Assembly (NCBI RefSeq): GCF_001183865.1
Contig: NZ_CP012020.1
Location: forward strand, 1,488,001-1,552,000
Length of the DNA stretch: 64,000 bases
Direction of reading: 5' to 3'
Origin: Methylophilus sp. TWE2
GTDB taxonomy: Bacteria; Pseudomonadota; Gammaproteobacteria; Burkholderiales; Methylophilaceae
Shown: positions 1 through 64,000 of the stretch, one piece after another
Position numbering within the stretch: position 1 is the stretch's first letter
How the letters are laid out: each line of letters starts with the position of its first letter
Made by a program: the position numbers and the translations under genes
Notes under the pieces: model-generated
Told to the model about the DNA's origin: nothing
Seen by the model: only the letters and a program-made list of their open reading frames with translations
The model's database searches: none

Positions 1-688
1 CGCTCATGGCTGCAATCTGTCCTATGGTCTTAATCTCTAATGATTCGAGCTTGGCACTGGCCTTGGGGCCTATACCATTGATCTTTTTTGCGGGCATCGG
101 CCAGATACGGCTGGAAATATCTGCCATGGTGATGACCGTGATGCCGTCTGGTTTTTGTATTTCAGAGCATAACTTTGCCAATAGTTTATTCGGTGCGATA
201 CCGACTGAGCAGGTAAGCCCGGTGGCGGCAAATACGGCAGATTTCAAGCGTTGTGCAATCTCGCTCGCCTCTCCCGGCAGCGTGGATACGTCGGCATACA
301 CTTCATCAATACCAATGCTCTCTACCAGTGGGCTGATGCTGCGAATCGCCTCTTTGAACAGGCGGGAGTAATGACGATACAGCTCGAAGTTTACCGGCAA
401 CAAGATCGCATCAGGCGCGAGTTTGGCGGCATGCATGGTGGGCATGGCGGAGTGCAGGCCCAGTGCCCGCGCTTCATAGGTGGCCGTGGTTAGCACACCC
501 CGCCCAGCGTAATCTCGCAAGCGAGAGAATTCGCGGGTGCCATCTTCCCTGATCCGTGGTGCATGTGAAGAACGTCCGCCCACCACCATGGGTAAGCCTT
601 TAAGTTCCGGGTAGCGTGACAACTCGCAAGATGCAAAAAAAGCATCCATATCAATATGTGCGATGCGTCTGGTTTTCTGGTCTGGCAT
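1..688 (-). CDS. dinB: DNA polymerase IV (Y-family translesion polymerase), 3' part outside window
   Basis: Translesion DNA polymerase of the Y family. The first 229 codons are visible on the minus strand and the C-terminal part lies beyond base 1. The N-terminus reads MPDQKTRRIAHIDMDAFF, the family's first metal-binding motif, followed by CELSRYPELKGLPMVVGG. The second catalytic motif is SIGIDEVYADVS, and CSVGIAPNKLLAKLCSEIQK is the conserved palm block. Between VVGG and RGVLTTATYEAR there is an insert of about 22 residues, which as I recall is common in the betaproteobacterial form. The start is the ATG that gives the canonical N-terminus. No ribosome binding site is clear. There is no premature stop in the visible part. 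Confidence 0.93.
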   Translation of the reverse strand, partial: MPDQKTRRIAHIDMDAFFASCELSRYPELKGLPMVVGGRSSHAPRIREDGTREFSRLRDYAGRGVLTTATYEARALGLHSAMPTMHAAKLAPDAILLPVNFELYRHYSRLFKEAIRSISPLVESIGIDEVYADVSTLPGEASEIAQRLKSAVFAATGLTCSVGIAPNKLLAKLCSEIQKPDGITVITMADISSRIWPMPAKKINGIGPKASAKLESLEIKTIGQIAAMS

Positions 689-817
689 GTCAACCACTTA
701 GAGGCCTGACAGCAGATGGGTAATCAGAAATTCAAACATAAGATGAAATGTAAACTACCGGCAGTGAAATATATCGGGACAGCGTTTAAGCTGGATTATC
801 CCATGATGCGCAATAAA

Positions 818-843
818 AAAGCATGCCTGTACAAGCATGCTTT
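818..843 (-). terminator. Distal hairpin terminator in the gap before dinB
   Basis: The stem AAAGCATGC pairs with GCATGCTTT around an 8-base loop. Read on the minus strand, the stem is followed by a run of six T. It is the second of two hairpins downstream of the SnoaL-like gene and would insulate dinB from read-through. Apart from the two hairpins, bases 689-937 hold nothing I can call a gene. Confidence 0.6.
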
Positions 844-899
844 AAGCTTTAGCTGCAATGTGATCATTCCCTTGCGCAATATGAAACGCTACATCACAA

Positions 900-924
900 A
901 AAGGCCTATCTGGGATAGGCCTTT
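900..924 (-). terminator. Hairpin downstream of SnoaL-like gene
   Basis: An 11-bp perfect stem (AAAGGCCTATC with GATAGGCCTTT) with a 3-base loop lies just after the stop codon of the minus-strand SnoaL-like gene. The T tract is short, so termination may need the second hairpin at 818-843. Confidence 0.6.
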
Positions 925-937
925 GAATAGCTTAAAA

Positions 938-1423
938 TTACTGAATGACGCCCAATTGTTTAAATAAGCCATAAGCATCCAGTACATCCCAGTGCTCGGC
1001 CAGCTTGCCATTCTCGATTCTGAAAATATCCACGGCATGAATACTGTAGTGTTTACCAGTGGCGGGGATGCCTAACCAGTCACCTTGCTGGGTGCCGGAA
1101 TACACACCATAGGCCCAAACGGTGTCACCTTCAGCTACCAGTTTTTCCAGTTGATAGTGCCAGTCCGGCACGGCTTTAAACCATGCACTGAAGAATTGTT
1201 CAAAGCCAGCCAGGCCTTGTGGCACCAGCGGGTTGTGTTGAATATAGCCTGGTTGCATGTAGCTGGGCAATTTGCTCAGGTCTTTTTTAACAAAAACAGC
1301 CTCGGCAAAATCTGCCAGTAGTTGTTTGTTTTGTGGGGTTTGGTCTTGTGCCATCGTCAAGGGTCCTTTCGTTAACAGGGTAGTAAAAAGCAATGCAGTC
1401 AGCAGGGGTTTAAATAATTTCAT
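938..1423 (-). CDS. Secreted SnoaL-like / NTF2-fold protein
   Basis: Protein of 161 residues with a cleavable signal peptide (MKLFKPLLTALLFTTLLTKG, likely cut near TMAQD). The rest is a SnoaL-like NTF2-fold domain, with YIQHNPLVPQG near residue 60 and a C-terminal HWDVLDAYG segment typical of the ester-cyclase-like SnoaL group. An ATG five codons upstream exists, but the chosen ATG has a good AAGGAAG ribosome binding site 5 bases before it. The substrate is unknown. The gene is divergent from an HxlR regulator, with operator-like repeats in the shared spacer, so induction by an electrophile or redox signal is a reasonable guess only. Confidence 0.8.
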   Translation of the reverse strand: MKLFKPLLTALLFTTLLTKGPLTMAQDQTPQNKQLLADFAEAVFVKKDLSKLPSYMQPGYIQHNPLVPQGLAGFEQFFSAWFKAVPDWHYQLEKLVAEGDTVWAYGVYSGTQQGDWLGIPATGKHYSIHAVDIFRIENGKLAEHWDVLDAYGLFKQLGVIQ

Positions 1424-1486
1424 TTGTCTTCCTTTCATTTTTAAAAAAATGCTTGCGTGGTGAAGGTGTTGCGCATGATAATTTCA

Positions 1487-1543
1487 TTACTCACTTTTAG
1501 TAAGTAGGCACCTTAAAGTAACTTATGCACTTGATGCCTTACT
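1487..1543. promoter_or_regulatory. Probable HxlR operator region
   Basis: The 146-bp spacer between the divergent SnoaL-like and HxlR genes contains TTACT-N7-AGTAA (1487-1503), AGTAAGT at 1499 repeated as AGTAACT at 1517 (18 bp apart), and another TTACT at 1539. HxlR/YodB-type regulators bind short AGTA/TACT-containing inverted repeats next to their own gene, so this is the natural operator candidate. This is inferred from the repeats and position. Confidence 0.5.
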
Positions 1544-1569
1544 AAATAAGTCTGGATAAAGGGAAAGCC

Positions 1570-2013
1570 ATGCTTGAAGACATTGAACAACCGTTGCAGA
1601 TTGCTCCTAGTTGGAATGCCTATCAGGCAGCGTGCCCGACACGGCTGATGTTGAACCGGATTGCAGATAAGTGGACGGTACTGGTGCTTGGTTTGCTGGA
1701 GAATCAAACCAAGCGCTTTAGCACATTGCAGCGGGAGATTGGCGGGATTTCACAAAAGATGCTGACGCAAACATTACGTGGCCTGGAGCGAGACGGACTG
1801 GTTGCACGGAATGTTTATCCGGAAGTGCCGCCTAGAGTGGAATATACGATTACGCCGTTGGGTCAGACCCTGGTAGGCCTATTGGGGGCTTTAAGGGTGT
1901 GGTCAGAGGCGCATATGGATGAAGTGTTGCAAGCACAAAGCGCTTATGACGAAGCAGAGCAGGTGACGCTTAGCCCACAGCCGGTAAACGGCGTGAGAAG
2001 AGTGCGTTTTTAA
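1570..2013 (+). CDS. HxlR-family winged-helix transcriptional regulator
   Basis: Protein of 147 residues with the HxlR family signature: CPTRLMLNRIADKW near residue 21 (the family's conserved N-terminal Cys), the recognition region ISQKMLTQTLRGLERDGL, and the wing VEYTITPLG. The family uses cysteine chemistry or ligand binding to control a divergent gene. Here the neighbour is the SnoaL-like secreted protein, with operator-like repeats between them. The ATG follows a weak GGGAAAG site. Despite the family name it has no visible link to the RuMP genes at 43 kb. Confidence 0.9.
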   Translation: MLEDIEQPLQIAPSWNAYQAACPTRLMLNRIADKWTVLVLGLLENQTKRFSTLQREIGGISQKMLTQTLRGLERDGLVARNVYPEVPPRVEYTITPLGQTLVGLLGALRVWSEAHMDEVLQAQSAYDEAEQVTLSPQPVNGVRRVRF

Positions 2014-2028
2014 GGCGCACTACATGAA

Positions 2029-2739
2029 TTAAGCCAGCAATAAAAATACCGTTGGTTTTTTATGTACGTCTGGCAGTATAGATTTCTTCCAGTCGGCGAC
2101 CGTTTTAGTCACAATCAACTCATCCTGAGCCGTGATATTGCAGGCGACGCATAGGCGGGTGGTCGGTTGCAGGTTACCGATCAAGTCTTCCAGCACATGC
2201 TGATTGCGGTAAGGCGTCTCGATAAACAGTTGGGTAGCTTGTTGCTTTCTGGAGTCAAATTCAATGCCTTTAATGGTTTTGATCCGCTCGGCTTTATCAC
2301 TAGGCAGATAGCCCAAAAAGGTAAAGCGTTGACCATTGAGGCCACTCGCCATGAGCGCGAGAAGCAGGCTGCTGGGGCCTATCAGGGGGGCCACGCGTAT
2401 GCCTTTTTGATGAGCAACAGCGGCGAGCGCCGCACCGGGGTCAGCAATGCCTGGGCAACCGGCTTCACTCATCACACCGACATCGGTGCCTTGTTGCACC
2501 ACTTGCAACAGTTTGGGTAAGTCTTTGGGGGGCGTATCTTTGGTTAACACAGCCAATGTTAACTCACGGATAGGCACCGGATGGCCGCTGGCCGATAGAA
2601 ACTGGCGGGCGGTTTTTTCGTTCTCAACAATAAAGTGGCGCAAGCTGTGCATGCGTTGCACCACTTCGGCGGGGAGCACTTGTTGTGGCGTGGTGCCATC
2701 TGCCAAAGGGACGGGAATAAAATATAAAGTGCCTGCCAT
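2029..2739 (-). CDS. RsmI-like SAM-dependent (tetrapyrrole-type) methyltransferase
   Basis: Protein of 236 residues of the TP-methylase fold, related to RsmI, the 16S rRNA 2'-O-ribose methyltransferase. It carries GTLYFIPVPL at the N-terminus, VGVMSEAGCPGIADPGA (the family's SEAG-P-ADPG block) near residue 95, and VAPLIGPSSLLLALMASG near 120. It lacks the usual C-terminal extension of true RsmI, so it is probably the shorter paralogue of unassigned target. An ATG 14 codons upstream is possible, but relatives begin at the MAGTLYFIP methionine. No clear ribosome binding site is visible at either start. Confidence 0.85.
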   Translation of the reverse strand: MAGTLYFIPVPLADGTTPQQVLPAEVVQRMHSLRHFIVENEKTARQFLSASGHPVPIRELTLAVLTKDTPPKDLPKLLQVVQQGTDVGVMSEAGCPGIADPGAALAAVAHQKGIRVAPLIGPSSLLLALMASGLNGQRFTFLGYLPSDKAERIKTIKGIEFDSRKQQATQLFIETPYRNQHVLEDLIGNLQPTTRLCVACNITAQDELIVTKTVADWKKSILPDVHKKPTVFLLLA

Positions 2740-2802
2740 AGCGAACCAATGATTATGCAATCGCCAATTATCCCATGCCATGCACTAAAAGGCATGCGGC
2801 TT

Positions 2803-3414
2803 TTAATCTGTATTCAATTCGGTGCTGGCCTGAATCATCACTTGCCAGGCTGCGTGTACAGCCAGGCTAGCCATGATGGTGGCTACCAGTAGATCTGGCC
2901 AGGCTGAGCCAGTCCCAAATACCCCAGCAGCGGCGAGGATAACGGCGACATTGCCGATGGCGTCGTTTCTTGTGCACAACCATACGCTGCGCATATTGCT
3001 GTCACCATTGCGATAAGCAAAGAGCAGCCAGGCAACCCCTAGATTTGCCAACAAGGCGAGTACACCAATGATACTCATCGTTTCTGGTGCAGGGATCACG
3101 CCAGACATCAAATGCGAAAAGGCGCTCCCAAGTATCCACACGCCAAATATTGCCATGGAAGCGGCTTTAATCAATGAAGCTTTTGCCCGAGTGGAGACAT
3201 GCAGCCCCAGTACCCATAAGCTCAATCCATAGTTGATGGCATCACCAAAGAAATCGACTGAGTCAGCCAGTAATGAAACAGAATTGGCGTGCAGGCCAGA
3301 GACAATTTCTACAACAAACATGGCGAAATTAACCAGTAATGCAATCCATAGCACAACACGATATCTGTGTGGTTGAGATTGGTTGGGTGGTGGATTGCAA
3401 CAGTGTGCGCTCAT
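2803..3414 (-). CDS. Short cation diffusion facilitator (metal efflux)
   Basis: Membrane protein of 203 residues with about six hydrophobic segments. The N-terminus MSAHCCNPPPN has a Cys-Cys pair that could bind metal. SLLADSVDFFGDAINYG (about residues 47-63) is the metal-site helix with D-x3-D spacing, and NDAIGNVAVIL is the second. The protein ends after the transmembrane part, without the cytoplasmic C-terminal domain of full CDF proteins. It is divergent from a MerR regulator and is driven by a MerR-type promoter, so it should be an inducible zinc/cadmium/lead-class exporter. The exact metal is not determinable here. Confidence 0.85.
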   Translation of the reverse strand: MSAHCCNPPPNQSQPHRYRVVLWIALLVNFAMFVVEIVSGLHANSVSLLADSVDFFGDAINYGLSLWVLGLHVSTRAKASLIKAASMAIFGVWILGSAFSHLMSGVIPAPETMSIIGVLALLANLGVAWLLFAYRNGDSNMRSVWLCTRNDAIGNVAVILAAAGVFGTGSAWPDLLVATIMASLAVHAAWQVMIQASTELNTD

Positions 3415-3441
3415 GGCTGTCCTTTCAAACGATTGAGACGT

Positions 3442-3472
3442 ATCATAAACCCTGTAGCCACTACAGGGTCAA
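3442..3472 (-). promoter_or_regulatory. MerR-type promoter/operator of the cation efflux gene
   Basis: On the minus strand the -35 box TTGACC (3472-3467) and -10 box TATGAT (3447-3442) are separated by 19 bp, longer than the sigma-70 optimum. The spacer carries the inverted repeat ACCCTGTAG...CTACAGGGT. This is the classic architecture in which a MerR-family activator untwists the overlong spacer when it binds metal. Confidence 0.9.
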
Positions 3473-3475
3473 GCC

Positions 3476-3886
3476 ATGATAGAACACTATACGATAGGTG
3501 CGTTAAGTCGATCAGCGAATGTCAATGTAGAAACCATCCGTTATTATGAGAAGATCGGTTTGCTCAAGGCACCGCACAGGGCCAGCAACGGTTACCGCTA
3601 CTATAATCATGCTGCGTTACAGTGTTTGCAGTTTATCCGTCGAGGACGCGAGCTGGGCTTCGGTATTGCAGAGATTCAAACATTGCTGGAGTTAGCTAAT
3701 CACCCCGAGCGGCCTTGTCGCGAGGCCGATCAATTGGCGCTAGTGCATTTACGGGATGTGGAACAGAAAATCAAAGACCTGCAAGCCATGCAACTGGTAT
3801 TACAGCAGATGGCGACGTGTGAGAGTGAAATTGCCGCGCATTGCAAATTAATAGGGACGCTGGCGTCAAGCCAGGCATGCCCGTAG
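3476..3886 (+). CDS. MerR-family metal-responsive activator (ZntR/PbrR/CadR-like)
   Basis: Protein of 136 residues with an N-terminal MerR helix-turn-helix (YTIGALSRSANVNVETIRYYEKIG), a dimerisation helix, and cysteines at 81, 115, 123 and 135. Cys81 and Cys115/123 correspond in position to the ligands of the zinc/cadmium/lead-sensing branch. The only plausible start, ATG 3476, lies 3-4 bases beyond the operator it would bind, so its own transcript must start inside or before that operator and the leader must be very short. It controls the divergent CDF gene. Confidence 0.9.
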   Translation: MIEHYTIGALSRSANVNVETIRYYEKIGLLKAPHRASNGYRYYNHAALQCLQFIRRGRELGFGIAEIQTLLELANHPERPCREADQLALVHLRDVEQKIKDLQAMQLVLQQMATCESEIAAHCKLIGTLASSQACP

Positions 3887-3927
3887 AAAGCGTCAGCGTT
3901 GCGCAAGACAACGCTGACAAATTAGCA

Positions 3928-5367
3928 TTAATATTTCACTTGGACACGGTACTTCAATGTCACCTCGCCTTCGGCAGGCACCTTGATTTTCCAGATGGCG
4001 TGATGTGCATTGGCTTTTTGATGTGGCTGTGATTCGGTGAGGATTTTCCAGTCGCCGTTGATAGGCTCTTGTACCGTCACAGTGACCGCTTCTTTTTTGG
4101 CGTTATGCAGGGTGATGGCATAGGCGCTTTCATAGAGAGGTACCTGACTGTTGCTCTTGGTCAGGTTTTTAAAGTCAGTTTGCACACGGTCGGCGCTAAC
4201 ATCAAACGCATTGCCGAGCTTGAGTCGAACGCTATCATTTTTGGCGGTATGATCAATCTGGTCTTCCCCTACAAACTGTGCGGTGCCATCGCTATCTTTT
4301 TTATAGACGCGCATGGTACCTTTAGGCAACGGAAGCCCGAGCTTGCTGCTTTCCTTGTTTTCAAACTCAACATAGACCTGTACCTTCTGCTTTTTCTCCG
4401 CGTCACGATATTGGCCCTGGTAATAGTAGTCAGCACCCGTGAGCACCAGCTCTTTACGCGCAGGAATATGCTGCGCTGAGAGCAGGGCGACTTGTTTGGT
4501 CTGGTTTTCGGCGATGGTGGTGGCGCGTGGCAAGGTATAGAGATGGTATTCCAGCAGACCTTGTTCGGTTGGCATTGGGGCATCGGCAACCATGGCTTCG
4601 CTACGCATCATCATGGTTTTAGGTCGGATAGCTTCGCGTACACGGTTGACGTCACCTGCTACCAGTTGCACTTTAGCGTTAGGGTAGGCCGTGCCACTGG
4701 TATTGGTCAGAGTGACCCAGCCTGAGAGGTCAATGGCGTCTTCTTTGCTGCTGAGTTCAGCGACGTAGTCGGCTTTCCATTGCAGGCCGCCGGTCAGGTA
4801 GCTAAGTTCCACGCTGGACTGTTCAGCCCCTTTGTATTGCACTTGCGTGGTCAGCGTGGGCCGGTCTTTAAGCTGGCCAGGTACATTGGGGTACACGATA
4901 CGGCCGGGAATGCCAGTTTCGATACGGTTACCGATTTTAAGTACCACCCCATCCTGCGCTGACAATACGGTGGCGCTTTCCTGGGTTTCGGCACCGGTGC
5001 TTGGGTTGGTGCGAATGATGGTGACTTGCTGCCCTACATTTTTTTCAAGCAGTTTCTGCGGCGTTAATAAATCAAAGTCAAAATTCTGTTCCAGCACTTG
5101 CAGGCTGGTGTTGGGGAGCAGGCTGCGCAGCAGGGCGGTTTCAGGTTTGATCTGCGCACTGACATCGCGAAATGACAGGGCAGATAAACCGTTGCCTAAT
5201 GTAAGTTTACGGCTGTCTTTGACCAAGGCAAGGTCTTCGTTGTAGATGGTCACGGCCACGCTGGTTTGGTCTGATTGCGGACTGATGGTAGCGGATTCTG
5301 CTTGTGCCAGTGAACTATATATTGAAACACTACCTAGTGAAAAAAACAGCAGGGAGCTGAGACGCAT
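3928..5367 (-). CDS. Exported DUF4139 domain protein
   Basis: Protein of 479 residues with a signal peptide (MRLSSLLFFSLGSVSIYSSL, AQA cleavage). It starts VAVTIYNEDLALVKDSRKL after the signal and carries the DUF4139 beta-rich region in the C-terminal two thirds, with WKADYVAEL around residue 205 and LKYRVQVKY at the end. The family is periplasmic or surface-exposed with no agreed function. A longer reading from 17 codons upstream is possible, but the chosen ATG has a strong GAGAGGA site 6 bases before it. It stands alone between convergent merR and codirectional maf. Confidence 0.85.
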   Translation of the reverse strand: MRLSSLLFFSLGSVSIYSSLAQAESATISPQSDQTSVAVTIYNEDLALVKDSRKLTLGNGLSALSFRDVSAQIKPETALLRSLLPNTSLQVLEQNFDFDLLTPQKLLEKNVGQQVTIIRTNPSTGAETQESATVLSAQDGVVLKIGNRIETGIPGRIVYPNVPGQLKDRPTLTTQVQYKGAEQSSVELSYLTGGLQWKADYVAELSSKEDAIDLSGWVTLTNTSGTAYPNAKVQLVAGDVNRVREAIRPKTMMMRSEAMVADAPMPTEQGLLEYHLYTLPRATTIAENQTKQVALLSAQHIPARKELVLTGADYYYQGQYRDAEKKQKVQVYVEFENKESSKLGLPLPKGTMRVYKKDSDGTAQFVGEDQIDHTAKNDSVRLKLGNAFDVSADRVQTDFKNLTKSNSQVPLYESAYAITLHNAKKEAVTVTVQEPINGDWKILTESQPHQKANAHHAIWKIKVPAEGEVTLKYRVQVKY

Positions 5368-5460
5368 GAATATCCTCTCGTTTTTGTTTGTAAGCTTGTA
5401 CGCTTGAGACTGCCTCAACGCGGCAGCCGTTCAAAAGTTAACACACGACTTTAGTTTGCG

Positions 5461-6060
5461 CTATGTACGTGACGCGGATAATACATCGACCCCTGCCTGT
5501 TGCAGCATGTTGACCAGCGCAATCACCGGCAGGCCAATCAGGGCATTGGGATCATCCCCGCGCATATAGTCGAGCAGGGCGATGCCCATGCCTTCAGACT
5601 TGGCGCTGCCTGCACAATCATAAGGCTGTTCCAGTCGCAGGTAGGTTTCGATCTGCCCGGGCGTGAGGGGTTTGAATTTGACGTAATAAGGCGCAATGGT
5701 GGATTGCATGTGCTGGTTGGCGTTGTTGTACAGGCAGATGGCACTATGGAAAATCACTTCCCTGCCACTGAGCATGGTCAACTGTTTGACGGCGTTTTCA
5801 TGGTTGCCTGGCTTGCCTATTTGCAAACCGTCGACGGTGGCCACCTGGTCACAACCGATAATGAGTGTTTGAGGATAGGCTTCTGCCACTTTTCGTGCTT
5901 TGCTCTCAGCCAATCGCAGAGAGGTTTGTTCCGGGCTTTCGTCTGCTAATGGCGTTTCATCAATATTTGGTGAGACGCATTCAAACGGCAAGTGCAGCTT
6001 TTCTAATACTTCACGGCGGTAGCGTGAAGAGGAGGCGAGAATTAAGGTTGGGATAGTCAT
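5461..6060 (-). CDS. Maf-family nucleotide pyrophosphatase (YceF type)
   Basis: Protein of 199 residues. Maf proteins hydrolyse non-canonical or modified nucleoside triphosphates to monophosphates. It opens with TLILASSSRYRREVLEKL (the SSxxR motif). It has SPNIDETP, the catalytic GCDQV near residue 70, and DCAGSAKSEGMGIAL plus DPNALIGLP, the pattern of the YceF (7-methyl-GTP) branch rather than the dTTP/UTP branch. The start is the second in-frame ATG, which gives the canonical N-terminus. The first would begin inside the upstream terminator hairpin. No good ribosome binding site is visible. Confidence 0.9.
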   Translation of the reverse strand: MTIPTLILASSSRYRREVLEKLHLPFECVSPNIDETPLADESPEQTSLRLAESKARKVAEAYPQTLIIGCDQVATVDGLQIGKPGNHENAVKQLTMLSGREVIFHSAICLYNNANQHMQSTIAPYYVKFKPLTPGQIETYLRLEQPYDCAGSAKSEGMGIALLDYMRGDDPNALIGLPVIALVNMLQQAGVDVLSASRT

Positions 6061-6066
6061 CAGGAT

Positions 6067-6098
6067 AAAAAAATCCCCGAACAATGATTCGGGGATTT
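6067..6098 (-). terminator. Intrinsic terminator between pyruvate carboxylase subunit B and maf
   Basis: An 11-bp stem (AAATCCCCGAA with TTCGGGGATTT, loop 6) is followed on the minus strand by a run of T at 6073-6067. It ends the two-gene carboxylase operon and lies only a few bases before the maf start codon. Confidence 0.85.
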
Positions 6099-6117
6099 TA
6101 GCATTTCAAGTCAGATA

Positions 6118-7965
6118 TTATTCCGGCTGAATTTCAATCAGTGTTTCGTCCGGGGTCACACTGTCACCTTTGGCAACGTGGATCGCCACCACAGTACCGG
6201 ATTTACTGGCCTGGATTTCGTTTTCCATTTTCATTGCCTCAATGACCAGCACGCCATCGCCAGCATTGACCTTGTCACCGACATTCACTTTCACAGTCAC
6301 GATGGTGCCTGGCATTGCTGTAGTGACGCAGCCAGTATGGTGGGGACGCGGACGGCCGCTGGCAGCCACAGCTGCTGCTTTTTTCTTGCTGCCGTTTGAA
6401 CCGCCACCGCTGACTTCCATCTCGCTCAGTGTTTCTACAAACACTTCTTCAGAAATGCCGTCAACTTTTACATAATAAGGCTTGCGCTCTTCACCGGCGT
6501 GGCCGCTACCAGTCAATTTGATATGGTAGGTTTCACCATGCAGCGTGATATTGAATTCATTAGGCGCGTAGCGTGCCGCAGCTGTTTGGTGGGTCACGGC
6601 CTCTTTACTTAACAACTGTTCTGGTTGCAGTGAACCGGCATTGCGCTCTTGGAGGAAGGTTTTGCCGATATCCGGGAACATGGCGTATGTCAGTACGTCT
6701 TGTTCATTATTGGCAAAACGCTCGGCTTCAGACTGCAACTTGGCCATTTCTGGTTGCAGTAAGTCCGCTGGGCGACAGGTGATGACTTCAGCATCCCCTA
6801 CGGCCTGCTTGCGCACATCTGCGTTGACCGCTGCTGGCGCTTTACCATATTGACCCAACAGGTAATTTTTCACTTCATTGGTGATGGATTTGTAACGGCT
6901 ACCAGTCAAGACGTTTAATACCGCCTGTGTCCCGACAATCTGTGAAGTAGGGGTGACTAATGGAGGGTAACCCAGATCTTCACGTACACGTGGGATTTCG
7001 GCCAGCACTTCATCCATGCGGTTGAGTGCGCCTTGTTCTTTCAGTTGGTTGGACAGGTTGGAAATCATGCCGCCGGGCACCTGGTTAACGAGTACGCGGG
7101 TATCTACCCCAGTGAATTCGCTTTCAAACTGCCAGTATTTTCTGCGCACTTCTTTGAAGTAGGCCGTGATTTCCTGCAGTTTGCCAAGATCCAGGCCGGT
7201 ATCGTATTCAGTGCCTTTCAGGGCCGCGACCAGGCTCTCTGTCGTTGGATGGCTGGCACCTTCGGAGAAAGATGAGTTGCAGGTGTCAATAATATCTACA
7301 CCGTTTTCCACGCTCTTGAGCAATACCATGCTGGCAAGGCCCGAGGTGGCATGGCTGTGCATATGTACAGGGACACTGACAGCAGCCTTGAGACCTTTCA
7401 CCAGTTCAGCGGCCATGGTTGGAGTGAGCAGGCCGGCCATATCTTTCACACCGATGCTGTCACAACCAAGGGCTTCAAGCTCTTTGGCCATATTGACAAA
7501 GTAGGCGACATCATGCACCGGGCTAGTGGTGAATGACAGCGTACCAATCGCATGTTTTTTAGCAGCTTTAACGGCTTTGATGGCGGTTGTCAGGTTGCGG
7601 ATGTCATTCATCGCATCAAAGATACGAAACACATCCACACCGGTATCTGCCGCCTGTTTTACAAAGGCGTGGACGACGTCGTCCGAATAATGGCGGTAAC
7701 CCAGCAGGTTCTGGCCACGCAGCAACATATTAATAGGTGTATTCGGCAAAGCTTTACGCAGACTGCGTAAACGCTCCCATGGATCTTCTTTCAAAAAGCG
7801 TACGCAGGCGTCAAATGTCGCGCCGCCCCAGGCTTCCAGGGACCAGAAACCAATGTCATCCAGCTTGCTGGCGATTGGCAGCATATCTTCAGTACGCATG
7901 CGCGTCGCAATCAGGGATTGGTGTCCATCTCTTAAAACAAGTTCGGTGACATGTATTTTGCTCAT
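6118..7965 (-). CDS. pycB: Pyruvate carboxylase subunit B (carboxyltransferase + biotin carrier; OadA-like)
   Basis: Protein of 615 residues. The N-terminal carboxyltransferase TIM barrel begins VTELVLRDGHQSLIATRMRT and contains GVDVFRIFDAMND and the metal-binding PVHMHSHATSG. A conserved carboxylase domain is in the middle. After a short Gly/Lys linker comes a C-terminal biotinyl domain with VIEAMKMENE, whose lysine is biotinylated. It is homologous to oxaloacetate decarboxylase alpha, but no membrane beta/gamma subunits are nearby and a biotin carboxylase subunit lies directly upstream. The pair should therefore act as an anaplerotic pyruvate carboxylase making oxaloacetate. It is transcribed after pycA with a 40-bp gap and ends at the terminator before maf. 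Confidence 0.9.
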   Translation of the reverse strand: MSKIHVTELVLRDGHQSLIATRMRTEDMLPIASKLDDIGFWSLEAWGGATFDACVRFLKEDPWERLRSLRKALPNTPINMLLRGQNLLGYRHYSDDVVHAFVKQAADTGVDVFRIFDAMNDIRNLTTAIKAVKAAKKHAIGTLSFTTSPVHDVAYFVNMAKELEALGCDSIGVKDMAGLLTPTMAAELVKGLKAAVSVPVHMHSHATSGLASMVLLKSVENGVDIIDTCNSSFSEGASHPTTESLVAALKGTEYDTGLDLGKLQEITAYFKEVRRKYWQFESEFTGVDTRVLVNQVPGGMISNLSNQLKEQGALNRMDEVLAEIPRVREDLGYPPLVTPTSQIVGTQAVLNVLTGSRYKSITNEVKNYLLGQYGKAPAAVNADVRKQAVGDAEVITCRPADLLQPEMAKLQSEAERFANNEQDVLTYAMFPDIGKTFLQERNAGSLQPEQLLSKEAVTHQTAAARYAPNEFNITLHGETYHIKLTGSGHAGEERKPYYVKVDGISEEVFVETLSEMEVSGGGSNGSKKKAAAVAASGRPRPHHTGCVTTAMPGTIVTVKVNVGDKVNAGDGVLVIEAMKMENEIQASKSGTVVAIHVAKGDSVTPDETLIEIQPE

Positions 7966-8005
7966 AATCTGGTCGATCTAAATAAATATCTGCAATGCTG
8001 GTTAA

Positions 8006-9424
8006 TCAAATGCCTTCGTGGGCGGCGATCGCTGCAGCAATTGCCGCAGCCATCAATTCTTTCGGTAATCCGACATCATATTGCGTAAGCTCGGGATGTT
8101 GTTCCACAAAGCTGGTATTGAAGTCAGCTGCACGGAAATCCGGATGTTGCATGATTTGCTGGTAATAAGGAATTGTGGTTTTGACGCCATACACAATCAT
8201 GTCGTTCAGCGCACGGCGGCCACGCTCGATCACGCCCTCCCAGTCCAGCGCCCACACTGTCAGTTTGGCACACATGGAGTCGTAGTAGGGTGGAATGACA
8301 TACCCGCTATAAATAGCAGCATCCATACGCACACCAGGGCCACCGGGCGCGTAGTAACGGGTAATTTTACCGAAGCTGGGCAAAAAGTCTTTCTGTGGAT
8401 CTTCAGCATTAATGCGGTATTCCATGGCATAACCTCGGAACGCAATCTCGCTTTGTTTGTACTGCAATGGCAGGCCAGCCGCCACACGAATCTGCTGTTG
8501 AACGATATCCACACCGGTAATGGTTTCAGTCACGGTATGTTCCACCTGCAAGCGGGTGTTCATTTCCATGAAATAAAAATTGTTGTCCGAGTCGAGCAGA
8601 AACTCGACTGTGCCGGCATTTTCATAACCAACCGCTTTGGCTGCCTTCACACCCAGCCCGCCGATATATTCACGCTGTGCCTGTGTCAGTTGTGGTGACG
8701 GGGCGATTTCAATCAGCTTTTGGTTGCGGCGCTGGATAGAGCAGTCACGCTCAAACAGGTGAATGACGTTGCCATGGGAATCAGCCAGCACCTGCACTTC
8801 GATATGGCGTGGATGAACCACACATTTTTCAAGGAACACTTCCGGTTTGCCGAAAGCTTTGCTGGCCTCGGAAATGACACGGTCATAATTGCTTAATAAT
8901 TCTTTTTCGTTGTCGCAACGGCGGATACCACGGCCACCACCACCATTGGTGGCTTTCAGCATCACTGGGTAGCCTATTTTATTTGCCAGCTTGATGGCGG
9001 CGTCCACAGATTCGAGGTTGCCATCGCTGCCCGGTACACAGGGAATACCTGCATTAATCATGGCGTTACGCGCCTGAATCTTGTCACCCATCTGGCGGAT
9101 CACGTCTGCCTCTGGGCCAATAAACTTGATGCCGCGGCGGGCGCAAACCTCAGCCAATTCAGGATTTTCTGACAGGAAGCCATAGCCTGGATGCAAGGCA
9201 TCACACCCAGCAGCCACGGCAATATTCACAATATTATGTGCGTTCAGATAGCCTGCTACAGGATCGGAACCAATGTTATAAGCTTCGTCGGCTTTTTTGA
9301 CATGCAGGGCATGACGGTCAGCGTCGGAATAAATGGCGACCGATTTGATGCCCATTTCCGAGCAGGCGCGCACAATGCGTACCGCAATTTCACCGCGATT
9401 CGCGACTAAAATTTTCTTAAACAC
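8006..9424 (-). CDS. pycA: Pyruvate carboxylase subunit A (biotin carboxylase)
   Basis: ATP-grasp biotin carboxylase of 472 residues that carboxylates the biotin on subunit B. It shows FKKILVANRGEIAVRIVRAC at the N-terminus, HPGYGFLSEN, the glycine-rich ATP loop KATNGGGGRGIRR, and MEMNTRLQVEHTVTE. The ATP-grasp core is complete. The start is a GTG with an AAGGG site about 6 bases upstream. An overlapping ATG is out of frame. AccC of acetyl-CoA carboxylase is a close homologue, but the linked biotinyl carboxyltransferase gene argues for the pyruvate enzyme. Confidence 0.88.
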   Translation of the reverse strand: MFKKILVANRGEIAVRIVRACSEMGIKSVAIYSDADRHALHVKKADEAYNIGSDPVAGYLNAHNIVNIAVAAGCDALHPGYGFLSENPELAEVCARRGIKFIGPEADVIRQMGDKIQARNAMINAGIPCVPGSDGNLESVDAAIKLANKIGYPVMLKATNGGGGRGIRRCDNEKELLSNYDRVISEASKAFGKPEVFLEKCVVHPRHIEVQVLADSHGNVIHLFERDCSIQRRNQKLIEIAPSPQLTQAQREYIGGLGVKAAKAVGYENAGTVEFLLDSDNNFYFMEMNTRLQVEHTVTETITGVDIVQQQIRVAAGLPLQYKQSEIAFRGYAMEYRINAEDPQKDFLPSFGKITRYYAPGGPGVRMDAAIYSGYVIPPYYDSMCAKLTVWALDWEGVIERGRRALNDMIVYGVKTTIPYYQQIMQHPDFRAADFNTSFVEQHPELTQYDVGLPKELMAAAIAAAIAAHEGI

Positions 9425-9756
9425 ACATTACCCTTAAAGCAAGAAAAAAGGACAGAGTCTTTTTGTTAATTTAACTGTTTGATCAACCAGCAAATGCTTG
9501 TATTTAAAACGGTTTGAGTTTGTTTGGTTATGGTTTTGCACCAACGTGGCCGCCAGAGCGGATGGCCGATTTTTTAAATCGGCACCATGAATGCGCCCAT
9601 GAAAATAGCGCCGTGTGATGCGACGTTATTATAACAACAAACCGCGCTCTTAAATAGTGCAATATCATCTTCGGCTCGACTTCAAGACCTGCGGGTCGTC
9701 AAGTCAGGTTGAGTTTGTTATAGTATCGGGCTTACTTGAAATGAGATTTTTTGGTC
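9425..9756. other. Intergenic region between divergent pycA and yceD
   Basis: No gene is seen in these 332 bases. They hold a short hairpin (GCCGATTT, TTT loop, AAATCGGC, 9565-9583) and an imperfect 12-bp inverted repeat at 9678-9689 / 9694-9705 with a tetraloop. A TATAGT hexamer (9719-9724) is the likely -10 for yceD, though its -35 is weak. Promoters for both operons must lie here. Confidence 0.5.
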
Positions 9757-10263
9757 ATGGCACGATACCAGGAGCTGGCCCGGCAGCAAAAAAGCATAGA
9801 AGGGGAGTTGATGCTTATGTCGCTGCCGCGTTTGCATGAAGCTTTGAAGGAGCTGGGTGTGGCCGACGTTGACGCGTTCTCGACGTTGCGTGTGCGCTAT
9901 CAGTTGCAAGGATTGCCTCCTCGCTATTTCGGCGAGGTGTCATTGCCCATGCTGGCGCTGTCTCTACAAACTGAGCTGCCTCTCGTTTGCCAGCGCTGTT
10001 TTGCCCCCATGCCGCAAGCCATGGATTTGCAGTTTGAGTTTGCATTGTGCGATGAGCCACCAGAGGCTTTATTGGAGGATGAGCAGGTGGACTGGCTGGA
10101 TACCCAGGAGGAGTCCTCAGTGGAGTCTCTGGTGGAGGATGAGTTGCTGATGGCGTTGCCTATTGCTGTGATGCATGAAGAGGCTTGTGCGGATCTGCAG
10201 CAAACAGCGGGCGACAAGCCCAATCCGTTTGCGGTGTTAAAGCAGTTAAAACTGGACAAGTAA
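9757..10263 (+). CDS. yceD: YceD/DUF177 family protein, 23S rRNA accumulation
   Basis: Protein of 168 residues of the DUF177 (YceD) family, which in enterics and plastids is required for 23S rRNA accumulation. The conserved block LPLVCQRCFAPMPQAMDLQF is near residue 75 and is followed by an acidic stretch (EALLEDEQVDWLDTQEE). It ends NPFAVLKQLK, the family's usual C-terminus. A TTG two codons upstream is also in frame and the ATG was preferred. It lies upstream of rpmF as in most proteobacteria. Confidence 0.9.
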   Translation: MARYQELARQQKSIEGELMLMSLPRLHEALKELGVADVDAFSTLRVRYQLQGLPPRYFGEVSLPMLALSLQTELPLVCQRCFAPMPQAMDLQFEFALCDEPPEALLEDEQVDWLDTQEESSVESLVEDELLMALPIAVMHEEACADLQQTAGDKPNPFAVLKQLKLDK

Positions 10264-10330
10264 TGATGTGGCATTTCGATGGCTGTTCAGAAGCAAAAAG
10301 TAAACAAAAAGCGATATTTGCAGGATTTAT

Positions 10331-10359
10331 TTGCAGTTGTCTCTGGAATATTTTATAAT
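10331..10359 (+). promoter_or_regulatory. Sigma-70-like promoter of rpmF-plsX-fab
   Basis: TTGCAG and TATAAT are separated by exactly 17 bp, 87 bases before the rpmF start. Both boxes are near consensus, as suits a ribosomal protein gene. The long leader could carry additional control, but I see no stable structure. Confidence 0.8.
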
Positions 10360-10445
10360 TGCGGATTAGGTAGCATTTTGAATTTAAATAACTGCCCTTG
10401 AACTTCAATTTATGAGGTGTGGCGGTTTGATTTTGGAGCAATAAC

Positions 10446-10625
10446 ATGGCAGTTCAGCAAAACAAAAAGACACCGTCCAAGCGTGGTATGCACCGCTCCC
10501 ACGACTTTTTGACAAACCCACCATTGGCGATTGAGCCAACGACTGGTGAAGTACATTTGCGTCATCACGTAAGCCCTAACGGTTTTTACCGTGGCCGTAA
10601 AGTGATGCCAGCAAAAGGCGAATAA
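10446..10625 (+). CDS. rpmF: 50S ribosomal protein L32
   Basis: The 59-residue protein [20 protein letters not shown]... is the bacterial L32 family from end to end. It has the N-terminal KxxPSKRxMRRSHD motif, a central [16 protein letters not shown], and no zinc-binding CxxC, so this is the zinc-independent form. A TTGGAG site is 7-8 bases before the ATG. It sits between yceD and plsX, the usual order. Confidence 0.97.
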
Positions 10626-10656
10626 TCGCTGCATAAAAGCGACAAGTTTTAAAACG

Positions 10657-10683
10657 CGCCGCGCACTAAAATGCGCGGCGTTT
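10657..10683 (+). terminator. Hairpin after rpmF, probably partial
   Basis: A GC-rich 9-bp stem (CGCCGCGCA with TGCGCGGCG, loop CTAAAA) is followed by only TTTGTG. The weak T tract suggests attenuation rather than full termination, so plsX and the fab genes receive reduced read-through. Confidence 0.6.
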
Positions 10684-10765
10684 GTGTATCTGGCGTAAGC
10701 CTGCGTTTTTACCAGCCTGCGTTTTTTGCGCAGGGCAATGATGGTAAATAAACTTGGGAAATCAC

Positions 10766-11818
10766 ATGACAACTGGTCAACATAAGCATTCACAAGAAGT
10801 AGTGATTGCCATTGATGCCATGGGGGGAGATCACGGTCCACATGTGACTGTGCCTGCGGCTGTTCGAATTCTGAACGAAAATCCTAATCTCAATATCATC
10901 CTGGTCGGCTTGCAAGACGCCATTGAGGCGGAATTAAAGGTTTTGCGCCAGGCAGCAAGCCCGCGTTTGCGCGTGCATCATGCCAGTGAAGTCGTGCTAA
11001 TGGATGAATCTCCACAAAGTGCCATGAAGAACAAAAAAGATTCTTCCATGCGTGTCGCCATCAATATGGTGAAGACTGGCGAAGCGCAAGCATGTGTGAG
11101 TGCCGGTAATACCGGTGCGCTGATGGCGACAGCAAGATTTGTACTCAAAACCCTGCCTGGCATTGATCGCCCTGCCATTGCTTCTACTTTGCCATCTGAA
11201 AAAGGCAGTACCTTCATGCTGGATCTCGGCGCGAATGCGGATTGCACTGCGGAGCATTTATACCAGTTTGCCATTATGGGGGCCATGGTGGTGAGCTGTC
11301 TTAGCAATAAGCCTAATCCAACCGTCGGGTTGCTGAATATCGGCTCAGAAGATATTAAGGGCAATGAAGTGGCTAAGCAGGCTGCCGAGTTGTTGCGTGG
11401 CAGCCATTTAAATTTCTATGGGAATGTAGAGGGTGACGATATCTTCAAAGGTACGACCGATGTGGTGGTCTGTGATGGGTTTGTCGGGAACGTCTCGCTC
11501 AAAACCACTGAAGGATTGGCGCATATGATGGGCAAGTTTCTCACCCAGGAGTTCAAGCGTAACTGGCTGACCAAGCTGATGGCACTCGGTGCTTTCCCTG
11601 TGTTGAAAGCGTTCAAGCGGCGCTTGGATCCTCGTCGGTACAACGGTGCAAGTTTTCTTGGTTTGCGCGGTATCGTGGTGAAAAGTCATGGTGGTGCCGA
11701 CAGTGTCGGTTTTTACCATGCCATCCATGTGGCGATGGAAGAGGCGCAAAGCGGTATATTGAAACGTATCCAGTCGCAGCTCGAAATTGAACACCTGACT
11801 ACTTCAGAGCCTTCCTGA
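10766..11818 (+). CDS. plsX: Phosphate acyltransferase PlsX
   Basis: Soluble enzyme of 350 residues that converts acyl-ACP to acyl-phosphate, the first step of phosphatidic acid synthesis. Landmarks are [14 protein letters not shown] near the N-terminus, [11 protein letters not shown] around residue 100, [10 protein letters not shown], and [18 protein letters not shown] [14 protein letters not shown]. The C-terminal GVVIKSHG-like segment reads [11 protein letters not shown]. The ATG is preceded by TTGGGA. A TTG four codons upstream is less likely. It leads the phospholipid/fatty acid block directly upstream of fabH. Confidence 0.96.
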
Positions 11819-11866
11819 AGCTCGATTAGTTAGGTTTTTTGACCCAATTAAGGCATAATCGCACGA

Positions 11867-12808
11867 ATGATTTACGCACGAATCGCAGGGACGGGAAGTT
11901 ACCTGCCACCCACTATTTTAACGAATGCCGAGCTGGAAAAATTGGTTGATACCACTGATGAGTGGATCTTCGCCCGTACCGGTATCAAGCAGCGCCATCG
12001 CGTGACAGATGAGCGTACCAGCGACCTGGCAACCCAGGCTGCACGCAATGCGATTGAATCCGCTGGAATCCAGGCACAGGAAATAGACTTGATCATTGTC
12101 GCAACAACGACACCAGATAAATTATTTCCTAGCGTTGCCACCATGGTACAACGCAAACTGGGCATCTCTGGCTGCCCGGCTTTTGATGTGCAGGCAGTGT
12201 GTAGTGGTTTTGTCTACGCACTCACGACTGCCAATCATTTTATCCGCTCTGGCCAGCATAAAAACGTCCTTGTGATCGGGGCCGATACCTTTACCCGTAT
12301 CACAGACTACACTGATCGCAGCAACTGTATCCTGTGGGGTGATGGTGCTGGTGCCGTCATTTTGCAAAGCAGTGATCAACCAGGCATCCTGTCCACGCAC
12401 ATTCATGCAGATGGCAATTACGAAAACTACCTACATGTCCCGCGTAATCCTGATGGCCCTGATACTGTGGTCATGGAAGGCAATCCGGTATTCAAGATTG
12501 CCGTCAATACCTTAGATCAGATTGTGGACGAAACGCTGGAAGCCAATCACATGCAAAAATCCGATATCGACTGGCTGGTGCCGCATCAGGCCAATATACG
12601 AATTTTGCAGGCGACTGCCAAAAAACTAGATATGCCTATGGATAAGGTTGTGGTGACAGTAGACCGCCATGGCAACACTTCGGCTGCGTCTATCCCTCTG
12701 GCTTTGGACGTTGCGGTACGTGATGGACGTATCCAGCGAGGGCAGACCTTGCTGATGGAAGCGTTTGGTGGTGGCTTTACCTGGGGTTCTGCCCTAGTTA
12801 AATATTAA
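11867..12808 (+). CDS. fabH: 3-oxoacyl-ACP synthase III
   Basis: Protein of 313 residues that starts fatty acid synthesis by condensing acetyl-CoA with malonyl-ACP. The catalytic triad is intact: Cys112 in DVQAVCSGF, His240 in VPHQANIRI, and Asn270 in [22 protein letters not shown] is the canonical C-terminus. It is the third gene of the rpmF-plsX-fab cluster, 48 bp after plsX. No separate promoter is evident. Confidence 0.97.
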
Positions 12809-12874
12809 GGTCAAATATTAATCCTCATCCGGCATGTTCAACATGCGTGATTTTAGTTAACTCACTGAAAATAT

Positions 12875-13798
12875 ATGTCTAAATTTGCTTTTTTCTTCCC
12901 TGGCCAAGGTTCACAATCCGTGGGCATGATGCAGGGACTCGAAACACATGCCATTGTCAAACAAACGTTTGATGAGGCGTCTGCCGTGCTTGGTGTTGAT
13001 TTCTGGAAAATGGCTACAGAAGCCAATGACGAAATCAATCTGACCGAAAATACACAGCCTATCATGCTCACTGCAGGCGTCGCCACCTGGCGTGTTTACC
13101 AGTCCCTGGGTGGGAAATTGCCCGACGCCATGGCCGGCCACAGCCTGGGTGAATATACTGCACTGGTGGCAGCTAACGCTATTTCATTTGCAGATGCCTT
13201 GCCACTGGTGAAATTCCGCGCGCAAGTGATGCAACAAGCAGTGCCTGAAGGGCAGGGCGCGATGGCGGCAATCTTAGGCCTGGATGACGAGACCGTGCGC
13301 GCAGTGTGTAATGAAGCTGCGCAAGGGCAGGTAGTGCAGGCAGTGAACTTTAACTCCCCCGGCCAGGTAGTGATCGCCGGCGATAAAGTCGCTGTAGAGC
13401 GGGGCATGGAACTGGCTAAGGCAAAAGGCGCAAAACGTGCGTTGCCATTGCCTGTCAGTGTGCCGTCGCACTGTGACCTGATGAAGCCAGCAGCGGATAA
13501 ATTGCGTGATTATTTGCAGAATGTAAATGTACAGGCACCTGAGGTCCCTGTGCTGCATAATGCAGATGTCGCCGCGTACAGCGATCCCGACAAGATTAAA
13601 GATGCATTGGTGCGCCAGTTATATAGTCCTGTGCGTTGGGTTGAAACGGTACAGCAACTCGCTTCACAAGAGGTGTTGAATGCAGCTGAATGTGGGCCAG
13701 GCAAAGTGCTGGCGGGTTTAGCCAAGCGCATTGTGGCCGAGATGACCTGCGTGGCAATGGTCAATGATGAGTCTGTGCAAACGTTTGTTGCACAATAA
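12875..13798 (+). CDS. fabD: Malonyl-CoA:ACP transacylase
   Basis: Protein of 307 residues that moves malonyl from CoA to ACP. It has FPGQGSQSVGM at the N-terminus, the nucleophile Ser90 in GHSLGEYTAL, and the catalytic His in VSVPSHCDLMKPA near residue 197. ECGPGKVLAGLAKRI ends the core. It lies 66 bp after fabH and 11 bp before fabG in the same operon. Confidence 0.97.
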   Translation: MSKFAFFFPGQGSQSVGMMQGLETHAIVKQTFDEASAVLGVDFWKMATEANDEINLTENTQPIMLTAGVATWRVYQSLGGKLPDAMAGHSLGEYTALVAANAISFADALPLVKFRAQVMQQAVPEGQGAMAAILGLDDETVRAVCNEAAQGQVVQAVNFNSPGQVVIAGDKVAVERGMELAKAKGAKRALPLPVSVPSHCDLMKPAADKLRDYLQNVNVQAPEVPVLHNADVAAYSDPDKIKDALVRQLYSPVRWVETVQQLASQEVLNAAECGPGKVLAGLAKRIVAEMTCVAMVNDESVQTFVAQ

Positions 13799-13809
13799 GG
13801 GGAAAGAGA

Positions 13810-14550
13810 ATGTCTAATCAACAAGTAGCATTGGTCACAGGCGCGAGTCGCGGTATCGGTGCGGCCATTGCGCAAGCACTGGGTAAGCAAGGTGCCATCG
13901 TGATTGGCACAGCCACATCCGCCAGTGGTGCTGAGGCGATTACTGCGCATTTGAAAGCCGCAGGCGTAAATGGGGTTGGGATGGCGCTGGATGTGACCCA
14001 ACCGGAACAAATTGACGCGTTATTGAAGCAGATTGCTGAGCAATATGGCGATGTCAGTATTCTGGTCAACAATGCAGGCATTACCAAAGATACGTTGCTG
14101 ATGCGCATGAAAGACGAAGACTGGGATGCGGTTTTAAACACCAATCTGAAATCTGTTTTCCGCATGAGCCAGGCAGTATTGCGCCCCATGATGAAAGCGC
14201 GTCAGGGCCGCATCATTAATATTTCCAGTGTGGTGGGTCATATGGGAAACGCCGGCCAGACCAATTATGCGGCGGCTAAAGCGGGTATGACAGGTTTTAC
14301 CAAGTCTATGGCGCAAGAAGTCGGTAGTCGCGGTATCACGGTGAACTGTGTGGCTCCTGGCTTTATCGACACTGACATGACGGCAGAGTTGCCAGAAGAG
14401 ATCAAGGCAAAAATGCTGGAACGCATCGCAGTAGGGCGCTTAGGTCAGGCCGATGAAATCGCGGCCACGGTTGCCTTTTTGGCTTCACCTGCGGCCGCTT
14501 ATATCACAGGCGAAACCATCCATGTCAATGGCGGCATGTACTGTGCTTAA
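13810..14550 (+). CDS. fabG: 3-oxoacyl-ACP reductase
   Basis: Short-chain dehydrogenase of 246 residues that reduces beta-ketoacyl-ACP with NADPH. The Rossmann motif is TGASRGIG (10-17), then NNAG (87-90). The catalytic Ser139/140, Tyr153 and Lys157 fall in INISSVVGHMGNAGQTNYAA. The PGFIDTDMT segment is the FabG signature. A GGGGAAAG site precedes the ATG. Confidence 0.97.
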   Translation: MSNQQVALVTGASRGIGAAIAQALGKQGAIVIGTATSASGAEAITAHLKAAGVNGVGMALDVTQPEQIDALLKQIAEQYGDVSILVNNAGITKDTLLMRMKDEDWDAVLNTNLKSVFRMSQAVLRPMMKARQGRIINISSVVGHMGNAGQTNYAAAKAGMTGFTKSMAQEVGSRGITVNCVAPGFIDTDMTAELPEEIKAKMLERIAVGRLGQADEIAATVAFLASPAAAYITGETIHVNGGMYCA

Positions 14551-14562
14551 TATTTAGTTTCT

Positions 14563-14591
14563 TTGGTATTCTGGACAAGTTTTGCTAGAAT
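14563..14591 (+). promoter_or_regulatory. Promoter of acpP
   Basis: TTGGTA and TAGAAT are separated by 17 bp and lie 45 bases before the acpP start. A dedicated promoter fits the need for far more ACP than synthase enzymes. Confidence 0.7.
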
Positions 14592-14636
14592 ACCGGTTTA
14601 CTGTACACGACACTTATCAACAAAGGGGTATTTTAG

Positions 14637-14873
14637 ATGTCCGACATCGAACAACGCGTAAAGAAAATCGTTTGTGAACAATTAGGTGCAAACGAAGCTG
14701 ACGTAAAAAACACATCATCTTTCGTGGATGATCTGGGTGCAGATTCTCTGGACACCGTAGAATTAGTGATGGCTTTGGAAGAGGAATTCGATTGCGAAAT
14801 TCCTGACGAAGAAGCTGAAAAAATCACAACCGTGCAGCAAGCGATTGACTACGTCAACGCAAACCTCAAGTAA
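14637..14873 (+). CDS. acpP: Acyl carrier protein
   Basis: The 78-residue acidic carrier holds growing acyl chains on a 4'-phosphopantetheine attached to Ser37 in [19 protein letters not shown]. The rest ([20 protein letters not shown]) is typical of AcpP. It has its own promoter upstream, an AAAGGGG site before the ATG, and a terminator directly after. Confidence 0.98.
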
Positions 14874-14892
14874 TTCATTGACTTATTTCTTT

Positions 14893-14922
14893 AATCAGCC
14901 CTCGCAAGAGGGCTGATTTTCT
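14893..14922 (+). terminator. Intrinsic terminator between acpP and fabF
   Basis: An 11-bp stem (AATCAGCCCTC with GAGGGCTGATT, loop GCAA) is followed by TTTTCT. It ends 4-7 bases before the fabF ATG and its 3' arm contains the only purine-rich stretch near that start, so termination and fabF translation may interfere with each other. Confidence 0.85.
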
Positions 14923-14925
14923 ATT

Positions 14926-16158
14926 ATGACGAAACGCAGAGTAGTAGTAACTGGCTTGGGCGTGGTGTCTCCAGTAGGGATTGGTACCCAAACCGCTTGG
15001 AACAATCTGGTCGCTGGTCAATCAGGCATTACCCGTATTACCAAATTTGATCCCACTCCGTTCGCCTCGCAAATTGCAGGTGAAGTGAAGGGCTTTAACG
15101 CGGAAGACTTTATCCCAGCCAAGGATGCGCGCCGAATGGATACTTTTATCCAGTATGGCCTGGCCGCTGGCCTGGAAGCCTTCCGTGATTCTGGCCTGGA
15201 AGTGACAGAAGCGAATGCCGAACGCATTGGCGTCACCATTGGGTCCGGCATTGGTGGTTTGGGGTTGATTGAATCCACTAACGACAGTTATGACGACGGT
15301 GGCCCACGCAAGATTTCACCTTTCTTCATTCCTGGCACCATCATCAATATGATCTCAGGTAACCTGTCTATCATGTTGGGGTTGAAAGGGCCGAATATTG
15401 CAGTGGTGACGGCATGTACCACAGGTACGCACAGCATTGGCGAGGCCGCACGCATGATTGAATACGGCGATGCCGATGTCATGGTGGCCGGTGGTGCAGA
15501 AGCCGCGATTACCGAACTCAGCGTCGGCGGCTTTGCCTCTGCGAGAGCCTTATCTAGCCGTAATGACGATCCGGCAACGGCGAGTCGTCCCTGGGATAAA
15601 GACCGTGATGGCTTTGTCATTGGGGAAGGCGCGGGGGTATTGGTGCTTGAAGAATATGAGCATGCAAAAGCCCGCGGTGCAAAAATTTACGCTGAAGTGG
15701 CAGGCTATGGTTTAAGTGCCGATGCCTATCACATGACCGCGCCAAATATGGACGGTCCACGTCGTTCCATGGTCAATGCATTGAAAAATGCGGGTGTGAA
15801 CCCTGACCAGGTACAGTTCATGAATGCGCACGGGACTTCCACACCCTTGGGCGATACTAATGAAACTAATGCGATTAAAGCCACGTTCGGTGATCACGCT
15901 TATAAACTGGTAGTGAATTCTACCAAGTCCATGACTGGGCACTTGTTAGGTGGCGCCGGTGGTCTCGAGTCTGTGTTTACGGTGTTATCCGTTTACAACC
16001 AGATTTCCCCACCAACCATCAACCTGTTTAACCAGGATCCTGAATGCGATCTGGATTACTGTGCTAATACGGCACGTGATCTCAAGATTGAATATGCCTT
16101 GAAAAACAACTTTGGTTTTGGTGGCACGAACGGCAGCTTGTTATTTAAGCGCGTTTAA
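14926..16158 (+). CDS. fabF: 3-oxoacyl-ACP synthase II
   Basis: Elongating condensing enzyme of 410 residues. The catalytic Cys164 is in [12 protein letters not shown], the two histidines are in [11 protein letters not shown] (about 304) and [13 protein letters not shown] (about 341), and the C-terminal [12 protein letters not shown] is canonical. It starts just past the acpP terminator with no standard ribosome binding site. Expression probably depends on read-through of that terminator. It ends the fab cluster at a bidirectional terminator. Confidence 0.97.
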
Positions 16159-16184
16159 CTTTACACGCCATTCATGTTACAGAT

Positions 16185-16212
16185 AAAAAAGCCAGCAATT
16201 GCTGGCTTTTTT
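16185..16212. terminator. Bidirectional terminator between fabF and tpx
   Basis: A perfect palindrome, AAAAAAGCCAGC-AATT-GCTGGCTTTTTT, gives a stem plus T tract on both strands and serves the two convergent genes. Confidence 0.9.
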
Positions 16213-16225
16213 ATTTGTTGATGGC

Positions 16226-16729
16226 TTATTTCAGCACTGCCAAGGCTGCAGCGTAGTTAGGTTCGTCAGCAATCTCGCTCACCAGTTCGCTATGCAGTAC
16301 CTTGTTGTTTTCATCTAGCACTACCACCGCACGTGCAGTGAGGCCAGCCAGGCTGCTGTCGGTGATAAAAACACCGTAATCATTGGCAAATTTTGCAGTG
16401 TCACGGAAAGTAGACAGCGTCACCACGTTTTCCAGGCCTTCAGCGCCACAGAAGCGGCTTTGTGCAAATGGCAAGTCAGCCGAAATGCACAGTACAACGC
16501 TATTGCTGGCGCTGCTGGCCTCTTTGTTGAATGTGCGTACAGAAGTCGCGCAAGTGGGTGTGTCGATGCTTGGGAAAATGTTTAGAATTTTACGTTTGCC
16601 AGCATACGCATCTAAACCAACCAAATTACGTTTGGCATCTGCCAGTTGAAATGCAGGTGCGGTATCACCGACTGCCAAAAACTTACCGCCAACGGCGACC
16701 GGATTACCTTTAAGCGTGACGCTTGCCAT
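16226..16729 (-). CDS. tpx: Thiol peroxidase (atypical 2-Cys peroxiredoxin)
   Basis: Protein of 167 residues that reduces hydroperoxides with thioredoxin. It has the Tpx signature [15 protein letters not shown] with peroxidatic Cys60 and the resolving Cys94 in [12 protein letters not shown]. Full length matches the family. The start ATG has a TTGGAG site 7 bases upstream, and an in-frame ATG four codons earlier is less likely. A diverged paralogue lies just upstream on the same strand. Confidence 0.96.
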
Positions 16730-16819
16730 AATTTTCTCCAAAACAATAAATGATGAGTGGTTAATCTTCTACTTTAACTTGTCAGTGCGTGGCAATCAAC
16801 CACATAAACAATAAGGGAA

Positions 16820-17326
16820 TCATGCCTGCAATACTGCCATCGCCGCTTCATAGTCTGGTTCGTTAGCAAGTTCTTTGACTAATTCAACATGTAGCACGCG
16901 GTTATCTTCATCAGCGACCATGAGTACCCGGGCAGGTAAGCCTGCCAGTTTGCTGGTCATCATCAATACACCATAGTTCTTGAGCATATCACGGCCGCGT
17001 AGGGTAGAGAGGTGTATCCCTGTGGAGAGGTTTTCTGTTGCACAAAAACGGGCTGTCGTAAAAGGAAGGTCGGCGGAGATATGCAAAACAACGGTATTCG
17101 TCAACGTTGCAACCATGCTATCGAGAATGCGGACGCTGTTGGCGCTTGTGGGTGTATCAATCCCAGGGAAGAAATGCAGGATTTTTCGCTGGCCGCTAAA
17201 AGCATCCAGTGAAACATCCTCTAACGCAGCATTCACAAGCTGAAAGAAGGGCAATATTTGCCCAATGCTTGGCAAATTATCTTCTACTAAGATGGGGTCA
17301 TCCAGCAAGGCGGTCGCGTTCGGCAT
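16820..17326 (-). CDS. Tpx paralogue lacking the peroxidatic cysteine
   Basis: Protein of 168 residues that aligns with the neighbouring Tpx along its whole length (IGQILPFFQLV, GQRKILHFFPGIDTPT, LHISADLPFTTARFC). The position of peroxidatic Cys60 is serine: DTPTSANSVRI, codon AGC. The resolving-type Cys95 in ARFCATENL remains. It therefore cannot run the normal Tpx cycle and may be a regulator, sensor or decaying copy, although the frame is open and the fold residues are kept. The start is the ATG that aligns with Tpx. In-frame ATGs 11-12 codons earlier exist, and a still longer reading would overlap dnaE. It is 90 bp upstream of tpx, perhaps co-transcribed. Confidence 0.85.
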   Translation of the reverse strand: MPNATALLDDPILVEDNLPSIGQILPFFQLVNAALEDVSLDAFSGQRKILHFFPGIDTPTSANSVRILDSMVATLTNTVVLHISADLPFTTARFCATENLSTGIHLSTLRGRDMLKNYGVLMMTSKLAGLPARVLMVADEDNRVLHVELVKELANEPDYEAAMAVLQA

Positions 17327-17507
17327 GGTCAAATGATCAATTGAAGAAATGCCTGACATCATAGTGCATAACGTTTTAGGAATTAATTTTTTAGCACTTG
17401 TTAACGCGGTTGGCAGGTCTGGCTTGAACGCGATTTTTAAGCATGTCAACCAGATTATTTGCACCACGCATAGATAAAAAAGCGTGATGGCGAGTAAAAT
17501 AAAAGCC

Positions 17508-20500
17508 ATGGATGCACCTGAAATTTCCACCTTACAACCAGCCTTTATTCATCTGCGCTGTCACAGTGAATATTCCATTGTGGACGGCACAGTGCGTATT
17601 GACGATTACGTCAAGACCGCCAAAAACGATGCAATGCCTGCCATTGCCCTGACTGACCTTGCCAACCTGTTTGGCGCCGTAAAATTCTACAAAGCCGCTC
17701 GGGGCAAAGGCCTCAAGCCTGTTCTAGGCTGTGATGTGTGGGTTGAAAATACGGTGCAGCGTGACCAGCCCCACCGCATGTTGTTACTGGTTCAGGACCA
17801 GCAAGGCTACCGCAACTTATGTGAGTTGCTGTCTAAGGCGTACCTGGAGAACCAGTACCGTGAGCGGGCAGAAATCAAGGTTGAATGGCTAGTAGAGCAA
17901 AATGCCGGTTTGTTGATGCTGTCCGGTTTTTCGGCAGGGGATGTGGGGCAGGCGTTACAAGCAGGCAACCAGTCTCAAGCCATGCAATCTGCCCGCCAAT
18001 GGGCGAAGACTTTTAGTGGCCGCTATTATCTCGAAGTGCAACGTGTCCACGATAGAGATCGTCCTGAGGCGCATACGCAAGAGCAACTCATACAGCAAAC
18101 AGTATTGCTGGCACAACAACTGGATTTACCCGTGGTTGCTACACATCCTGTGCAATTCCAGACGCCGGATGACTTCATGGCACACGAGGCTCGTACCTGT
18201 ATTGCTGAAGGATATGTGCTGGCTGATAACCGTCGCCCGCGACGCTTTGTCGAGTCGCAATATGTGAAAACACAAGCAGAAATGCAGGCTTTGTTTGCGG
18301 ATATGCCTGTCGCATTACAAAACTCGGTGGAGATTGCCAAGCGTTGCAACTTGATGCTGACACTGGGTAAAAACTACCTGCCAGATTTCCCGACGCCAAA
18401 TGGCGAAAGCCTGGATGCCTACCTTGTTGACCAATCTAAAGCAGGGTTGGAGCATCGTTTGGCGTATTTATACCCGGATGAGCAGCAACGGGAAGCAAAG
18501 CGTGCCGAATACGAAGAGCGCTTACAGTTTGAGTGCAACATCATCGTACAAATGGGCTTTCCTGGTTACTTTCTGATCGTTGCCGACTTTATTAATTGGG
18601 CCAAAAACAATGGTGTGCCAGTTGGCCCTGGCCGGGGTTCCGGTGCTGGTTCCCTGGTGGCTTACAGTCTAGGGATTACCGACCTCGATCCGCTCAAATA
18701 CAACTTGCTGTTTGAGCGTTTCCTGAACCCTGAGCGGGTGTCCATGCCTGACTTCGATATTGACTTCTGTATGGAGGGACGAGATCGGGTCATCGATTAC
18801 GTCAAGCGCAAGTATGGCTTGGCATCGGTGTCACAGATCGCCACCTTCGGTACCATGGCGGCCAAAGCAGTGATCCGTGACGTTGGCCGTGTGCTGGATC
18901 TACCGTTTAACTTTGTTGATGGTATTGCGAAGTTGATTCCGATGGAGTTGGGCATCACGCTAGAATCCGCCCTGGAAAAAGAACCACAACTACAAGAGCG
19001 TCGCGAAAAAGAAGAAGAGGTCGCAGAATTACTTTCTCTGGCACTACGTCTTGAAGGTTTGGTGCGCAACATTGGTATGCACGCCGGTGGCGTACTGATT
19101 GCGCCAGGCAAGATTTCTGATTTCTCGCCGGTATATTGCCAGCCCAATGGCGACAGCCTGGTTAGTCAGTACGATAAAGACGACGTGGAGGCCGTAGGTC
19201 TGGTCAAGTTCGACTTCCTTGGCTTGCGTACGTTAACCATCCTCAATATGGCACTGGAAAACGCCAATGCCCAGCGCGCGCAGGAAGAATTACCGCCACT
19301 GAGTTTCGAGACGATTCCGCTGGATGACAAAAAGAGTTACCACCTGCTGAAAACAGCCAATACCACCGCGGTATTCCAGCTGGAATCGCGCGGCATGAAG
19401 GACATGCTCAAGCAGGCCAAGCCTGACTTGTTTGAAGATATTATTGCGCTGGTAGCACTGTATCGTCCGGGCCCGATGGACCTGATTCCTGACTTCTGCC
19501 GTCGTAAACATGGGACTCAGCGGGTCGAATACCCGCATGCCTCGACCGAGTCTATCCTTAAAGAGACCTATGGGATTGCCGTGTATCAGGAACAGGTGAT
19601 GCAGATCGCGCAGGTAGTGGCTGGCTATAGCCTGGGTGGTGCGGACTTGCTGCGTCGCGCCATGGGTAAGAAAAAACCCGAAGAAATGGTTAAGCAGCGC
19701 GAAATCTTTAACGAAGGTGCGCTCAAAAATGGCCTGAGCTTGCAACAATCTAACGAGCTGTTTGACTTGTTGGAAAAATTTGCCGGCTATGGCTTTAACA
19801 AGTCGCACGCGGCTGCTTATGCCTTGGTTGCTTACCACACGGCCTACCTCAAAGCCCATTATCCCGCGGCGTTCCTGGCGGCGACCATGTCTGCCGATAT
19901 GAACAACACCGACAACGTGCATACTTTCTTTGATGATTGTGGTGCCAATCATGTTGAAGTGTTGCCGCCTGATATCAATACCAGCATTTACCAGTTCAAA
20001 CCACTCAATGCGCAGCAGGTGCTGTACGGCTTAGGTGCTATCAAAGGCACTGGTCTGGCGGCGATCGAACTGATTATGGCTTCGCGCGAGGCGCAAGGCC
20101 CCTTTAAGGATTTGTTTGATTTCTGCCAGCGGCTCGACTTGCGCAAGGTCAACCGCCGAGTCATTGAGTCCTTGATCCGTGCTGGTGCGTTCGACAAACT
20201 TGAACAGAACCGCGCCGCCTTGCTGGCGGGCCTGGATACCGCGATCAGTGTGGCAGAGCAAGGCGCAGCTCACGCCGGGCAGGATTGCTTGTTTGGTGGT
20301 GTGATTGAAACGCGTCATGAATTACCGGCCATCCCGGCATGGAGCCCTGAACAAGCCTTGCAGGAAGAGAAAACGGCGCTCGGCTTTTACCTCAGTGGTC
20401 ATCCATATTTAAGTTACAAAGCGCAGTTAGGACCTTTTATCAAAGGCAACCTCAGCGAACTCGCTCCGCAGGATCAGCCTAAACTGCTGGCAGGCGTGGT

Positions 20501-20987
20501 CATGGGCGTGCGCGTTCGCATGACGCAGCGCGGAAAAATGGCGATCGTGACGCTGGATGACGCGGTTGGCCGTGCTGATGTGGTGATTGGCGCAGAACTG
20601 CTGACACAGCATGCGCAATGGATCAAAGAAGACCTGTTGCTGGTGGTAGAGGGGCGTATCAGCCACGATGAGTTTTCTGGCGGCATCCGTGTCAGTGCCA
20701 GAAAGCTCTATGACCTGGCGGCGGTCAGAAACCGTTTTGCGCAGATGCTCACCATCAGTTGCAATGGTTCGTCTGATGTCCATCGCCTCATGACTGTGCT
20801 CACACCTTATCGTTATGCCGGTGAAGAACAAAAACGTTGCCCGATCAAAGTGGACTATCATAACCAGGCTGCGCAGGTCAGTCTGATGCTTGGAGATGAC
20901 TGGCAAGTCGTGTTGCATGACGACCTGCTACATAATTTACAAGGCTGGTTGTCAAAAGAAAACGTCAAAATCCTTTATAATGCCTGA
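17508..20987 (+). CDS. dnaE: DNA polymerase III alpha subunit
   Basis: The main replicative polymerase, 1159 residues. The N-terminal PHP domain begins FIHLRCHSEYSIVDG. Palm catalytic aspartates are in MPDFDIDFCMEGRD, preceded by GPGRGSGAGSLVAYSLGI, and FNKSHAAAYALVAY is in the fingers. A tandem helix-hairpin-helix and an OB domain (VVMGVRVRMTQRGKMAIVTLDD) come near the C-terminus. The length matches the E. coli protein. ATGs at 17487 and 17508 are both possible, and the second was chosen from the position of the conserved N-terminus. It is divergent from the tpx pair and precedes accA. Confidence 0.97.
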   Translation: MDAPEISTLQPAFIHLRCHSEYSIVDGTVRIDDYVKTAKNDAMPAIALTDLANLFGAVKFYKAARGKGLKPVLGCDVWVENTVQRDQPHRMLLLVQDQQGYRNLCELLSKAYLENQYRERAEIKVEWLVEQNAGLLMLSGFSAGDVGQALQAGNQSQAMQSARQWAKTFSGRYYLEVQRVHDRDRPEAHTQEQLIQQTVLLAQQLDLPVVATHPVQFQTPDDFMAHEARTCIAEGYVLADNRRPRRFVESQYVKTQAEMQALFADMPVALQNSVEIAKRCNLMLTLGKNYLPDFPTPNGESLDAYLVDQSKAGLEHRLAYLYPDEQQREAKRAEYEERLQFECNIIVQMGFPGYFLIVADFINWAKNNGVPVGPGRGSGAGSLVAYSLGITDLDPLKYNLLFERFLNPERVSMPDFDIDFCMEGRDRVIDYVKRKYGLASVSQIATFGTMAAKAVIRDVGRVLDLPFNFVDGIAKLIPMELGITLESALEKEPQLQERREKEEEVAELLSLALRLEGLVRNIGMHAGGVLIAPGKISDFSPVYCQPNGDSLVSQYDKDDVEAVGLVKFDFLGLRTLTILNMALENANAQRAQEELPPLSFETIPLDDKKSYHLLKTANTTAVFQLESRGMKDMLKQAKPDLFEDIIALVALYRPGPMDLIPDFCRRKHGTQRVEYPHASTESILKETYGIAVYQEQVMQIAQVVAGYSLGGADLLRRAMGKKKPEEMVKQREIFNEGALKNGLSLQQSNELFDLLEKFAGYGFNKSHAAAYALVAYHTAYLKAHYPAAFLAATMSADMNNTDNVHTFFDDCGANHVEVLPPDINTSIYQFKPLNAQQVLYGLGAIKGTGLAAIELIMASREAQGPFKDLFDFCQRLDLRKVNRRVIESLIRAGAFDKLEQNRAALLAGLDTAISVAEQGAAHAGQDCLFGGVIETRHELPAIPAWSPEQALQEEKTALGFYLSGHPYLSYKAQLGPFIKGNLSELAPQDQPKLLAGVVMGVRVRMTQRGKMAIVTLDDAVGRADVVIGAELLTQHAQWIKEDLLLVVEGRISHDEFSGGIRVSARKLYDLAAVRNRFAQMLTISCNGSSDVHRLMTVLTPYRYAGEEQKRCPIKVDYHNQAAQVSLMLGDDWQVVLHDDLLHNLQGWLSKENVKILYNA
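20952..20981 (+). promoter_or_regulatory. Possible accA promoter inside the end of dnaE
   Basis: A perfect TATAAT (20976-20981) lies in the last codons of dnaE, 40 bases before accA, with a weak TCAAAA -35 at 18-bp spacing. It would allow accA expression apart from dnaE. Confidence 0.4.
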
Positions 20988-21020
20988 ACTTTTTTCTAAG
21001 AACTCATATTGGAATTCACA

Positions 21021-22016
21021 ATGAGTGCAAAACGTTTAACGCCTAGTAAACTGACTTATCTCGATTTTGAGCAGCCTATTGCTGAACTCGAGAAGCGAAT
21101 TGAAGCCTTACAGGTTTCACATGATGAACATGATTCTCTGGATATTTCCAAAGAGCTGGATTTGCTGCAAAAGAAGAATAGTAAGCTGTTGCAAGATACT
21201 TACCAGAGCCTGACAGCCTGGCAAATTTCCCAAGTCGCAAGACATCCTCAACGTCCTTACACCATTGATTACATCAATGCCTTATTCACTGATTTCCAGG
21301 AGTTGCATGGTGACCGTGCCTATGCCGATGACCCAGCCATTGTTGGCGGTATTGCGCGTTTTAAAGGCATCCCGGTGATGGTGATGGGCCACCAGAAAGG
21401 CCGTGATATCAAAGAGCGCCAATACCGTAATTTCGGTATGCCTCGTCCAGAAGGCTACCGCAAAGCCTTGCGATTGTTTCGCCTGGCTGAAAAATTCCAC
21501 ATGCCTATCATTACCTTCATTGATACTCCCGGCGCTTATCCAGGTATCGGTGCAGAAGAGCGAGGCCAATCCGAGGCGATTGCGCGTAACCTCTATGTCA
21601 TGGCCGAGTTGAAAACCCCGATTATTGGGGTCGTCATCGGTGAGGGTGGTTCTGGTGGTGCCCTGGCGTTGGGCGTGGTAGACCATTTGAACATGTTGCA
21701 ATATTCAACTTACTCTGTGATTTCACCTGAAGGCTGCGCATCCATTTTGTGGAAAAGCGCCAGCAAAGCACCGGATGCCGCTGAAACATTGGGCATCACT
21801 GCAGACCGACTGAAGTCGTTGGGTTTGGTAGACACCATCGTCAGTGAGCCACTGGGTGGTGCTCATCGCAATTACGAAGAAGTGATGGAACGTATTGGTC
21901 AAGCCATCGGCCAGCAACTTAAAGCGCTGCAAGCCAAAAAATTGCCACAACTGCTGGAATCACGTTACCAGCGCCTGATGAGTTACGGTAAATTCAAAAC
22001 AACCAGTGAAAAATAG
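21021..22016 (+). CDS. accA: Acetyl-CoA carboxylase carboxyltransferase alpha subunit
   Basis: Protein of 331 residues, one half of the carboxyltransferase that makes malonyl-CoA. It shows [18 protein letters not shown] at the N-terminus, [40 protein letters not shown], and the oxyanion-hole [18 protein letters not shown] four codons earlier is in frame but the ATG gives the family N-terminus. It is located between dnaE and tilS, a common betaproteobacterial order. Confidence 0.97.
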
Positions 22017-22023
22017 TCCCTTC

Positions 22024-23469
22024 ATGCTGGCCACACTGGAAAATGTCCTTGCGACTTTTCTTCGTGGCCAAAATGCTGTCTCGCCCTCGCCATCACCACA
22101 TCTGCTGCTAGCATTGAGTGGTGGTGTTGATTCTGTTGTATTGCTACATGCATTGGTGCTGCTGCGTACGCAGTTGCCATTTACCTTGTCGGCTATGCAT
22201 GTGCATCATGGGTTGAGCCCCAATGCAGATGGCTGGTTGCATTTGTGCGAACGGTTATGCCTGGAGCGCAATGTTCCGTTTTATAGCGAAAAAGTGCATG
22301 TGAGTTCTCACAGTGGGCTGGGCATTGAAGCAGCGGCGCGGGATGCCCGTTACCAGGCACTGGAGCGCGTACGCCAGCAACGCTCTGCATCCGCCATTCT
22401 GACCGCACATCATATGCAGGATCAGGCCGAAACCCTGTTGTTGCAATTGATGCGTGGTGCAGGCGTCAAAGGCTTGAGTGCCATGGGGCAGTGGGATTCA
22501 GGCCGGCATTTGCTCAGACCGCTATTGACGGTGTCCAAGGACGAGTTGTTGCAATATGCATCTGAGCAGCAACTGACATGGGTTGAGGACGAAAGTAACA
22601 CCGATGTGAGTTATGACCGTAACTTTATGCGGCAAAAGGTCATGCCTGTCATGCGTGAGCGTTACCCACAGCTGGATAATGCCTTATTGAGGAGCGCCAC
22701 CCATCTGGCAGAAGCACAAACCTTGCTGGATACCCTTGCGTATCAGGATTTGCAGGCATGCGATGTCCGGGGTGAGTGGCTGGGCCAGTCTCTGGATATT
22801 TCACGGTTATACGCGCTTGGCGAGGTGCGCGCCAAGAATTTGTTACGCTTCTGGTTTCAGCAACTGAATTTGCGTATGCCCAATAGTGAGCAATTGCAGG
22901 ATTACTGGCAGCAGCTTTCTTCTGTGAAGCCGCATCGATATTTGCATCTGCCATTGCAAGGTCAAACCCAGCATCATAAGGCTTACCTGCATCATTACCA
23001 GCAGCGCTTATATTGCGTTGGCAAACCTGCAGCCCTACCGCAAACGCCGCTCATTTGGCAAGGCCACCAAAACCAGGTGTGGGGCGAGTGGCAAGTCCAG
23101 TTCAAGGTCAGCAAAGCACGCGGTATTGCCTTGGCCAAGCTTGGTATCTCTCCAGCCGCTATTACCTTAAATAAGCGGTATGGCCAGCCTATCCCATTAC
23201 CTGAGGGTATCGAATTGCTGTTGATGCCACGTGGTGGTGGTGAAGCTTTGCAACCGGATGCCAAGCGGCCAAGGCGTGAATTAAAAGTTATTTTCCAGAT
23301 GCTGGCAGTGCCTCCCTGGCAGCGCGCTTTTTATCCTGTTGTTCAGGTCAAAACCACTCAACCAGTTTCCTCTCATTCTCTAGTTGCTTTAGCTGGGCTG
23401 GCGGTAGATCATGCCTGGCATCCAGGCCGTAATGCTTACGGCCTAGAAATTTTCCTCACCCCTCTGTAA
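22024..23469 (+). CDS. tilS: tRNA(Ile)-lysidine synthetase
   Basis: Protein of 481 residues that modifies C34 of tRNA-Ile(CAU) to lysidine so that it reads AUA. The PP-loop is LLALSGGVDSVVLLHAL near residue 35. HVHHGLSPNAD, EAAARDARY and TAHHMQDQAETLLLQLMRG follow, and the substrate-binding and C-terminal domains are present (LLMPRGGGEALQPD...RRELKVIFQ). A GTG six codons upstream would overlap the end of accA. The ATG just past the accA stop was chosen without a clear ribosome binding site at either. Confidence 0.95.
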   Translation: MLATLENVLATFLRGQNAVSPSPSPHLLLALSGGVDSVVLLHALVLLRTQLPFTLSAMHVHHGLSPNADGWLHLCERLCLERNVPFYSEKVHVSSHSGLGIEAAARDARYQALERVRQQRSASAILTAHHMQDQAETLLLQLMRGAGVKGLSAMGQWDSGRHLLRPLLTVSKDELLQYASEQQLTWVEDESNTDVSYDRNFMRQKVMPVMRERYPQLDNALLRSATHLAEAQTLLDTLAYQDLQACDVRGEWLGQSLDISRLYALGEVRAKNLLRFWFQQLNLRMPNSEQLQDYWQQLSSVKPHRYLHLPLQGQTQHHKAYLHHYQQRLYCVGKPAALPQTPLIWQGHQNQVWGEWQVQFKVSKARGIALAKLGISPAAITLNKRYGQPIPLPEGIELLLMPRGGGEALQPDAKRPRRELKVIFQMLAVPPWQRAFYPVVQVKTTQPVSSHSLVALAGLAVDHAWHPGRNAYGLEIFLTPL

Positions 23470-23472
23470 TTC

Positions 23473-23520
23473 TGGTTGTAATAAACCACTTTAAACCATA
23501 AAATTGGTTGTATGTAACCA
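23473..23520. promoter_or_regulatory. Two matching operator-like sites upstream of the TonB receptor
   Basis: TGGTTGTAATAAACCA (23473-23488) and TGGTTGTATGTAACCA (23505-23520) are both perfect TGGTT-N6-AACCA inverted repeats. Their centres are 32 bp apart, about three helical turns, as expected for cooperative binding of one dimeric regulator. The regulator is unknown. Confidence 0.55.
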
Positions 23521-23531
23521 TTTTTATGGTT
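23494..23531 (+). terminator. Long A/T-rich hairpin after tilS
   Basis: AACCATAAAA pairs with TTTTATGGTT and the stem continues inward through TGGTT/AACCA with one T-T mismatch, giving about 15 pairs round a 6-base loop. It overlaps the second operator-like site. It could end tilS transcription, though no clean T tract follows. Confidence 0.45.
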
Positions 23532-23585
23532 GATATCCACCAGTCCTTATTTTAATTAATTGATTTTAATGATCTTTTTTTGGTA

Positions 23586-23608
23586 GCAATAACCGGTACG
23601 GTTATTGC
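23586..23608. promoter_or_regulatory. Palindrome in the TonB receptor leader
   Basis: GCAATAACCG-GTA-CGGTTATTGC is a perfect 10-bp inverted repeat with a 3-base centre, 59 bases before the receptor start. It shares AACC/GGTT half-sites with the two upstream sites and may be a further operator or a leader hairpin. Confidence 0.5.
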
Positions 23609-23666
23609 TCGATAGAAGTGCTTTTAAATCAAAATAAAAGTATTTCGGGAAAAGGGACATTACTTT

Positions 23667-26126
23667 ATGAAAAAAAATACAATCAAGCCTTTAGTCCTCG
23701 CCATCGTATCTGCTTATGCTGCAGAGGTGGCGATTGCTAAAGCCGACTCATTAAATCTGGAAAAAGTTGAGGTATATAGCACTACTCCATTAAAGGGGAT
23801 AGGTGTGCCACTTCACAAGGTGCCAGCCAATATTCAGATGGCTAATCCTGATGCAATTAATAACCAAACCGGTGTTTCTATTGCAGATTATATGAATAAC
23901 AATATGCAAGGCGTGACGGTTACAGAGTTGGGCGGTAACCCTTGGCAGCCGGAAATTAATTTCCGTGGTTATTCTGCTTCTTCATTGTTGGGTAATCCAC
24001 AAGGCCTTTCAACTTATATTGATGGCGTGCGTATCAACGAACCATTTGGCGATGTGACTTCATGGGACAAAATCCCCAGTTTCGCGATTGGCAACATGCA
24101 GTTAATTCCAGGCTCAAATCCATTGTTCGGTTTGAATACACTGGGCGGCGCGATTGCGATACAGACCAAGAGCGGTCGAGACAATCAGGGTGCGGCCGTT
24201 GAGTACGAAGCAGGCTCATGGGGTCGTCAACGTGCCTTAGCTGAGTACGGTGGTGTGTCAAAGGATGGCTCAGTTGATTACATGATTGGTTTCCAGCATA
24301 CGACTGAAAATGGCTGGAGAAAATACTCACCATCGCATGTGAACCAGTTATTTGCAAAAACTGGATGGCAAAACGAAACCACCAAGCTGGATTTAACTTA
24401 CATAGGTGCAGATAACACTTTGATTGGTAACGGTTTGACACCAGAGTTTCTGTTGAGTGGTGATCGTGACCAAATTCACACACGCCCTGATGCAACTAAC
24501 AATTACTCACACTTCCTGGCTTTGAATGGCAGTCACTGGCTGAATAATGACACCATGCTGTCTGGTAATGTCTATTACAAGAAGTCTAACCGCAGAACCA
24601 AAAATGGTGATGGATATGAAGGCGAGGCTGACATTGGTGAGGCGTTGGCAGGCTATCCAAACATTACCTGCGATCCAGGCTCTCCTGATGACTGTGAGCT
24701 GACCGGTGCAGTGATGAATAGAACTCACACTAGCCAGAATACTTATGGTGCAACGGGTCAGGCAACCTTCAATCAAGACTTGTTCGGCAAAGAAAACCAG
24801 TTCGTGGTCGGTGCCGGGTATGATTACAGTCTCATTCGCTTCAAGCAATCGGAGCAAATCAATATTGGTGATACAGACGGCACTGTGCTGAATAACGGCG
24901 TGGCGTTTACAGAGAGTGATCCAGTATTTGATCCTACCCGCGCACCTGTCCTTGAAGGTGATGGTGCGCTTGGCCAACGTCAGACAGTCGGATTAACCGG
25001 CAAGCAGTACACGGCCCGCTTATTTGCAACAGATACACTCTCTCTTAATGAATTCTGGCATCTGAATGCAGGCGCGAGTTGGAACTTTACGCGTATCGAC
25101 AACACTGATACTTTGCGTGGTCCTGCATCAGCCGCGAACAACTTTAATAGCCTGACTGCGAAAGATAGTTACACTCGCTTGAATCCTACTGTCGGTCTAA
25201 CCTATACACCAACCAAATCGCTCACGGTGTACACCTCTTACAGTGAATCCAGCCGTGCGCCAACCGCAATTGAAGTGGGTTGTTCTAATCCGGCCTCTCC
25301 TTGTCTGTTGCCAGCTGCATTGGCAGATGATCCGCCTTTGAATCAAGTAGTTGCTAAAACCTATGAGTTTGGTGGACGTGGACAATTGACCGACAACGTA
25401 TTCTGGAATGCCGGTGTTTACCATGCAATTAACCATGATGACATCCAGTTTACAGCGGCAAATTCACAAACTGGCGCCGGATACTTTAAAAACGTAGGTA
25501 GAACCAAGCGCCAAGGTATTGACCTGGGTGTCAATGGTTTTATTGAAAAGTTTAAGTGGAGTGCTTCATACAGCTTTGTAGATGCTACTTATGATACTGA
25601 TGTTGAGTTTGTAAATGCGTCTAACTCAAGTGGTGTAGCTAATAACGGTATTTATACTGCTAGAAGTGGCGACAGGATTCCTGCGATTCCACAACATCAA
25701 CTCAAATTACGTGCTCAATACGCAGTTACCCAAAGCTGGAATATCGGTACCAATGTGATCGGCTACTCCAGCCAGTATGTGTTAGGTAACGAGAATAATA
25801 GTCATCAATCCAATTCAGCAGCTTGTAATGCTGGCGATGATTGTGCAACGGGTCGCGGCAAACTGGGCGGTTACTTTATTGTCAACCTGGATAGCCAATA
25901 CAACTTCGGTAATGGCTGGAAAATGTTTGCCAAAGCAACCAATATCTTTGACAAAGACTATTACATCGCAGGCCGTTTAGCCGAGAGCCTGTTTGATAAT
26001 AATGGCAACTTTGATGACGAACGTAAAGTGCTAAGCCTGTTGCCTGGAGCACCGCGTGCAGCCTGGTTTGGTGTGCGTTACGAGTTCAAACCTAAGCAAT
26101 CATTAGCTAGCTACGATAACGACTAA
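23667..26126 (+). CDS. TonB-dependent outer-membrane receptor
   Basis: Protein of 819 residues. A signal peptide (MKKNTIKPLVLAIVSAYAAE) is followed by a TonB-box-like LEKVEVYST. A plug domain has INFRGYSASSLLGNPQGLST and IPGSNPLFGLNTLGGAI, and a 22-strand-type barrel is rich in aromatic strand ends. The barrel closes at GVRYEF, where receptors normally end, but 12 further residues (KPKQSLASYDND) follow. The substrate cannot be told from the sequence. It is 17 bp upstream of a response regulator in the same operon and has paired operator-like sites before it, so it is probably an inducible nutrient or metal-chelate importer. Confidence 0.9.
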   Translation: MKKNTIKPLVLAIVSAYAAEVAIAKADSLNLEKVEVYSTTPLKGIGVPLHKVPANIQMANPDAINNQTGVSIADYMNNNMQGVTVTELGGNPWQPEINFRGYSASSLLGNPQGLSTYIDGVRINEPFGDVTSWDKIPSFAIGNMQLIPGSNPLFGLNTLGGAIAIQTKSGRDNQGAAVEYEAGSWGRQRALAEYGGVSKDGSVDYMIGFQHTTENGWRKYSPSHVNQLFAKTGWQNETTKLDLTYIGADNTLIGNGLTPEFLLSGDRDQIHTRPDATNNYSHFLALNGSHWLNNDTMLSGNVYYKKSNRRTKNGDGYEGEADIGEALAGYPNITCDPGSPDDCELTGAVMNRTHTSQNTYGATGQATFNQDLFGKENQFVVGAGYDYSLIRFKQSEQINIGDTDGTVLNNGVAFTESDPVFDPTRAPVLEGDGALGQRQTVGLTGKQYTARLFATDTLSLNEFWHLNAGASWNFTRIDNTDTLRGPASAANNFNSLTAKDSYTRLNPTVGLTYTPTKSLTVYTSYSESSRAPTAIEVGCSNPASPCLLPAALADDPPLNQVVAKTYEFGGRGQLTDNVFWNAGVYHAINHDDIQFTAANSQTGAGYFKNVGRTKRQGIDLGVNGFIEKFKWSASYSFVDATYDTDVEFVNASNSSGVANNGIYTARSGDRIPAIPQHQLKLRAQYAVTQSWNIGTNVIGYSSQYVLGNENNSHQSNSAACNAGDDCATGRGKLGGYFIVNLDSQYNFGNGWKMFAKATNIFDKDYYIAGRLAESLFDNNGNFDDERKVLSLLPGAPRAAWFGVRYEFKPKQSLASYDND

Positions 26127-26143
26127 TATAAAAGGGACCAGGC

Positions 26144-27559
26144 GTGCTTTCACAACTTTCATCATCCACGGACAAATCTGTTTTTTTGCCATTCAAGAAA
26201 AAAATTCTGTTGGTAGAGGATGAGGTGCTATTTGCAAAAGCGGTAGTCAAGCGTTTGCAAAAAGCCGGATTCGAGTGCGAGCACGCTGAGTCTCTGCAAG
26301 ATGCCAGATTGCTGGTCAAGCAATTTGAACCAGACATGGCCTTACTGGATATGCGCTTGCCGGATGGTAATGGTCTGGATTTACTGTCTGATTTTGTTGC
26401 AAGAAATATTAATACTATCGTGATGACTGCCTTTGGCGACGTGAGCGATGCGGTCAACGCCATCAAACTGGGCGCGATTGATTACTTGAAAAAGCCCATT
26501 GATCTTGAAGAGTTGTTGCTCATTATCCAAAAAAACGAAAAAACAACTGATTTACAGACCAGCCTGGATTATTCCCGGCAACGAGATACCATAGTGAATG
26601 AGTCGGTGCAGCTCATTGGTGAAAGTGCTGCCATGCAAAGCGTGCGTCAGCAAATTACCAGAATTGCGCAACTGAGCGCACTCAGCGATGCGGTCCAGCC
26701 AACTGTTTTGATTACTGGCGAAACAGGTACAGGCAAAGATGTTGTCGCCCGTTACTTACACGCTAATTGTGCCAATCATGACAAGCCTTTTGTACATGTG
26801 GATTGCGCCTCTTTACCAGCAGAGTTGATTGAAAGCGAACTGTTTGGCCATGAGAAGGGTGCCTTTACCAATGCAGTGGCTTCCCGTCCTGGCTTGATCG
26901 AGTCAGCCGAAGACGGGACTTTATTCCTGGATGAGATTGGCGAACTGCCCCTGGGCTTGCAGGCAAAATTACTTAATGTGCTGGAACGCAGAATGGTACG
27001 GCGCCTGGGTTCGACCAAAGAGCGTCCTGTTCAAGCACGTATTATTGCTGCAACCAATCGAGATTTGTATCAGATGTCTAGCGAAGGGCGTTTCCGCTCA
27101 GACCTTTATTACCGTTTAAATGTCATCACCATGCAGATGCCGCCACTGCGAGATCGTGGCCAGGATGTGTTGTTGCTGGCAAATTACTTCAGGCAAATGA
27201 CCGAAAAGCGGTATGCGTTACCGCATCACGAATTTAGCCCGTTGGCGCTGATGGCAATACAAGGTTACCACTGGCCTGGCAATGTGCGTGAAATGCGGCA
27301 CCAAATCAGCCGCGCTGTATTGATGTGTACGCAAGCCATGATCTCTGAGCATGATCTGGGGTTGCCGCAAATGGCGGCAGTCAATGGCAATCCAGTCGCA
27401 CAGGGAGATGCACCGGTAACCCTCGATGGCGCAGAAAAGGCCATGTTACTCAATGCATTAGAGCAGTCTCGTAATAATGTCTCGAAAGCGGCCCGATTGT
27501 TGGGAATCACCCGCATGACCATGCGCTACCGCATGGATAAACACGGCATTTCCGTTTAG
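26144..27559 (+). CDS. NtrC-type response regulator with variant GAFTNA loop
   Basis: Protein of 471 residues. A receiver domain (KKILLVEDEVLF, phospho-acceptor Asp69 in ALLDMRLPDG, conserved KKP) is followed by an AAA+ domain with Walker A TGETGTGKD (191-199) and Walker B LFLDEIGEL (260-268). The sigma-54 contact loop reads GAFTNA (239-244) in place of GAFTGA. A Fis-type helix-turn-helix (NNVSKAARLLGITRMTMRYR) ends the protein. The start is GTG with a good AAAGGGA site. No histidine kinase is adjacent. Co-transcription with the TonB receptor suggests it controls that uptake system. Confidence 0.9.
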   Translation: MLSQLSSSTDKSVFLPFKKKILLVEDEVLFAKAVVKRLQKAGFECEHAESLQDARLLVKQFEPDMALLDMRLPDGNGLDLLSDFVARNINTIVMTAFGDVSDAVNAIKLGAIDYLKKPIDLEELLLIIQKNEKTTDLQTSLDYSRQRDTIVNESVQLIGESAAMQSVRQQITRIAQLSALSDAVQPTVLITGETGTGKDVVARYLHANCANHDKPFVHVDCASLPAELIESELFGHEKGAFTNAVASRPGLIESAEDGTLFLDEIGELPLGLQAKLLNVLERRMVRRLGSTKERPVQARIIAATNRDLYQMSSEGRFRSDLYYRLNVITMQMPPLRDRGQDVLLLANYFRQMTEKRYALPHHEFSPLALMAIQGYHWPGNVREMRHQISRAVLMCTQAMISEHDLGLPQMAAVNGNPVAQGDAPVTLDGAEKAMLLNALEQSRNNVSKAARLLGITRMTMRYRMDKHGISV

Positions 27560-27571
27560 CCATCAATAAGT

Positions 27572-27599
27572 AAAAAACCTCGCAACTGCGAGGTTTTTT
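27572..27599 (+). terminator. Terminator of the receptor-regulator operon
   Basis: A stem of AAAAAACCTCGC with GCGAGGTTTTTT around a 4-base loop ends in a six-T run, 13 bases after the regulator's stop codon. Confidence 0.92.
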
Positions 27600-27709
27600 G
27601 TTTGTCCTTGCCAGTGACAAATCACATATTCTTATGACATAAATCAGACACAATCAGCAGCTTGCTAAATCACGCATGGTATCATTGCACTTTTACAGTG
27701 GAGCTGAAA

Positions 27710-28906
27710 ATGATTGGTACCCCGTTGAGCGCGAATGCGACCAAGGTCATGTTGTTGGGCAGTGGTGAGCTTGGTAAAGAGGTGATTATTGCCTTGCAGC
27801 GTTTAGGGGTAGAAGTCATTGCAGTGGACCGTTATGCGCGTGCGCCCGGTCATCAGGTGGCTCATCATTCTTACACCATAGACATGACCGATGCCACGGC
27901 ATTAAAAACGCTGGTTAATCAGGTCAAACCACATTATATCGTGCCGGAAATTGAAGCATTAAACACGCAAGCACTGGCTGAGATTGAAGCCACTGGCGTG
28001 ACGGTGGTCCCTACCGTGCGCGCCGTGCAACTGACGATGAACCGTGAAGGGATCCGCCGACTGGCCGCTGAAGAATTAAACCTGCCGACGTCACCGTATG
28101 CGTTTGCCCGTTCTGAAGCTGAATTGCAAGCAGCGATTGATGGCGGCATTGGCTATCCATGTTTTATCAAGCCAACCATGTCTTCTTCCGGCAAAGGCCA
28201 GTCACGTATTACACAGGCTTCTGAGGTTAAAACAGCCTGGGAATATGCGGCGAGTGGCGGTCGGGTCAACCAGGGGGTTGTCATTGTTGAAGGCCAGATT
28301 GATTTTGATTATGAAATTACCTTGCTGACCGTGCGTGCCAGAAATGCTGAAGGACAAATAGAAACACACTTCTGTGCACCGATTGGTCATGTGCAAAAGC
28401 AGGGTGATTATGTGGAAAGCTGGCAGCCTCAAGCCATGCATCCGCAAGCACTGAAAAATGCACAAGAGATTGCCAAGAAAGTCACTGATGCCTTAGGCGG
28501 GCAAGGCCTGTTTGGTGTTGAATTATTCGTCAAAGGCGAGCAGGTATGGTTCTCTGAAGTCAGCCCACGACCACATGACACCGGCATGGTGACCATGTGT
28601 ACCCAACGCCTGAATGAGTTTGAACTGCATGCACGCGCGATTCTCGGATTGCCGGTAGATGTTGCCCAGCGCGAAGTCGGTGCCAGCGCAGTGATATATG
28701 GTGGTGCGGATACGCAAACCTTGGCCTATCACGGTCTGGAGGCTGCCATGTCTGTTCCTAACAGTGAAATCCGCCTGTTTGGCAAACCAGAGTCGTTTGT
28801 CCGTCGCCGTATGGGCGTCGCATTGGCAACTGCAGACAACACTGAATTGGCGCGAGAACGCGCCAAACAGGCAGCTGGCCTGGTTACCCCTCAAGTAGCA
28901 GGCTGA
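27710..28906 (+). CDS. purT: Formate-dependent GAR transformylase (PurT)
   Basis: ATP-grasp enzyme of 398 residues that makes formylglycinamide ribonucleotide from formate and ATP in purine synthesis. It shows [20 protein letters not shown] at the N-terminus, [16 protein letters not shown], the ATP loop [12 protein letters not shown], and [13 protein letters not shown]. The ATG has a TGGAG site. An in-frame upstream extension is not conserved. Direct formate use suits a methylotroph, in which formate is a central C1 intermediate. Confidence 0.96.
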
Positions 28907-28911
28907 TCAGC

Positions 28912-29337
28912 ATGGCATTGGAGATACAAGAGCCAAACACGGCCAAGCAATCCCTGTTTGACTGGCTGGGTGGCTCTGAAAAAGGGCCTGAGACCATACG
29001 TAAGCTGGTCGAGACTTTTTACGATATTATGGACACAGATCCTAAAGTCGCCGGTTTGCGTGCCATCCACCAGGCTGATTTAACTTCAGCCAGAGAAAAG
29101 CTATTTATGTTTTTGATGGGCTGGACAGGCGGGCCTCAACTGTATATTGAACGGTACGGACATCCACGTTTACGCGCCCGGCATATGCCTTTTCCCATCG
29201 ATGAGTCTGCGCGTGACCAATGGATGTATTGCATGATTAAAGCCATGCATACACTAGAGTTTGATGAGGCGCTGATGAAGCATATTGCCAATCAGCTCTA
29301 TGGCGTGGCGGACTTTATGCGTAACCGTGAAGGCTAA
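28912..29337 (+). CDS. Group II truncated haemoglobin
   Basis: Protein of 141 residues. It is a 2-over-2 globin of the GlbO type: SLFDWLGGSE at the N-terminus, FYDIMDTDP with the CD/E region after it, GWTGGPQLYIERYGHP, and the proximal histidine in RARHMPFPI. The conserved Trp (QWMYCMIKAM) near residue 103 is the G8 Trp of this group. Likely roles are oxygen or NO handling. It starts 5 bp after purT and is probably co-transcribed. Confidence 0.92.
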   Translation: MALEIQEPNTAKQSLFDWLGGSEKGPETIRKLVETFYDIMDTDPKVAGLRAIHQADLTSAREKLFMFLMGWTGGPQLYIERYGHPRLRARHMPFPIDESARDQWMYCMIKAMHTLEFDEALMKHIANQLYGVADFMRNREG

Positions 29338-29360
29338 CTTCGCCTAAAATAGATATAAAA

Positions 29361-29383
29361 AAGCCCCGATGGTGTCGGGGCTT
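29361..29383. terminator. Bidirectional terminator between globin and rhlE
   Basis: AAGCCCCGA pairs with TCGGGGCTT around a 5-base loop. A six-A run precedes the hairpin, giving a T tract on the minus strand, and TTCTTATTTTT follows on the plus strand. Confidence 0.85.
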
Positions 29384-29390
29384 CTTATTT

Positions 29391-30815
29391 TTATGATTCA
29401 GCACTGACGGTTTCGACTGCTTCGGCTTCTTTGTTTTCAGCCTTTTGCCGCGATTTACCAGTACCGCGTTTTGCCTGATTGCGCGGTTGTGGGGAAGCTT
29501 TAAAACCAAAACCACCTAACAGGGCCGCAACAACTTTACGTTTCGCAGAAGTGGCTTTTGCAGGGACGAGCTTAGGTGCCACAGCCGCTGAGGTCGGCTC
29601 ATACGGCTGATGAAACCAGGAATCATCCGCTTTTACACCTTTTGCAGTACGCGCCGGCCGGTTGCTGACAGCACCTTTTTCTTTTGGAATCTGCTTTTTA
29701 ATCAGCTTTTCGATTTCGTCAAAGTATTTGGTTTCGTCTTCATCAATCAGCGAAATCGCGATGCCTTTGGCGCCTGCGCGACCCGTACGGCCGATACGGT
29801 GTACATAGTCTTCTGGTGCGGTAGAGATTTCGTAATTGATGACCAGCGGCAGGTCGGTGATATCCAGGCCTCGCGCTGCCACATCGGTTGCAACCAGTGC
29901 ATGAATCGAACCAGCTTTAAACGCATCCAGTGCTTCAATACGCTCTTTTTGTGACTTGTCTCCGTGGATGGCGCTACAGGGAATCTGGTCACGCTCAAGC
30001 GCACGCGCCAGCTTGCTGGCCGAGAGCTTGGTTTTTGTGAACACAATGACCTGCTGATTGGTGTATTGCTTGAGCAGCTGTACCAGGAAGCGTTGTTTCT
30101 GGTCGCTATTCACCAAGTAAGCTTTTTGTTCCACATTGTCATTGGTCGCATTGCTGCGCGCCACTTCGATCAATGTTGGATTATTCAAGAAAGCATCGGC
30201 AAGCTTTTTAATCTCGTCAGAAAATGTGGCAGAAAACATGAGGTTCTGGCGTTGCTTGGGCAGCAATGCCAGGATGCGTTTCAGGTCTGGCATAAAACCC
30301 ATGTCCAGCATACGGTCGGCTTCGTCCAGTACCAAAAACTGTACCTGGCTTAAAGACAAAGTCTTTTGCTCGACGTGATCCAGCAACCGGCCAGGGGTGG
30401 CCACCAGAATCTCGACGCCGGTTTTTAAATGCGGAGTTTGTGTCTTAATATCCACTCCACCATATACCACCAGGCTGCGAAGCGCCGTGTGTTTGGCATA
30501 AGTCTTGATGCTGTCATAGACCTGGATGGCCAGCTCACGCGTGGGCGCCAGTACCAATGCCCGGATCGGGTGTTTGGCTGGCGAGGTACTAGTGCTGGCA
30601 AGTGGTAACAGGGTATGCAAAATAGGTAAGGAAAACGCTGCCGTTTTGCCGGTACCCGTTTGCGCACCCGCCATCAAGTCCATGCGCTGCAAGGCCAAGG
30701 GAATGGCCTGCGCCTGAATAGGGGTGGGTGTCGTATAACCAGACTCTTCAATCGCTTTTAACAGCGGCTCGGCCAGGCCGAGCGTACGAAAATCTACTGT
30801 GGTTTGCTCAGACAT
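29391..30815 (-). CDS. rhlE: DEAD-box RNA helicase, RhlE-like
   Basis: Protein of 474 residues with a complete helicase core: Q motif (GYTTPTPIQAQAIP), AQTGTGKTAAF, PTRELA, ATPGRLLDH, DEAD in VLDEADRMLDMGFMPD, SAT, and HRIGRTGRAG in domain 2. The C-terminus is a basic tail of about 90 residues (QAKRGTGKSRQKAENKEAE) likely to bind RNA. It is second in an operon, 9 bp after a paralogous helicase gene, so recent or ancient duplication with divergence of tails is likely. Confidence 0.92.
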   Translation of the reverse strand: MSEQTTVDFRTLGLAEPLLKAIEESGYTTPTPIQAQAIPLALQRMDLMAGAQTGTGKTAAFSLPILHTLLPLASTSTSPAKHPIRALVLAPTRELAIQVYDSIKTYAKHTALRSLVVYGGVDIKTQTPHLKTGVEILVATPGRLLDHVEQKTLSLSQVQFLVLDEADRMLDMGFMPDLKRILALLPKQRQNLMFSATFSDEIKKLADAFLNNPTLIEVARSNATNDNVEQKAYLVNSDQKQRFLVQLLKQYTNQQVIVFTKTKLSASKLARALERDQIPCSAIHGDKSQKERIEALDAFKAGSIHALVATDVAARGLDITDLPLVINYEISTAPEDYVHRIGRTGRAGAKGIAISLIDEDETKYFDEIEKLIKKQIPKEKGAVSNRPARTAKGVKADDSWFHQPYEPTSAAVAPKLVPAKATSAKRKVVAALLGGFGFKASPQPRNQAKRGTGKSRQKAENKEAEAVETVSAES

Positions 30816-30824
30816 AGGCTAGGC

Positions 30825-32372
30825 TTAAACGAATGAACGAGGACGTTTTACACCAGAATCACCAAACGACTTACCTGCCGGACGTGGTTTGTTATTGCCA
30901 CGGTTAGCATTTGGGTTGCCAAAGCGCTCCTGGTTGTTGCCGGCTGGACGTGGACGGCGTTGACCAAACTCGTCAGCCAATGCGCGTGCAAACTGAAAGT
31001 CGGTATCTTTGTTGTAACTCTTGCTATTACCGTTGACTTCTTTGTCTGTTCTGGTCTCGGTTGGGCGTGGGGCGCGTGGCTTGTTAGCTTGTGAGTCACG
31101 GCTGCCGCCTTCACGGGCAACGCGATCGCCAAAAGACTTACCTTGACGGTCATCGCGGCGGAAACCGCCTTTACCCTGTGGTTTGCCTTGGCCTGGACGT
31201 TTGCCGCGACGGCCTTCGCCATCATCCATGCGCGCTGCGCGCTTAGGTTCGAAACCGGCAATCACTTCAGCCTGTAGTTTCTGTCCGGTGTACTGCTCAA
31301 TTTTGCGCAGCAGGTGACGGTCAGCGTTAGAGGCAAATGAAATGGCGACACCAGTGTTGTTCGCACGGCCAGTACGGCCAATCCGGTGCACATAGTCTTC
31401 TGCAAATTTTGGCAGGTCGTAGTTGATCACGTGTGAGATGCCTTGTACGTCGATACCGCGTGCAGCCACGTCGGTGGCAACCAACACCTTCACGTCGCCA
31501 TGACGCAGTTTGGTCAGTGTGCGGTTACGCGCACCTTGTGTCATATCACCATGCAATGCAGCCGTTTTATGGCCTGCAGCATATAGGTCTTCAGCCAGCA
31601 GATCAGCGTGACGCTTGGTGCTAGTGAAAATAATGGTTTGATTCACATCTGGGGCAATCAGCAAGTGTTCCAGCAGTTTGTTTTTGTGGTTCATGTCGTC
31701 CACAAAGTGCAGGCGTTGTTCAATATTGGCGTGTTTTTCTTTCTGGCCAGCCACTTGAATAGTGAGCGGGTTACGCAAGAAGCGTTTGCCGATATCCATA
31801 ATGCCATCCAGCGTCGCAGAGAACAGCAAGGTTTGGCGCTCAGCAGGCAAGGCTTCACAGATACGCTCAACGTCTGGCATAAAGCCCATGTCCAGCATGC
31901 GGTCAGCTTCGTCCAGCACCAGCATTTGCAAGCGGCTTAAATCAATGCGGCCGCGTTCCAGATGGTCAATAAAGCGGCCTGGAGTCGCTACCAGAATATC
32001 TAATGGCTGTGACAGCAGTTTGTTTTGCAATGGGTAAGGCATGCCACCCACGATACTGATACAGCGGGCGCGCAGGAATTTACCGTATTTACGGGCGGCT
32101 TCGTTCACTTGTGCTGCCAGTTCACGTGTTGGTGTCAGCACCAGAATACGTGGGCCACGGCTGTGGACCGGGTGTTGGGTTGCCAGCAGGTTTAATGCGG
32201 GCAGGGTGAAAGCAGCGGTTTTGCCTGTACCGGTTTGAGCGGAGGCCATGATGTCACGGCCTTGTAATGCTTCAGGGATAGATTGCGCCTGGATAGGGGT
32301 TGGGTTTTCATAGCCTGCATCGGTTAATGCACGCAAAATGGATGGGTCAAGATTTAAATCTGCAAAAGACAA
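30825..32372 (-). CDS. DEAD-box RNA helicase with RG/N-rich tail
   Basis: Protein of 515 residues. The core is complete (Q motif GYENPTPIQAQSIP, AQTGTGKTAAF, PTRELAAQ, VATPGRFIDHLERG, LDEADRMLDMGFMPD, SAT, HRIGRTGRAN). After residue 375 comes a low-complexity tail rich in Gly, Arg, Asn and Lys, with the small repeats KSFGD and RPRPAG. The start codon is TTG with an AAGGGA site 6 bases upstream. An out-of-frame ATG lies 16 bases earlier and opens a 13-codon frame across it. Cold-shock or ribosome assembly roles are usual for this group. Confidence 0.9.
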   Translation of the reverse strand: MSFADLNLDPSILRALTDAGYENPTPIQAQSIPEALQGRDIMASAQTGTGKTAAFTLPALNLLATQHPVHSRGPRILVLTPTRELAAQVNEAARKYGKFLRARCISIVGGMPYPLQNKLLSQPLDILVATPGRFIDHLERGRIDLSRLQMLVLDEADRMLDMGFMPDVERICEALPAERQTLLFSATLDGIMDIGKRFLRNPLTIQVAGQKEKHANIEQRLHFVDDMNHKNKLLEHLLIAPDVNQTIIFTSTKRHADLLAEDLYAAGHKTAALHGDMTQGARNRTLTKLRHGDVKVLVATDVAARGIDVQGISHVINYDLPKFAEDYVHRIGRTGRANNTGVAISFASNADRHLLRKIEQYTGQKLQAEVIAGFEPKRAARMDDGEGRRGKRPGQGKPQGKGGFRRDDRQGKSFGDRVAREGGSRDSQANKPRAPRPTETRTDKEVNGNSKSYNKDTDFQFARALADEFGQRRPRPAGNNQERFGNPNANRGNNKPRPAGKSFGDSGVKRPRSFV

Positions 32373-32761
32373 GGAATGTCCCTTTCATCAACAATTAAAA
32401 AGGGCGCTAGTAAAGCAAAATCAAAGCTTGTAATTTTGACCAACACATTTTGATGTGAGGGACGATTAACAAAGCCAAAGCAACATTACATGATTAGAAA
32501 TGAATTGCTTTTACCGGCGCTTGGGCATGGCCACTAACCGATAAAAGAAGATGTGTCATGAAGACTTCATCTAAAGATGATAACCTCAAAATTTCGCGAG
32601 TTATCGACAGGTCAGGGCAATGAATCTAAAACGTTAAGATAGCGGGTCAAGTACCAGCTGCGTTTTAAAGTTGTTCGCAGTATAGCCATTTTATTTTAAA
32701 AGTCAAATATTTAGTTGATTTGTGATAAAATCGCGCCCTTTCCAAACATATGGCAGTTCAC
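32373..32761. other. Intergenic region between divergent helicase and typA
   Basis: In these 389 bases I see no gene. For typA there is an extended -10 like element (TGTGATAAAAT ending at 32731) with only a weak -35. For the helicase operon a long A/T-rich leader is possible, as is common for cold-inducible helicases, but no clear promoter or riboswitch was found. Confidence 0.4.
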
Positions 32762-34570
32762 ATGGCACGCAATCTTAGAAATATCGCAATTATCGCCCAC
32801 GTTGACCACGGTAAAACCACCATGGTTGATAAATTACTCCAGCAATCTGGCACGTTTGCTTCACACCAAGCGGTGACAGAGCGGGTGATGGATAGTAATG
32901 ATCTGGAAAAAGAGCGCGGTATTACTATTTTGGCAAAAAACACGGCCTTAACCTATGAAGGCACGCACATCAATATTGTAGATACTCCTGGGCACGCCGA
33001 CTTTGGTGGTGAGGTGGAGCGTGTGTTGGGGATGGTGGATGGCGTATTGTTGCTGGTGGATGCCGTTGATGGCCCGATGCCGCAAACGCGTTTTGTGACC
33101 AAGAAAGCCTTGGCCCTCGGTTTAAAACCTATTGTGGTGATTAACAAGGTGGACCGCCCAAGTGCGCGTCCTGATTGGGTGATCAACCATACATTTGATT
33201 TGTTTGCCAACCTGGGCGCGACCGATGAGCAATTGGACTTTCCGGTTGTTTATGCCTCAGCATTGAATGGTTTCGCAACGCTGGACCTGAAGACACCTTC
33301 AGACAATATGCGCGCGCTGTTTGACACGATTTTAAGTCATGTTGAACCGCCTAAAGGTGACAGCGAAGCGCCACTGCAATTGCAAATTTCGGCTCTGGAT
33401 TACTCTACTTATACCGGTCGTTTGGGCGTGGGCCGTATCACCAATGGCCGCATCAAGCCAGGCCAGGTAGTGGCAGTGATGCGCGAAGACGAACAAGTGG
33501 CACAAGGCCGTATCAACCAGGTGCTTGGTTTTAAAGGCTTGGAGCGCGTGCCGGTTGAAGAAGCTGAAGCCGGTGACATTGTGATCATTTCAGGCATTGA
33601 AGAAATCGGTATTGGCTTCACCATCTGTGATCGTGATAAGCCTGTAGGTTTGCCACATCTGGGTGTAGATGAGCCGACTTTGACCATGGACTTTATGGTG
33701 AACACTTCGCCACTGGCCGGTACTGAAGGTAAATTCATCACCTCACGTCAAATTCGTGATCGTTTAACCAAAGAGTTATTGGTTAACGTAGCTTTGCGCG
33801 TTGAAGATACAGAAGACACCGATGTATTCCGTGTATCAGGCCGTGGTGAGCTGCACCTGACCATTTTGCTGGAAAACATGCGTCGTGAAGGCTTTGAAAT
33901 CGCCGTTGGTAAACCACGTGTGGTGTTCAGAGAAATCAATGGTGAAAAATGTGAGCCTTATGAAATCCTGACGGTCGACGTTGAAGATGAAAACCAGGGT
34001 GCAGTCATGGAAGAGTTGGGTCGCCGCCGTGGTGAAATGACCAACATGGAATCTGATGGTAACGGTCGTACACGTTTGGAATATCGCATCCCAGCACGTG
34101 GCCTGATTGGTTTCCAGGGTGAGTTCTTAACCTTAACCCGTGGTACAGGTTTGATGGCGCATATTTTTGACGAATATGCCCCTGTAAAAGCAGACATGCC
34201 AGGCCGTCGTAATGGTGTGCTTATTTCAGCTGAACAAGGCGAGGCTGTTGCCTATGCCTTATGGAAGTTGCAAGATCGCGGCAAAATGTTCTCTAGCCCA
34301 GGCGACAGATTGTATGAAGGCATGATCATCGGCATTCACAGCCGCGACAACGATCTGGTTGTTAACCCAATTAAAGGTAAACAACTCACCAACGTGCGTG
34401 CCTCTGGGACTGATGAAGCGGTACGCTTGATTCCACCAGTTTCACTCAGCCTGGAAAGTGCCGTAGAGTTTATTGACGATGATGAATTGGTTGAAATCAC
34501 ACCGAAAACCATCCGTCTGCGCAAACGCTACCTGTTAGAGCACGAGCGTAAACGTGCTTCTAAAGACTAA
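32762..34570 (+). CDS. typA: Ribosome-associated translational GTPase TypA/BipA
   Basis: Protein of 602 residues. The G domain has [15 protein letters not shown] (G1), RGITI (G2), [12 protein letters not shown] (G3) and [12 protein letters not shown] (G4). Then come EF-G-like domains 2, 3 and 5 and the TypA-specific C-terminal domain ([14 protein letters not shown]). The ATG at 32762 gives the family N-terminus [13 protein letters not shown]. Another ATG four codons upstream is possible. TypA aids ribosome assembly and stress adaptation, a fitting neighbour to the helicases. Confidence 0.96.
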
Positions 34571-34583
34571 GTCATTTGATCGT

Positions 34584-34614
34584 AAAAAACGCCAGCAGAA
34601 GCTGGCGTTTTTTT
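34584..34614 (+). terminator. Terminator of typA
   Basis: AAAAAACGCCAGC pairs with GCTGGCGTTTTTT (loop AGAA), followed by further T. This is a textbook intrinsic terminator. Confidence 0.93.
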
Positions 34615-34911
34615 ATTGCAAGAATACTGGCTGATTAAGTATTCAAAAGTGCGCTTGAAATGGTTTAAAAAATAGCTTTAAATCAGCACAGGCTTCTTTA
34701 GCGCGTTGGCCACAAAGCTCATCCGTAACGTTTGATAAGGAAAAACTTTAGGGCCGGTTTTAGCTGAGTTGTGTTTTCCATTGCGATATCCAGTTTTAAG
34801 GGTGTAATAAAAAATCTCTAAGCATTGATTTTATTATGATAAATAATTTTAATAAGTTTATAGACTCAGGACTCAATAAAAATTTAGGTTCGTTTTTGGG
34901 GTCTAATTAAC
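34615..34911. other. A/T-rich gap left of the cassette region
   Basis: The 297 bases between the typA terminator and the first cassette boundary hold no gene, no attC left end that I can find and no integrase fragment. The last 60-100 bases are markedly A/T-rich compared with typA. They end at TCTAATTAAC directly before the GTTAGCC core. Confidence 0.4.
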
Positions 34912-35445
34912 GTTAGCCATAGGCAATTTAAATGCGTACTCTTTTTCTAGTTTTATTGCTATTTACTTTAGTCGGTTGCGCGTCAAGTGGACCAACCTAT
35001 CAAGACGCTCCGAAACCTGAAGCATCAGCTTCCGCAATCTACATATATCGGCCTGACAAATTTCTGCTTGGAGCCTTTGATGCACAATTCACCATTGATG
35101 GGAATAAAACCGCTGATCTAAGTGGTGGGAGCTATACCTATTTCTATGTCAGCGAAGGTTGTCACCATATCCATCAATTTTGGTCTTACTACGCAAATTT
35201 CGGTAAAAAAACCGACCTGAATCTTTGCACCAAAGCGGGTGAAAACTACTATGTCCGGCTCAATGGATTAAATGTAGCAACTTGGACACTCAACCCTGTA
35301 GAGAAAGCAAATGCACTCTCCGATATTAGCAATTGCACATATATACCGTCGGTTGCTTCTGCTTCGTCAAAACAGAACAAATAAATGGCTAACCCATCCA
35401 TCAAGCGGGACGCTGCGCTGACGCGCACCGCCCCTTATGTCAAAC
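34912..35445 (+). mobile_element. Integron gene cassette 1
   Basis: A 534-bp unit bounded by the GTTRRRY cores GTTAGCC (34912) and GTTAGCA (35446). It holds one gene starting 20 bp in and an attC site directly after the stop codon, the standard cassette plan. The attC left end GGCTAAC is the exact complement of the cassette's own first seven bases GTTAGCC, as required if both came from one circular cassette. No integrase gene or attI is seen in the window. Confidence 0.8.
34932..35384 (+). CDS. Cassette-borne DUF2846-like lipoprotein
   Basis: Protein of 150 residues with a lipoprotein signal: a hydrophobic stretch LFLVLLLFTLVGCA with the lipobox LVGC and Cys16 as the lipidated residue. The mature part (AIYIYRPDKFLLGAFDAQFT, later YYVRLNG) resembles DUF2846 lipoproteins. 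It has three further cysteines (EGCHH, NLCTK, SNCTY) that could form disulfides. It is the only gene of cassette 1 and has no promoter of its own that I can see. The function is unknown. Confidence 0.8.
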   Translation: MRTLFLVLLLFTLVGCASSGPTYQDAPKPEASASAIYIYRPDKFLLGAFDAQFTIDGNKTADLSGGSYTYFYVSEGCHHIHQFWSYYANFGKKTDLNLCTKAGENYYVRLNGLNVATWTLNPVEKANALSDISNCTYIPSVASASSKQNK

Positions 35446-35452
35446 GTTAGCA
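35387..35452 (+). repeat. attC recombination site 1
   Basis: A 66-bp imperfect palindrome. The left core GGCTAAC pairs with the right core GTTAGC. The inner arms ATCAAGCGGGACG and CCGCCCCTTATG pair with bulges like the extrahelical bases integrases use. The tip is TGCGC-TGAC-GCGCA. The right end CAAACGTTAGC is the usual attC ending. Recombination would cut between G35446 and T35447. Confidence 0.82.
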
Positions 35453-35480
35453 ACAACATTAACGTTAGGTTTAAAGTCCC

Positions 35481-35792
35481 ATGGCTTTTAAAAAACTTAT
35501 ATTGTTAACTTGCAGTTTTGGGCCTTTAATCTTTCTCGGATCATGTATGAATTCCGTAAAGATTGCTGACATCGAGAATAGTTTAAACATGCAAATTGGC
35601 CGACACTATAATCAACTTGGTCCAGGCTGGACAATAGTATCTGAGGACGATAAAAATATTGTGTTGGGACGAAGTATCTCAAAGACTTGCTCGTATATAG
35701 TTCATATACCTAAAGATACATATCGAATAGATAGCTGGAAGTTAACGACCCCAAGAAATGCATGTGACAATATCCCCATTACAGGTGCTTAG
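35481..35792 (+). CDS. Cassette-borne small lipoprotein, unknown function
   Basis: Protein of 103 residues that I do not recognise. The N-terminus MAFKKLILLTCSFGPLIFLG ends in a lipobox (FLGSC, Cys22), so an outer- or inner-membrane lipoprotein is likely. The mature part has WTIVSEDDKNIVLGRSI and two later cysteines (KTCSY, NACDN) that could pair. Base composition is more A/T-rich than the flanking housekeeping genes, consistent with transfer. It is the sole gene of cassette 2. Confidence 0.72.
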   Translation: MAFKKLILLTCSFGPLIFLGSCMNSVKIADIENSLNMQIGRHYNQLGPGWTIVSEDDKNIVLGRSISKTCSYIVHIPKDTYRIDSWKLTTPRNACDNIPITGA

Positions 35793-35806
35793 GCGTCAAA
35801 AGTTGA

Positions 35807-35836
35807 TGCTAACCCATCAGTCAAGCGGGACCGGCG
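35807..35836 (+). repeat. Truncated attC site 2 (left half)
   Basis: The first 30 bases match attC 1 closely: both have GCTAACCCATC, then CAGT in place of CA, then CAAGCGGGAC. After CCGGCG the similarity stops. A CTTTTATGAACAGTCGAGT stretch (35845-35863) may be the ruined right end, since GTCGAGT differs from the GTTRRRY core at one base. Confidence 0.65.
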
Positions 35837-35864
35837 AAAAGATTCTTTTATGAACAGTCGAGTA

Positions 35865-35890
35865 GGGTGGGCAACTTGTTTTGCCCACGC
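35865..35890. repeat. GTGGGCAA/TTGCCCAC intergenic hairpin
   Basis: An 8-bp inverted repeat round CTTGTT, embedded in GTAGGGTGGGCA...TGCCCACGC. As I recall, similar hairpins are dispersed in many proteobacterial genomes. It has no T tract. It sits just right of the decayed attC and may mark a later rearrangement. Confidence 0.5.
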
Positions 35891-35941
35891 GTATTGATCA
35901 ATCCCGACAACCACTAAAACCACCCAGTTCGATGTAAACCG

Positions 35942-36322
35942 ATGACTATGCATACAACAAATAAAATCCAAAGTTTGGCTTTGCTAGGCGGAGTGTCTAA
36001 GGTCTCTTTTGAGCGGGTTGCCGCCACTGACTGGCGTTTTTTACACAGCAAAGCGGGAATACTGATTTGCCTTTGGAGCGTGTTGCCTTATTTGCTGATG
36101 GCTTGTGCGACTGAACTGTTGAAGACTACTCGTGCTCAGTCTTGGTGGCTTGCGGTTTCAGCGGTAATGGTTATGTTGGCTATAGCGGCTTATTACCACA
36201 CCTTGTTTGTACGCCCGGATGCGCAAGGCGCATTGATTTTTCTGTTTTTGCCTTTGGTGCAGTGTTTGATTACCTTTGGCGCGTTTATATTGATACGATT
36301 TCTGGCAGGGCTGGATAAATGA
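35942..36322 (+). CDS. Small membrane protein of unknown function
   Basis: Protein of 126 residues with three hydrophobic segments (about 37-56, 69-86 and 97-120). It has no motif I recognise. It may start at the ATG two codons later. It lies between the cassette remains and ppk2 and has no attC after it, so it is probably outside the cassette array. A GTGTCTAAGG-type site is not convincing as a ribosome binding site, and coding status rests on length and hydrophobicity. Confidence 0.5.
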   Translation: MTMHTTNKIQSLALLGGVSKVSFERVAATDWRFLHSKAGILICLWSVLPYLLMACATELLKTTRAQSWWLAVSAVMVMLAIAAYYHTLFVRPDAQGALIFLFLPLVQCLITFGAFILIRFLAGLDK

Positions 36323-36519
36323 CAAGGTTGTATTGCTGATGATTTTATTTAACGGCAACGACGATTGAGTGGTTAGATATTTAATTACTCATTAAGACGA
36401 TCAGAGTCGAATATTGTTAACGTATCACCCACGCATTATGCTTCTCACTTAGACTCACCTTTTGCAACCCTCTCAGCTTGAGATACACTGCTTGTGATTT
36501 TTTAATCTTGGCAGGCCTC

Positions 36520-37332
36520 ATGGAAAAGCTGGAAAAATACCGCGTTAACTCTAAAAAATTCTCCCTCAAGCAATATTCTGCAGATGATCGATCCGCGCGT
36601 AATGAAGATAAAGCGCAAGATTTGGCCGAGTTGGCAAAGCTGACTGAGGCGATTAATGCGCGGCAGGATATTTTGCATGCGGAGGGCAAGCATAAGGTGA
36701 TTTTGCTGTTGCAGGGCATGGATACAAGTGGCAAGGATGGTACAGTCAAACAAGTATTTAGTGCTTGTGACCCGTTGGGCATCCGTCTGGCGAGTTTTAA
36801 GGCGCCTAGTGCTGATGAGTTGGCGCATGATTATTTGTGGCGCGTGCATGCCCAAGTGCCGGCCAAGGGTGAGTTGGTTATTTTTAACCGTAGCCATTAT
36901 GAAGACGTGTTGATTGTGAAGGTGCATGGCTGGATTGATGGAGCGGAATGCAAACGCCGTTACCAGCAGATTAACGATTTTGAGCGTATGTTGACCGAGA
37001 CCGGTACGACTTTGATCAAGTGTTTTTTACATATCTCAAAAGAGGAGCAGAAGGAACGCTTGCAAGAGCGCTTGGATGAGCCGACCAAGCATTGGAAATT
37101 TAACCCTAAAGATCTTGAAGAGCGTGCGCTTTGGGATGAGTACATGCAAGCGTATGAATCAGCTATGCAAGCCACCTCTACCGAATATGCCCCTTGGTAT
37201 GTGATTCCGGCCAACTCAAAAACCAACCGCAATCTGCTGATTTCTCGCCTGTTGCTGGAGACCTTAAATGCGTTGCCACTGGCTTATCCACCTAAACCAA
37301 AAGAGTGGGATGCGTTAAAAATTAAAGACTAA
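36520..37332 (+). CDS. ppk2: Polyphosphate kinase 2 family protein
   Basis: Protein of 270 residues that transfers phosphate between polyphosphate and nucleotides. It has the PPK2 P-loop LLLQGMDTSGKDGTVKQVF (about 62-80), the lid region with ECKRRYQQINDFERML, and the Walker-B-like NRSHYEDVLIVKVHGW. RLDEPTKHWKFNPKDLEER is typical of class I. The start is the ATG giving MEKLEKYRV. An in-frame TTG 14 codons earlier is less likely. It appears monocistronic. Confidence 0.92.
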   Translation: MEKLEKYRVNSKKFSLKQYSADDRSARNEDKAQDLAELAKLTEAINARQDILHAEGKHKVILLLQGMDTSGKDGTVKQVFSACDPLGIRLASFKAPSADELAHDYLWRVHAQVPAKGELVIFNRSHYEDVLIVKVHGWIDGAECKRRYQQINDFERMLTETGTTLIKCFLHISKEEQKERLQERLDEPTKHWKFNPKDLEERALWDEYMQAYESAMQATSTEYAPWYVIPANSKTNRNLLISRLLLETLNALPLAYPPKPKEWDALKIKD

Positions 37333-37422
37333 GCGCTGGCCTTGCAGAATTTAATGATTTTACGCTGTGAGAATACGCGGTAGTTACAGTTTAATAGGCG
37401 AATTGCGATTATCATCAAGCCC

Positions 37423-38760
37423 ATGAGTTTACGTTTCAGGTTAAATCTTTTAGTCACCATGCTGTCGCTCGTTTTTCTGGTCGCGGCAGGCGTGGTGCTG
37501 GTGCGCGATACCAAAGACAGTATTCGCGAGCGGGTAGAGGCAGCTACGCGGGTGACAGTGCAGTTACTGGATACCGTCATTGTCAGTTCGGCCATGAATC
37601 CCAGTCTGGGGCCTACGCATTATGTGTTGCAAGATTTTTTGCGCTCCCTGGGCTATGTGCGTAGCAGCCGTATCGAGTTATACGACTATTCCAATAACCC
37701 TTTGTACATTTCACCGACTTCAACGTTTAAATCTGAGATCAATCCACCGGAGTGGTTTGTCAAATTGGTCGCCCCGAAAGTGGAAACAGTGACGCGTCGT
37801 ATTCGTTACGGTACATTGATTATCACCTCTAGTGCAGAAGGCTCTATCCGCGAGGCATGGTCCGGTTTTTTGCAGTTGATGACCATGGGAGTCGGTTTTT
37901 TTGTGCTGCTTAACTTGCTGGTGTATGGGTTGCTGAGTCATGCTTTACGGCCGGTCAGGCATATTTTGCATGCCATTAACCGCATAGAGCAGGGCGACTT
38001 AACCGCGCGTCTGGAGCGCTTTTCAGTGCCTGAGTTTGACAGGATAGGCTTGAGCCTTAATCAGATGGCGGTGTCGCTGGATGCCGAGCGGCAATTGGAA
38101 CAGAACCGCCAGTTGACACAGCTAATCCAGCAGCATATTGAAGACGAGCGACGTAGCCTGGCACGAGAGCTACATGATGAGCTGGGGCAATATGTAACCG
38201 CGATCAAGACTTTTGCCGTCGCCATTGTCAATAAAACCAGGGAAAATGCGCCTGACATTGCGGCCAGTGCACAAACCATCGTCGCTGCGGCCAACCATAT
38301 TTACGATGGTATGCATAATATTATTCGCCAGCTGCGTCCGGCTGCCATGGATAACATGGGCTTGGTAGAAACGCTACGCGACATGGTGTCAGGCTACCAG
38401 GCTCAGCATCCTGAATTGAATATTCAGTTACATGTGTCTGGAGAGTTCCCGCCAATGGGCGAAAACGTGAACATCAACCTCTACCGGATTGTGCAAGAGG
38501 CGGTGAATAATGCCATTAAACATGCCCATGCCCAATGCATCAACGTACATCTGCTGACGGATACCGAGGGTTTGCGTCTGATGATTTGTGATGATGGGGT
38601 AGGCATGCAAATAGAAACGGTAGATCAAACACAGCATTTCGGCCTGCTTGGCATACGTGAGCGTGTCCAGGCCTTGCATGGCCAGTTTAAAGTGGTTTCA
38701 CAGCCAGACGCCGGTCGCGGAACCACTCTGGAAATTAGATTGCCTATACAATCAGCATAG
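37423..38760 (+). CDS. NarX-type membrane sensor histidine kinase
   Basis: Protein of 445 residues. One transmembrane helix lies at about 7-27 and a second at about 152-172, with a small periplasmic sensor of about 120 residues between them. A HAMP domain follows (LRPVRHILHAINRIEQGDL). The HisKA_3 phospho-acceptor is His251 in RRSLARELHDELGQ. The ATPase domain has EAVNNAIKHAHA, DDGVGM and GLLGIRERV. It is paired with the LuxR-type regulator 20 bp downstream. The layout is like MoxY/MoxX, which control methanol oxidation in some methylotrophs, but the input signal cannot be read from the sequence. Confidence 0.92.
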   Translation: MSLRFRLNLLVTMLSLVFLVAAGVVLVRDTKDSIRERVEAATRVTVQLLDTVIVSSAMNPSLGPTHYVLQDFLRSLGYVRSSRIELYDYSNNPLYISPTSTFKSEINPPEWFVKLVAPKVETVTRRIRYGTLIITSSAEGSIREAWSGFLQLMTMGVGFFVLLNLLVYGLLSHALRPVRHILHAINRIEQGDLTARLERFSVPEFDRIGLSLNQMAVSLDAERQLEQNRQLTQLIQQHIEDERRSLARELHDELGQYVTAIKTFAVAIVNKTRENAPDIAASAQTIVAAANHIYDGMHNIIRQLRPAAMDNMGLVETLRDMVSGYQAQHPELNIQLHVSGEFPPMGENVNINLYRIVQEAVNNAIKHAHAQCINVHLLTDTEGLRLMICDDGVGMQIETVDQTQHFGLLGIRERVQALHGQFKVVSQPDAGRGTTLEIRLPIQSA

Positions 38761-38780
38761 AATAAAAGGGAGAGATAAAC

Positions 38781-39413
38781 GTGATTAGTGTAATGCTGGT
38801 GGATGATCATGCCGTGGTCAGGATGGGCTTTAAAATGTTGCTCGAATCAGACCAGGAAATCAAAGTGATTGCTGAGGCCGAAAGTGGTGAAGCTGCCATC
38901 AAGGCCTATGTCGAACACCAGCCCCAAGTCGTGGTCATGGACATCACCATGCCCGGCATCGGTGGTATGGAGGCGATTGAGCGTATTTTGGCCAAAGATA
39001 ATCATGCACGTATTCTGGTGCTGTCTGCGCATGAAGATTCCGTGCATCCGAAACGCGTGCTGAATGCGGGCGCTATGGGCTATGTGACCAAACGTAGCGC
39101 GGCTGAAGAGCTGATTAAGGCAATCCGCAGTGTGGCGCAGGGCAAAAAATATATTGAAGCTAGCGTGGCGCAGCAAATGGCTATCCAACAGTTGTCGGGT
39201 GAGCAGAACCCTGTCGATGTGCTCAGTGAACGCGAGTTTGAAGTGTTTATGTCGCTGGCGCGTGGTAAGTCGACCAACGAAATCGCAGAAACCTTATTCC
39301 TGAGTCCGCGTACCGTGGGGACGCATTTGTACAATATCAAGCAAAAGCTCAACGCGCAAAACTCGGCGGAGATTGCACTGATCGCTATGCGTTGCGGATT
39401 GCTGGAGCCTTAA
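38781..39413 (+). CDS. NarL/LuxR-family response regulator
   Basis: Protein of 210 residues: receiver (MLVDDHAVVRMGFKML, Asp54 in VVVMDITMPGIGG, LSAHEDS, GYVTKRS with the conserved Lys) followed by a LuxR helix-turn-helix (LSEREFEVFMSLARGKSTNE then LSPRTVGTHLYNIKQKL). It forms a two-gene operon with the NarX-type kinase, with a GGGAGAG site before the GTG/ATG region at its start. The operon ends at the hairpin after 39445. Confidence 0.93.
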   Translation: MISVMLVDDHAVVRMGFKMLLESDQEIKVIAEAESGEAAIKAYVEHQPQVVVMDITMPGIGGMEAIERILAKDNHARILVLSAHEDSVHPKRVLNAGAMGYVTKRSAAEELIKAIRSVAQGKKYIEASVAQQMAIQQLSGEQNPVDVLSEREFEVFMSLARGKSTNEIAETLFLSPRTVGTHLYNIKQKLNAQNSAEIALIAMRCGLLEP

Positions 39414-39444
39414 CACACTCACTCCAGTGACTGGTCGTTTATTT

Positions 39445-39478
39445 AAAAAGTCATTCTTGATTTTAAGAGTGACTTTTT
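39445..39478. terminator. Terminator between response regulator and EamA permease
   Basis: AAAAAGTCATTCTT pairs with AAGAGTGACTTTTT with one T-G mismatch. A and T runs on both sides make it usable by both convergent genes. Confidence 0.8.
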
Positions 39479-39497
39479 TATTGGTTGCAAGAGCGCT

Positions 39498-40412
39498 TTA
39501 TTGTTTGCTACGCGTACTCAATATGCCAAAAGCAGCAATCAGTAACATGCCGGCAATCTCGTGCAAGCTCAAGGTTTCACCCCAGACAATGATGCCTATT
39601 AACGTGGCAAACACCACGGTGCTATAAGCCAGACTTGCTACCGTCAGGGTGTTACCGGTGCGATAAGCACGCGTCAACGCCAGTTGGCTGAAGGTCGCCG
39701 ATAGTCCCAGGCCAGTTAATAACGGCAGGTCTTGCCAGCTTAGGGCGGTCATATGGTCAATGAGCATCCAGGATACGCTGGCAACAGTGCAAACCAAGGT
39801 AAAGTAAAACACAGTTCGCCAATCCGGCTCGCCTTGTATGCCTAACTGTTTGACGTGAACGTAGGCCAGGGCGGCGCCTATGCCAGAGAGTAGGCCTATG
39901 CCGCCAGCAAGCAGTTGGTCCCTATGAAACGTGGGTTGCAGTAGCAGGCAAATGCCAGCAAATCCACCTGCGACACACATATTCAACACTAACCGTTGTT
40001 GACGTGTAAGTGGTTTGTCACCTGTTAGCAGCCATGGCGAGAGCAGGGCCAGGAACATCGGTGAGGTGTAGTTAAGCGTGATCGCTGTGGCGAGCGGTAA
40101 ATGCGCGATGGCATAGAAGAACAGTAGCAAAGCCGTGAAGCCTATGCACGCCCTACGTAGCTGCATGGCGAGTAATGGTGTTTTCAAGGGCTTGCGTTGC
40201 CAGCAGACAAGCGCCGCAATCATCAGGAAACCAAACGCAGAGCGGTAAAATACCAGCTCACTGGAGGTGAAACGCGCCGAGCCTGCTTTCACAAAAGCCC
40301 CCATGATGGCAAATCCTAACCCTGCCAACAGCATCCAGTAACTGCCAAGGCGCCAATGCACAGGGTGCCAGTGTTTGGGATGCCTGTCACTTACTTGTCG
40401 GGACTTTAGCAA
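39498..40412 (-). CDS. EamA/DMT-family permease
   Basis: Protein of 304 residues with ten predicted hydrophobic helices in two EamA repeats (first about GLGFAIMGAFVKAGSARFTS, second about SGIGAALAYVHVKQL). Small-metabolite exporters of the RhaT/RarD type have this form; the substrate is unknown. The reading starts at a TTG 8 bp after the stop of the upstream Rieske gene. An ATG 26 codons later, right before the first helix, is an alternative start. It is probably co-transcribed with the Rieske gene. Confidence 0.85.
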   Translation of the reverse strand: MLKSRQVSDRHPKHWHPVHWRLGSYWMLLAGLGFAIMGAFVKAGSARFTSSELVFYRSAFGFLMIAALVCWQRKPLKTPLLAMQLRRACIGFTALLLFFYAIAHLPLATAITLNYTSPMFLALLSPWLLTGDKPLTRQQRLVLNMCVAGGFAGICLLLQPTFHRDQLLAGGIGLLSGIGAALAYVHVKQLGIQGEPDWRTVFYFTLVCTVASVSWMLIDHMTALSWQDLPLLTGLGLSATFSQLALTRAYRTGNTLTVASLAYSTVVFATLIGIIVWGETLSLHEIAGMLLIAAFGILSTRSKQ

Positions 40413-40420
40413 ACAGAAGC

Positions 40421-41572
40421 CTAGCGCTGTAAATGGTCAGGCAGATGCGGCTCCATCTGCTTGCGGTACCACTGATGAAAGTGTTCCAGACCCGTTTCCA
40501 TGGGATGCTGGTAAGGGCCACGTTCATCTTTGCCTAGCATAAACAGCCCTTTGCGGCCGTCATGCATGCGCTGGCAAATTTCTTTGTCTTCAACCGCTGT
40601 TTCAAAATAAGCCGCCTGTTGGGCTTTGATATATTCGCGTTCAAATAAGGCAATATCTTCAGGATAGTAGAACTCAACCACATTCTGGCAAGATTCAATG
40701 CCAGTGGGAATAATGTGAGAGACCACCAGCACGTTGGGATACCATTCAATCATGAGAAATGGGTAGAGTACAAACCAGATCGCGCCATACTTAGGCGTAG
40801 TGCCTTGCTGGTAATCAGTCACTGCTTGTTGCCACTGTTTGTAAACAGGGGAGAGACTGTAATCCGGCAATGGTTTGTAGCCAACCGTTTGTACGCTGTA
40901 ATGCTCGCCAAACTCCCAGTTCAGTTCACCGCAATCGACAAACTGGTTCAGGCCCGGGTGGAAAGGCCCGACATGATAGTCTTCAAGGTAAACCTCAATA
41001 AAGGTTTTCCAGTTGAAATCGTAATGATCGACAATGGCGGAATCAAAGTGGTAGACGGTGAAGTCGAAATCTTGCTTGCACCCGAGCTGTTTCAGGATAT
41101 TTGCAATCTCCAGGCCTTTTTGCTTGGTGGCCTGGTCATTGGTTTTAAATAACAGGCCTTGCCATTCAGTCAGGGCCTGTTTTTCGAGGTGCAGGCAGGG
41201 GTTTTGTTCGAAATGCGGCGCACCTAACAGTTGCCCGCCTAAATCATAGGTCCAGCGATGTAACGGGCAAACAATGTGTTGAGTATTACCCTGGCCATTG
41301 AGCATCACGGCCTGGCGGTGGCGGCAAATATTGCTGATGAGCTGAGGTTTGCCGGCTTGATTTACCAGGGCTGTTGCATTGTGCATCCAGTCCAGGGCGC
41401 GATAATCACCCGCATTGGGGATCATGCGCTCGTGGCCGATATATTGTGGAATTGCCGCGAACAGGTGTTTCTGCTCCAGCGCATATATCTCCGGATGCAG
41501 ATACCAATCGACAGGTAATTGTGCGAAGCGAGTCTGGTTTTGTTCTTTGTTTAAAGAGGTGACAGAACCCAT
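40421..41572 (-). CDS. Rieske-type aromatic-ring-hydroxylating oxygenase alpha subunit
   Basis: Protein of 383 residues. The Rieske [2Fe-2S] cluster ligands are Cys83/His85 in ICRHRQAV and Cys102/His105 in VCPLHRWTYD. The mononuclear iron site is in NWKTFIEVYLEDYHVGPFHP (two His), with a later Asp expected near the C-terminus. No beta subunit, ferredoxin or reductase gene is near, so it may be a homo-oligomeric oxygenase using a shared reductase. The substrate is unknown, and a role in amine or choline-type demethylation is only a guess. The ATG lacks a strong ribosome binding site. Confidence 0.88.
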   Translation of the reverse strand: MGSVTSLNKEQNQTRFAQLPVDWYLHPEIYALEQKHLFAAIPQYIGHERMIPNAGDYRALDWMHNATALVNQAGKPQLISNICRHRQAVMLNGQGNTQHIVCPLHRWTYDLGGQLLGAPHFEQNPCLHLEKQALTEWQGLLFKTNDQATKQKGLEIANILKQLGCKQDFDFTVYHFDSAIVDHYDFNWKTFIEVYLEDYHVGPFHPGLNQFVDCGELNWEFGEHYSVQTVGYKPLPDYSLSPVYKQWQQAVTDYQQGTTPKYGAIWFVLYPFLMIEWYPNVLVVSHIIPTGIESCQNVVEFYYPEDIALFEREYIKAQQAAYFETAVEDKEICQRMHDGRKGLFMLGKDERGPYQHPMETGLEHFHQWYRKQMEPHLPDHLQR

Positions 41573-41755
41573 ATGCCCAACTGATTAATCACTTGCAAAA
41601 AAGGTGAATTGTGCCCGAAAAGGGGATAAATGAAAAGTCAGAACCCCTTTATCCACTGTAAAAACCTGATTCAATCATTTGATTTTAATCAAAAAAATGT
41701 ATGGTTCGTATCTGGCTGCCCCAAGGCTGGCGCCTATTTAAAGCAAAAACGAGGC

Positions 41756-41785
41756 TTAACCAACTCAAATAAATTCAGTTATAAT
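41756..41785 (+). promoter_or_regulatory. Promoter of tal
   Basis: TTAACC and a perfect TATAAT at 18-bp spacing lie 61 bases before the transaldolase ATG. The rest of the 274-bp gap back to the divergent Rieske gene shows no gene. Confidence 0.75.
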
Positions 41786-41846
41786 GTTGGAGGTTTCTAT
41801 GTATAACTATACGTAAACGATTATTGCAATTTTTAGGAGCAATCGA

Positions 41847-42800
41847 ATGGCAAACTTATTAGATCAGTTGAAAGCAATGACAACCATCGTGGCTGACACT
41901 GGTGATGTTGAAGCAATCAAAAGTGTTAAACCTGTGGATGCAACCACAAACCCATCTCTGGTGTTGAAAGCCAGCCAAATCCCAGAGTACGCACCATTGA
42001 TTGAGACTGCCATTGCTTATGCAAAAGCACAAGGTGGTTCCAAAGAACAACAAATTGAAAATGCTGCTGACAAACTTGCAGTGTTGATTGGCGCTGAAAT
42101 TACTAAAGTGGTTCCAGGCCGTATCTCTACAGAAGTGGATGCACGTCTGTCTTTCAACATCGACGCGATGATTGCCAAAGGCCGCAAGCTCATCAAATTG
42201 TACGAAGAGTCTGGCATCAGCAAAGAGCGCGTACTGATCAAGCTGGCTTCTACCTGGGAAGGTATCAAAGCCGGTGAGCAACTTGAAAAAGAAGGTATCC
42301 AGTGTAACCTGACTTTGCTGTTTGGTTTCGGTCAAGCGCGTGCATGTGCTGAAGCTGGCGTGTTCCTGATTTCCCCATTCGTGGGCCGTATCCTTGACTG
42401 GTACAAAGCGAAAAACCCAGGCACTGAATACACACAAGAAACTGACCCAGGTGTGGTTTCCGTACGTGCCATCTACCAGTACTACAAAGAGCACGGTTAC
42501 AAAACCGTTGTGATGGGTGCTTCTTTCCGTAACACTGGCGAACTGATTGCGCTGGCTGGTTGTGACCGTTTGACCGTGTCCCCAAACCTGCTGCAAGAGT
42601 TGGCAGCGACAGAAGGTACATTGGCGCAAGTGTTGAAAGACGGTGGCAAGACTAAAGATGTGCCAGCAAAAATGACTGAAGAAGAGTTCCGCTTCCAGTT
42701 GAACCAGGACGCTATGGCGACTGAAAAACTGGCAGAAGGTATTCGTGGTTTCGTAGCTGACCAGAAAAAACTGGAAGACGCTTTAGCCGCAAAACTGTAA
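41847..42800 (+). CDS. tal: Transaldolase
   Basis: Protein of 317 residues that rearranges sugar phosphates and here regenerates the formaldehyde acceptor ribulose 5-phosphate in the RuMP cycle. The Schiff-base Lys132 is in [12 protein letters not shown], and DATTNPSL and [19 protein letters not shown] are canonical. AGGAG is placed 8 bases before the ATG. It has its own promoter and terminator and is directly upstream of hps and phi. Confidence 0.96.
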
Positions 42801-42818
42801 TATCGCACTGCGATAATG

Positions 42819-42844
42819 CAAACGGGCAGGAACCTGCCCGTTTG
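42819..42844 (+). terminator. Terminator of tal
   Basis: CAAACGGGCAGG and CCTGCCCGTTTG form a perfect 12-bp stem with a 2-base minimum loop, followed by ACTTTTAA, so it is strong in stem but modest in T tract. Confidence 0.8.
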
Positions 42845-42877
42845 ACTTTTAAGTCAGGCACAAATGGGCCTGCAACA

Positions 42878-42906
42878 TTGACTTATTTTGGCTGCAAGCT
42901 TACTAT
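42878..42906 (+). promoter_or_regulatory. Promoter of hexulose-phosphate synthase gene
   Basis: TTGACT and TACTAT at exactly 17-bp spacing are found 67 bases before the hps ATG. A near-consensus promoter fits a gene that must be highly expressed. Confidence 0.8.
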
Positions 42907-42972
42907 GAGCGACCAGCTTGAATTGGTAGTACGCTAGCAATAGCATTTAAATTTTAATTTTTGGAGAAAAAC

Positions 42973-43605
42973 ATGGCATTAACACAAATGGCATTAGACT
43001 CATTGGATTTTGACGCAACTATCGCTTTGGCAGAAAAAGTTGCTCCACACGTTGACATCCTGGAAATCGGTACACCATGCATCAAGCACAACGGTATCAA
43101 ATTGCTGGAAACTCTGCGCGCTAAGTTCCCAAACAACAAGATCCTGGTTGACCTGAAAACTATGGACGCTGGTGAGTACGAGTCTGAGCCATTCTACAAA
43201 GCAGGTGCTGACATCTGCGTAGTTTTGGGCGTATCCGACATCGGTACAATCAAAGGCGTAATCAAAGCAGCTAACAAATACGGCAAAAAAGCTCAAGTTG
43301 ACCTGATCAGCGTTGAAGACAAAGTTGCTCGTACTAAAGAAGTTGCTGCTGCTGGTGCTCACATCATCGGTATCCACACTGGTTTGGACCAACAAGCTGC
43401 TGGTCAAACTCCATTTGCTGACCTGGCTGCTGTTGCCGGTTTGAACCTGGGTGTTGACATCTCTGTTGCTGGTGGCGTTAAAGCTGCTACAGCTGCTCAA
43501 GTACGTGACGCTGGCGCGACTATCATCGTTGCTGGTGCTGCTATCTACGGCGCTGCTGACCCAGCTGCTGCTGCTGCAGAAATCACTGCTATCGCTCACG
43601 CTTAA
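42973..43605 (+). CDS. hxlA: 3-hexulose-6-phosphate synthase
   Basis: Protein of 210 residues: the key RuMP enzyme, condensing formaldehyde with ribulose 5-phosphate. It belongs to the OMPDC-like TIM barrel family with MALTQMALDSLDFDATIALA at the N-terminus, HVDILEIGTPCIKHNG, the catalytic DLKTMDAGEYES, and IGIHTGLDQQAAGQ and SVAGGVKAATA late. Codon use is strikingly biased (repeated GCT for Ala), a sign of very high expression. A TTGGAG site is 7 bases upstream. It is flanked by its own promoter and terminator. Confidence 0.97.
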   Translation: MALTQMALDSLDFDATIALAEKVAPHVDILEIGTPCIKHNGIKLLETLRAKFPNNKILVDLKTMDAGEYESEPFYKAGADICVVLGVSDIGTIKGVIKAANKYGKKAQVDLISVEDKVARTKEVAAAGAHIIGIHTGLDQQAAGQTPFADLAAVAGLNLGVDISVAGGVKAATAAQVRDAGATIIVAGAAIYGAADPAAAAAEITAIAHA

Positions 43606-43645
43606 TTCATTTAAGCATCAATAAGTAATTATTGATCAGCGAGAC

Positions 43646-43679
43646 AAAAAACCCGACTCAGCAATGTGTCGGGTTTTTT
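43646..43679 (+). terminator. Terminator between hps and phi
   Basis: AAAAAACCCGAC pairs with GTCGGGTTTTTT round a 10-base loop, then T. It separates two enzymes of consecutive steps, which would keep the isomerase transcript below the synthase. Confidence 0.92.
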
Positions 43680-43712
43680 ATTCAATTATTTTTGTTTACA
43701 CAGGATTAAAAA

Positions 43713-44249
43713 ATGGATCATCAACAATTTATTCTGGATAACCTGAAACGCATTCTGGATGTGACTGATAAATCAAAAGCCGCTGAATTATTGAAGCTGG
43801 TTGACGAAGCCGGTTCCACATTTATCGGTGGTGCAGGCCGTTCCTTGCTGGTTTCACGTTTCTTCGCAATGCGTTTGGTGCATTCTGGCTACAGCGTATA
43901 CATGATTGGTGAAGTCGTGACCCCAGCCATCAAAAAAGGCGACTTGTTGGTGCTGGTTTCAGGTTCCGGCGGTACAGCCACCTTGCTGCCATTCGTGAAA
44001 AAAGCCAAAGAAGTGGGCGCGAAGCTGGTTGTGATTTCTATGAAGAAATCTTCTCCTATGGCTGATGTGGCTGATCTTGTGATCCAGATTGGTCAAGATG
44101 ACAGCTTCCCATTAGTTAAAGGCATGCCTATGGGCGGTCAATTTGAATTGTCCACTCTGGTGTTCCTGGAAGGTGCCATTTCTGAGTTGATCCACGCGAA
44201 AGGCCTGACTGAAGAAGGTATGCGCGCATTGCACGCTAACCTGGAATAA
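43713..44249 (+). CDS. hxlB: 6-phospho-3-hexuloisomerase
   Basis: Protein of 178 residues with a single SIS domain that converts hexulose 6-phosphate to fructose 6-phosphate. It shows IGGAGRSLLVSRFFAMRLVHSG (residues 31-52), VLVSGSGGTATLLPFVKKAK, and FELSTLVFLEGAISELIHAKG near the C-terminus. A CAGGA site lies 7 bases before the ATG. No strong promoter is seen in the 35 bases after the preceding terminator, so expression may rely on read-through from hps. Confidence 0.96.
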   Translation: MDHQQFILDNLKRILDVTDKSKAAELLKLVDEAGSTFIGGAGRSLLVSRFFAMRLVHSGYSVYMIGEVVTPAIKKGDLLVLVSGSGGTATLLPFVKKAKEVGAKLVVISMKKSSPMADVADLVIQIGQDDSFPLVKGMPMGGQFELSTLVFLEGAISELIHAKGLTEEGMRALHANLE

Positions 44250-44270
44250 TTTTCGGATTATCCTGACGAT

Positions 44271-44298
44271 AAAAAACCGGCTTAAAAGCCGGTTTTTT
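44271..44298. terminator. Bidirectional terminator between phi and HisA-like gene
   Basis: AAAAAACCGGCT pairs with AGCCGGTTTTTT round TAAA. It is symmetrical and serves both convergent genes. Confidence 0.92.
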
Positions 44299-44318
44299 AT
44301 CGCTTATTCAGTCGCCTT

Positions 44319-45005
44319 CTAGGCAAAATCTGCGGCCGTGATTTTCTTTTGATGCAAGGCGCTGGCTACCAGCACACCAGTTGCACCTGCCTGATCTAAC
44401 GCATGAATATCAGCCATGTGCCTGACGCCGCCGGCGGCATATAGCTGTTGGTTGGGCAGTGTTCGCTTGATCGTTGCCATTTTCTCAATATCGGGACCTT
44501 GATTGGCGCCAACCTTAGGCAGGCTCATGAGTACGGTCGGTTGTGTCCATAGTGTTGCATGCTCCTGTAAATCTGTTGGTCCATGAAATCCATCCTGGAA
44601 AAAATCCAGAGACAGTACGGCTTGGGCAGTCATTTTACGCATGGATTGATAGGTCTCTAGGTCAGCCATTGATTCACTGGCGATGATGGGCCTGATGCCA
44701 CTGTCCAACCAGGGTTGTAAGTCTTTGTCATTTCTAAAACCAGCATCCACCCACCATTGCAGTGCAGGAAAACTTGCCATGGCTTGTTTGATCAGCTTTA
44801 AATGAGGGGCATGGCCAGTGATTGCATTTAAATCGGCAATATACAGGCAGTCGAACGCATAAACTTGTAAAATAGCAGCCACCACATCGAGCAGGGTATG
44901 ACTATCCGTCAGTTGTGATTGAATTGGACGATAATGCTGGCGTTGCCCTTTTACGGCCTGTACCACCTGGCCATGCATCAAATCGATGACGGGAATAATA
45001 TGCAC
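44319..45005 (-). CDS. HisA/HisF-like TIM-barrel protein of the methanopterin/methylofuran cluster
   Basis: Protein of about 228 residues. The first barrel strand HIIPVIDLMHGQVVQAVKG is that of HisA with its catalytic Asp. The rest (CLYIADLNAITGHAPHL, WWVDAGFRNDKD, YAAGGVRHMADI) keeps the phosphate-binding glycines. It is not the histidine-pathway HisA: relatives of this type sit with C1-carrier genes in methylotrophs and methanogens, and their exact step is not settled. The start is taken as GTG 45005, since the first strand begins two codons on. That start overlaps the divergent ATP-grasp gene by 6 bases. Confidence 0.75.
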   Translation of the reverse strand: MHIIPVIDLMHGQVVQAVKGQRQHYRPIQSQLTDSHTLLDVVAAILQVYAFDCLYIADLNAITGHAPHLKLIKQAMASFPALQWWVDAGFRNDKDLQPWLDSGIRPIIASESMADLETYQSMRKMTAQAVLSLDFFQDGFHGPTDLQEHATLWTQPTVLMSLPKVGANQGPDIEKMATIKRTLPNQQLYAAGGVRHMADIHALDQAGATGVLVASALHQKKITAADFA

Positions 45006-46082
45006 AATAAATCTCGCTTGAAAATCTGGGTCTGTGAATATGTCAGTGCTGGCGGCCTGGCTTCCGAGCCTTTGCCTGGCAGTTTGTTGCAAGAAGGCTT
45101 GCTGATGCGCGATGCATTGCTGGCCGATCTCACTGCGCTGGGCGTTGATTGTATCACTAGCCATGACTGGCGCGTTGCAGCGCCCCAGCATGCTGCTAGT
45201 CAGGCTGTTCATCCCGATGATGATCCGTATACGCTTTGGCGTCAGCAATTAAGCACGCATGATATTGATGCCTGTTGGGTGATCGCACCAGAAACGGGGG
45301 GCATTTTGTATGACATGCATACCCTGGTACAAGCGGCGAACAAACCCTGGATAGGCTGTACAGCCGAAGGCATTCACCAAACCAGCGTCAAATCGCTCAT
45401 GACAGACATGTGCCAGCAAGCAGGTATTCCTGTCTTGCCTTATGTGTTTCTAGATCAGGCGGAGCCTCTGGAAAGCCTGCCCTGGTACGGTGATGCCGTG
45501 TTGAATGGGTGGGTCATTAAGCCGGATGATGGCGCTGGGTGTGAATTAACCTATTACTTTAATAATAAGTTTGAACTTATTGAATTTGAAAATAAAAATA
45601 ATTTAAATGAGTTGGTTTCTTCATCTCGTTGTCTTCTGCAACCTTACTTGCCAGGACGTGCATTAAGCATGTCTGTCCTATCTACCCTAGACCAGGTAAA
45701 AGTCATTGCCGGGCATGAACAATTGATTACAGTTCAAGAGGGCATGTTCCGTTTTCAGGGGGCGGGCGTGAATCAAGCGGCTGAATATCTGCCCGCCATG
45801 CAAGACCTTGCTGAACAGGTGCATCGTGCGATCCCCGGCTTGCTTGGTTATTGGGGGGCTGACATGATATTGACGGCGGACAATCAATTAATCCTGGTAG
45901 AAGTCAATCCGCGCTTAACCACGCCTTATATGGCTTTGTCTCAATTACTCAGCGCCAATCCGGCTGAAATGATTCTGGATGCCGCATTGAACCAGTTGCT
46001 CAACCCTGCTATTGCAAAGACTTCAACGACACTGAACTTGGCAACGGCTGCAATCGCTCATGAGGAGTCTTTGCCAGTATGA
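45000..46082 (+). CDS. ATP-grasp ligase, MfnD-like (methylofuran/methanopterin cluster)
   Basis: Protein of 360 residues with an ATP-grasp fold. The N-terminal KIWVCEYVSAGGLASEPLPG is typical of the archaeal/methylotroph group that includes tyramine-glutamate ligase MfnD. VKSLMTDMCQQAGIPVLPYV, VIKPDDGAGCELTY, LLQPYLPGRALS and LVEVNPRLTTPY are ATP and metal sites. A patch at about residues 180-205 (YFNNKFELIEFENKNNLNEL) is coded by unusually A/T-rich DNA. A GGGA site precedes the ATG. Linkage to MfnF- and MfnE-like genes supports a glutamate-adding role. The exact acceptor (tyramine, tyrosine or another) is inferred. Confidence 0.8.
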   Translation: MHNKSRLKIWVCEYVSAGGLASEPLPGSLLQEGLLMRDALLADLTALGVDCITSHDWRVAAPQHAASQAVHPDDDPYTLWRQQLSTHDIDACWVIAPETGGILYDMHTLVQAANKPWIGCTAEGIHQTSVKSLMTDMCQQAGIPVLPYVFLDQAEPLESLPWYGDAVLNGWVIKPDDGAGCELTYYFNNKFELIEFENKNNLNELVSSSRCLLQPYLPGRALSMSVLSTLDQVKVIAGHEQLITVQEGMFRFQGAGVNQAAEYLPAMQDLAEQVHRAIPGLLGYWGADMILTADNQLILVEVNPRLTTPYMALSQLLSANPAEMILDAALNQLLNPAIAKTSTTLNLATAAIAHEESLPV

Positions 46083-47131
46083 AACCACCAGTAATAGGTT
46101 GGGATATAGGCGGTGCGCATGTCAAAGCCGTGATGCTGGATAGCCAAGGCCAGATTTTGCGTGTATCGCAACAGGCATGTGCCTTATGGAAGGGATTGCC
46201 TTTGCTTGAAGCTGCCATCCAGCATGTATTACATGATTGGCGCATAGAATCTGAACGCTGTGATCATGCGGTGACGATGACGGGTGAACTGGTCGATTTG
46301 TTTGATAACCGCTTGCAGGGTGTGCGTGCTATTGCGCAAACGGTGAATGCGTATTTGCCACATGTCGGGTTCTATATGGCATCAGCAGCACAAGGCGCGC
46401 AGTTTACTGCCAAGGTTAAAGGGAATGAACAACATATTGCCTCCATGAACTGGCATGCTTCTGCGCAATGCTTGGCTACCATGCAAGAAGACTCTCCATT
46501 ACTGGTAGTGGATATTGGGAGTACCACCAGTGATATTACTGTATGTGATCAACAGCAAGTGCAGCCTGCGGGTTGGACCGATGCTGAACGAATGGCCAGC
46601 CAGAGTTTGTTTTATACAGGGGTAGTGCGAACGCCTTTAATGGCTTTGGGTCCGACGATACAATGGCAAGGAAAAATTCGCCACATTGCGGCTGAATATT
46701 TTGCAACAACCGCGGATGTTTACCGCGTGCTTGGCGAATTATCACCTGACTATGACATGGCAGATACAGCGGATGGGCAGGGGCGGTCGGTGGTTGATAG
46801 CATGCGGCGTCTGGCGCGTATGGTCGGACACGACTTTGCTGATGCAGATGAACCGACTTGGCAATCATTGGCCGAAGTATTTAAAGAAAAGCAATTGGAA
46901 GTATTAATGCGCGCTATCCATATGACGCTCAATCAAGCGTCCACTCAACCAGTGTCCTTGCTAGGGCTCGGTGCTGGCAGTTTCCTTGTAGAGACCTTGG
47001 CGCGAAGGTTGCAGATGCCTTACCAGGCGTTTTCTGGCTTACTGCCAGCAGTTCACGCACAACTAAAAATAGATGTAGAAGTGTGTTTTCCTGCCTATGC
47101 GGTGGCGAGGTTATGGCAAACATGGCATTGA
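46079..47131 (+). CDS. H4MPT-linked C1 pathway protein, MfnF-like (hydantoinase fold)
   Basis: Protein of 350 residues of the family long tagged as H4MPT-linked C1-transfer protein. The fold is sugar-kinase/hydantoinase-like, with VIGWDIGGAHVKAVMLD at the N-terminus, TMTGELVDLF, and VVDIGSTTSDITVC around residue 142. The archaeal member MfnF joins the aminomethylfuran moiety to glutamyl-tyramine in methanofuran synthesis. The family is largely confined to organisms with methanopterin-linked C1 metabolism. It overlaps the previous gene by 4 bases (ATGA) and the next by 19, so translation is coupled. Confidence 0.82.
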   Translation: MKPPVIGWDIGGAHVKAVMLDSQGQILRVSQQACALWKGLPLLEAAIQHVLHDWRIESERCDHAVTMTGELVDLFDNRLQGVRAIAQTVNAYLPHVGFYMASAAQGAQFTAKVKGNEQHIASMNWHASAQCLATMQEDSPLLVVDIGSTTSDITVCDQQQVQPAGWTDAERMASQSLFYTGVVRTPLMALGPTIQWQGKIRHIAAEYFATTADVYRVLGELSPDYDMADTADGQGRSVVDSMRRLARMVGHDFADADEPTWQSLAEVFKEKQLEVLMRAIHMTLNQASTQPVSLLGLGAGSFLVETLARRLQMPYQAFSGLLPAVHAQLKIDVEVCFPAYAVARLWQTWH

Positions 47132-48591
47132 TCACGCTTGAGTTACCATATGCCGATGGCATGCACTGGTTAAGGCAGGTCAAGCATCTGCCTTGGCCCA
47201 TGTTGCTTGAGAGCGGAAGGGTGGAGACGTCTCAAAGCCAGGCAACTCATACACAGGCAGTCCATATTCAGGCAAGCAAGGATGAAGAAGTCAGCCTTGG
47301 TGCCCGGTTTGATATTGTCGTCGCGGCGCCAGTTGCCAAAATCATTCATCGCCGGCCATATACCGAAGTGCATGCCAATGACACAGTGCAGCAGTCAGAA
47401 GATGACCCTTTCGGCGTTATTCAGCAGTGGCTGTTGTTACATCAGGTTGAGCGTAGCGCTGATATCCCGTTTGCCGGGGGGGCGCTAGGCTATTTTTCTT
47501 ACGACTTGGGGCGCAGTATCGAAGCGCTGCCAGAACTGGCGAATGAGGATATGCCACTGCCAGAATTGCTGGTGGGTATTTATGATTGGGCGATTGTGGT
47601 GGACCACCATCTTGGGGATTGCAAATTAGTGTCACATGCCAGATTCACAGAGCACAAGGCCCTCAAAGCCTTTCATCAGCAGTTGCTGCAAACACAAGTC
47701 GAAGAGGTGCTGTCTCCTTTTGAAGTACATGGCGAGATACAAGCCAATATGAGCCAGAAAGACTATGCGCAGGCTTTCCAGCGTGTGAAAGAGTATATCC
47801 GGGCGGGAGATTGTTACCAGATCAACTTGGCGCAACGCTTTGTCGTCGAAGTCAAAGGTGATGCTTGCGCAGCTTATGACCAGTTCAGGCAGTTGAGCCG
47901 CGCACCCTTCATGGCATATTTACAAGTGGATGATGGCAAGGGGATGCCTTTTGCCGTCCTCTCCATGTCGCCGGAACGCTTCCTGCAGGTTATTGACCAA
48001 AAAGTAGAAACACGACCGATCAAAGGTACCCGACCCAGACACCAGGACGTCGCTCTGGATGCAGAGGTCGCACAAGAGCTGGCCAACAGCATCAAGGACA
48101 GAGCCGAAAACCTGATGATTGTGGATTTACTACGCAATGATATCGGCAAGGTTTGTGAAGTCGGATCGGTCAAGGTCGATGCGCTTTTTAAATTGCAACG
48201 TTTTACCAATGTACATCACTTAGTGAGTATTGTTCGCGGGACTTTGGCCGCTGGTTTTCACGCTTTGGATTTATTACGGGGTTGTTTTCCTGGCGGCTCC
48301 ATTACAGGTGCACCAAAATTGCGAGCGATGGAAATTATTGAAGAGCTTGAGCCTCACCGGCGCGGCATCTATTGCGGTAGTATTGGTTACATCGGGTTTG
48401 ATGGTAGCATGGATACGAATATCGCGATAAGGACGTCTGTGATATGCAATCATCGCATGACCTTTTTTGCCGGTGGTGGCGTGGTGGCAGACTCGGATTG
48501 CGCGCGTGAGTATCAGGAAACTTTTGATAAAGCCTCGCAGTTCTTCAAGCTTGTGGCTGCTTATAACAAAATGAAAACTCAGGAACAATAA
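47113..48591 (+). CDS. pabB: Aminodeoxychorismate synthase component I
   Basis: Protein of 492 residues that, with an amidotransferase, turns chorismate into aminodeoxychorismate on the way to p-aminobenzoate. The chorismate-binding core shows RVKEYIRAGDCYQINLAQRF, FAVLSMSPERFL, RPIKGTRPR, LMIVDLLRNDIGKVCE, and GCFPGGSITGAPKLRAMEII. The ATG 47113 lies inside the previous gene with GCGAGG upstream. An ATG three codons later is possible. p-Aminobenzoate is a precursor of both folate and methanopterin, and its place in this run points to the latter. Confidence 0.9.
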   Translation: MANMALITLELPYADGMHWLRQVKHLPWPMLLESGRVETSQSQATHTQAVHIQASKDEEVSLGARFDIVVAAPVAKIIHRRPYTEVHANDTVQQSEDDPFGVIQQWLLLHQVERSADIPFAGGALGYFSYDLGRSIEALPELANEDMPLPELLVGIYDWAIVVDHHLGDCKLVSHARFTEHKALKAFHQQLLQTQVEEVLSPFEVHGEIQANMSQKDYAQAFQRVKEYIRAGDCYQINLAQRFVVEVKGDACAAYDQFRQLSRAPFMAYLQVDDGKGMPFAVLSMSPERFLQVIDQKVETRPIKGTRPRHQDVALDAEVAQELANSIKDRAENLMIVDLLRNDIGKVCEVGSVKVDALFKLQRFTNVHHLVSIVRGTLAAGFHALDLLRGCFPGGSITGAPKLRAMEIIEELEPHRRGIYCGSIGYIGFDGSMDTNIAIRTSVICNHRMTFFAGGGVVADSDCAREYQETFDKASQFFKLVAAYNKMKTQEQ

Positions 48592-48592
48592 C

Positions 48593-49249
48593 ATGTGGGT
48601 GATCAAGCTCGGGGGTAGCGTGACACACTACGGCAGCTTGGTAAAATGGCTGCAACTGGTTGCGCGCTGGGGTGACGGCAAGGTGATTATTGTGCCGGGT
48701 GGCGGCATGTACGCCGATGCCGTGCGCGACTTTCAACGCATGCGTGCCGAGATGGCTGATGGGCATATCAATGACCAGCAGGCGCATGCACTGGCGATCT
48801 ATGCCATGGATCAGATGGCGCGTAGTCTGGTGGCAATGGTGCCAGCGTTAACACTGGTACGCAATCCGCTAGAGATTGCAGAAAGTGGCTGGCAACATCG
48901 TGGTTTGGTGTGGTTGCCCAGCGAAATGGCTTTGAACCCGGTGCTTGTTAATGAGTGGGCCTTGCCTGAAACCTGGGACATCACATCAGATAGTCTGGCC
49001 GCTTGGCTAGCCTGGCAACTGGAAGCGAGCCATTTACTACTGGTCAAATCAGATGATCGATTGTTAGCGATGCATCATGGTTTGCAACTAGAACAACTTC
49101 AAGCCATAGACATGGTCGATCAAGGCTTCTCTAGTTTACTCAAGCAGGCCAAATTCCAGACCTGGATACTGCATCAAAGCCAATATAGACTTTTTGAAGA
49201 GGGGTTTTCAGGTCATCCGGATCAAGATTATTTATTGAAAACCGAGTAA
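48593..49249 (+). CDS. Amino-acid-kinase-fold protein, MfnE-like
   Basis: Protein of 218 residues. It has the kinase start VIKLGGSVTHYGSLVKWLQL, the second loop VIIVPGGGMYADAVRDFQ, and WDITSDSLAAWLAWQLEA, which matches the archaeal MfnE pattern. MfnE phosphorylates aminomethylfuran phosphate to the diphosphate used by MfnF. It begins one base after pabB. It is the last gene of the run, with convergent metal-efflux genes after it. No hairpin of note lies in the 50-bp gap. Confidence 0.8.
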   Translation: MWVIKLGGSVTHYGSLVKWLQLVARWGDGKVIIVPGGGMYADAVRDFQRMRAEMADGHINDQQAHALAIYAMDQMARSLVAMVPALTLVRNPLEIAESGWQHRGLVWLPSEMALNPVLVNEWALPETWDITSDSLAAWLAWQLEASHLLLVKSDDRLLAMHHGLQLEQLQAIDMVDQGFSSLLKQAKFQTWILHQSQYRLFEEGFSGHPDQDYLLKTE

Positions 49250-49299
49250 CTCACGCACGCAGATTTATTCTTTAAGTCTAATAGTTCCTGCTGAGGAAT

Positions 49300-52200
49300 T
49301 TATTCTAAAGCATCACTTTTCTCAAAGCGGCCAAAATGCAGCATGATCGTTGGCAGAATCAGCAAATTGAGGATGGTAGACGAGATCAGGCCACCCACAA
49401 TAATCGTCGCCATCGGTCCTTCAATTTCGCGGCCAGGCTCACCGCTACCAATAGCCAGCGGTAACAACCCCAGCGCGGTGACCAAAGCGGTCATCAATAC
49501 TGAAGGCAAGCGTTCTGAGGCGCCGCGAATACAGGTTTCCAGATTCCACCTGCAACCTTCCTTATCAACGAGGTGCTGAAAATGCGAAATCATCATGATC
49601 GAGTTACGCAATGTGATGCCGAATAAAGTCACAAACCCAACCAGTGTGCCTACCGAAATCCAGCCACCTGTAAAGAAGGTGGCAATCACGCCACCGATCA
49701 AGGCAAACGGCAAGTTGGCAAAAGTTAGCATTAAATTACGCAAGCGGCCAAAGGCGATATAAAGCATCAGGAAGATCGCTACACCTGCTACCAGGGAGTG
49801 AATAATCAAATCCTGACGTGATTGGGCATTGGCTTCGGCTTCTCCAGAAAACTCCAGGTAGTTACCGCTATTCAATTGCAGTTTTTTATGTAGCGTGTTG
49901 CGTATCTCCTGAATTAATAAGGCTTGGTCACGGCCACTGATATTTGCCGTAATCGTTTGTATGCGCTTGGCCCCGGCGTGCAAAATTTTGGAGCGACCGC
50001 CTTCCTGTGCCACATATGCGACATCGGATAATTTCAGCATTTGACCTTCTGGGTTAAAAATCGGGATATTGCGCATGTCGGCAATATCATCCCGCGAGGC
50101 ATCATTCAAAAGTACGCTAACGCCTATAGAACGGTTACCCATAAACACATGATTGACCGGCACCCCTTCATAACAGGCTTTGACAGTATCCAGGACATCC
50201 ATGGGTTGCAAACCCCATAAGGCAAGTTTTTCCTGTTTGAGTCTGATGATAATTTCCGGGGTTTCCGGTGGTGATTGCACCATGACATCGCGCACGCCAC
50301 GGATATTGCTGAGCAGATTCGCCACTTTCTGGGCATCCCTGTCCAGTGCATCCAGATCCTGGCCATAAATATTGATCACCAGGCCAGCGGCATAGCCGGA
50401 AATGGTTTCCTCAATCCGCTCGGTGAGAAAGGTGTTGATGGCAAAGTTGGCGCCGACAAATCCTAATTCTACCTTGCCATCAGCGTCATCATCTTCTGTT
50501 TCACCCGCAAGCTCTTCCCGAATATTATGCAGGATACGCTCTTGCTCGGCACCGGAAACGGTACCGATTTCAACTTCGAACTCACTGTAATGGGTGCCAA
50601 AGGTATCTGCTGCATTAGGGGCACGGCCCACCCATTGCGCGACGCTCCTCACTCCTGGAATGTCCAGTAACACATTGGTGACCTGGTTGCCCAACTTAAG
50701 GGTTTGCACTTCTGAAGTGCCAGGCACTGCCGTCATGTGCAAGATGTAATGGCCTTCACGCAGCGCAGGGATAAATTGTCCTCGGAATAAAGGCAGGACG
50801 GCGAGACCCAATGCAATACAAATAAAACTGGTTGCCAAGATCAACTGATAACGATGTTCGATCAGATGCAGCAATTTCACATAACGTTGTTTCAACCAAT
50901 GCAATAAAGGAGAGTCTTCATTTTTAAGCGGTGCATTGGCGAGTAAGGCATAACACAGGGCAGGGGTTAGCGTCAGGGCGACCACCAACGATGCCAAAAT
51001 CGCTGAGATATAAGCGTAGCCTAATGGGGCAAACAGTTTCCCTGCGACTCCTGATAGTGTGAGTAGGGGCAAAAATACCAGGGCAACAATCATGGTGGCA
51101 TAGACCACAGAGCTGCGTACTTCCATGGAGGCTTGGAATACTACTTTGGCTGCGGGTAAAGGCTGGACAAGCAGGCGGTTCTCGCGCAAGCGCCGGAAAA
51201 TATTTTCCGTATCAATAATGGCATCGTCTACCACTTCACCCAATGCAATCGCCAGGCCACCCAACACCATGATATTGAGGCCTACGCCATATTGGTAAAG
51301 GACAACGATGGCTGTCAGCAATGATAGCGGAATGGCAGTGGCAGAGATGACGGCTGTACGGACATTAAACAAGAAAACAAACAGTACTAACACCACCAGC
51401 ACCGAGCCGATCAGGATATCGGTACGTAAGTTGTGGATAGCCGTTTCAATAAAATTTGCCGGGCGGAACAAGCCTTCATGCAGGGTAACTGCTTGTGTCG
51501 TCAGGCTGGGTTTGATATCGGCGAGTTTGCGCTCTAGTTGCTTGGTCAAGGCATACACGTTGGCACCTAACTGGCCCTGGACCGACAGGTATACTGCGGG
51601 TTGACCATTGACAGCCGCGGCACTGATAGAGGGAGCGGCGCCTTCGGTGACTTCTGCAACATCGCGGATGCGGATAGTGCGGCCAAGTTTGCGCAGCAGG
51701 GTGATATTGGCTAATTGCTCCGGCGTAGTCGTTTGGCCCTGACTATTCAAGATAATGCGCTGGTTATCATTTTGAATATAACCTGCACCGCGTACACCAG
51801 TGGCGCGGCTGGCAGCGTTGACCACATCCTGCACATTCAGTTGATACAGCATCAACTTGCGTGGATCAATCTTGATCTGGAACTGACGTACTTCGCCGCC
51901 ATATACATTGACATCAGCTACCCCAGGAATGGCCATTAAGTGAGGAGTGAGATGCCAGTCTACCAAGGTACGCAATTGCATTAGCGAGAGTTTGTCCGAG
52001 GTCACCCCCAGCCCCAGCACAGTGCTGGCTGAAGAGGTTAAGGGCGTGATGTTGGGCACAATGCCTGGCGGCAACTGGTTACCTAGCATATTCAGGCGTT
52101 CGGCAACGATTTGCCGGTTGCGGTAAATGTCTGATTTATCCTGGAAGATGACCGTAATAATCGACAGACCAGGAATGGATTGTGAACGCAGGCTTTTAAT

Positions 52201-52434
52201 TCCTATCGCACCGGAAATAGTATTTTCTATCGGCTGTGTGACCAGCTTTTCGACCAGACTGGCTGACAGGCCGGGCGACTCAGTTTGAATCACTACCTGT
52301 GTAGGCGCGAATTCTGGAAAAACATTCAAGTCACTTTGACTAAGGCTGTAGCCACCATAGACAATCACGAGTATGGCCAGGCCTATAATCACGCCATAAA
52401 AACGGATAGCAAACCTGACCAGTACCGACATCAT
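49300..52434 (-). CDS. CusA/CzcA-family heavy-metal RND efflux pump
   Basis: Inner-membrane proton antiporter of 1044 residues. The first helix is followed by SDLNVFPEFAPTQVVIQTES, then the pore and docking domains. The helix-4 motif LGGLAIALGEVVDDAIIDTENIF carries the acidic residues of proton relay, in a VVDDA form somewhat unlike the CusA type. GVIATFFTGGWISVGTLVG is at helix 10. It is the third gene of an operon with outer-membrane and adaptor genes. The exact metal is unknown. The start is supported by AGGAG 8 bases upstream. Confidence 0.93.
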   Translation of the reverse strand: MMSVLVRFAIRFYGVIIGLAILVIVYGGYSLSQSDLNVFPEFAPTQVVIQTESPGLSASLVEKLVTQPIENTISGAIGIKSLRSQSIPGLSIITVIFQDKSDIYRNRQIVAERLNMLGNQLPPGIVPNITPLTSSASTVLGLGVTSDKLSLMQLRTLVDWHLTPHLMAIPGVADVNVYGGEVRQFQIKIDPRKLMLYQLNVQDVVNAASRATGVRGAGYIQNDNQRIILNSQGQTTTPEQLANITLLRKLGRTIRIRDVAEVTEGAAPSISAAAVNGQPAVYLSVQGQLGANVYALTKQLERKLADIKPSLTTQAVTLHEGLFRPANFIETAIHNLRTDILIGSVLVVLVLFVFLFNVRTAVISATAIPLSLLTAIVVLYQYGVGLNIMVLGGLAIALGEVVDDAIIDTENIFRRLRENRLLVQPLPAAKVVFQASMEVRSSVVYATMIVALVFLPLLTLSGVAGKLFAPLGYAYISAILASLVVALTLTPALCYALLANAPLKNEDSPLLHWLKQRYVKLLHLIEHRYQLILATSFICIALGLAVLPLFRGQFIPALREGHYILHMTAVPGTSEVQTLKLGNQVTNVLLDIPGVRSVAQWVGRAPNAADTFGTHYSEFEVEIGTVSGAEQERILHNIREELAGETEDDDADGKVELGFVGANFAINTFLTERIEETISGYAAGLVINIYGQDLDALDRDAQKVANLLSNIRGVRDVMVQSPPETPEIIIRLKQEKLALWGLQPMDVLDTVKACYEGVPVNHVFMGNRSIGVSVLLNDASRDDIADMRNIPIFNPEGQMLKLSDVAYVAQEGGRSKILHAGAKRIQTITANISGRDQALLIQEIRNTLHKKLQLNSGNYLEFSGEAEANAQSRQDLIIHSLVAGVAIFLMLYIAFGRLRNLMLTFANLPFALIGGVIATFFTGGWISVGTLVGFVTLFGITLRNSIMMISHFQHLVDKEGCRWNLETCIRGASERLPSVLMTALVTALGLLPLAIGSGEPGREIEGPMATIIVGGLISSTILNLLILPTIMLHFGRFEKSDALE

Positions 52435-52470
52435 GCGGATGGCTCCTGTTTGTTTGGCTGTGGTTGCAGC

Positions 52471-53532
52471 TTAGTCATCATTTTCGTTCTTGATCTGGAA
52501 CTTGAATTCTTCTGAAAGCAGCAGTTGTGCACCGCGGGTCACTACTTCTGTCCCGGGGGCGAGGCTATTATCAAACCAGCCGTTATCCAGCTCAATGTCG
52601 GATGCGACAGGTTTGCGCAAAAACGTGTCTGGTTTGGTTTTGACATATATCCAGGCCATGCCGCCATGCCAGGCGATTGCCTGGTTTGGCACAATGACAC
52701 CCTTCATGGAGGACGACGCGTTCGCCGGGACAACATTCACTCGCATGCCTACACGCAAGTAGTCTGCCGGAGCGCTATAAAAGTAAGTTTTGCCAATGTT
52801 GCTAATATCGGTCTGTATTGACTGTGAAACATAATCTGCCCGGATCGGAGGGATCTCATCCTGTATCGGCGATATAAATATGCTGGAGTTGCCTTCAGGC
52901 GCTTTAAAATTGAGCGGAAAGCTGACCTGTACCAGCACTTTTTTCTGCATCAGTAAATCATGGAGTGGGCCTGGCGTAGGGTGTTTCGTCACCAATGTGG
53001 CCAGCGGTTGTCCCCATTGGGCGATAATGGTATCGGTGAGTGCCTTGATTTGTGCTTGTGCAGTTTTGATCTGCGTCTGGTCATTAATCACTAGTGCCTG
53101 TGCTTCCTGTACGGCTTTATCAGAAACGTTTTTATCATCTTCGTTTAATTGCTTGTAACGCTGGTACTGTAACTGATGGTTTGGTAACACACTTTCAGCC
53201 AGGGCCAGTTGTGCCTTCAACTGCTGATACTGGCTGTTGTAGTCAACCAGTGTCTGGATGGAAATGACGGAGCCCAGCACCTTGATATTGCCGTGATAAT
53301 TGTAAGCTTGTAAAGGTTGCACGCTAATGCCGCTGTTTTTCTGCGTGGCAAGATTCAGCTTGACGACTTGTAAGCCATTTTGTTCGGAAACCCTTAGCGG
53401 ACTTTCAATTTCCTCTTCATCTTCACTCTGAAGGGACTCATATTCATCACGACCAACGAAAACTATCGTCCAGATCAGGATCACAATAAAAACAATCTGG
53501 GCGCCGATAATCCAAAGTGCTTTTTTATTCAT
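52471..53532 (-). CDS. RND efflux periplasmic adaptor
   Basis: Membrane-fusion protein of 353 residues. One N-terminal membrane anchor (WIIGAQIVFIVILIWTIVFV) is followed by an acidic stretch (ESLQSEDEEEIES), then a beta-barrel/hairpin architecture with the alpha-helical hairpin at about 115-175. VLVQVSFPL and RVGMRVNVVP are late barrel strands. It has no histidine- or methionine-rich metal site that I can see. It lies between tolC-type and RND genes in one operon (36 and 15 bp gaps). A standard GAGGTGCC ribosome site precedes it. Confidence 0.88.
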   Translation of the reverse strand: MNKKALWIIGAQIVFIVILIWTIVFVGRDEYESLQSEDEEEIESPLRVSEQNGLQVVKLNLATQKNSGISVQPLQAYNYHGNIKVLGSVISIQTLVDYNSQYQQLKAQLALAESVLPNHQLQYQRYKQLNEDDKNVSDKAVQEAQALVINDQTQIKTAQAQIKALTDTIIAQWGQPLATLVTKHPTPGPLHDLLMQKKVLVQVSFPLNFKAPEGNSSIFISPIQDEIPPIRADYVSQSIQTDISNIGKTYFYSAPADYLRVGMRVNVVPANASSSMKGVIVPNQAIAWHGGMAWIYVKTKPDTFLRKPVASDIELDNGWFDNSLAPGTEVVTRGAQLLLSEEFKFQIKNENDD

Positions 53533-53547
53533 TTTGCTGGCACCTCT

Positions 53548-54948
53548 TTATTTCTGGTTGGCAGATGCCATTTCACGCTGTGAAAGGGCAATGGGCTTTT
53601 GCATGACATTTTCGATTTCCTGCAAAGACCGCATGACATTGGCTTGCTGGGTGATCAGGCGTTGCTGTGCACTGTAAAACTGGATTTCTGTTTGCAGATA
53701 TTCCGTTTTGTCTATCAGTCCCTGACGCCATTGTTTTTCCAACTGTGCCTTGCGGTTGGATTGTTGCTCGTATTCACGTGTCAGGGTCACTAGCAGATTG
53801 GCGGCACCACGATACCTGATCAAGGACTGCTCTGATAACTGGATTACCTGGTGCTGTAAGGCATAAAAACGGGTTGCTTCATTTTGGCGTACTTGCTCCG
53901 CTTGCGCCCACAGGTCTGAAGATTTGTTGAGTAAATTAAGCATGGTCCCTATGCCTAATCCCCAGATTTTATCGCCATATTCATAGGCGATGCCAGGGTT
54001 CAGCGACAAGTCCGGATAGCGTTTTGCCATTGCCAGTTTGAGTTGTGATTCGGCTTTAGCGTATTGCGCAAGTCCACGCTGGATATCCATACGATTGGTC
54101 AGGGCGTAATGCTGGATTGTTGCCGCATCGGCATAGGTTTGCGATTGCGCAAAGCGGGATTTCAATAGTTGCGAGAGCTGGATGGGGGTAATCGTCAGGG
54201 GCAGGTTGTTCTGCTCGGTCAAGCCAGCATCATGCAGGATTTTCTGTTCAGTTTGCCTGATTTGTAAGGTTAACTGTTGCAGTTGCCAGGCTGACTGGTC
54301 ACGCTGCAGGCGGATGGGCAGCACATCAGCATTGCCTGCCATACCAAGATCCAGGCGCTTTTGATAGGCTGCCAGCAAAGCTTCCTGGGATTTTTGTAGC
54401 CTGGCCAGATTAGCCTGCATGGCTTGTTGCTCCGCCAGCTGGATCAGGTCCATGCTTAATTGCTGGCGTAGCATCCACGCAGTTTCCGAAATCTGGATTT
54501 TCGCAATATCGGCCTGATATTGCGCGATTTCTATATTGATTTGTCGTTTGTTGGCCGTGATGACCGGAATGTCCACCTGTAAGCCATAAGCCCACGGGTT
54601 GATATCACCATTGGCACGGTTGCTCTGGGATAAGTGACCATTCAGCCCCACTTGCGGGCGCAACCCGGCACTAGTGATGCCCGCCAATGCGACGGCATAA
54701 TCAGACTTGGCCACTTTGAGCAGCGGGTGGAAGTACAGGGCCGATAAAGTTAAGCTATCAATATCCCAGGCTTGAATAGGCCAGGTGGTTTGAGGTGACT
54801 GCGTTTGAACAAACGTTTTAAAACCATTCTGTGTTGGCGTCGCCTGCTGTATGGTTTCTATGTTCTGTTGCTCTGGAATAGGGTTAGCCTGAAAGGCGAT
54901 ACCGCAGGCGGTTAACAAAAGCGGTAAAACGTAAGCAAGCAGGCGCAT
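53548..54948 (-). CDS. TolC-family outer-membrane efflux lipoprotein
   Basis: Protein of 466 residues. The signal ends in a lipobox (LLTACG), so it is probably lipidated. Two outer-membrane efflux repeats with long helices follow, as in CusC/NodT. SPGI-type YPDLSLNPGIAYEYGDKIWG sits in the second repeat. Other starts (GTG 30 bases earlier) are possible; the ATG gives the canonical signal. First of the three efflux genes. Confidence 0.88.
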   Translation of the reverse strand: MRLLAYVLPLLLTACGIAFQANPIPEQQNIETIQQATPTQNGFKTFVQTQSPQTTWPIQAWDIDSLTLSALYFHPLLKVAKSDYAVALAGITSAGLRPQVGLNGHLSQSNRANGDINPWAYGLQVDIPVITANKRQINIEIAQYQADIAKIQISETAWMLRQQLSMDLIQLAEQQAMQANLARLQKSQEALLAAYQKRLDLGMAGNADVLPIRLQRDQSAWQLQQLTLQIRQTEQKILHDAGLTEQNNLPLTITPIQLSQLLKSRFAQSQTYADAATIQHYALTNRMDIQRGLAQYAKAESQLKLAMAKRYPDLSLNPGIAYEYGDKIWGLGIGTMLNLLNKSSDLWAQAEQVRQNEATRFYALQHQVIQLSEQSLIRYRGAANLLVTLTREYEQQSNRKAQLEKQWRQGLIDKTEYLQTEIQFYSAQQRLITQQANVMRSLQEIENVMQKPIALSQREMASANQK

Positions 54949-54994
54949 GGCATTGCAGAAGGCGGGTGCTAGTTGCACATTGCCCGGTGTTTAT

Positions 54995-55231
54995 TTATTC
55001 AACAATGGTCGCGTGGGCAGCATCCAACGCGTCTTGCAGCAAGTCTTCCGGCAACTGGTTGATGGTGGTTGCCAGTAAGTCAGCTGCCTCAACCGTGCGA
55101 ATTGGCAGGTCTGTGGTGTTGAGTTCAGCGATTAAACCAGCAGCCACACCGGTGATCTTCAGCAATAATTCACGCTCTCGCATTAAAAGCTCAAGTTCTG
55201 CCCTGAGCATGTTTTCTTCGGCTGAATGCAT
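54995..55231 (-). CDS. Unrecognised 78-residue protein upstream of the efflux operon
   Basis: I do not recognise this protein. The first half is a charged helix likely to form a coiled coil (RAELELLMRERELLLKI) and the second half is helical and acidic (LPEDLLQDALDAAHATIVE). It has no cysteine or histidine cluster for metal binding. The ATG at 55231 has a GGGACGGA site; ATG and TTG starts 4-6 codons earlier also exist. It is 46 bp upstream of the TolC-type gene on the same strand, so it is probably the first gene of the efflux operon. Confidence 0.55.
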   Translation of the reverse strand: MHSAEENMLRAELELLMRERELLLKITGVAAGLIAELNTTDLPIRTVEAADLLATTINQLPEDLLQDALDAAHATIVE

Positions 55232-55319
55232 ATTCCGTCCCATGAACAACTTAATTTATGATGATTAGTCCAGCATCTTGCAGTTGAACGGCGGGCTTGT
55301 CAATGTGAAGACTATAAGT

Positions 55320-55349
55320 TTGTGAGATCAGCTTAAAATGGGCTATAAT
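55320..55349 (+). promoter_or_regulatory. Promoter of tRNA-Leu
   Basis: TTGTGA and TATAAT at 18-bp spacing lie 31 bases upstream of the tRNA. An ATTGTC/GACAAT inverted repeat (55355-55376) lies in the leader. Confidence 0.75.
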
Positions 55350-55380
55350 ACTGAATTGTCGGTTTTAGCTGACAATGATT

Positions 55381-55465
55381 GCGAAAGTGGCGAAATTGGT
55401 AGACGCACTGGATTTAGGTTCCAGCGCCGCGAGGCGTGAGAGTTCGAGTCTCTCCTTTCGCACCA
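55381..55465 (+). tRNA. tRNA-Leu (anticodon TAG)
   Basis: An 85-base class II tRNA. The acceptor GCGAAAG pairs with CTTTCGC, followed by discriminator A and encoded CCA. The anticodon stem CTGGA/TCCAG carries loop TTTAGGT with anticodon TAG. A long variable arm (CGCCGCGAGGCGT) and a GTTCGAG T-loop are present. Confidence 0.97.
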
Positions 55466-55498
55466 CCTGGATTGAATGGTGGTGGTAATGAATAAAAC

Positions 55499-55530
55499 AG
55501 GCTTCCGTTCAGGGAGCCTTTGTTGTTTTA
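55499..55530 (+). terminator. Terminator after tRNA-Leu
   Basis: AGGCTTCC pairs with GGGAGCCT (one G-U) round GTTCA, followed by TTGTTGTTTT. Confidence 0.75.
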
Positions 55531-55614
55531 AGCATCTTACTCTAATCGGCTATCCATACTCTATCAGGTAATATTTTCATGCGCCCAATCGGGCTGCGAC
55601 CAGAAAGGATCACT

Positions 55615-55989
55615 ATGAATATCGTACAAACATCAAATGCACCTGCTGCCATCGGACCGTATGCGCAAGGGGTTGTGGTTGCTAATATGCTTTATACCTC
55701 AGGGCAAATTGCTTTGCGTCCAGATGGCAGTTTGAATGATGGTGATATCGTGGTGCAAACCCGTCAGGTGCTGGCTAACCTGCAGGCCATTATCGAATCT
55801 GCAGGCGGTACTTTGCAGCAAGTGGTTAAAACCACCGTTTTCCTCAAGAACCTTGATGACTTTGCCGCCATGAATCAGGTCTATGCAGAAGCTTTTGCCG
55901 GCCATACGCCTGCACGTTCTACCGTGCAAGTAGCCAAGTTGCCGCGAGATGTCTTGGTAGAGATTGAGGCGATTGTTGCTTTAGCATAG
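55615..55989 (+). CDS. ridA: RidA-family enamine/imine deaminase
   Basis: Protein of 124 residues that clears reactive enamines from PLP enzymes. It shows the full RidA pattern: APAAIGPYAQGVV, LYTSGQIAL, QVLANLQAIIESAGGTLQQV, KTTVFLKNLDDFAAMNQVY, PARSTVQVAKLPRDVLVEIE with the conserved Arg and Glu. The ATG has AAGGA 7-8 bases upstream. A frame from 12 codons earlier is not conserved. Confidence 0.96.
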   Translation: MNIVQTSNAPAAIGPYAQGVVVANMLYTSGQIALRPDGSLNDGDIVVQTRQVLANLQAIIESAGGTLQQVVKTTVFLKNLDDFAAMNQVYAEAFAGHTPARSTVQVAKLPRDVLVEIEAIVALA

Positions 55990-56274
55990 GTCTTGAAGTC
56001 CAGATTTTGTACTCCATATTGATAATGAATGAGCCGTTTTAGTGGCTTGTGTTGACTAGCAGAAAATGATCGTGCTGCTGCTTTCAGGATTGCTGGCTTA
56101 AAGTTTATTTCAATTCGGAGTTGTGTTATATTTTTATGCTCTTTTTTCATCATTTGATCACTTGTCTAACACTTTACTGTGGTCAGGTTGTGTGAAAATA
56201 TGATTAATGCCCACTTGATGGCGCCCAATTACATAACCCATCGTTAAAAAAACGATTTTTACAGGAAGTTCAGC

Positions 56275-57585
56275 ATGGCAGCAGTATCTGTTGAAACAGT
56301 CAGCAACTTGGAACGTCGCATGACCATCAAAGTCCCTTTGGCTCCGCTCGAAGGGCAAATCAGACAACGTTTACAGCAAATTTCACGTACCGCCAAATTT
56401 GCTGGTTTCCGCCCAGGCAAAGCACCTATTGGTTTGGTGAATCAACACTATGGTGACCAGGTGCGTGATGAAATTTATTCCAAAGCGGTTGAAACCAGCT
56501 TTGGTGAGGCTGTGGAACAGAATAAATTACGCGTGGCAGGTTTCCCTAACATTGAACACATCCCATTCAAGGATGCGGCTGAAGAGTTTGAATACATTGC
56601 TACTTTCGAAATTTTCCCGGAAGTGGCTGTCGGTGATCTGACAAAAGTCAAAATCGAGCGTCCAACTCTGGAGTTGACCGATGCTGACGTTGAGAAAACC
56701 CTGGATGTACTGGTTAAACAGCGCGTAAGTTACGAGCCAGTCAAACGCATGTCTAAAAAAGGTGACCGCATCAATATTACATTGACAGCGTCTATGGATG
56801 GTCAGCAAGTTGAGAGTACGGGTGACCGCGGGATCGACCTTGTCATCGGTGAGCCAGGCCGGGTGAAAGAGTTTGATGATGCATTGATCGGTGGTAAGGC
56901 CGGTACTGAAAAGACGTTTGATATTACCTATCCTGAAGATCACAACCCAGCCCAATTGGCTGGAAAAACAGTCACTTATGATGTGAAGTTTATCTCGGTT
57001 TCCCAACCAGTTTACCCTGAAGTGGATGCAGAGTTCGCGAAAAACCTGGGTGTGGAAGATGGCAACATTGAGACAATGAAAGCCGAAATCAAGCAAAGTC
57101 TGGAACAGGAAGTCGACAAGCGACTCAAAGCACGTATTAAAGAAGCCGTTTTCCAGGCATTGGTTGATGAAACCAGCTTCGAACTGCCCAAAGCGATTGT
57201 TTCAGCTGAAACCAACCGCCTGATGCAAGTTGCAGCGCAAAACTTGCGTCAGCGTGGCGTGGATCCGGCACAGGTTCCTATGGGGCCTTCTGTATTCGAG
57301 GCTCAAGCGCAGCGCAATGCCAAGTTGCGACTCGTATTGAGCGAGTTGGTTAATAGCAACAATTTGCAGGCAACAGCAGATCAAGTGCGTGCCATGGTAG
57401 ATACGTTTGCACAAAGTTTTGAAAAACCGGATGAGTTGGTGAGCTGGTATTATGCTGATGTCAAACGCTTGGACGAACCAGCTGCACTTGCAACTGAAGA
57501 AAATGTGGTGGCTTGGGTGCTGGACAAGGCCAAAGTGACCAGCAAAAAAATTAAATTTGATGAATTGATGATGGCAGGTGCTTAA
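56275..57585 (+). CDS. tig: Trigger factor
   Basis: Ribosome-bound chaperone of 436 residues. The N-terminal ribosome-binding domain has the signature FAGFRPGKAPIGLVNQHYG (about 42-60), the PPIase domain starts near KKGDRINITLTASMDG, and the helical arms follow. The 285-bp gap before it contains a TATATT-type -10 candidate but no certain promoter. The first gene of the tig-clpP-clpX run. Confidence 0.96.
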   Translation: MAAVSVETVSNLERRMTIKVPLAPLEGQIRQRLQQISRTAKFAGFRPGKAPIGLVNQHYGDQVRDEIYSKAVETSFGEAVEQNKLRVAGFPNIEHIPFKDAAEEFEYIATFEIFPEVAVGDLTKVKIERPTLELTDADVEKTLDVLVKQRVSYEPVKRMSKKGDRINITLTASMDGQQVESTGDRGIDLVIGEPGRVKEFDDALIGGKAGTEKTFDITYPEDHNPAQLAGKTVTYDVKFISVSQPVYPEVDAEFAKNLGVEDGNIETMKAEIKQSLEQEVDKRLKARIKEAVFQALVDETSFELPKAIVSAETNRLMQVAAQNLRQRGVDPAQVPMGPSVFEAQAQRNAKLRLVLSELVNSNNLQATADQVRAMVDTFAQSFEKPDELVSWYYADVKRLDEPAALATEENVVAWVLDKAKVTSKKIKFDELMMAGA

Positions 57586-57588
57586 ACC

Positions 57589-58236
57589 ATGAATTATATG
57601 AACGCGAACGAAGGCATGATGCAACAACGTATGGAGCCGCAAGGTCTTGGCTATATTCCAATGGTCATTGAGCAAAGTGGCCGGGGTGAGCGTTCATATG
57701 ACATCTATTCACGCTTATTGAAAGAGCGCGTTATTTTCCTTGTTGGCCCTGTCAATGACATGACGGCCAATCTGGTTGTTGCGCAACTTTTGTTCCTGGA
57801 AGCTGAAAACCCGGACAAGGACATTTCCTTGTACATCAACTCTCCGGGCGGCTCAGTGACTGCGGGCATGTCGATTTATGACACTATGCAGTTTATTAAG
57901 CCAGATGTCAGCACTTTGTGTATTGGCCAAGCGGCCAGCATGGGTGCGTTCCTGCTGACTGCAGGCGCAAAAGGCAAGCGTTTCTGCCTGCCTAACTCCC
58001 GTGTCATGATCCACCAGCCGTTGGGTGGTTTTCAAGGCCAGGCCTCTGATATTGAGATCCATGCTAAGGAAATTCTGTACCTTAAAGACAAATTAAATGG
58101 CATTATGGCTCATCATACTGGCCAGAACATTGAAACCATTGCCAACGACACTGATCGTGACAATTTTATGAGTGCTGACGCTGCCAAGGCTTATGGCCTG
58201 GTAGACCAGGTGATTGCCGCACGTAGCGCTGTTTAA
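57589..58236 (+). CDS. clpP: ATP-dependent Clp protease proteolytic subunit
   Basis: Serine peptidase of 215 residues. The triad is Ser117 in [10 protein letters not shown], His142 in VMIHQPLGG, and Asp191 in NDTDRDNF. The offset from E. coli numbering is uniform. A short pro-region precedes the conserved [17 protein letters not shown]. It begins 3 bp after tig, and ATP-dependent partner clpX follows within 28 bp. Confidence 0.97.
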
Positions 58237-58263
58237 TCAGCGAGCAACCAGCAGGGGAATAGC

Positions 58264-59553
58264 ATGGCAACTAAATCTGATAGCGAGAAGCTTTTATATT
58301 GCTCGTTTTGCGGCAAGAGCCAGCATGAAGTTAAAAAACTGATTGCCGGCCCGTCTGTCTTTATTTGCGATGAATGTGTTGACTTGTGCAACGACATTAT
58401 TCGTGAGGAAATCCAGAGCCTCAACGAAATCAAGTCTGCAGACAAGAAACTGCCGACACCACAAGAAATCTGCTCTATCCTTGACCAATATGTCATTGGC
58501 CAGGTGCAAGCGAAAAAGAACCTGGCAGTGGCAGTTTACAACCACTACAAACGCCTGGGATATAACCCTTTATCTGAAGGCAATCAGTCTGGTAAAGATG
58601 ATGTCGAAGTGCAGAAAAGTAACATTCTGCTGATTGGGCCCACCGGTTCAGGTAAAACCTTGCTGGCGCAAACCCTGGCGCGTTTGCTGGATGTGCCATT
58701 TGTGATGGCTGATGCGACGACATTGACCGAAGCCGGTTATGTGGGTGAAGACGTCGAAAACATTATGCAGAAACTGCTGCAAAAATGCGATTACGACGTT
58801 GAAAAAGCCCAGCGCGGCATTGTCTACATTGATGAAGTCGACAAAATTTCGCGTAAGTCTGACAACCCGTCGATTACGCGTGACGTATCAGGTGAGGGTG
58901 TACAGCAGGCTTTGCTGAAACTGATCGAGGGCACGATTGCCTCCGTCCCACCGCAAGGTGGCCGCAAACATCCTAACCAGGAGTTTGTGCAACTGGACAC
59001 CACCAATATCCTGTTTATCTGCGGCGGTGCCTTTGATGGCCTGGAAAAGGTGATCCGTCACCGCTCGGAAAAAGGCGGTATCGGCTTCGGCGCTGAAGTG
59101 AAAAGCAAGGAAGACGTACGCGCCGTAGGTGAAGTGCTACGTGAGGTTGAGCCAGAAGATCTGATCAAGTTTGGCCTGATCCCAGAATTCATCGGTCGTT
59201 TGCCAGTGGTGGCGACGTTGGAATCCCTGGATGAAGAGGCACTGATGACGATTTTGGTCGAACCGAAGAATGCGTTGACCAAACAGTATATGAAACTGTT
59301 CAAAATGGAAGGCGTGGAGCTGGAGTTTGAAGACTCTGCCCTGCGTTTGATCGCTAAAAAAGCGCTTGAGCGTAAAACAGGTGCCCGTGGTTTGCGTTCC
59401 ATTATGGAACATGCGTTGCTGGACCTCATGTATGAATTGCCATCGCTTAAGAGCTTGTCCAAGGTGATTGTAGACGCTGGCGTCATTGAACATACCTCTG
59501 AACCGATTCTGATTTATCAGGATACGCAAAAACGCGTCGAAAACGCACACTAA
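58264..59553 (+). CDS. clpX: Clp protease ATP-binding subunit ClpX
   Basis: AAA+ unfoldase of 429 residues. The N-terminal zinc-binding cysteines are 13, 16, 35 and 38 ([18 protein letters not shown]). Walker [12 protein letters not shown] is at about 122-132, Walker [11 protein letters not shown], and the ClpP-docking IGF loop is in [10 protein letters not shown]. It has a CAGGGGA site. Two hairpins follow the stop codon. Confidence 0.97.
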
Positions 59554-59559
59554 ATCTTG

Positions 59560-59587
59560 CTTGCAATAGCCATCCGGCTATTGCAAG
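59560..59587 (+). terminator. Hairpin after clpX
   Basis: A perfect 12-bp stem CTTGCAATAGCC/GGCTATTGCAAG with loop ATCC. A second hairpin AGCATCT/AGATGCT (59590-59611) follows at once. Neither has a long T tract, so partial read-through to lon is possible. Confidence 0.6.
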
Positions 59588-59617
59588 ATAGCATCTACAA
59601 CATTAGATGCTGCTTCT

Positions 59618-59645
59618 ATTGAATTCTCAAAGAATGTTCCCATCT
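59618..59645 (+). promoter_or_regulatory. Sigma-32 (heat-shock) promoter of lon
   Basis: ATTGAAT, a 13-bp spacer and TCCCATCT match the RpoH consensus CTTGAAA-N13-CCCCATnT at most positions, 44 bases before the lon start. Lon is a classic heat-shock gene. Confidence 0.7.
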
Positions 59646-59688
59646 AAATGCAAAGGGCTTGGTCCTTTGACACTTTACGAAAGAAGCT

Positions 59689-62121
59689 ATGACTGAACAC
59701 ACTTTGCTTGACTCCGAGACGCCTGACACTGCTTTAATCCCGTTACTGCCGTTGCGTGATGTTGTTGTTTATCCACATTTGGTGATCCCACTGTTTGTTG
59801 GCCGCAGCAAGTCGGTCAAGGCGTTGGAGCGTGCATCAGAGGGTGATAAGAAGATTCTGCTGGTGGCGCAGAAGTCTGCCAATAAGGACGACCCGACGGC
59901 TGAAGACCTGTATGAGATCGGCACACTGGCGACTGTTTTACAAATGCTGAAGCTGCCCGATGGTACGGTTAAAGTGCTGGTAGAAGGCCTGCATCGCGTA
60001 CGTGTTTCAGACTTTGTCGAAACCGACGATTGTTTCATGGCGCTCGGCGAAGAAGTCGAGCAAACCGATCAGGACGATAAAGAGGCCGAAGCCTTGATGC
60101 GCACTGTCATGACCCAGTTTGATCAGTACGTTAAACTCAACAAGAAAATTCCGCCTGAAATCCTGACTTCACTGGCGACCATTAATGAGCCAGGTCGCCT
60201 GGCAGATACGATTTCTGCCCACCTGACACTCAAGCTGGAAGAAAAGCAAAAAGTATTGGAAATGCTCAGTGTGATTGAGCGTCTGGAGCATTTGCTTTAC
60301 CTGATGGAGTCTGAAATCGACATCTTGCAGGTAGAAAAACGTATCCGTGGCCGTGTGAAACGCCAAATGGAGAAAAGCCAGCGCGAGTATTACCTGAATG
60401 AGCAAGTGAAAGCGATTCAGAAAGAGCTAGGCGAGCAAGATGAAAACGCCGAGATGGAAGAGCTTGAGCAGCGCATAAAGAATGCCGCCATGCCTAAAGA
60501 GGCGCTGGCTAAAGTGACTGCTGAGTTCAAGAAACTCAAATTGATGTCTCCAATGTCGGCTGAAGCTTCTGTCGTGCGTAATTACATCGACACGCTGCTT
60601 AACTTGCCATGGAAAAAGAAAACCAAGATCAGCAAAGATTTGCAGGCTGCAGAAGCGATTTTGGATGCCGATCATTATGGTCTGGACAAGGTTAAAGAGC
60701 GTATCGTTGAATACCTGGCGGTACAACAGCGTGTAGGCAAGCTTAAAGCGCCTATTCTGTGCCTGGTAGGGCCGCCTGGGGTAGGTAAGACCTCCTTAGG
60801 CCAAAGCATTGCCAAAGCCGTCAACCGCAAATTCGTGCGGATGGCTTTGGGTGGCGTGCGTGATGAAGCAGAGATTCGTGGTCATCGCCGGACTTATATT
60901 GGTTCCATGCCAGGTAAGGTGCTGCAAAGCATGACCAAAGTGGGCGTGAAAAACCCATTATTCCTGCTGGACGAAGTCGATAAGATGGGCCAGGACATGC
61001 GTGGTGATCCGTCTTCAGCCTTGTTGGAGGTGTTGGACCCGGAGCAAAACCACACATTTGCTGATCACTATGTTGAAGTGGACTATGATCTCAGCGATGT
61101 GATGTTTGTGGCAACCGCCAACAGCATGAATATCCCCGAGCCATTGCTGGATCGTATGGAGATTATACGTCTGTCTGGGTACACGGAAGACGAGAAAATC
61201 AATATTGCCCAGCGGTACCTGTTGCCCAAGCAGCTCAAGGCACACGGTTTGAAATCGACCGATATTTCGGTTGCGGAAAGCGTATTGCGCGATATCGTGC
61301 GTTATTACACCCGTGAGGCTGGCGTTCGTCGTCTGGAACAGGAAATTGCGAAGATTTGCCGTAAAGCGGTAAAAGAGCAGTTACTGGCCAAAGGTAAGAG
61401 CAAAACCGTCAAGAAAATTAACGTTGCCAGCAAAAACATTGAGCAATATCTGGGCATCAAACGCTACGACTTTGGTGTTGCCGCCAAAGAGAATCAGGTA
61501 GGGCAGGTGACAGGACTGGCGTGGACCTCCGTGGGTGGTGAATTGCTGACGATCGAAGCTGTGACTTTGCCTGGTAAGGGTAAAACCATTACCACGGGTA
61601 AATTAGGTGATGTGATGCAGGAATCAGTGACTGCTGCCATGAGTGTGGTGCGTAGCCGTTCCGAAGGCTTGGGTATTCCAACTGATTTCTACGAGAAGAA
61701 GGACATCCATATCCACTTGCCTGAGGGGGCCACGCCAAAAGACGGCCCAAGTGCAGGTATTGCCCTGACCACAGCCATTGTTTCAGTGCTGACAGGCATT
61801 CCAGCTCGCGCAGACGTGGCCATGACAGGTGAAATCACCTTGCGTGGGGAAGTCTTGCCGATTGGTGGCTTGAAAGAAAAACTGTTGGCTGCGCATCGGG
61901 GTGGCATTAAAACGGTCTTGATTCCACTGGCCAATGAAAAAGATTTGGTAGAAATTCCGGCCAATATCAAAAAAGACCTGGATATTCATTGCGTGAAATG
62001 GATAGATCAGGTGCTGGATTTGGCACTCGCCAGTGCACCGCAACCGTTAGCTGTGAATGCGCCAGCTGTTGAGATTGTCGCTTCTGGTGATGCGAATCCG
62101 GAACAAGCGGTCACGCATTAG
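59689..62121 (+). CDS. lon: ATP-dependent protease Lon
   Basis: Protein of 810 residues. The N-terminal LON substrate domain begins [20 protein letters not shown]. The central AAA+ part has Walker [18 protein letters not shown], sensor and Walker B ([12 protein letters not shown]). The C-terminal peptidase has the Ser in [11 protein letters not shown] and the dyad Lys in [14 protein letters not shown]. Full length. It carries its own probable heat-shock promoter. Confidence 0.97.
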
Positions 62122-62162
62122 TAAAATTGATGCGAATTATTGTCAAAAGGCCGGATTAGCGC

Positions 62163-62192
62163 TTGACAGCTCGTTTTGCGGCTTGATATAAA
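62163..62192 (+). promoter_or_regulatory. Promoter of hupB
   Basis: A perfect TTGACA and TATAAA at 18-bp spacing, 50 bases before the HU start codon. Confidence 0.85.
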
Positions 62193-62241
62193 GACGGTAC
62201 AGGATGTACCTGTCTTTTTAACTAGTTATTAGGGGAAACAC

Positions 62242-62514
62242 GTGAATAAATCAGAATTGATAGATCATATTGCAAGTGCTGCTGGTATTTCTAAAGCCGC
62301 TGCGGCTCGTGCTCTGGATGCAACAACTGAAGCTATTTCCGGCGCATTGAAAAAAGGTGATATGGTGACCTTGATTGGTTTTGGTACATTCTATGTAGGT
62401 GAGCGTTCTGCCCGTTCTGGCCGTAATCCTCGTACCGGCGCAACAATTAACATCAAAGCTGCTAAATCTCCTAAATTTAGGGCTGGTAAAGGCCTGAAAG
62501 ATGCTGTAAACTAG
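62242..62514 (+). CDS. hupB: DNA-binding protein HU-beta
   Basis: Protein of 90 residues: nucleoid-associated HU. It has [40 protein letters not shown], the DNA-arm [20 protein letters not shown], and a typical C-terminus GKGLKDAVN. The start is GTG with AGGGGA 7 bases before it. It lies after lon as in most gammas and betas. Confidence 0.97.
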
Positions 62515-62574
62515 CATTCTTTGGTTGAGCAGCTAGTTTGCTCTGCCAGTAGTAGCAACACAAGTGGTTGTTAC

Positions 62575-62650
62575 GGGTGCTTAGCTCAGTTGGTAGAGCG
62601 TCGCCCTTACAAGGCGAATGTCAGCGGTTCGACCCCGTTAGCACCCACCA
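62575..62650 (+). tRNA. tRNA-Val (anticodon TAC)
   Basis: A 76-base cloverleaf. The acceptor GGGTGCT/AGCACCC, D-loop AGCTCAGTTGGTAGAGC, anticodon loop CTTACAA with TAC, T-arm GGTTCGACCC, and encoded CCA are all present. Confidence 0.97.
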
Positions 62651-62660
62651 AAACAATTTA

Positions 62661-62695
62661 AATTAAGAGTGCGAAGTTTGCGCTCTTAATTTTTT
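62661..62695 (+). terminator. Terminator after tRNA-Val
   Basis: AATTAAGAGTGC pairs with GCGCTCTTAATT (one G-U) round a 7-base loop, then TTTT. Confidence 0.85.
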
Positions 62696-62767
62696 GAGTG
62701 ACACGGTACTTAAGAAGTTACTTTAATTAGCAATGCTAAGTACCGAATAAGTAATTAAAAAAATTAG

Positions 62768-62795
62768 TTGATTTTATAAAAAACAATGTTATAAT
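62768..62795 (+). promoter_or_regulatory. Promoter of tRNA-Asp
   Basis: TTGATT and TATAAT at 16-bp spacing, 19 bases before the tRNA. Confidence 0.75.
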
Positions 62796-62814
62796 TTCAG
62801 CTTAATGATTACCG

Positions 62815-62891
62815 GGAGCGGTAGTTCAGTTGGTTAGAATACCGGCCTGTCACGCCGGGGGTCGCGGGTTCGAGCCCCGTCCGCTCCGCCA
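62815..62891 (+). tRNA. tRNA-Asp (anticodon GTC)
   Basis: A 77-base cloverleaf: acceptor GGAGCGG/CCGCTCC, D-arm AGTTCAGTTGGTTAGAAT, anticodon stem CCGGC/GCCGG with loop CTGTCAC, T-arm GGGTTCGAGCCC, discriminator G and encoded CCA. Confidence 0.97.
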
Positions 62892-62894
62892 AAT

Positions 62895-62921
62895 AAAAGC
62901 CCTGATTTTTCAGGGCTTTTT
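62895..62921 (+). terminator. Terminator after tRNA-Asp
   Basis: AAAAGCCCTGA pairs with TCAGGGCTTTT round TTTT and is followed by further T. The 270 bases from here to ppiD show no gene I would defend. Confidence 0.92.
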
Positions 62922-63191
62922 TCTTTTCTAGTGTCTTCTTCCTCGATTTTCGACTCAAAGCACTCGCTGCATAAAACTCAATGTCCAGCCCACATTTCTG
63001 ATAAAAGTAATCGCTTTTTTGAGGTCTATCGTCGGTTTAATTTGCAGTGCTTTAAATTGCCGGATTACTCTGTGGCTGATATCTGTTTAAACTGTGATGA
63101 ATGGGGTGAACATGCGGCCTGAGTCCAGCCATGATGGCGGGTTTATGGTATAGTTTGCTGTTGCAAAAAATCAGGTAATGGAAATTATAAA

Positions 63192-64000
63192 ATGTTGGAA
63201 GCACTCAGAAAACATACACAAGGATGGATGGCAAAAATCATTCTGGCGCTGATTGTGGTGCCGTTTGCTTTGTTTGGTATTGACTCTTATCTCAATCAGG
63301 CGGGCGGCCAGGTTGCCGTGGCCAAAATTGATGGTCAGAAAATTTCGCTGCAAGAGTATTCAAATGCAGTTGAAAACGCCCGTAACTTTTTGCAGTCGCA
63401 AGGGCAAAAAGTGGACACTCAAATGCTGGAAAGCCCAGCGTTCAAGCAGTCTGTACTGGATGGCATTATTACGCGCCGTCTGGTTGAAGGTGCGATTCAG
63501 GATTATCGGTTTAAAATCAGCGATGAGCAGTTAAGTCAGCACATTCTGGGTATGCCCGAATTCCAGAGCAATGGCAAGTTCTCTGAAGACACTTACAATC
63601 AGTTACTGACACAAAATAAACTGACCCCAGCGAAGTTTGAGCAAAGTGTGCGTAAGGATCTTGCAGTCCAGCAAGTGCGAGATGGTTTATCCGCGCTGGT
63701 ATTCATGCCTAAGAAAGTGGCTGAGCAATCTTTGATGTCCGAGTTTGAACAGCGCGAAGTCACTGTCACCGATATCAAGGTCTCTGATTTCATGAATCAG
63801 GTCAACGTGACACCAGATCAGGTGCAAGCCTATTACAAGCAGCATAAAACCAAGTTTATTGCGCCTGCCAAGGTTAAACTGCAATTCGCATTGTTGTCTG
63901 CTGCCGGTTTGATGGGGCAGGTGAGTGTGACTGATGAAGAAGTGAAGCAATACTACGACGAAAACGCTGCCAAATTTCAGGGTAATGAACAGCGACAGGC
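63192..64000 (+). CDS. ppiD: Periplasmic folding chaperone PpiD-like (SurA N-domain), 3' part outside window
   Basis: The first 269 codons of an inner-membrane-anchored chaperone/peptidyl-prolyl isomerase that helps newly exported proteins. It shows MLEALRKHTQGWMAKIILAL with one transmembrane helix to about residue 31, then a SurA-type N-terminal domain (VAKIDGQKISLQEYSNAVEN, VLDGIITRRLVEGAI, and the FQSNGKFSEDTYNQLL block). The parvulin domain should lie beyond the window. It follows hupB across two tRNA genes. The frame is open to the window edge. Confidence 0.93.
   Translation, partial: MLEALRKHTQGWMAKIILALIVVPFALFGIDSYLNQAGGQVAVAKIDGQKISLQEYSNAVENARNFLQSQGQKVDTQMLESPAFKQSVLDGIITRRLVEGAIQDYRFKISDEQLSQHILGMPEFQSNGKFSEDTYNQLLTQNKLTPAKFEQSVRKDLAVQQVRDGLSALVFMPKKVAEQSLMSEFEQREVTVTDIKVSDFMNQVNVTPDQVQAYYKQHKTKFIAPAKVKLQFALLSAAGLMGQVSVTDEEVKQYYDENAAKFQGNEQRQ

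Follow-up and report, generated by a model that had tools for sequence, protein, structure and literature searches.

Two small genes flanked by integron recombination signals, at a chromosomal position without a working integrase, raise the question of how this place came to receive its cassettes. The locus lies in Methylophilus sp. TWE2 (genome G000; 3,079,044 bp in one contig) within the window, i.e., the whole stretch of 64,000 nucleotides analyzed here (C1:1488001-1552000; 48.9% G+C), to which positions refer unless a contig or locus is named. The customary picture of an integron is one integrase with one adjoining attI; for the integrase (IntI), attI is a double-stranded substrate, attC is recognized through its folded bottom strand, and the crossover is at G|TT. 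The element spans 34652 to about 35854, between bipA (ending at 34570) and ppk2 (starting at 36520), and consists, from left to right, of an intI remnant on the minus strand, an attI leader, a first cassette with its attC site (attC1), and a second cassette with the left half of another (attC2). A first-pass annotation, made from the sequence alone, had placed a two-cassette element at 34912-35863; the cassettes are there, while attI and the intI remnant lie at the left edge of that interval or outside it. Downstream of cassette 2 stand a GTAGGGTGGGCAAC-type repeat and then a small ORF (35942-36322). The repeat, at 35855-35900, is where the cassette stretches of both TWE2 and its relative G005 end, and further copies of it occur in the TWE2 genome and in the genus.

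Table 1. Features of the element between bipA and ppk2 (window positions)
Feature	Position	Strand	Basis
intI remnant, nt 1-143 (about codons 1-48 of 327), decayed	34652..34781	-	blastn and three-frame reading
intI-attI intergenic region with attI	34801..34916	+	84.5% identity with the main leader across 116 bp
attI core GTTAGCC, crossover G|TT	34912..34918	+	sequence; exact complement of attC1 R''
Cassette 1, whole	34913..35446	+	boundaries are cores; 83% copy in G020 intI-linked array
Cassette 1 gene, 150 aa, predicted lipoprotein, DUF2846 (PF11008)	34932..35384	+	Pfam
attC1, complete	35387..35452	+	model R1 score; fold
Cassette 2, 3' end cut off	35447 to about 35854	+	92% G003 match ends at 35854
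Cassette 2 gene, 103 aa, predicted lipoprotein, no known family	35481..35792	+	Pfam, NCBIfam, PADLOC
attC2 left half (long class), right half missing	35807..35854	+	alignment with six 111-bp main-array sites

The two ORFs had been described as lipoprotein genes, each preceded by a GTTRRRY core, and both have lipoprotein-like starts (lipoboxes judged by eye) and such a core. The cassette 1 protein matches its Pfam family with 44.3 bits (cut-off 34.3), and the cassette 2 protein had no match above the curated cut-off in Pfam or NCBIfam. A defence role of the cassette proteins was considered and set aside, as PADLOC returned no match. Cassette 1 recurs whole in the intI-linked array of G020, and cassette 2 recurs in an array of G003, there with a complete long-class attC; both are thus units found in other arrays, as integron gene cassettes are. 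The dN/dS values between the copies, 0.17 for the cassette 1 gene (against G020) and 0.15 for the cassette 2 gene (against G003), point to purifying selection on both genes. The arms and loop of the cassette 1 attC differ between TWE2 (35387-35452) and G020 (L083 9603-9660), the gene being the same. The interior of cassette 2 holds a second attI-like core (ATTAACGTTAGG, 35456-35468), which is part of the cassette, since the G003 copy has it too.

An attC-like site had been proposed behind each gene, and the two fared differently. Behind the first gene the site is complete. Covariance model R1, trained on 15 main-array sites of TWE2 with attC1 outside the training set, gave it 60.3 bits (E 5.6e-13), and thus the model score, named beforehand as a check, did not speak against the site. 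The score and the fold agree on an imperfect hairpin with R''/R' and L''/L' pairing, of which bulged inner arms and a hairpin tip had been described; the bottom strand folds with a z score of -3.46 (0 of 200 shuffles as good), and the top strand with -1.97. Behind the second gene, only the left half of a site is present. Up to about 35854 it tracks attC sites of the long class (111 bp) as well as the cassette copy in G003, and there it stops; homology to the right flank of G005 starts at 35855. Model R1 reported nothing for attC2 at E up to 1, and the score of model R2 was not used because the truncated attC2 is in its training alignment. Rfam at gathering thresholds returned three tRNAs only over the whole window, which is uninformative on attC, and a genome pattern search with a guessed cassette start gave no match. 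Cassette 1 has attI intact on one side and a complete attC on the other and should be excisable today; the half attC of cassette 2 should not suffice for excision of that cassette by itself.

The earlier reading had leaned on the exact complementarity between the R'' arm of each attC and the core of its own cassette (GGCTAAC with GTTAGCC and TGCTAAC with GTTAGCA), held to be improbable by chance. Both matches are exact, and the argument stood up in the genus at large: across 13 arrays, 45 of 64 cassette starts, the window's two included, showed an exact match, and 59 of the 64 matched with at most one mismatch; the 20,000 permutations averaged 7.2 exact matches and never exceeded 18. This set left out the G003 array in L071, the arrays of G015, G020, and G001, the intI-linked site of G011, and two weak sites (L182 8360-8409 and L249 5814-5870); without the L182 site, one row was paired wrongly, and it was counted as a mismatch. 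The joint chance for the window's two cores is about 0.078 x 0.031. Among first cassettes behind an attI, R'' was exact in 8 of 12, that of the window included, and not exact in the other 4.

The window had been reported to hold no integrase, but the 5' end of one is present in its decayed form. In a DNA search against the same genome, 34652-34916 matched the start of the intact integron at 74%, and the remnant itself aligned to the intact intI with 67.8% identity over 143 nt (blastn, E 1.1e-4), with a stop in each of the three frames. A profile of attI, built from 11 intI-linked sites of the genus with no orphan site included, scored the window attI (34833-34915) at 67.3 bits (E 6.6e-19 in 677 kb). 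The 33 bp running into the attI core (34884-34916) show no difference from the attI linked to the intact intI of TWE2. A simple promoter scan found none in the window attI leader and none in the main leader; promoter-like matches in 34560-36000 numbered 5 versus 3.6 expected, and no Pc is claimed.

What class of element is this? The label initially given, CALIN, is right insofar as the cassettes lack a functional adjoining integrase: only a remnant is in place, and the intact gene is 104 kb off. As a bare attC cluster it does not hold, since a high-scoring attI and the beginning of intI are retained, which makes the locus a truncated integron. Its one complete attC and one half (one report from model R1) also fall short of the IntegronFinder 2 default of at least two attC sites. 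Set against a complete integron, the locus has the attI site (67.3 bits), but the intI beside it amounts to about 48 codons with stops. The best explanation of the locus is a satellite integron, i.e., an attI platform minus its own intI, carrying one complete and one truncated cassette. It shares with CALINs, as the cited part of PMC9024848 describes them, cassettes with attC and no functional adjoining integrase, and differs in its attI, leader, and intI remnant, which are outside that definition, and in having fewer than two attC sites. With a sedentary chromosomal integron it has in common its attI, its cassettes, and attC sites of the TWE2 main-array types, but a working intI in place is lacking.

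A genome-wide search for intI, as had been recommended, located the intact integrase beside trhO with a 22-attC array (IntI 482.8 bits; cut-off 265). The 15-site covariance model found 28 attC matches at E <= 0.01 in the whole genome, namely 22 in the main array (1419758-1429304), 1 in the window, 3 at 1880855-1882627, and 2 weak single ones. Among the protein relatives of this IntI that were listed, from which the closest records may be missing, the best reached 78% (labeled "Pseudomonadota"), and Methylotenera MAGs reached 76, 69, and 67%. The main array (L007 1758-11304) mixes attC classes of about 60 and 111 bp, and the long ones share inner sequence. The three sites at C1:1880855-1882627 (minus strand, L169), with no attI in 19 kb, form an ordinary CALIN.

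To place the locus in its genus, 22 genomes were searched, the window's own included, and 20 of these carry an IntI above the cut-off. The position behind bipA (site I) is occupied in 2 of the 22, TWE2 and G005, with the search reaching 182 bp downstream in G012 and 416 to 587 bp in G017, G018, and G021. Conservation of both genes here in relatives without attC sites had been named as a finding that would count against an integron origin; they are not fixed, and the contents of the site differ. In G005, at the same place, intI breaks off at nucleotide 143 just as in TWE2, and attI is joined precisely to another cassette, whose core is GTTATAT and whose R'' is ATATAAC; behind it come the beginning of a further, truncated cassette and then the right flank shared with TWE2. 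The last 35 bp of the site I attI match the main attI at 34 of 35 positions and that of G005 at 32 of 35 (one of the three differences being an end gap). Behind bipA, 79 of 80 bp are identical between the two genomes; divergence is greater in the remainder of the remnant. Exchange is thus possible, i.e., the truncated site I allele may have passed between lineages after its cassettes had changed, and the order "intI lost first, cassettes later" is unproven at site I. The near-identical stretch corresponds to window positions 34571-34690. G021, the sister of TWE2 in a fabI and mutL tree, has a bipA-ppk2 gap of 122 bp without site I. In G013 (C20:45659-47380), 28 bp separate an intact intI from ppk2, in an arrangement unlike that of the window, and an intact integron near a ppk2 thus exists in the genus.

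Attachment sites without an integrase are not confined to bipA. A total of 12 were found in 10 of the 22 genomes. Site II, behind fabI, is present in six (G000, G002, G003, G005, G007, and G016; search reach 185 bp in G017), one of them decayed (G000), and no intI remnant was detected there in any of the six. Its leader is common to the carriers and its contents are mostly different; two matches exceed 150 bp, one over the last 505 bp between G007 and G016, the other over 157 bp at the right-hand margin between G002 and G003. In TWE2, site II stands at about 1556.4 kb behind fabI (L178), just outside the window, with its attI core decayed to CTT; no attC match was found in 19 kb around this dead platform. 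Site III, behind mutL, occurs in two genomes (G008 and G017), with a search reach of 190 bp in G001 and 424 bp in G021. Two further sites were found by a pattern allowing up to 3 mismatches, so that more decayed sites elsewhere would be missed: site IV (G001), an attI beside a transposase-like ORF (judged from sequence) with no attC in the stretch examined, and site V (G011), an attI with four attC matches. None of the 22 assemblies has intI beside bipA, fabI, or mutL, the nearest being about 52 kb off. Orphan arrays and intI-linked arrays have cassettes in common.

Two broader generalizations were tried and given up. Strong conservation of attI does not serve as a main argument, being clear in the last 35 bp at site I and modest at site II, where mean pairwise identity is 0.80 for attI versus 0.68 to 0.77 for the leader (five genomes). 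Likewise, an orphan attI goes with that of its host genome in G000 and G008 but not in G003 and G005.

In G005, the cassettes lie away from the integrase locus. Its intI (C1:499099-500209, L068) is open and the product scores 424.8 bits, above the cut-off; the linked attI reads CTTAGG, the GTT core being lost, and has no attC match at E <= 1 in 16 kb around. Site II of the same genome has five attC matches (27 to 87 bits) and site I has one (24.8 bits).

The core junctions are precise, the same truncated platform carries another cassette in G005, and further platforms are conserved in the genus. The occurrence of different cassettes at the same and similar spots in relatives suggests that one distant recombinase stocks several sites. 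We consider it probable that a single integrase does so for several dispersed attI platforms, the intact IntI beside trhO loading and unloading them in trans; from the sequence comparisons, we infer that IntI would act in trans on these attI sites and would still do so today. The wider formulation, in which one IntI serves lasting platforms behind bipA, fabI, mutL, and other genes and capture in G005 has moved to them, could equally well prove right or wrong. The platform behind bipA has lost its own intI and kept its attI; IntI made beside trhO would act on every attI copy in the chromosome, with cassettes loaded and unloaded through ordinary attI x attC recombination that crosses over at G|TT. 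In G005, capture would have shifted from the integrase locus, whose attI has no GTT core, to the integrase-less platforms. Action of the integrase from a distance is in line with plasmid assays in which IntI1 came from a second plasmid, according to the cited portion of PMC12901181. Several observations weigh on the other side: the possible exchange of the site I allele, the lack of site I in G021, the modest attI conservation at site II, the CTT core of site II in TWE2, the 4 first cassettes of 12 without an exact R'' match, the intI near ppk2 in G013, and the lack of an attC in the stretch examined at site IV.

The alternative that survives best, although it is unlikely, is that a full integron once stood here and shuffled its cassettes before intI was lost, with no movement since, and that TWE2 and G005 then came to differ by differential loss from a longer ancestral array. 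The decayed intI remnant, the cut-off cassette 2 with its attC2, the truncated second cassette in G005, the possible exchange of the 80-bp block, and the decay of site II in TWE2 would all suit such a dead relic, but the attI-cassette junctions differ and are yet precise behind the same intI truncation in both genomes, and site II has different contents across six genomes with no detectable intI remnant. By comparison only, site II would support the same conclusion as site I, stocking in trans, and is free of the weakness that exchange brings.

Decidedly less probable is that IntI acts only locally and that whole arrays were exchanged between species by homologous recombination in the flanks. 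Such exchange would account for the near-identical block behind bipA and for the replacement-like bipA-ppk2 region of G021; however, since no donor with intI at bipA, fabI, or mutL is found among the 22 genomes, the arrays would still need to be made on an integrase-less platform. That the cassettes sit at a nonclassical genomic site (attG) and that the likeness to attI is accidental is very improbable: insertion by IntI at such sites is already in print, in the part of the literature consulted, but the attI score (67.3 bits, E 6.6e-19), the 84.5% identity of the 116-bp leader, and the correct orientation of the intI remnant speak against it. Two ordinary lipoprotein genes with chance hairpins are hardly credible, short as cores and half sites are, given the attC1 and attI scores, the permutation test, and the cassette copies elsewhere.

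CALINs, their movement in trans, and their presence at conserved loci are already in print, as the cited parts of PMC9024848 and PMC12444791 show; CALIN cassettes are thought to be movable in trans (PMC12444791, in part). In Xanthomonas, inactivated intI genes and CALINs at seven conserved loci have been described (PMC12444791), and the likeness lies in conserved cassette positions away from intI and in many decayed integrases; the part of that paper drawn on here reports no attI at these loci and ascribes their position to ancestral integron activity. The Delta-attI cassettes of class 1 and 2 integrons likewise have attI pieces away from intI that recombine when IntI1 is provided from another plasmid (PMC12901181, same portion), but there the attI piece replaces attC at the 3' end of a cassette. 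In the window, most of the attI leader precedes a chromosomal cassette instead. A literature search, with subscription papers mostly outside its scope and absence thus unproven, returned no description of conserved integrase-less attI platforms. According to the section of PMC9024848 used here, the attI search of IntegronFinder 2 is off by default and detects none outside class 1, so that integrase-less platforms of this kind would go unseen.

If attI platforms last without intI and are restocked in trans, a genome would offer several places for a first cassette at the same time, and some of the integrase-less cassette clusters found at conserved loci may function as capture sites rather than being debris. 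Platforms of this type would also offer a direct test for the conserved Xanthomonas CALIN loci, as far as these are described in PMC12444791. Within the genus, G001 (C15, C42, and C25) carries two different intact intI genes together with an integrase-less attI.
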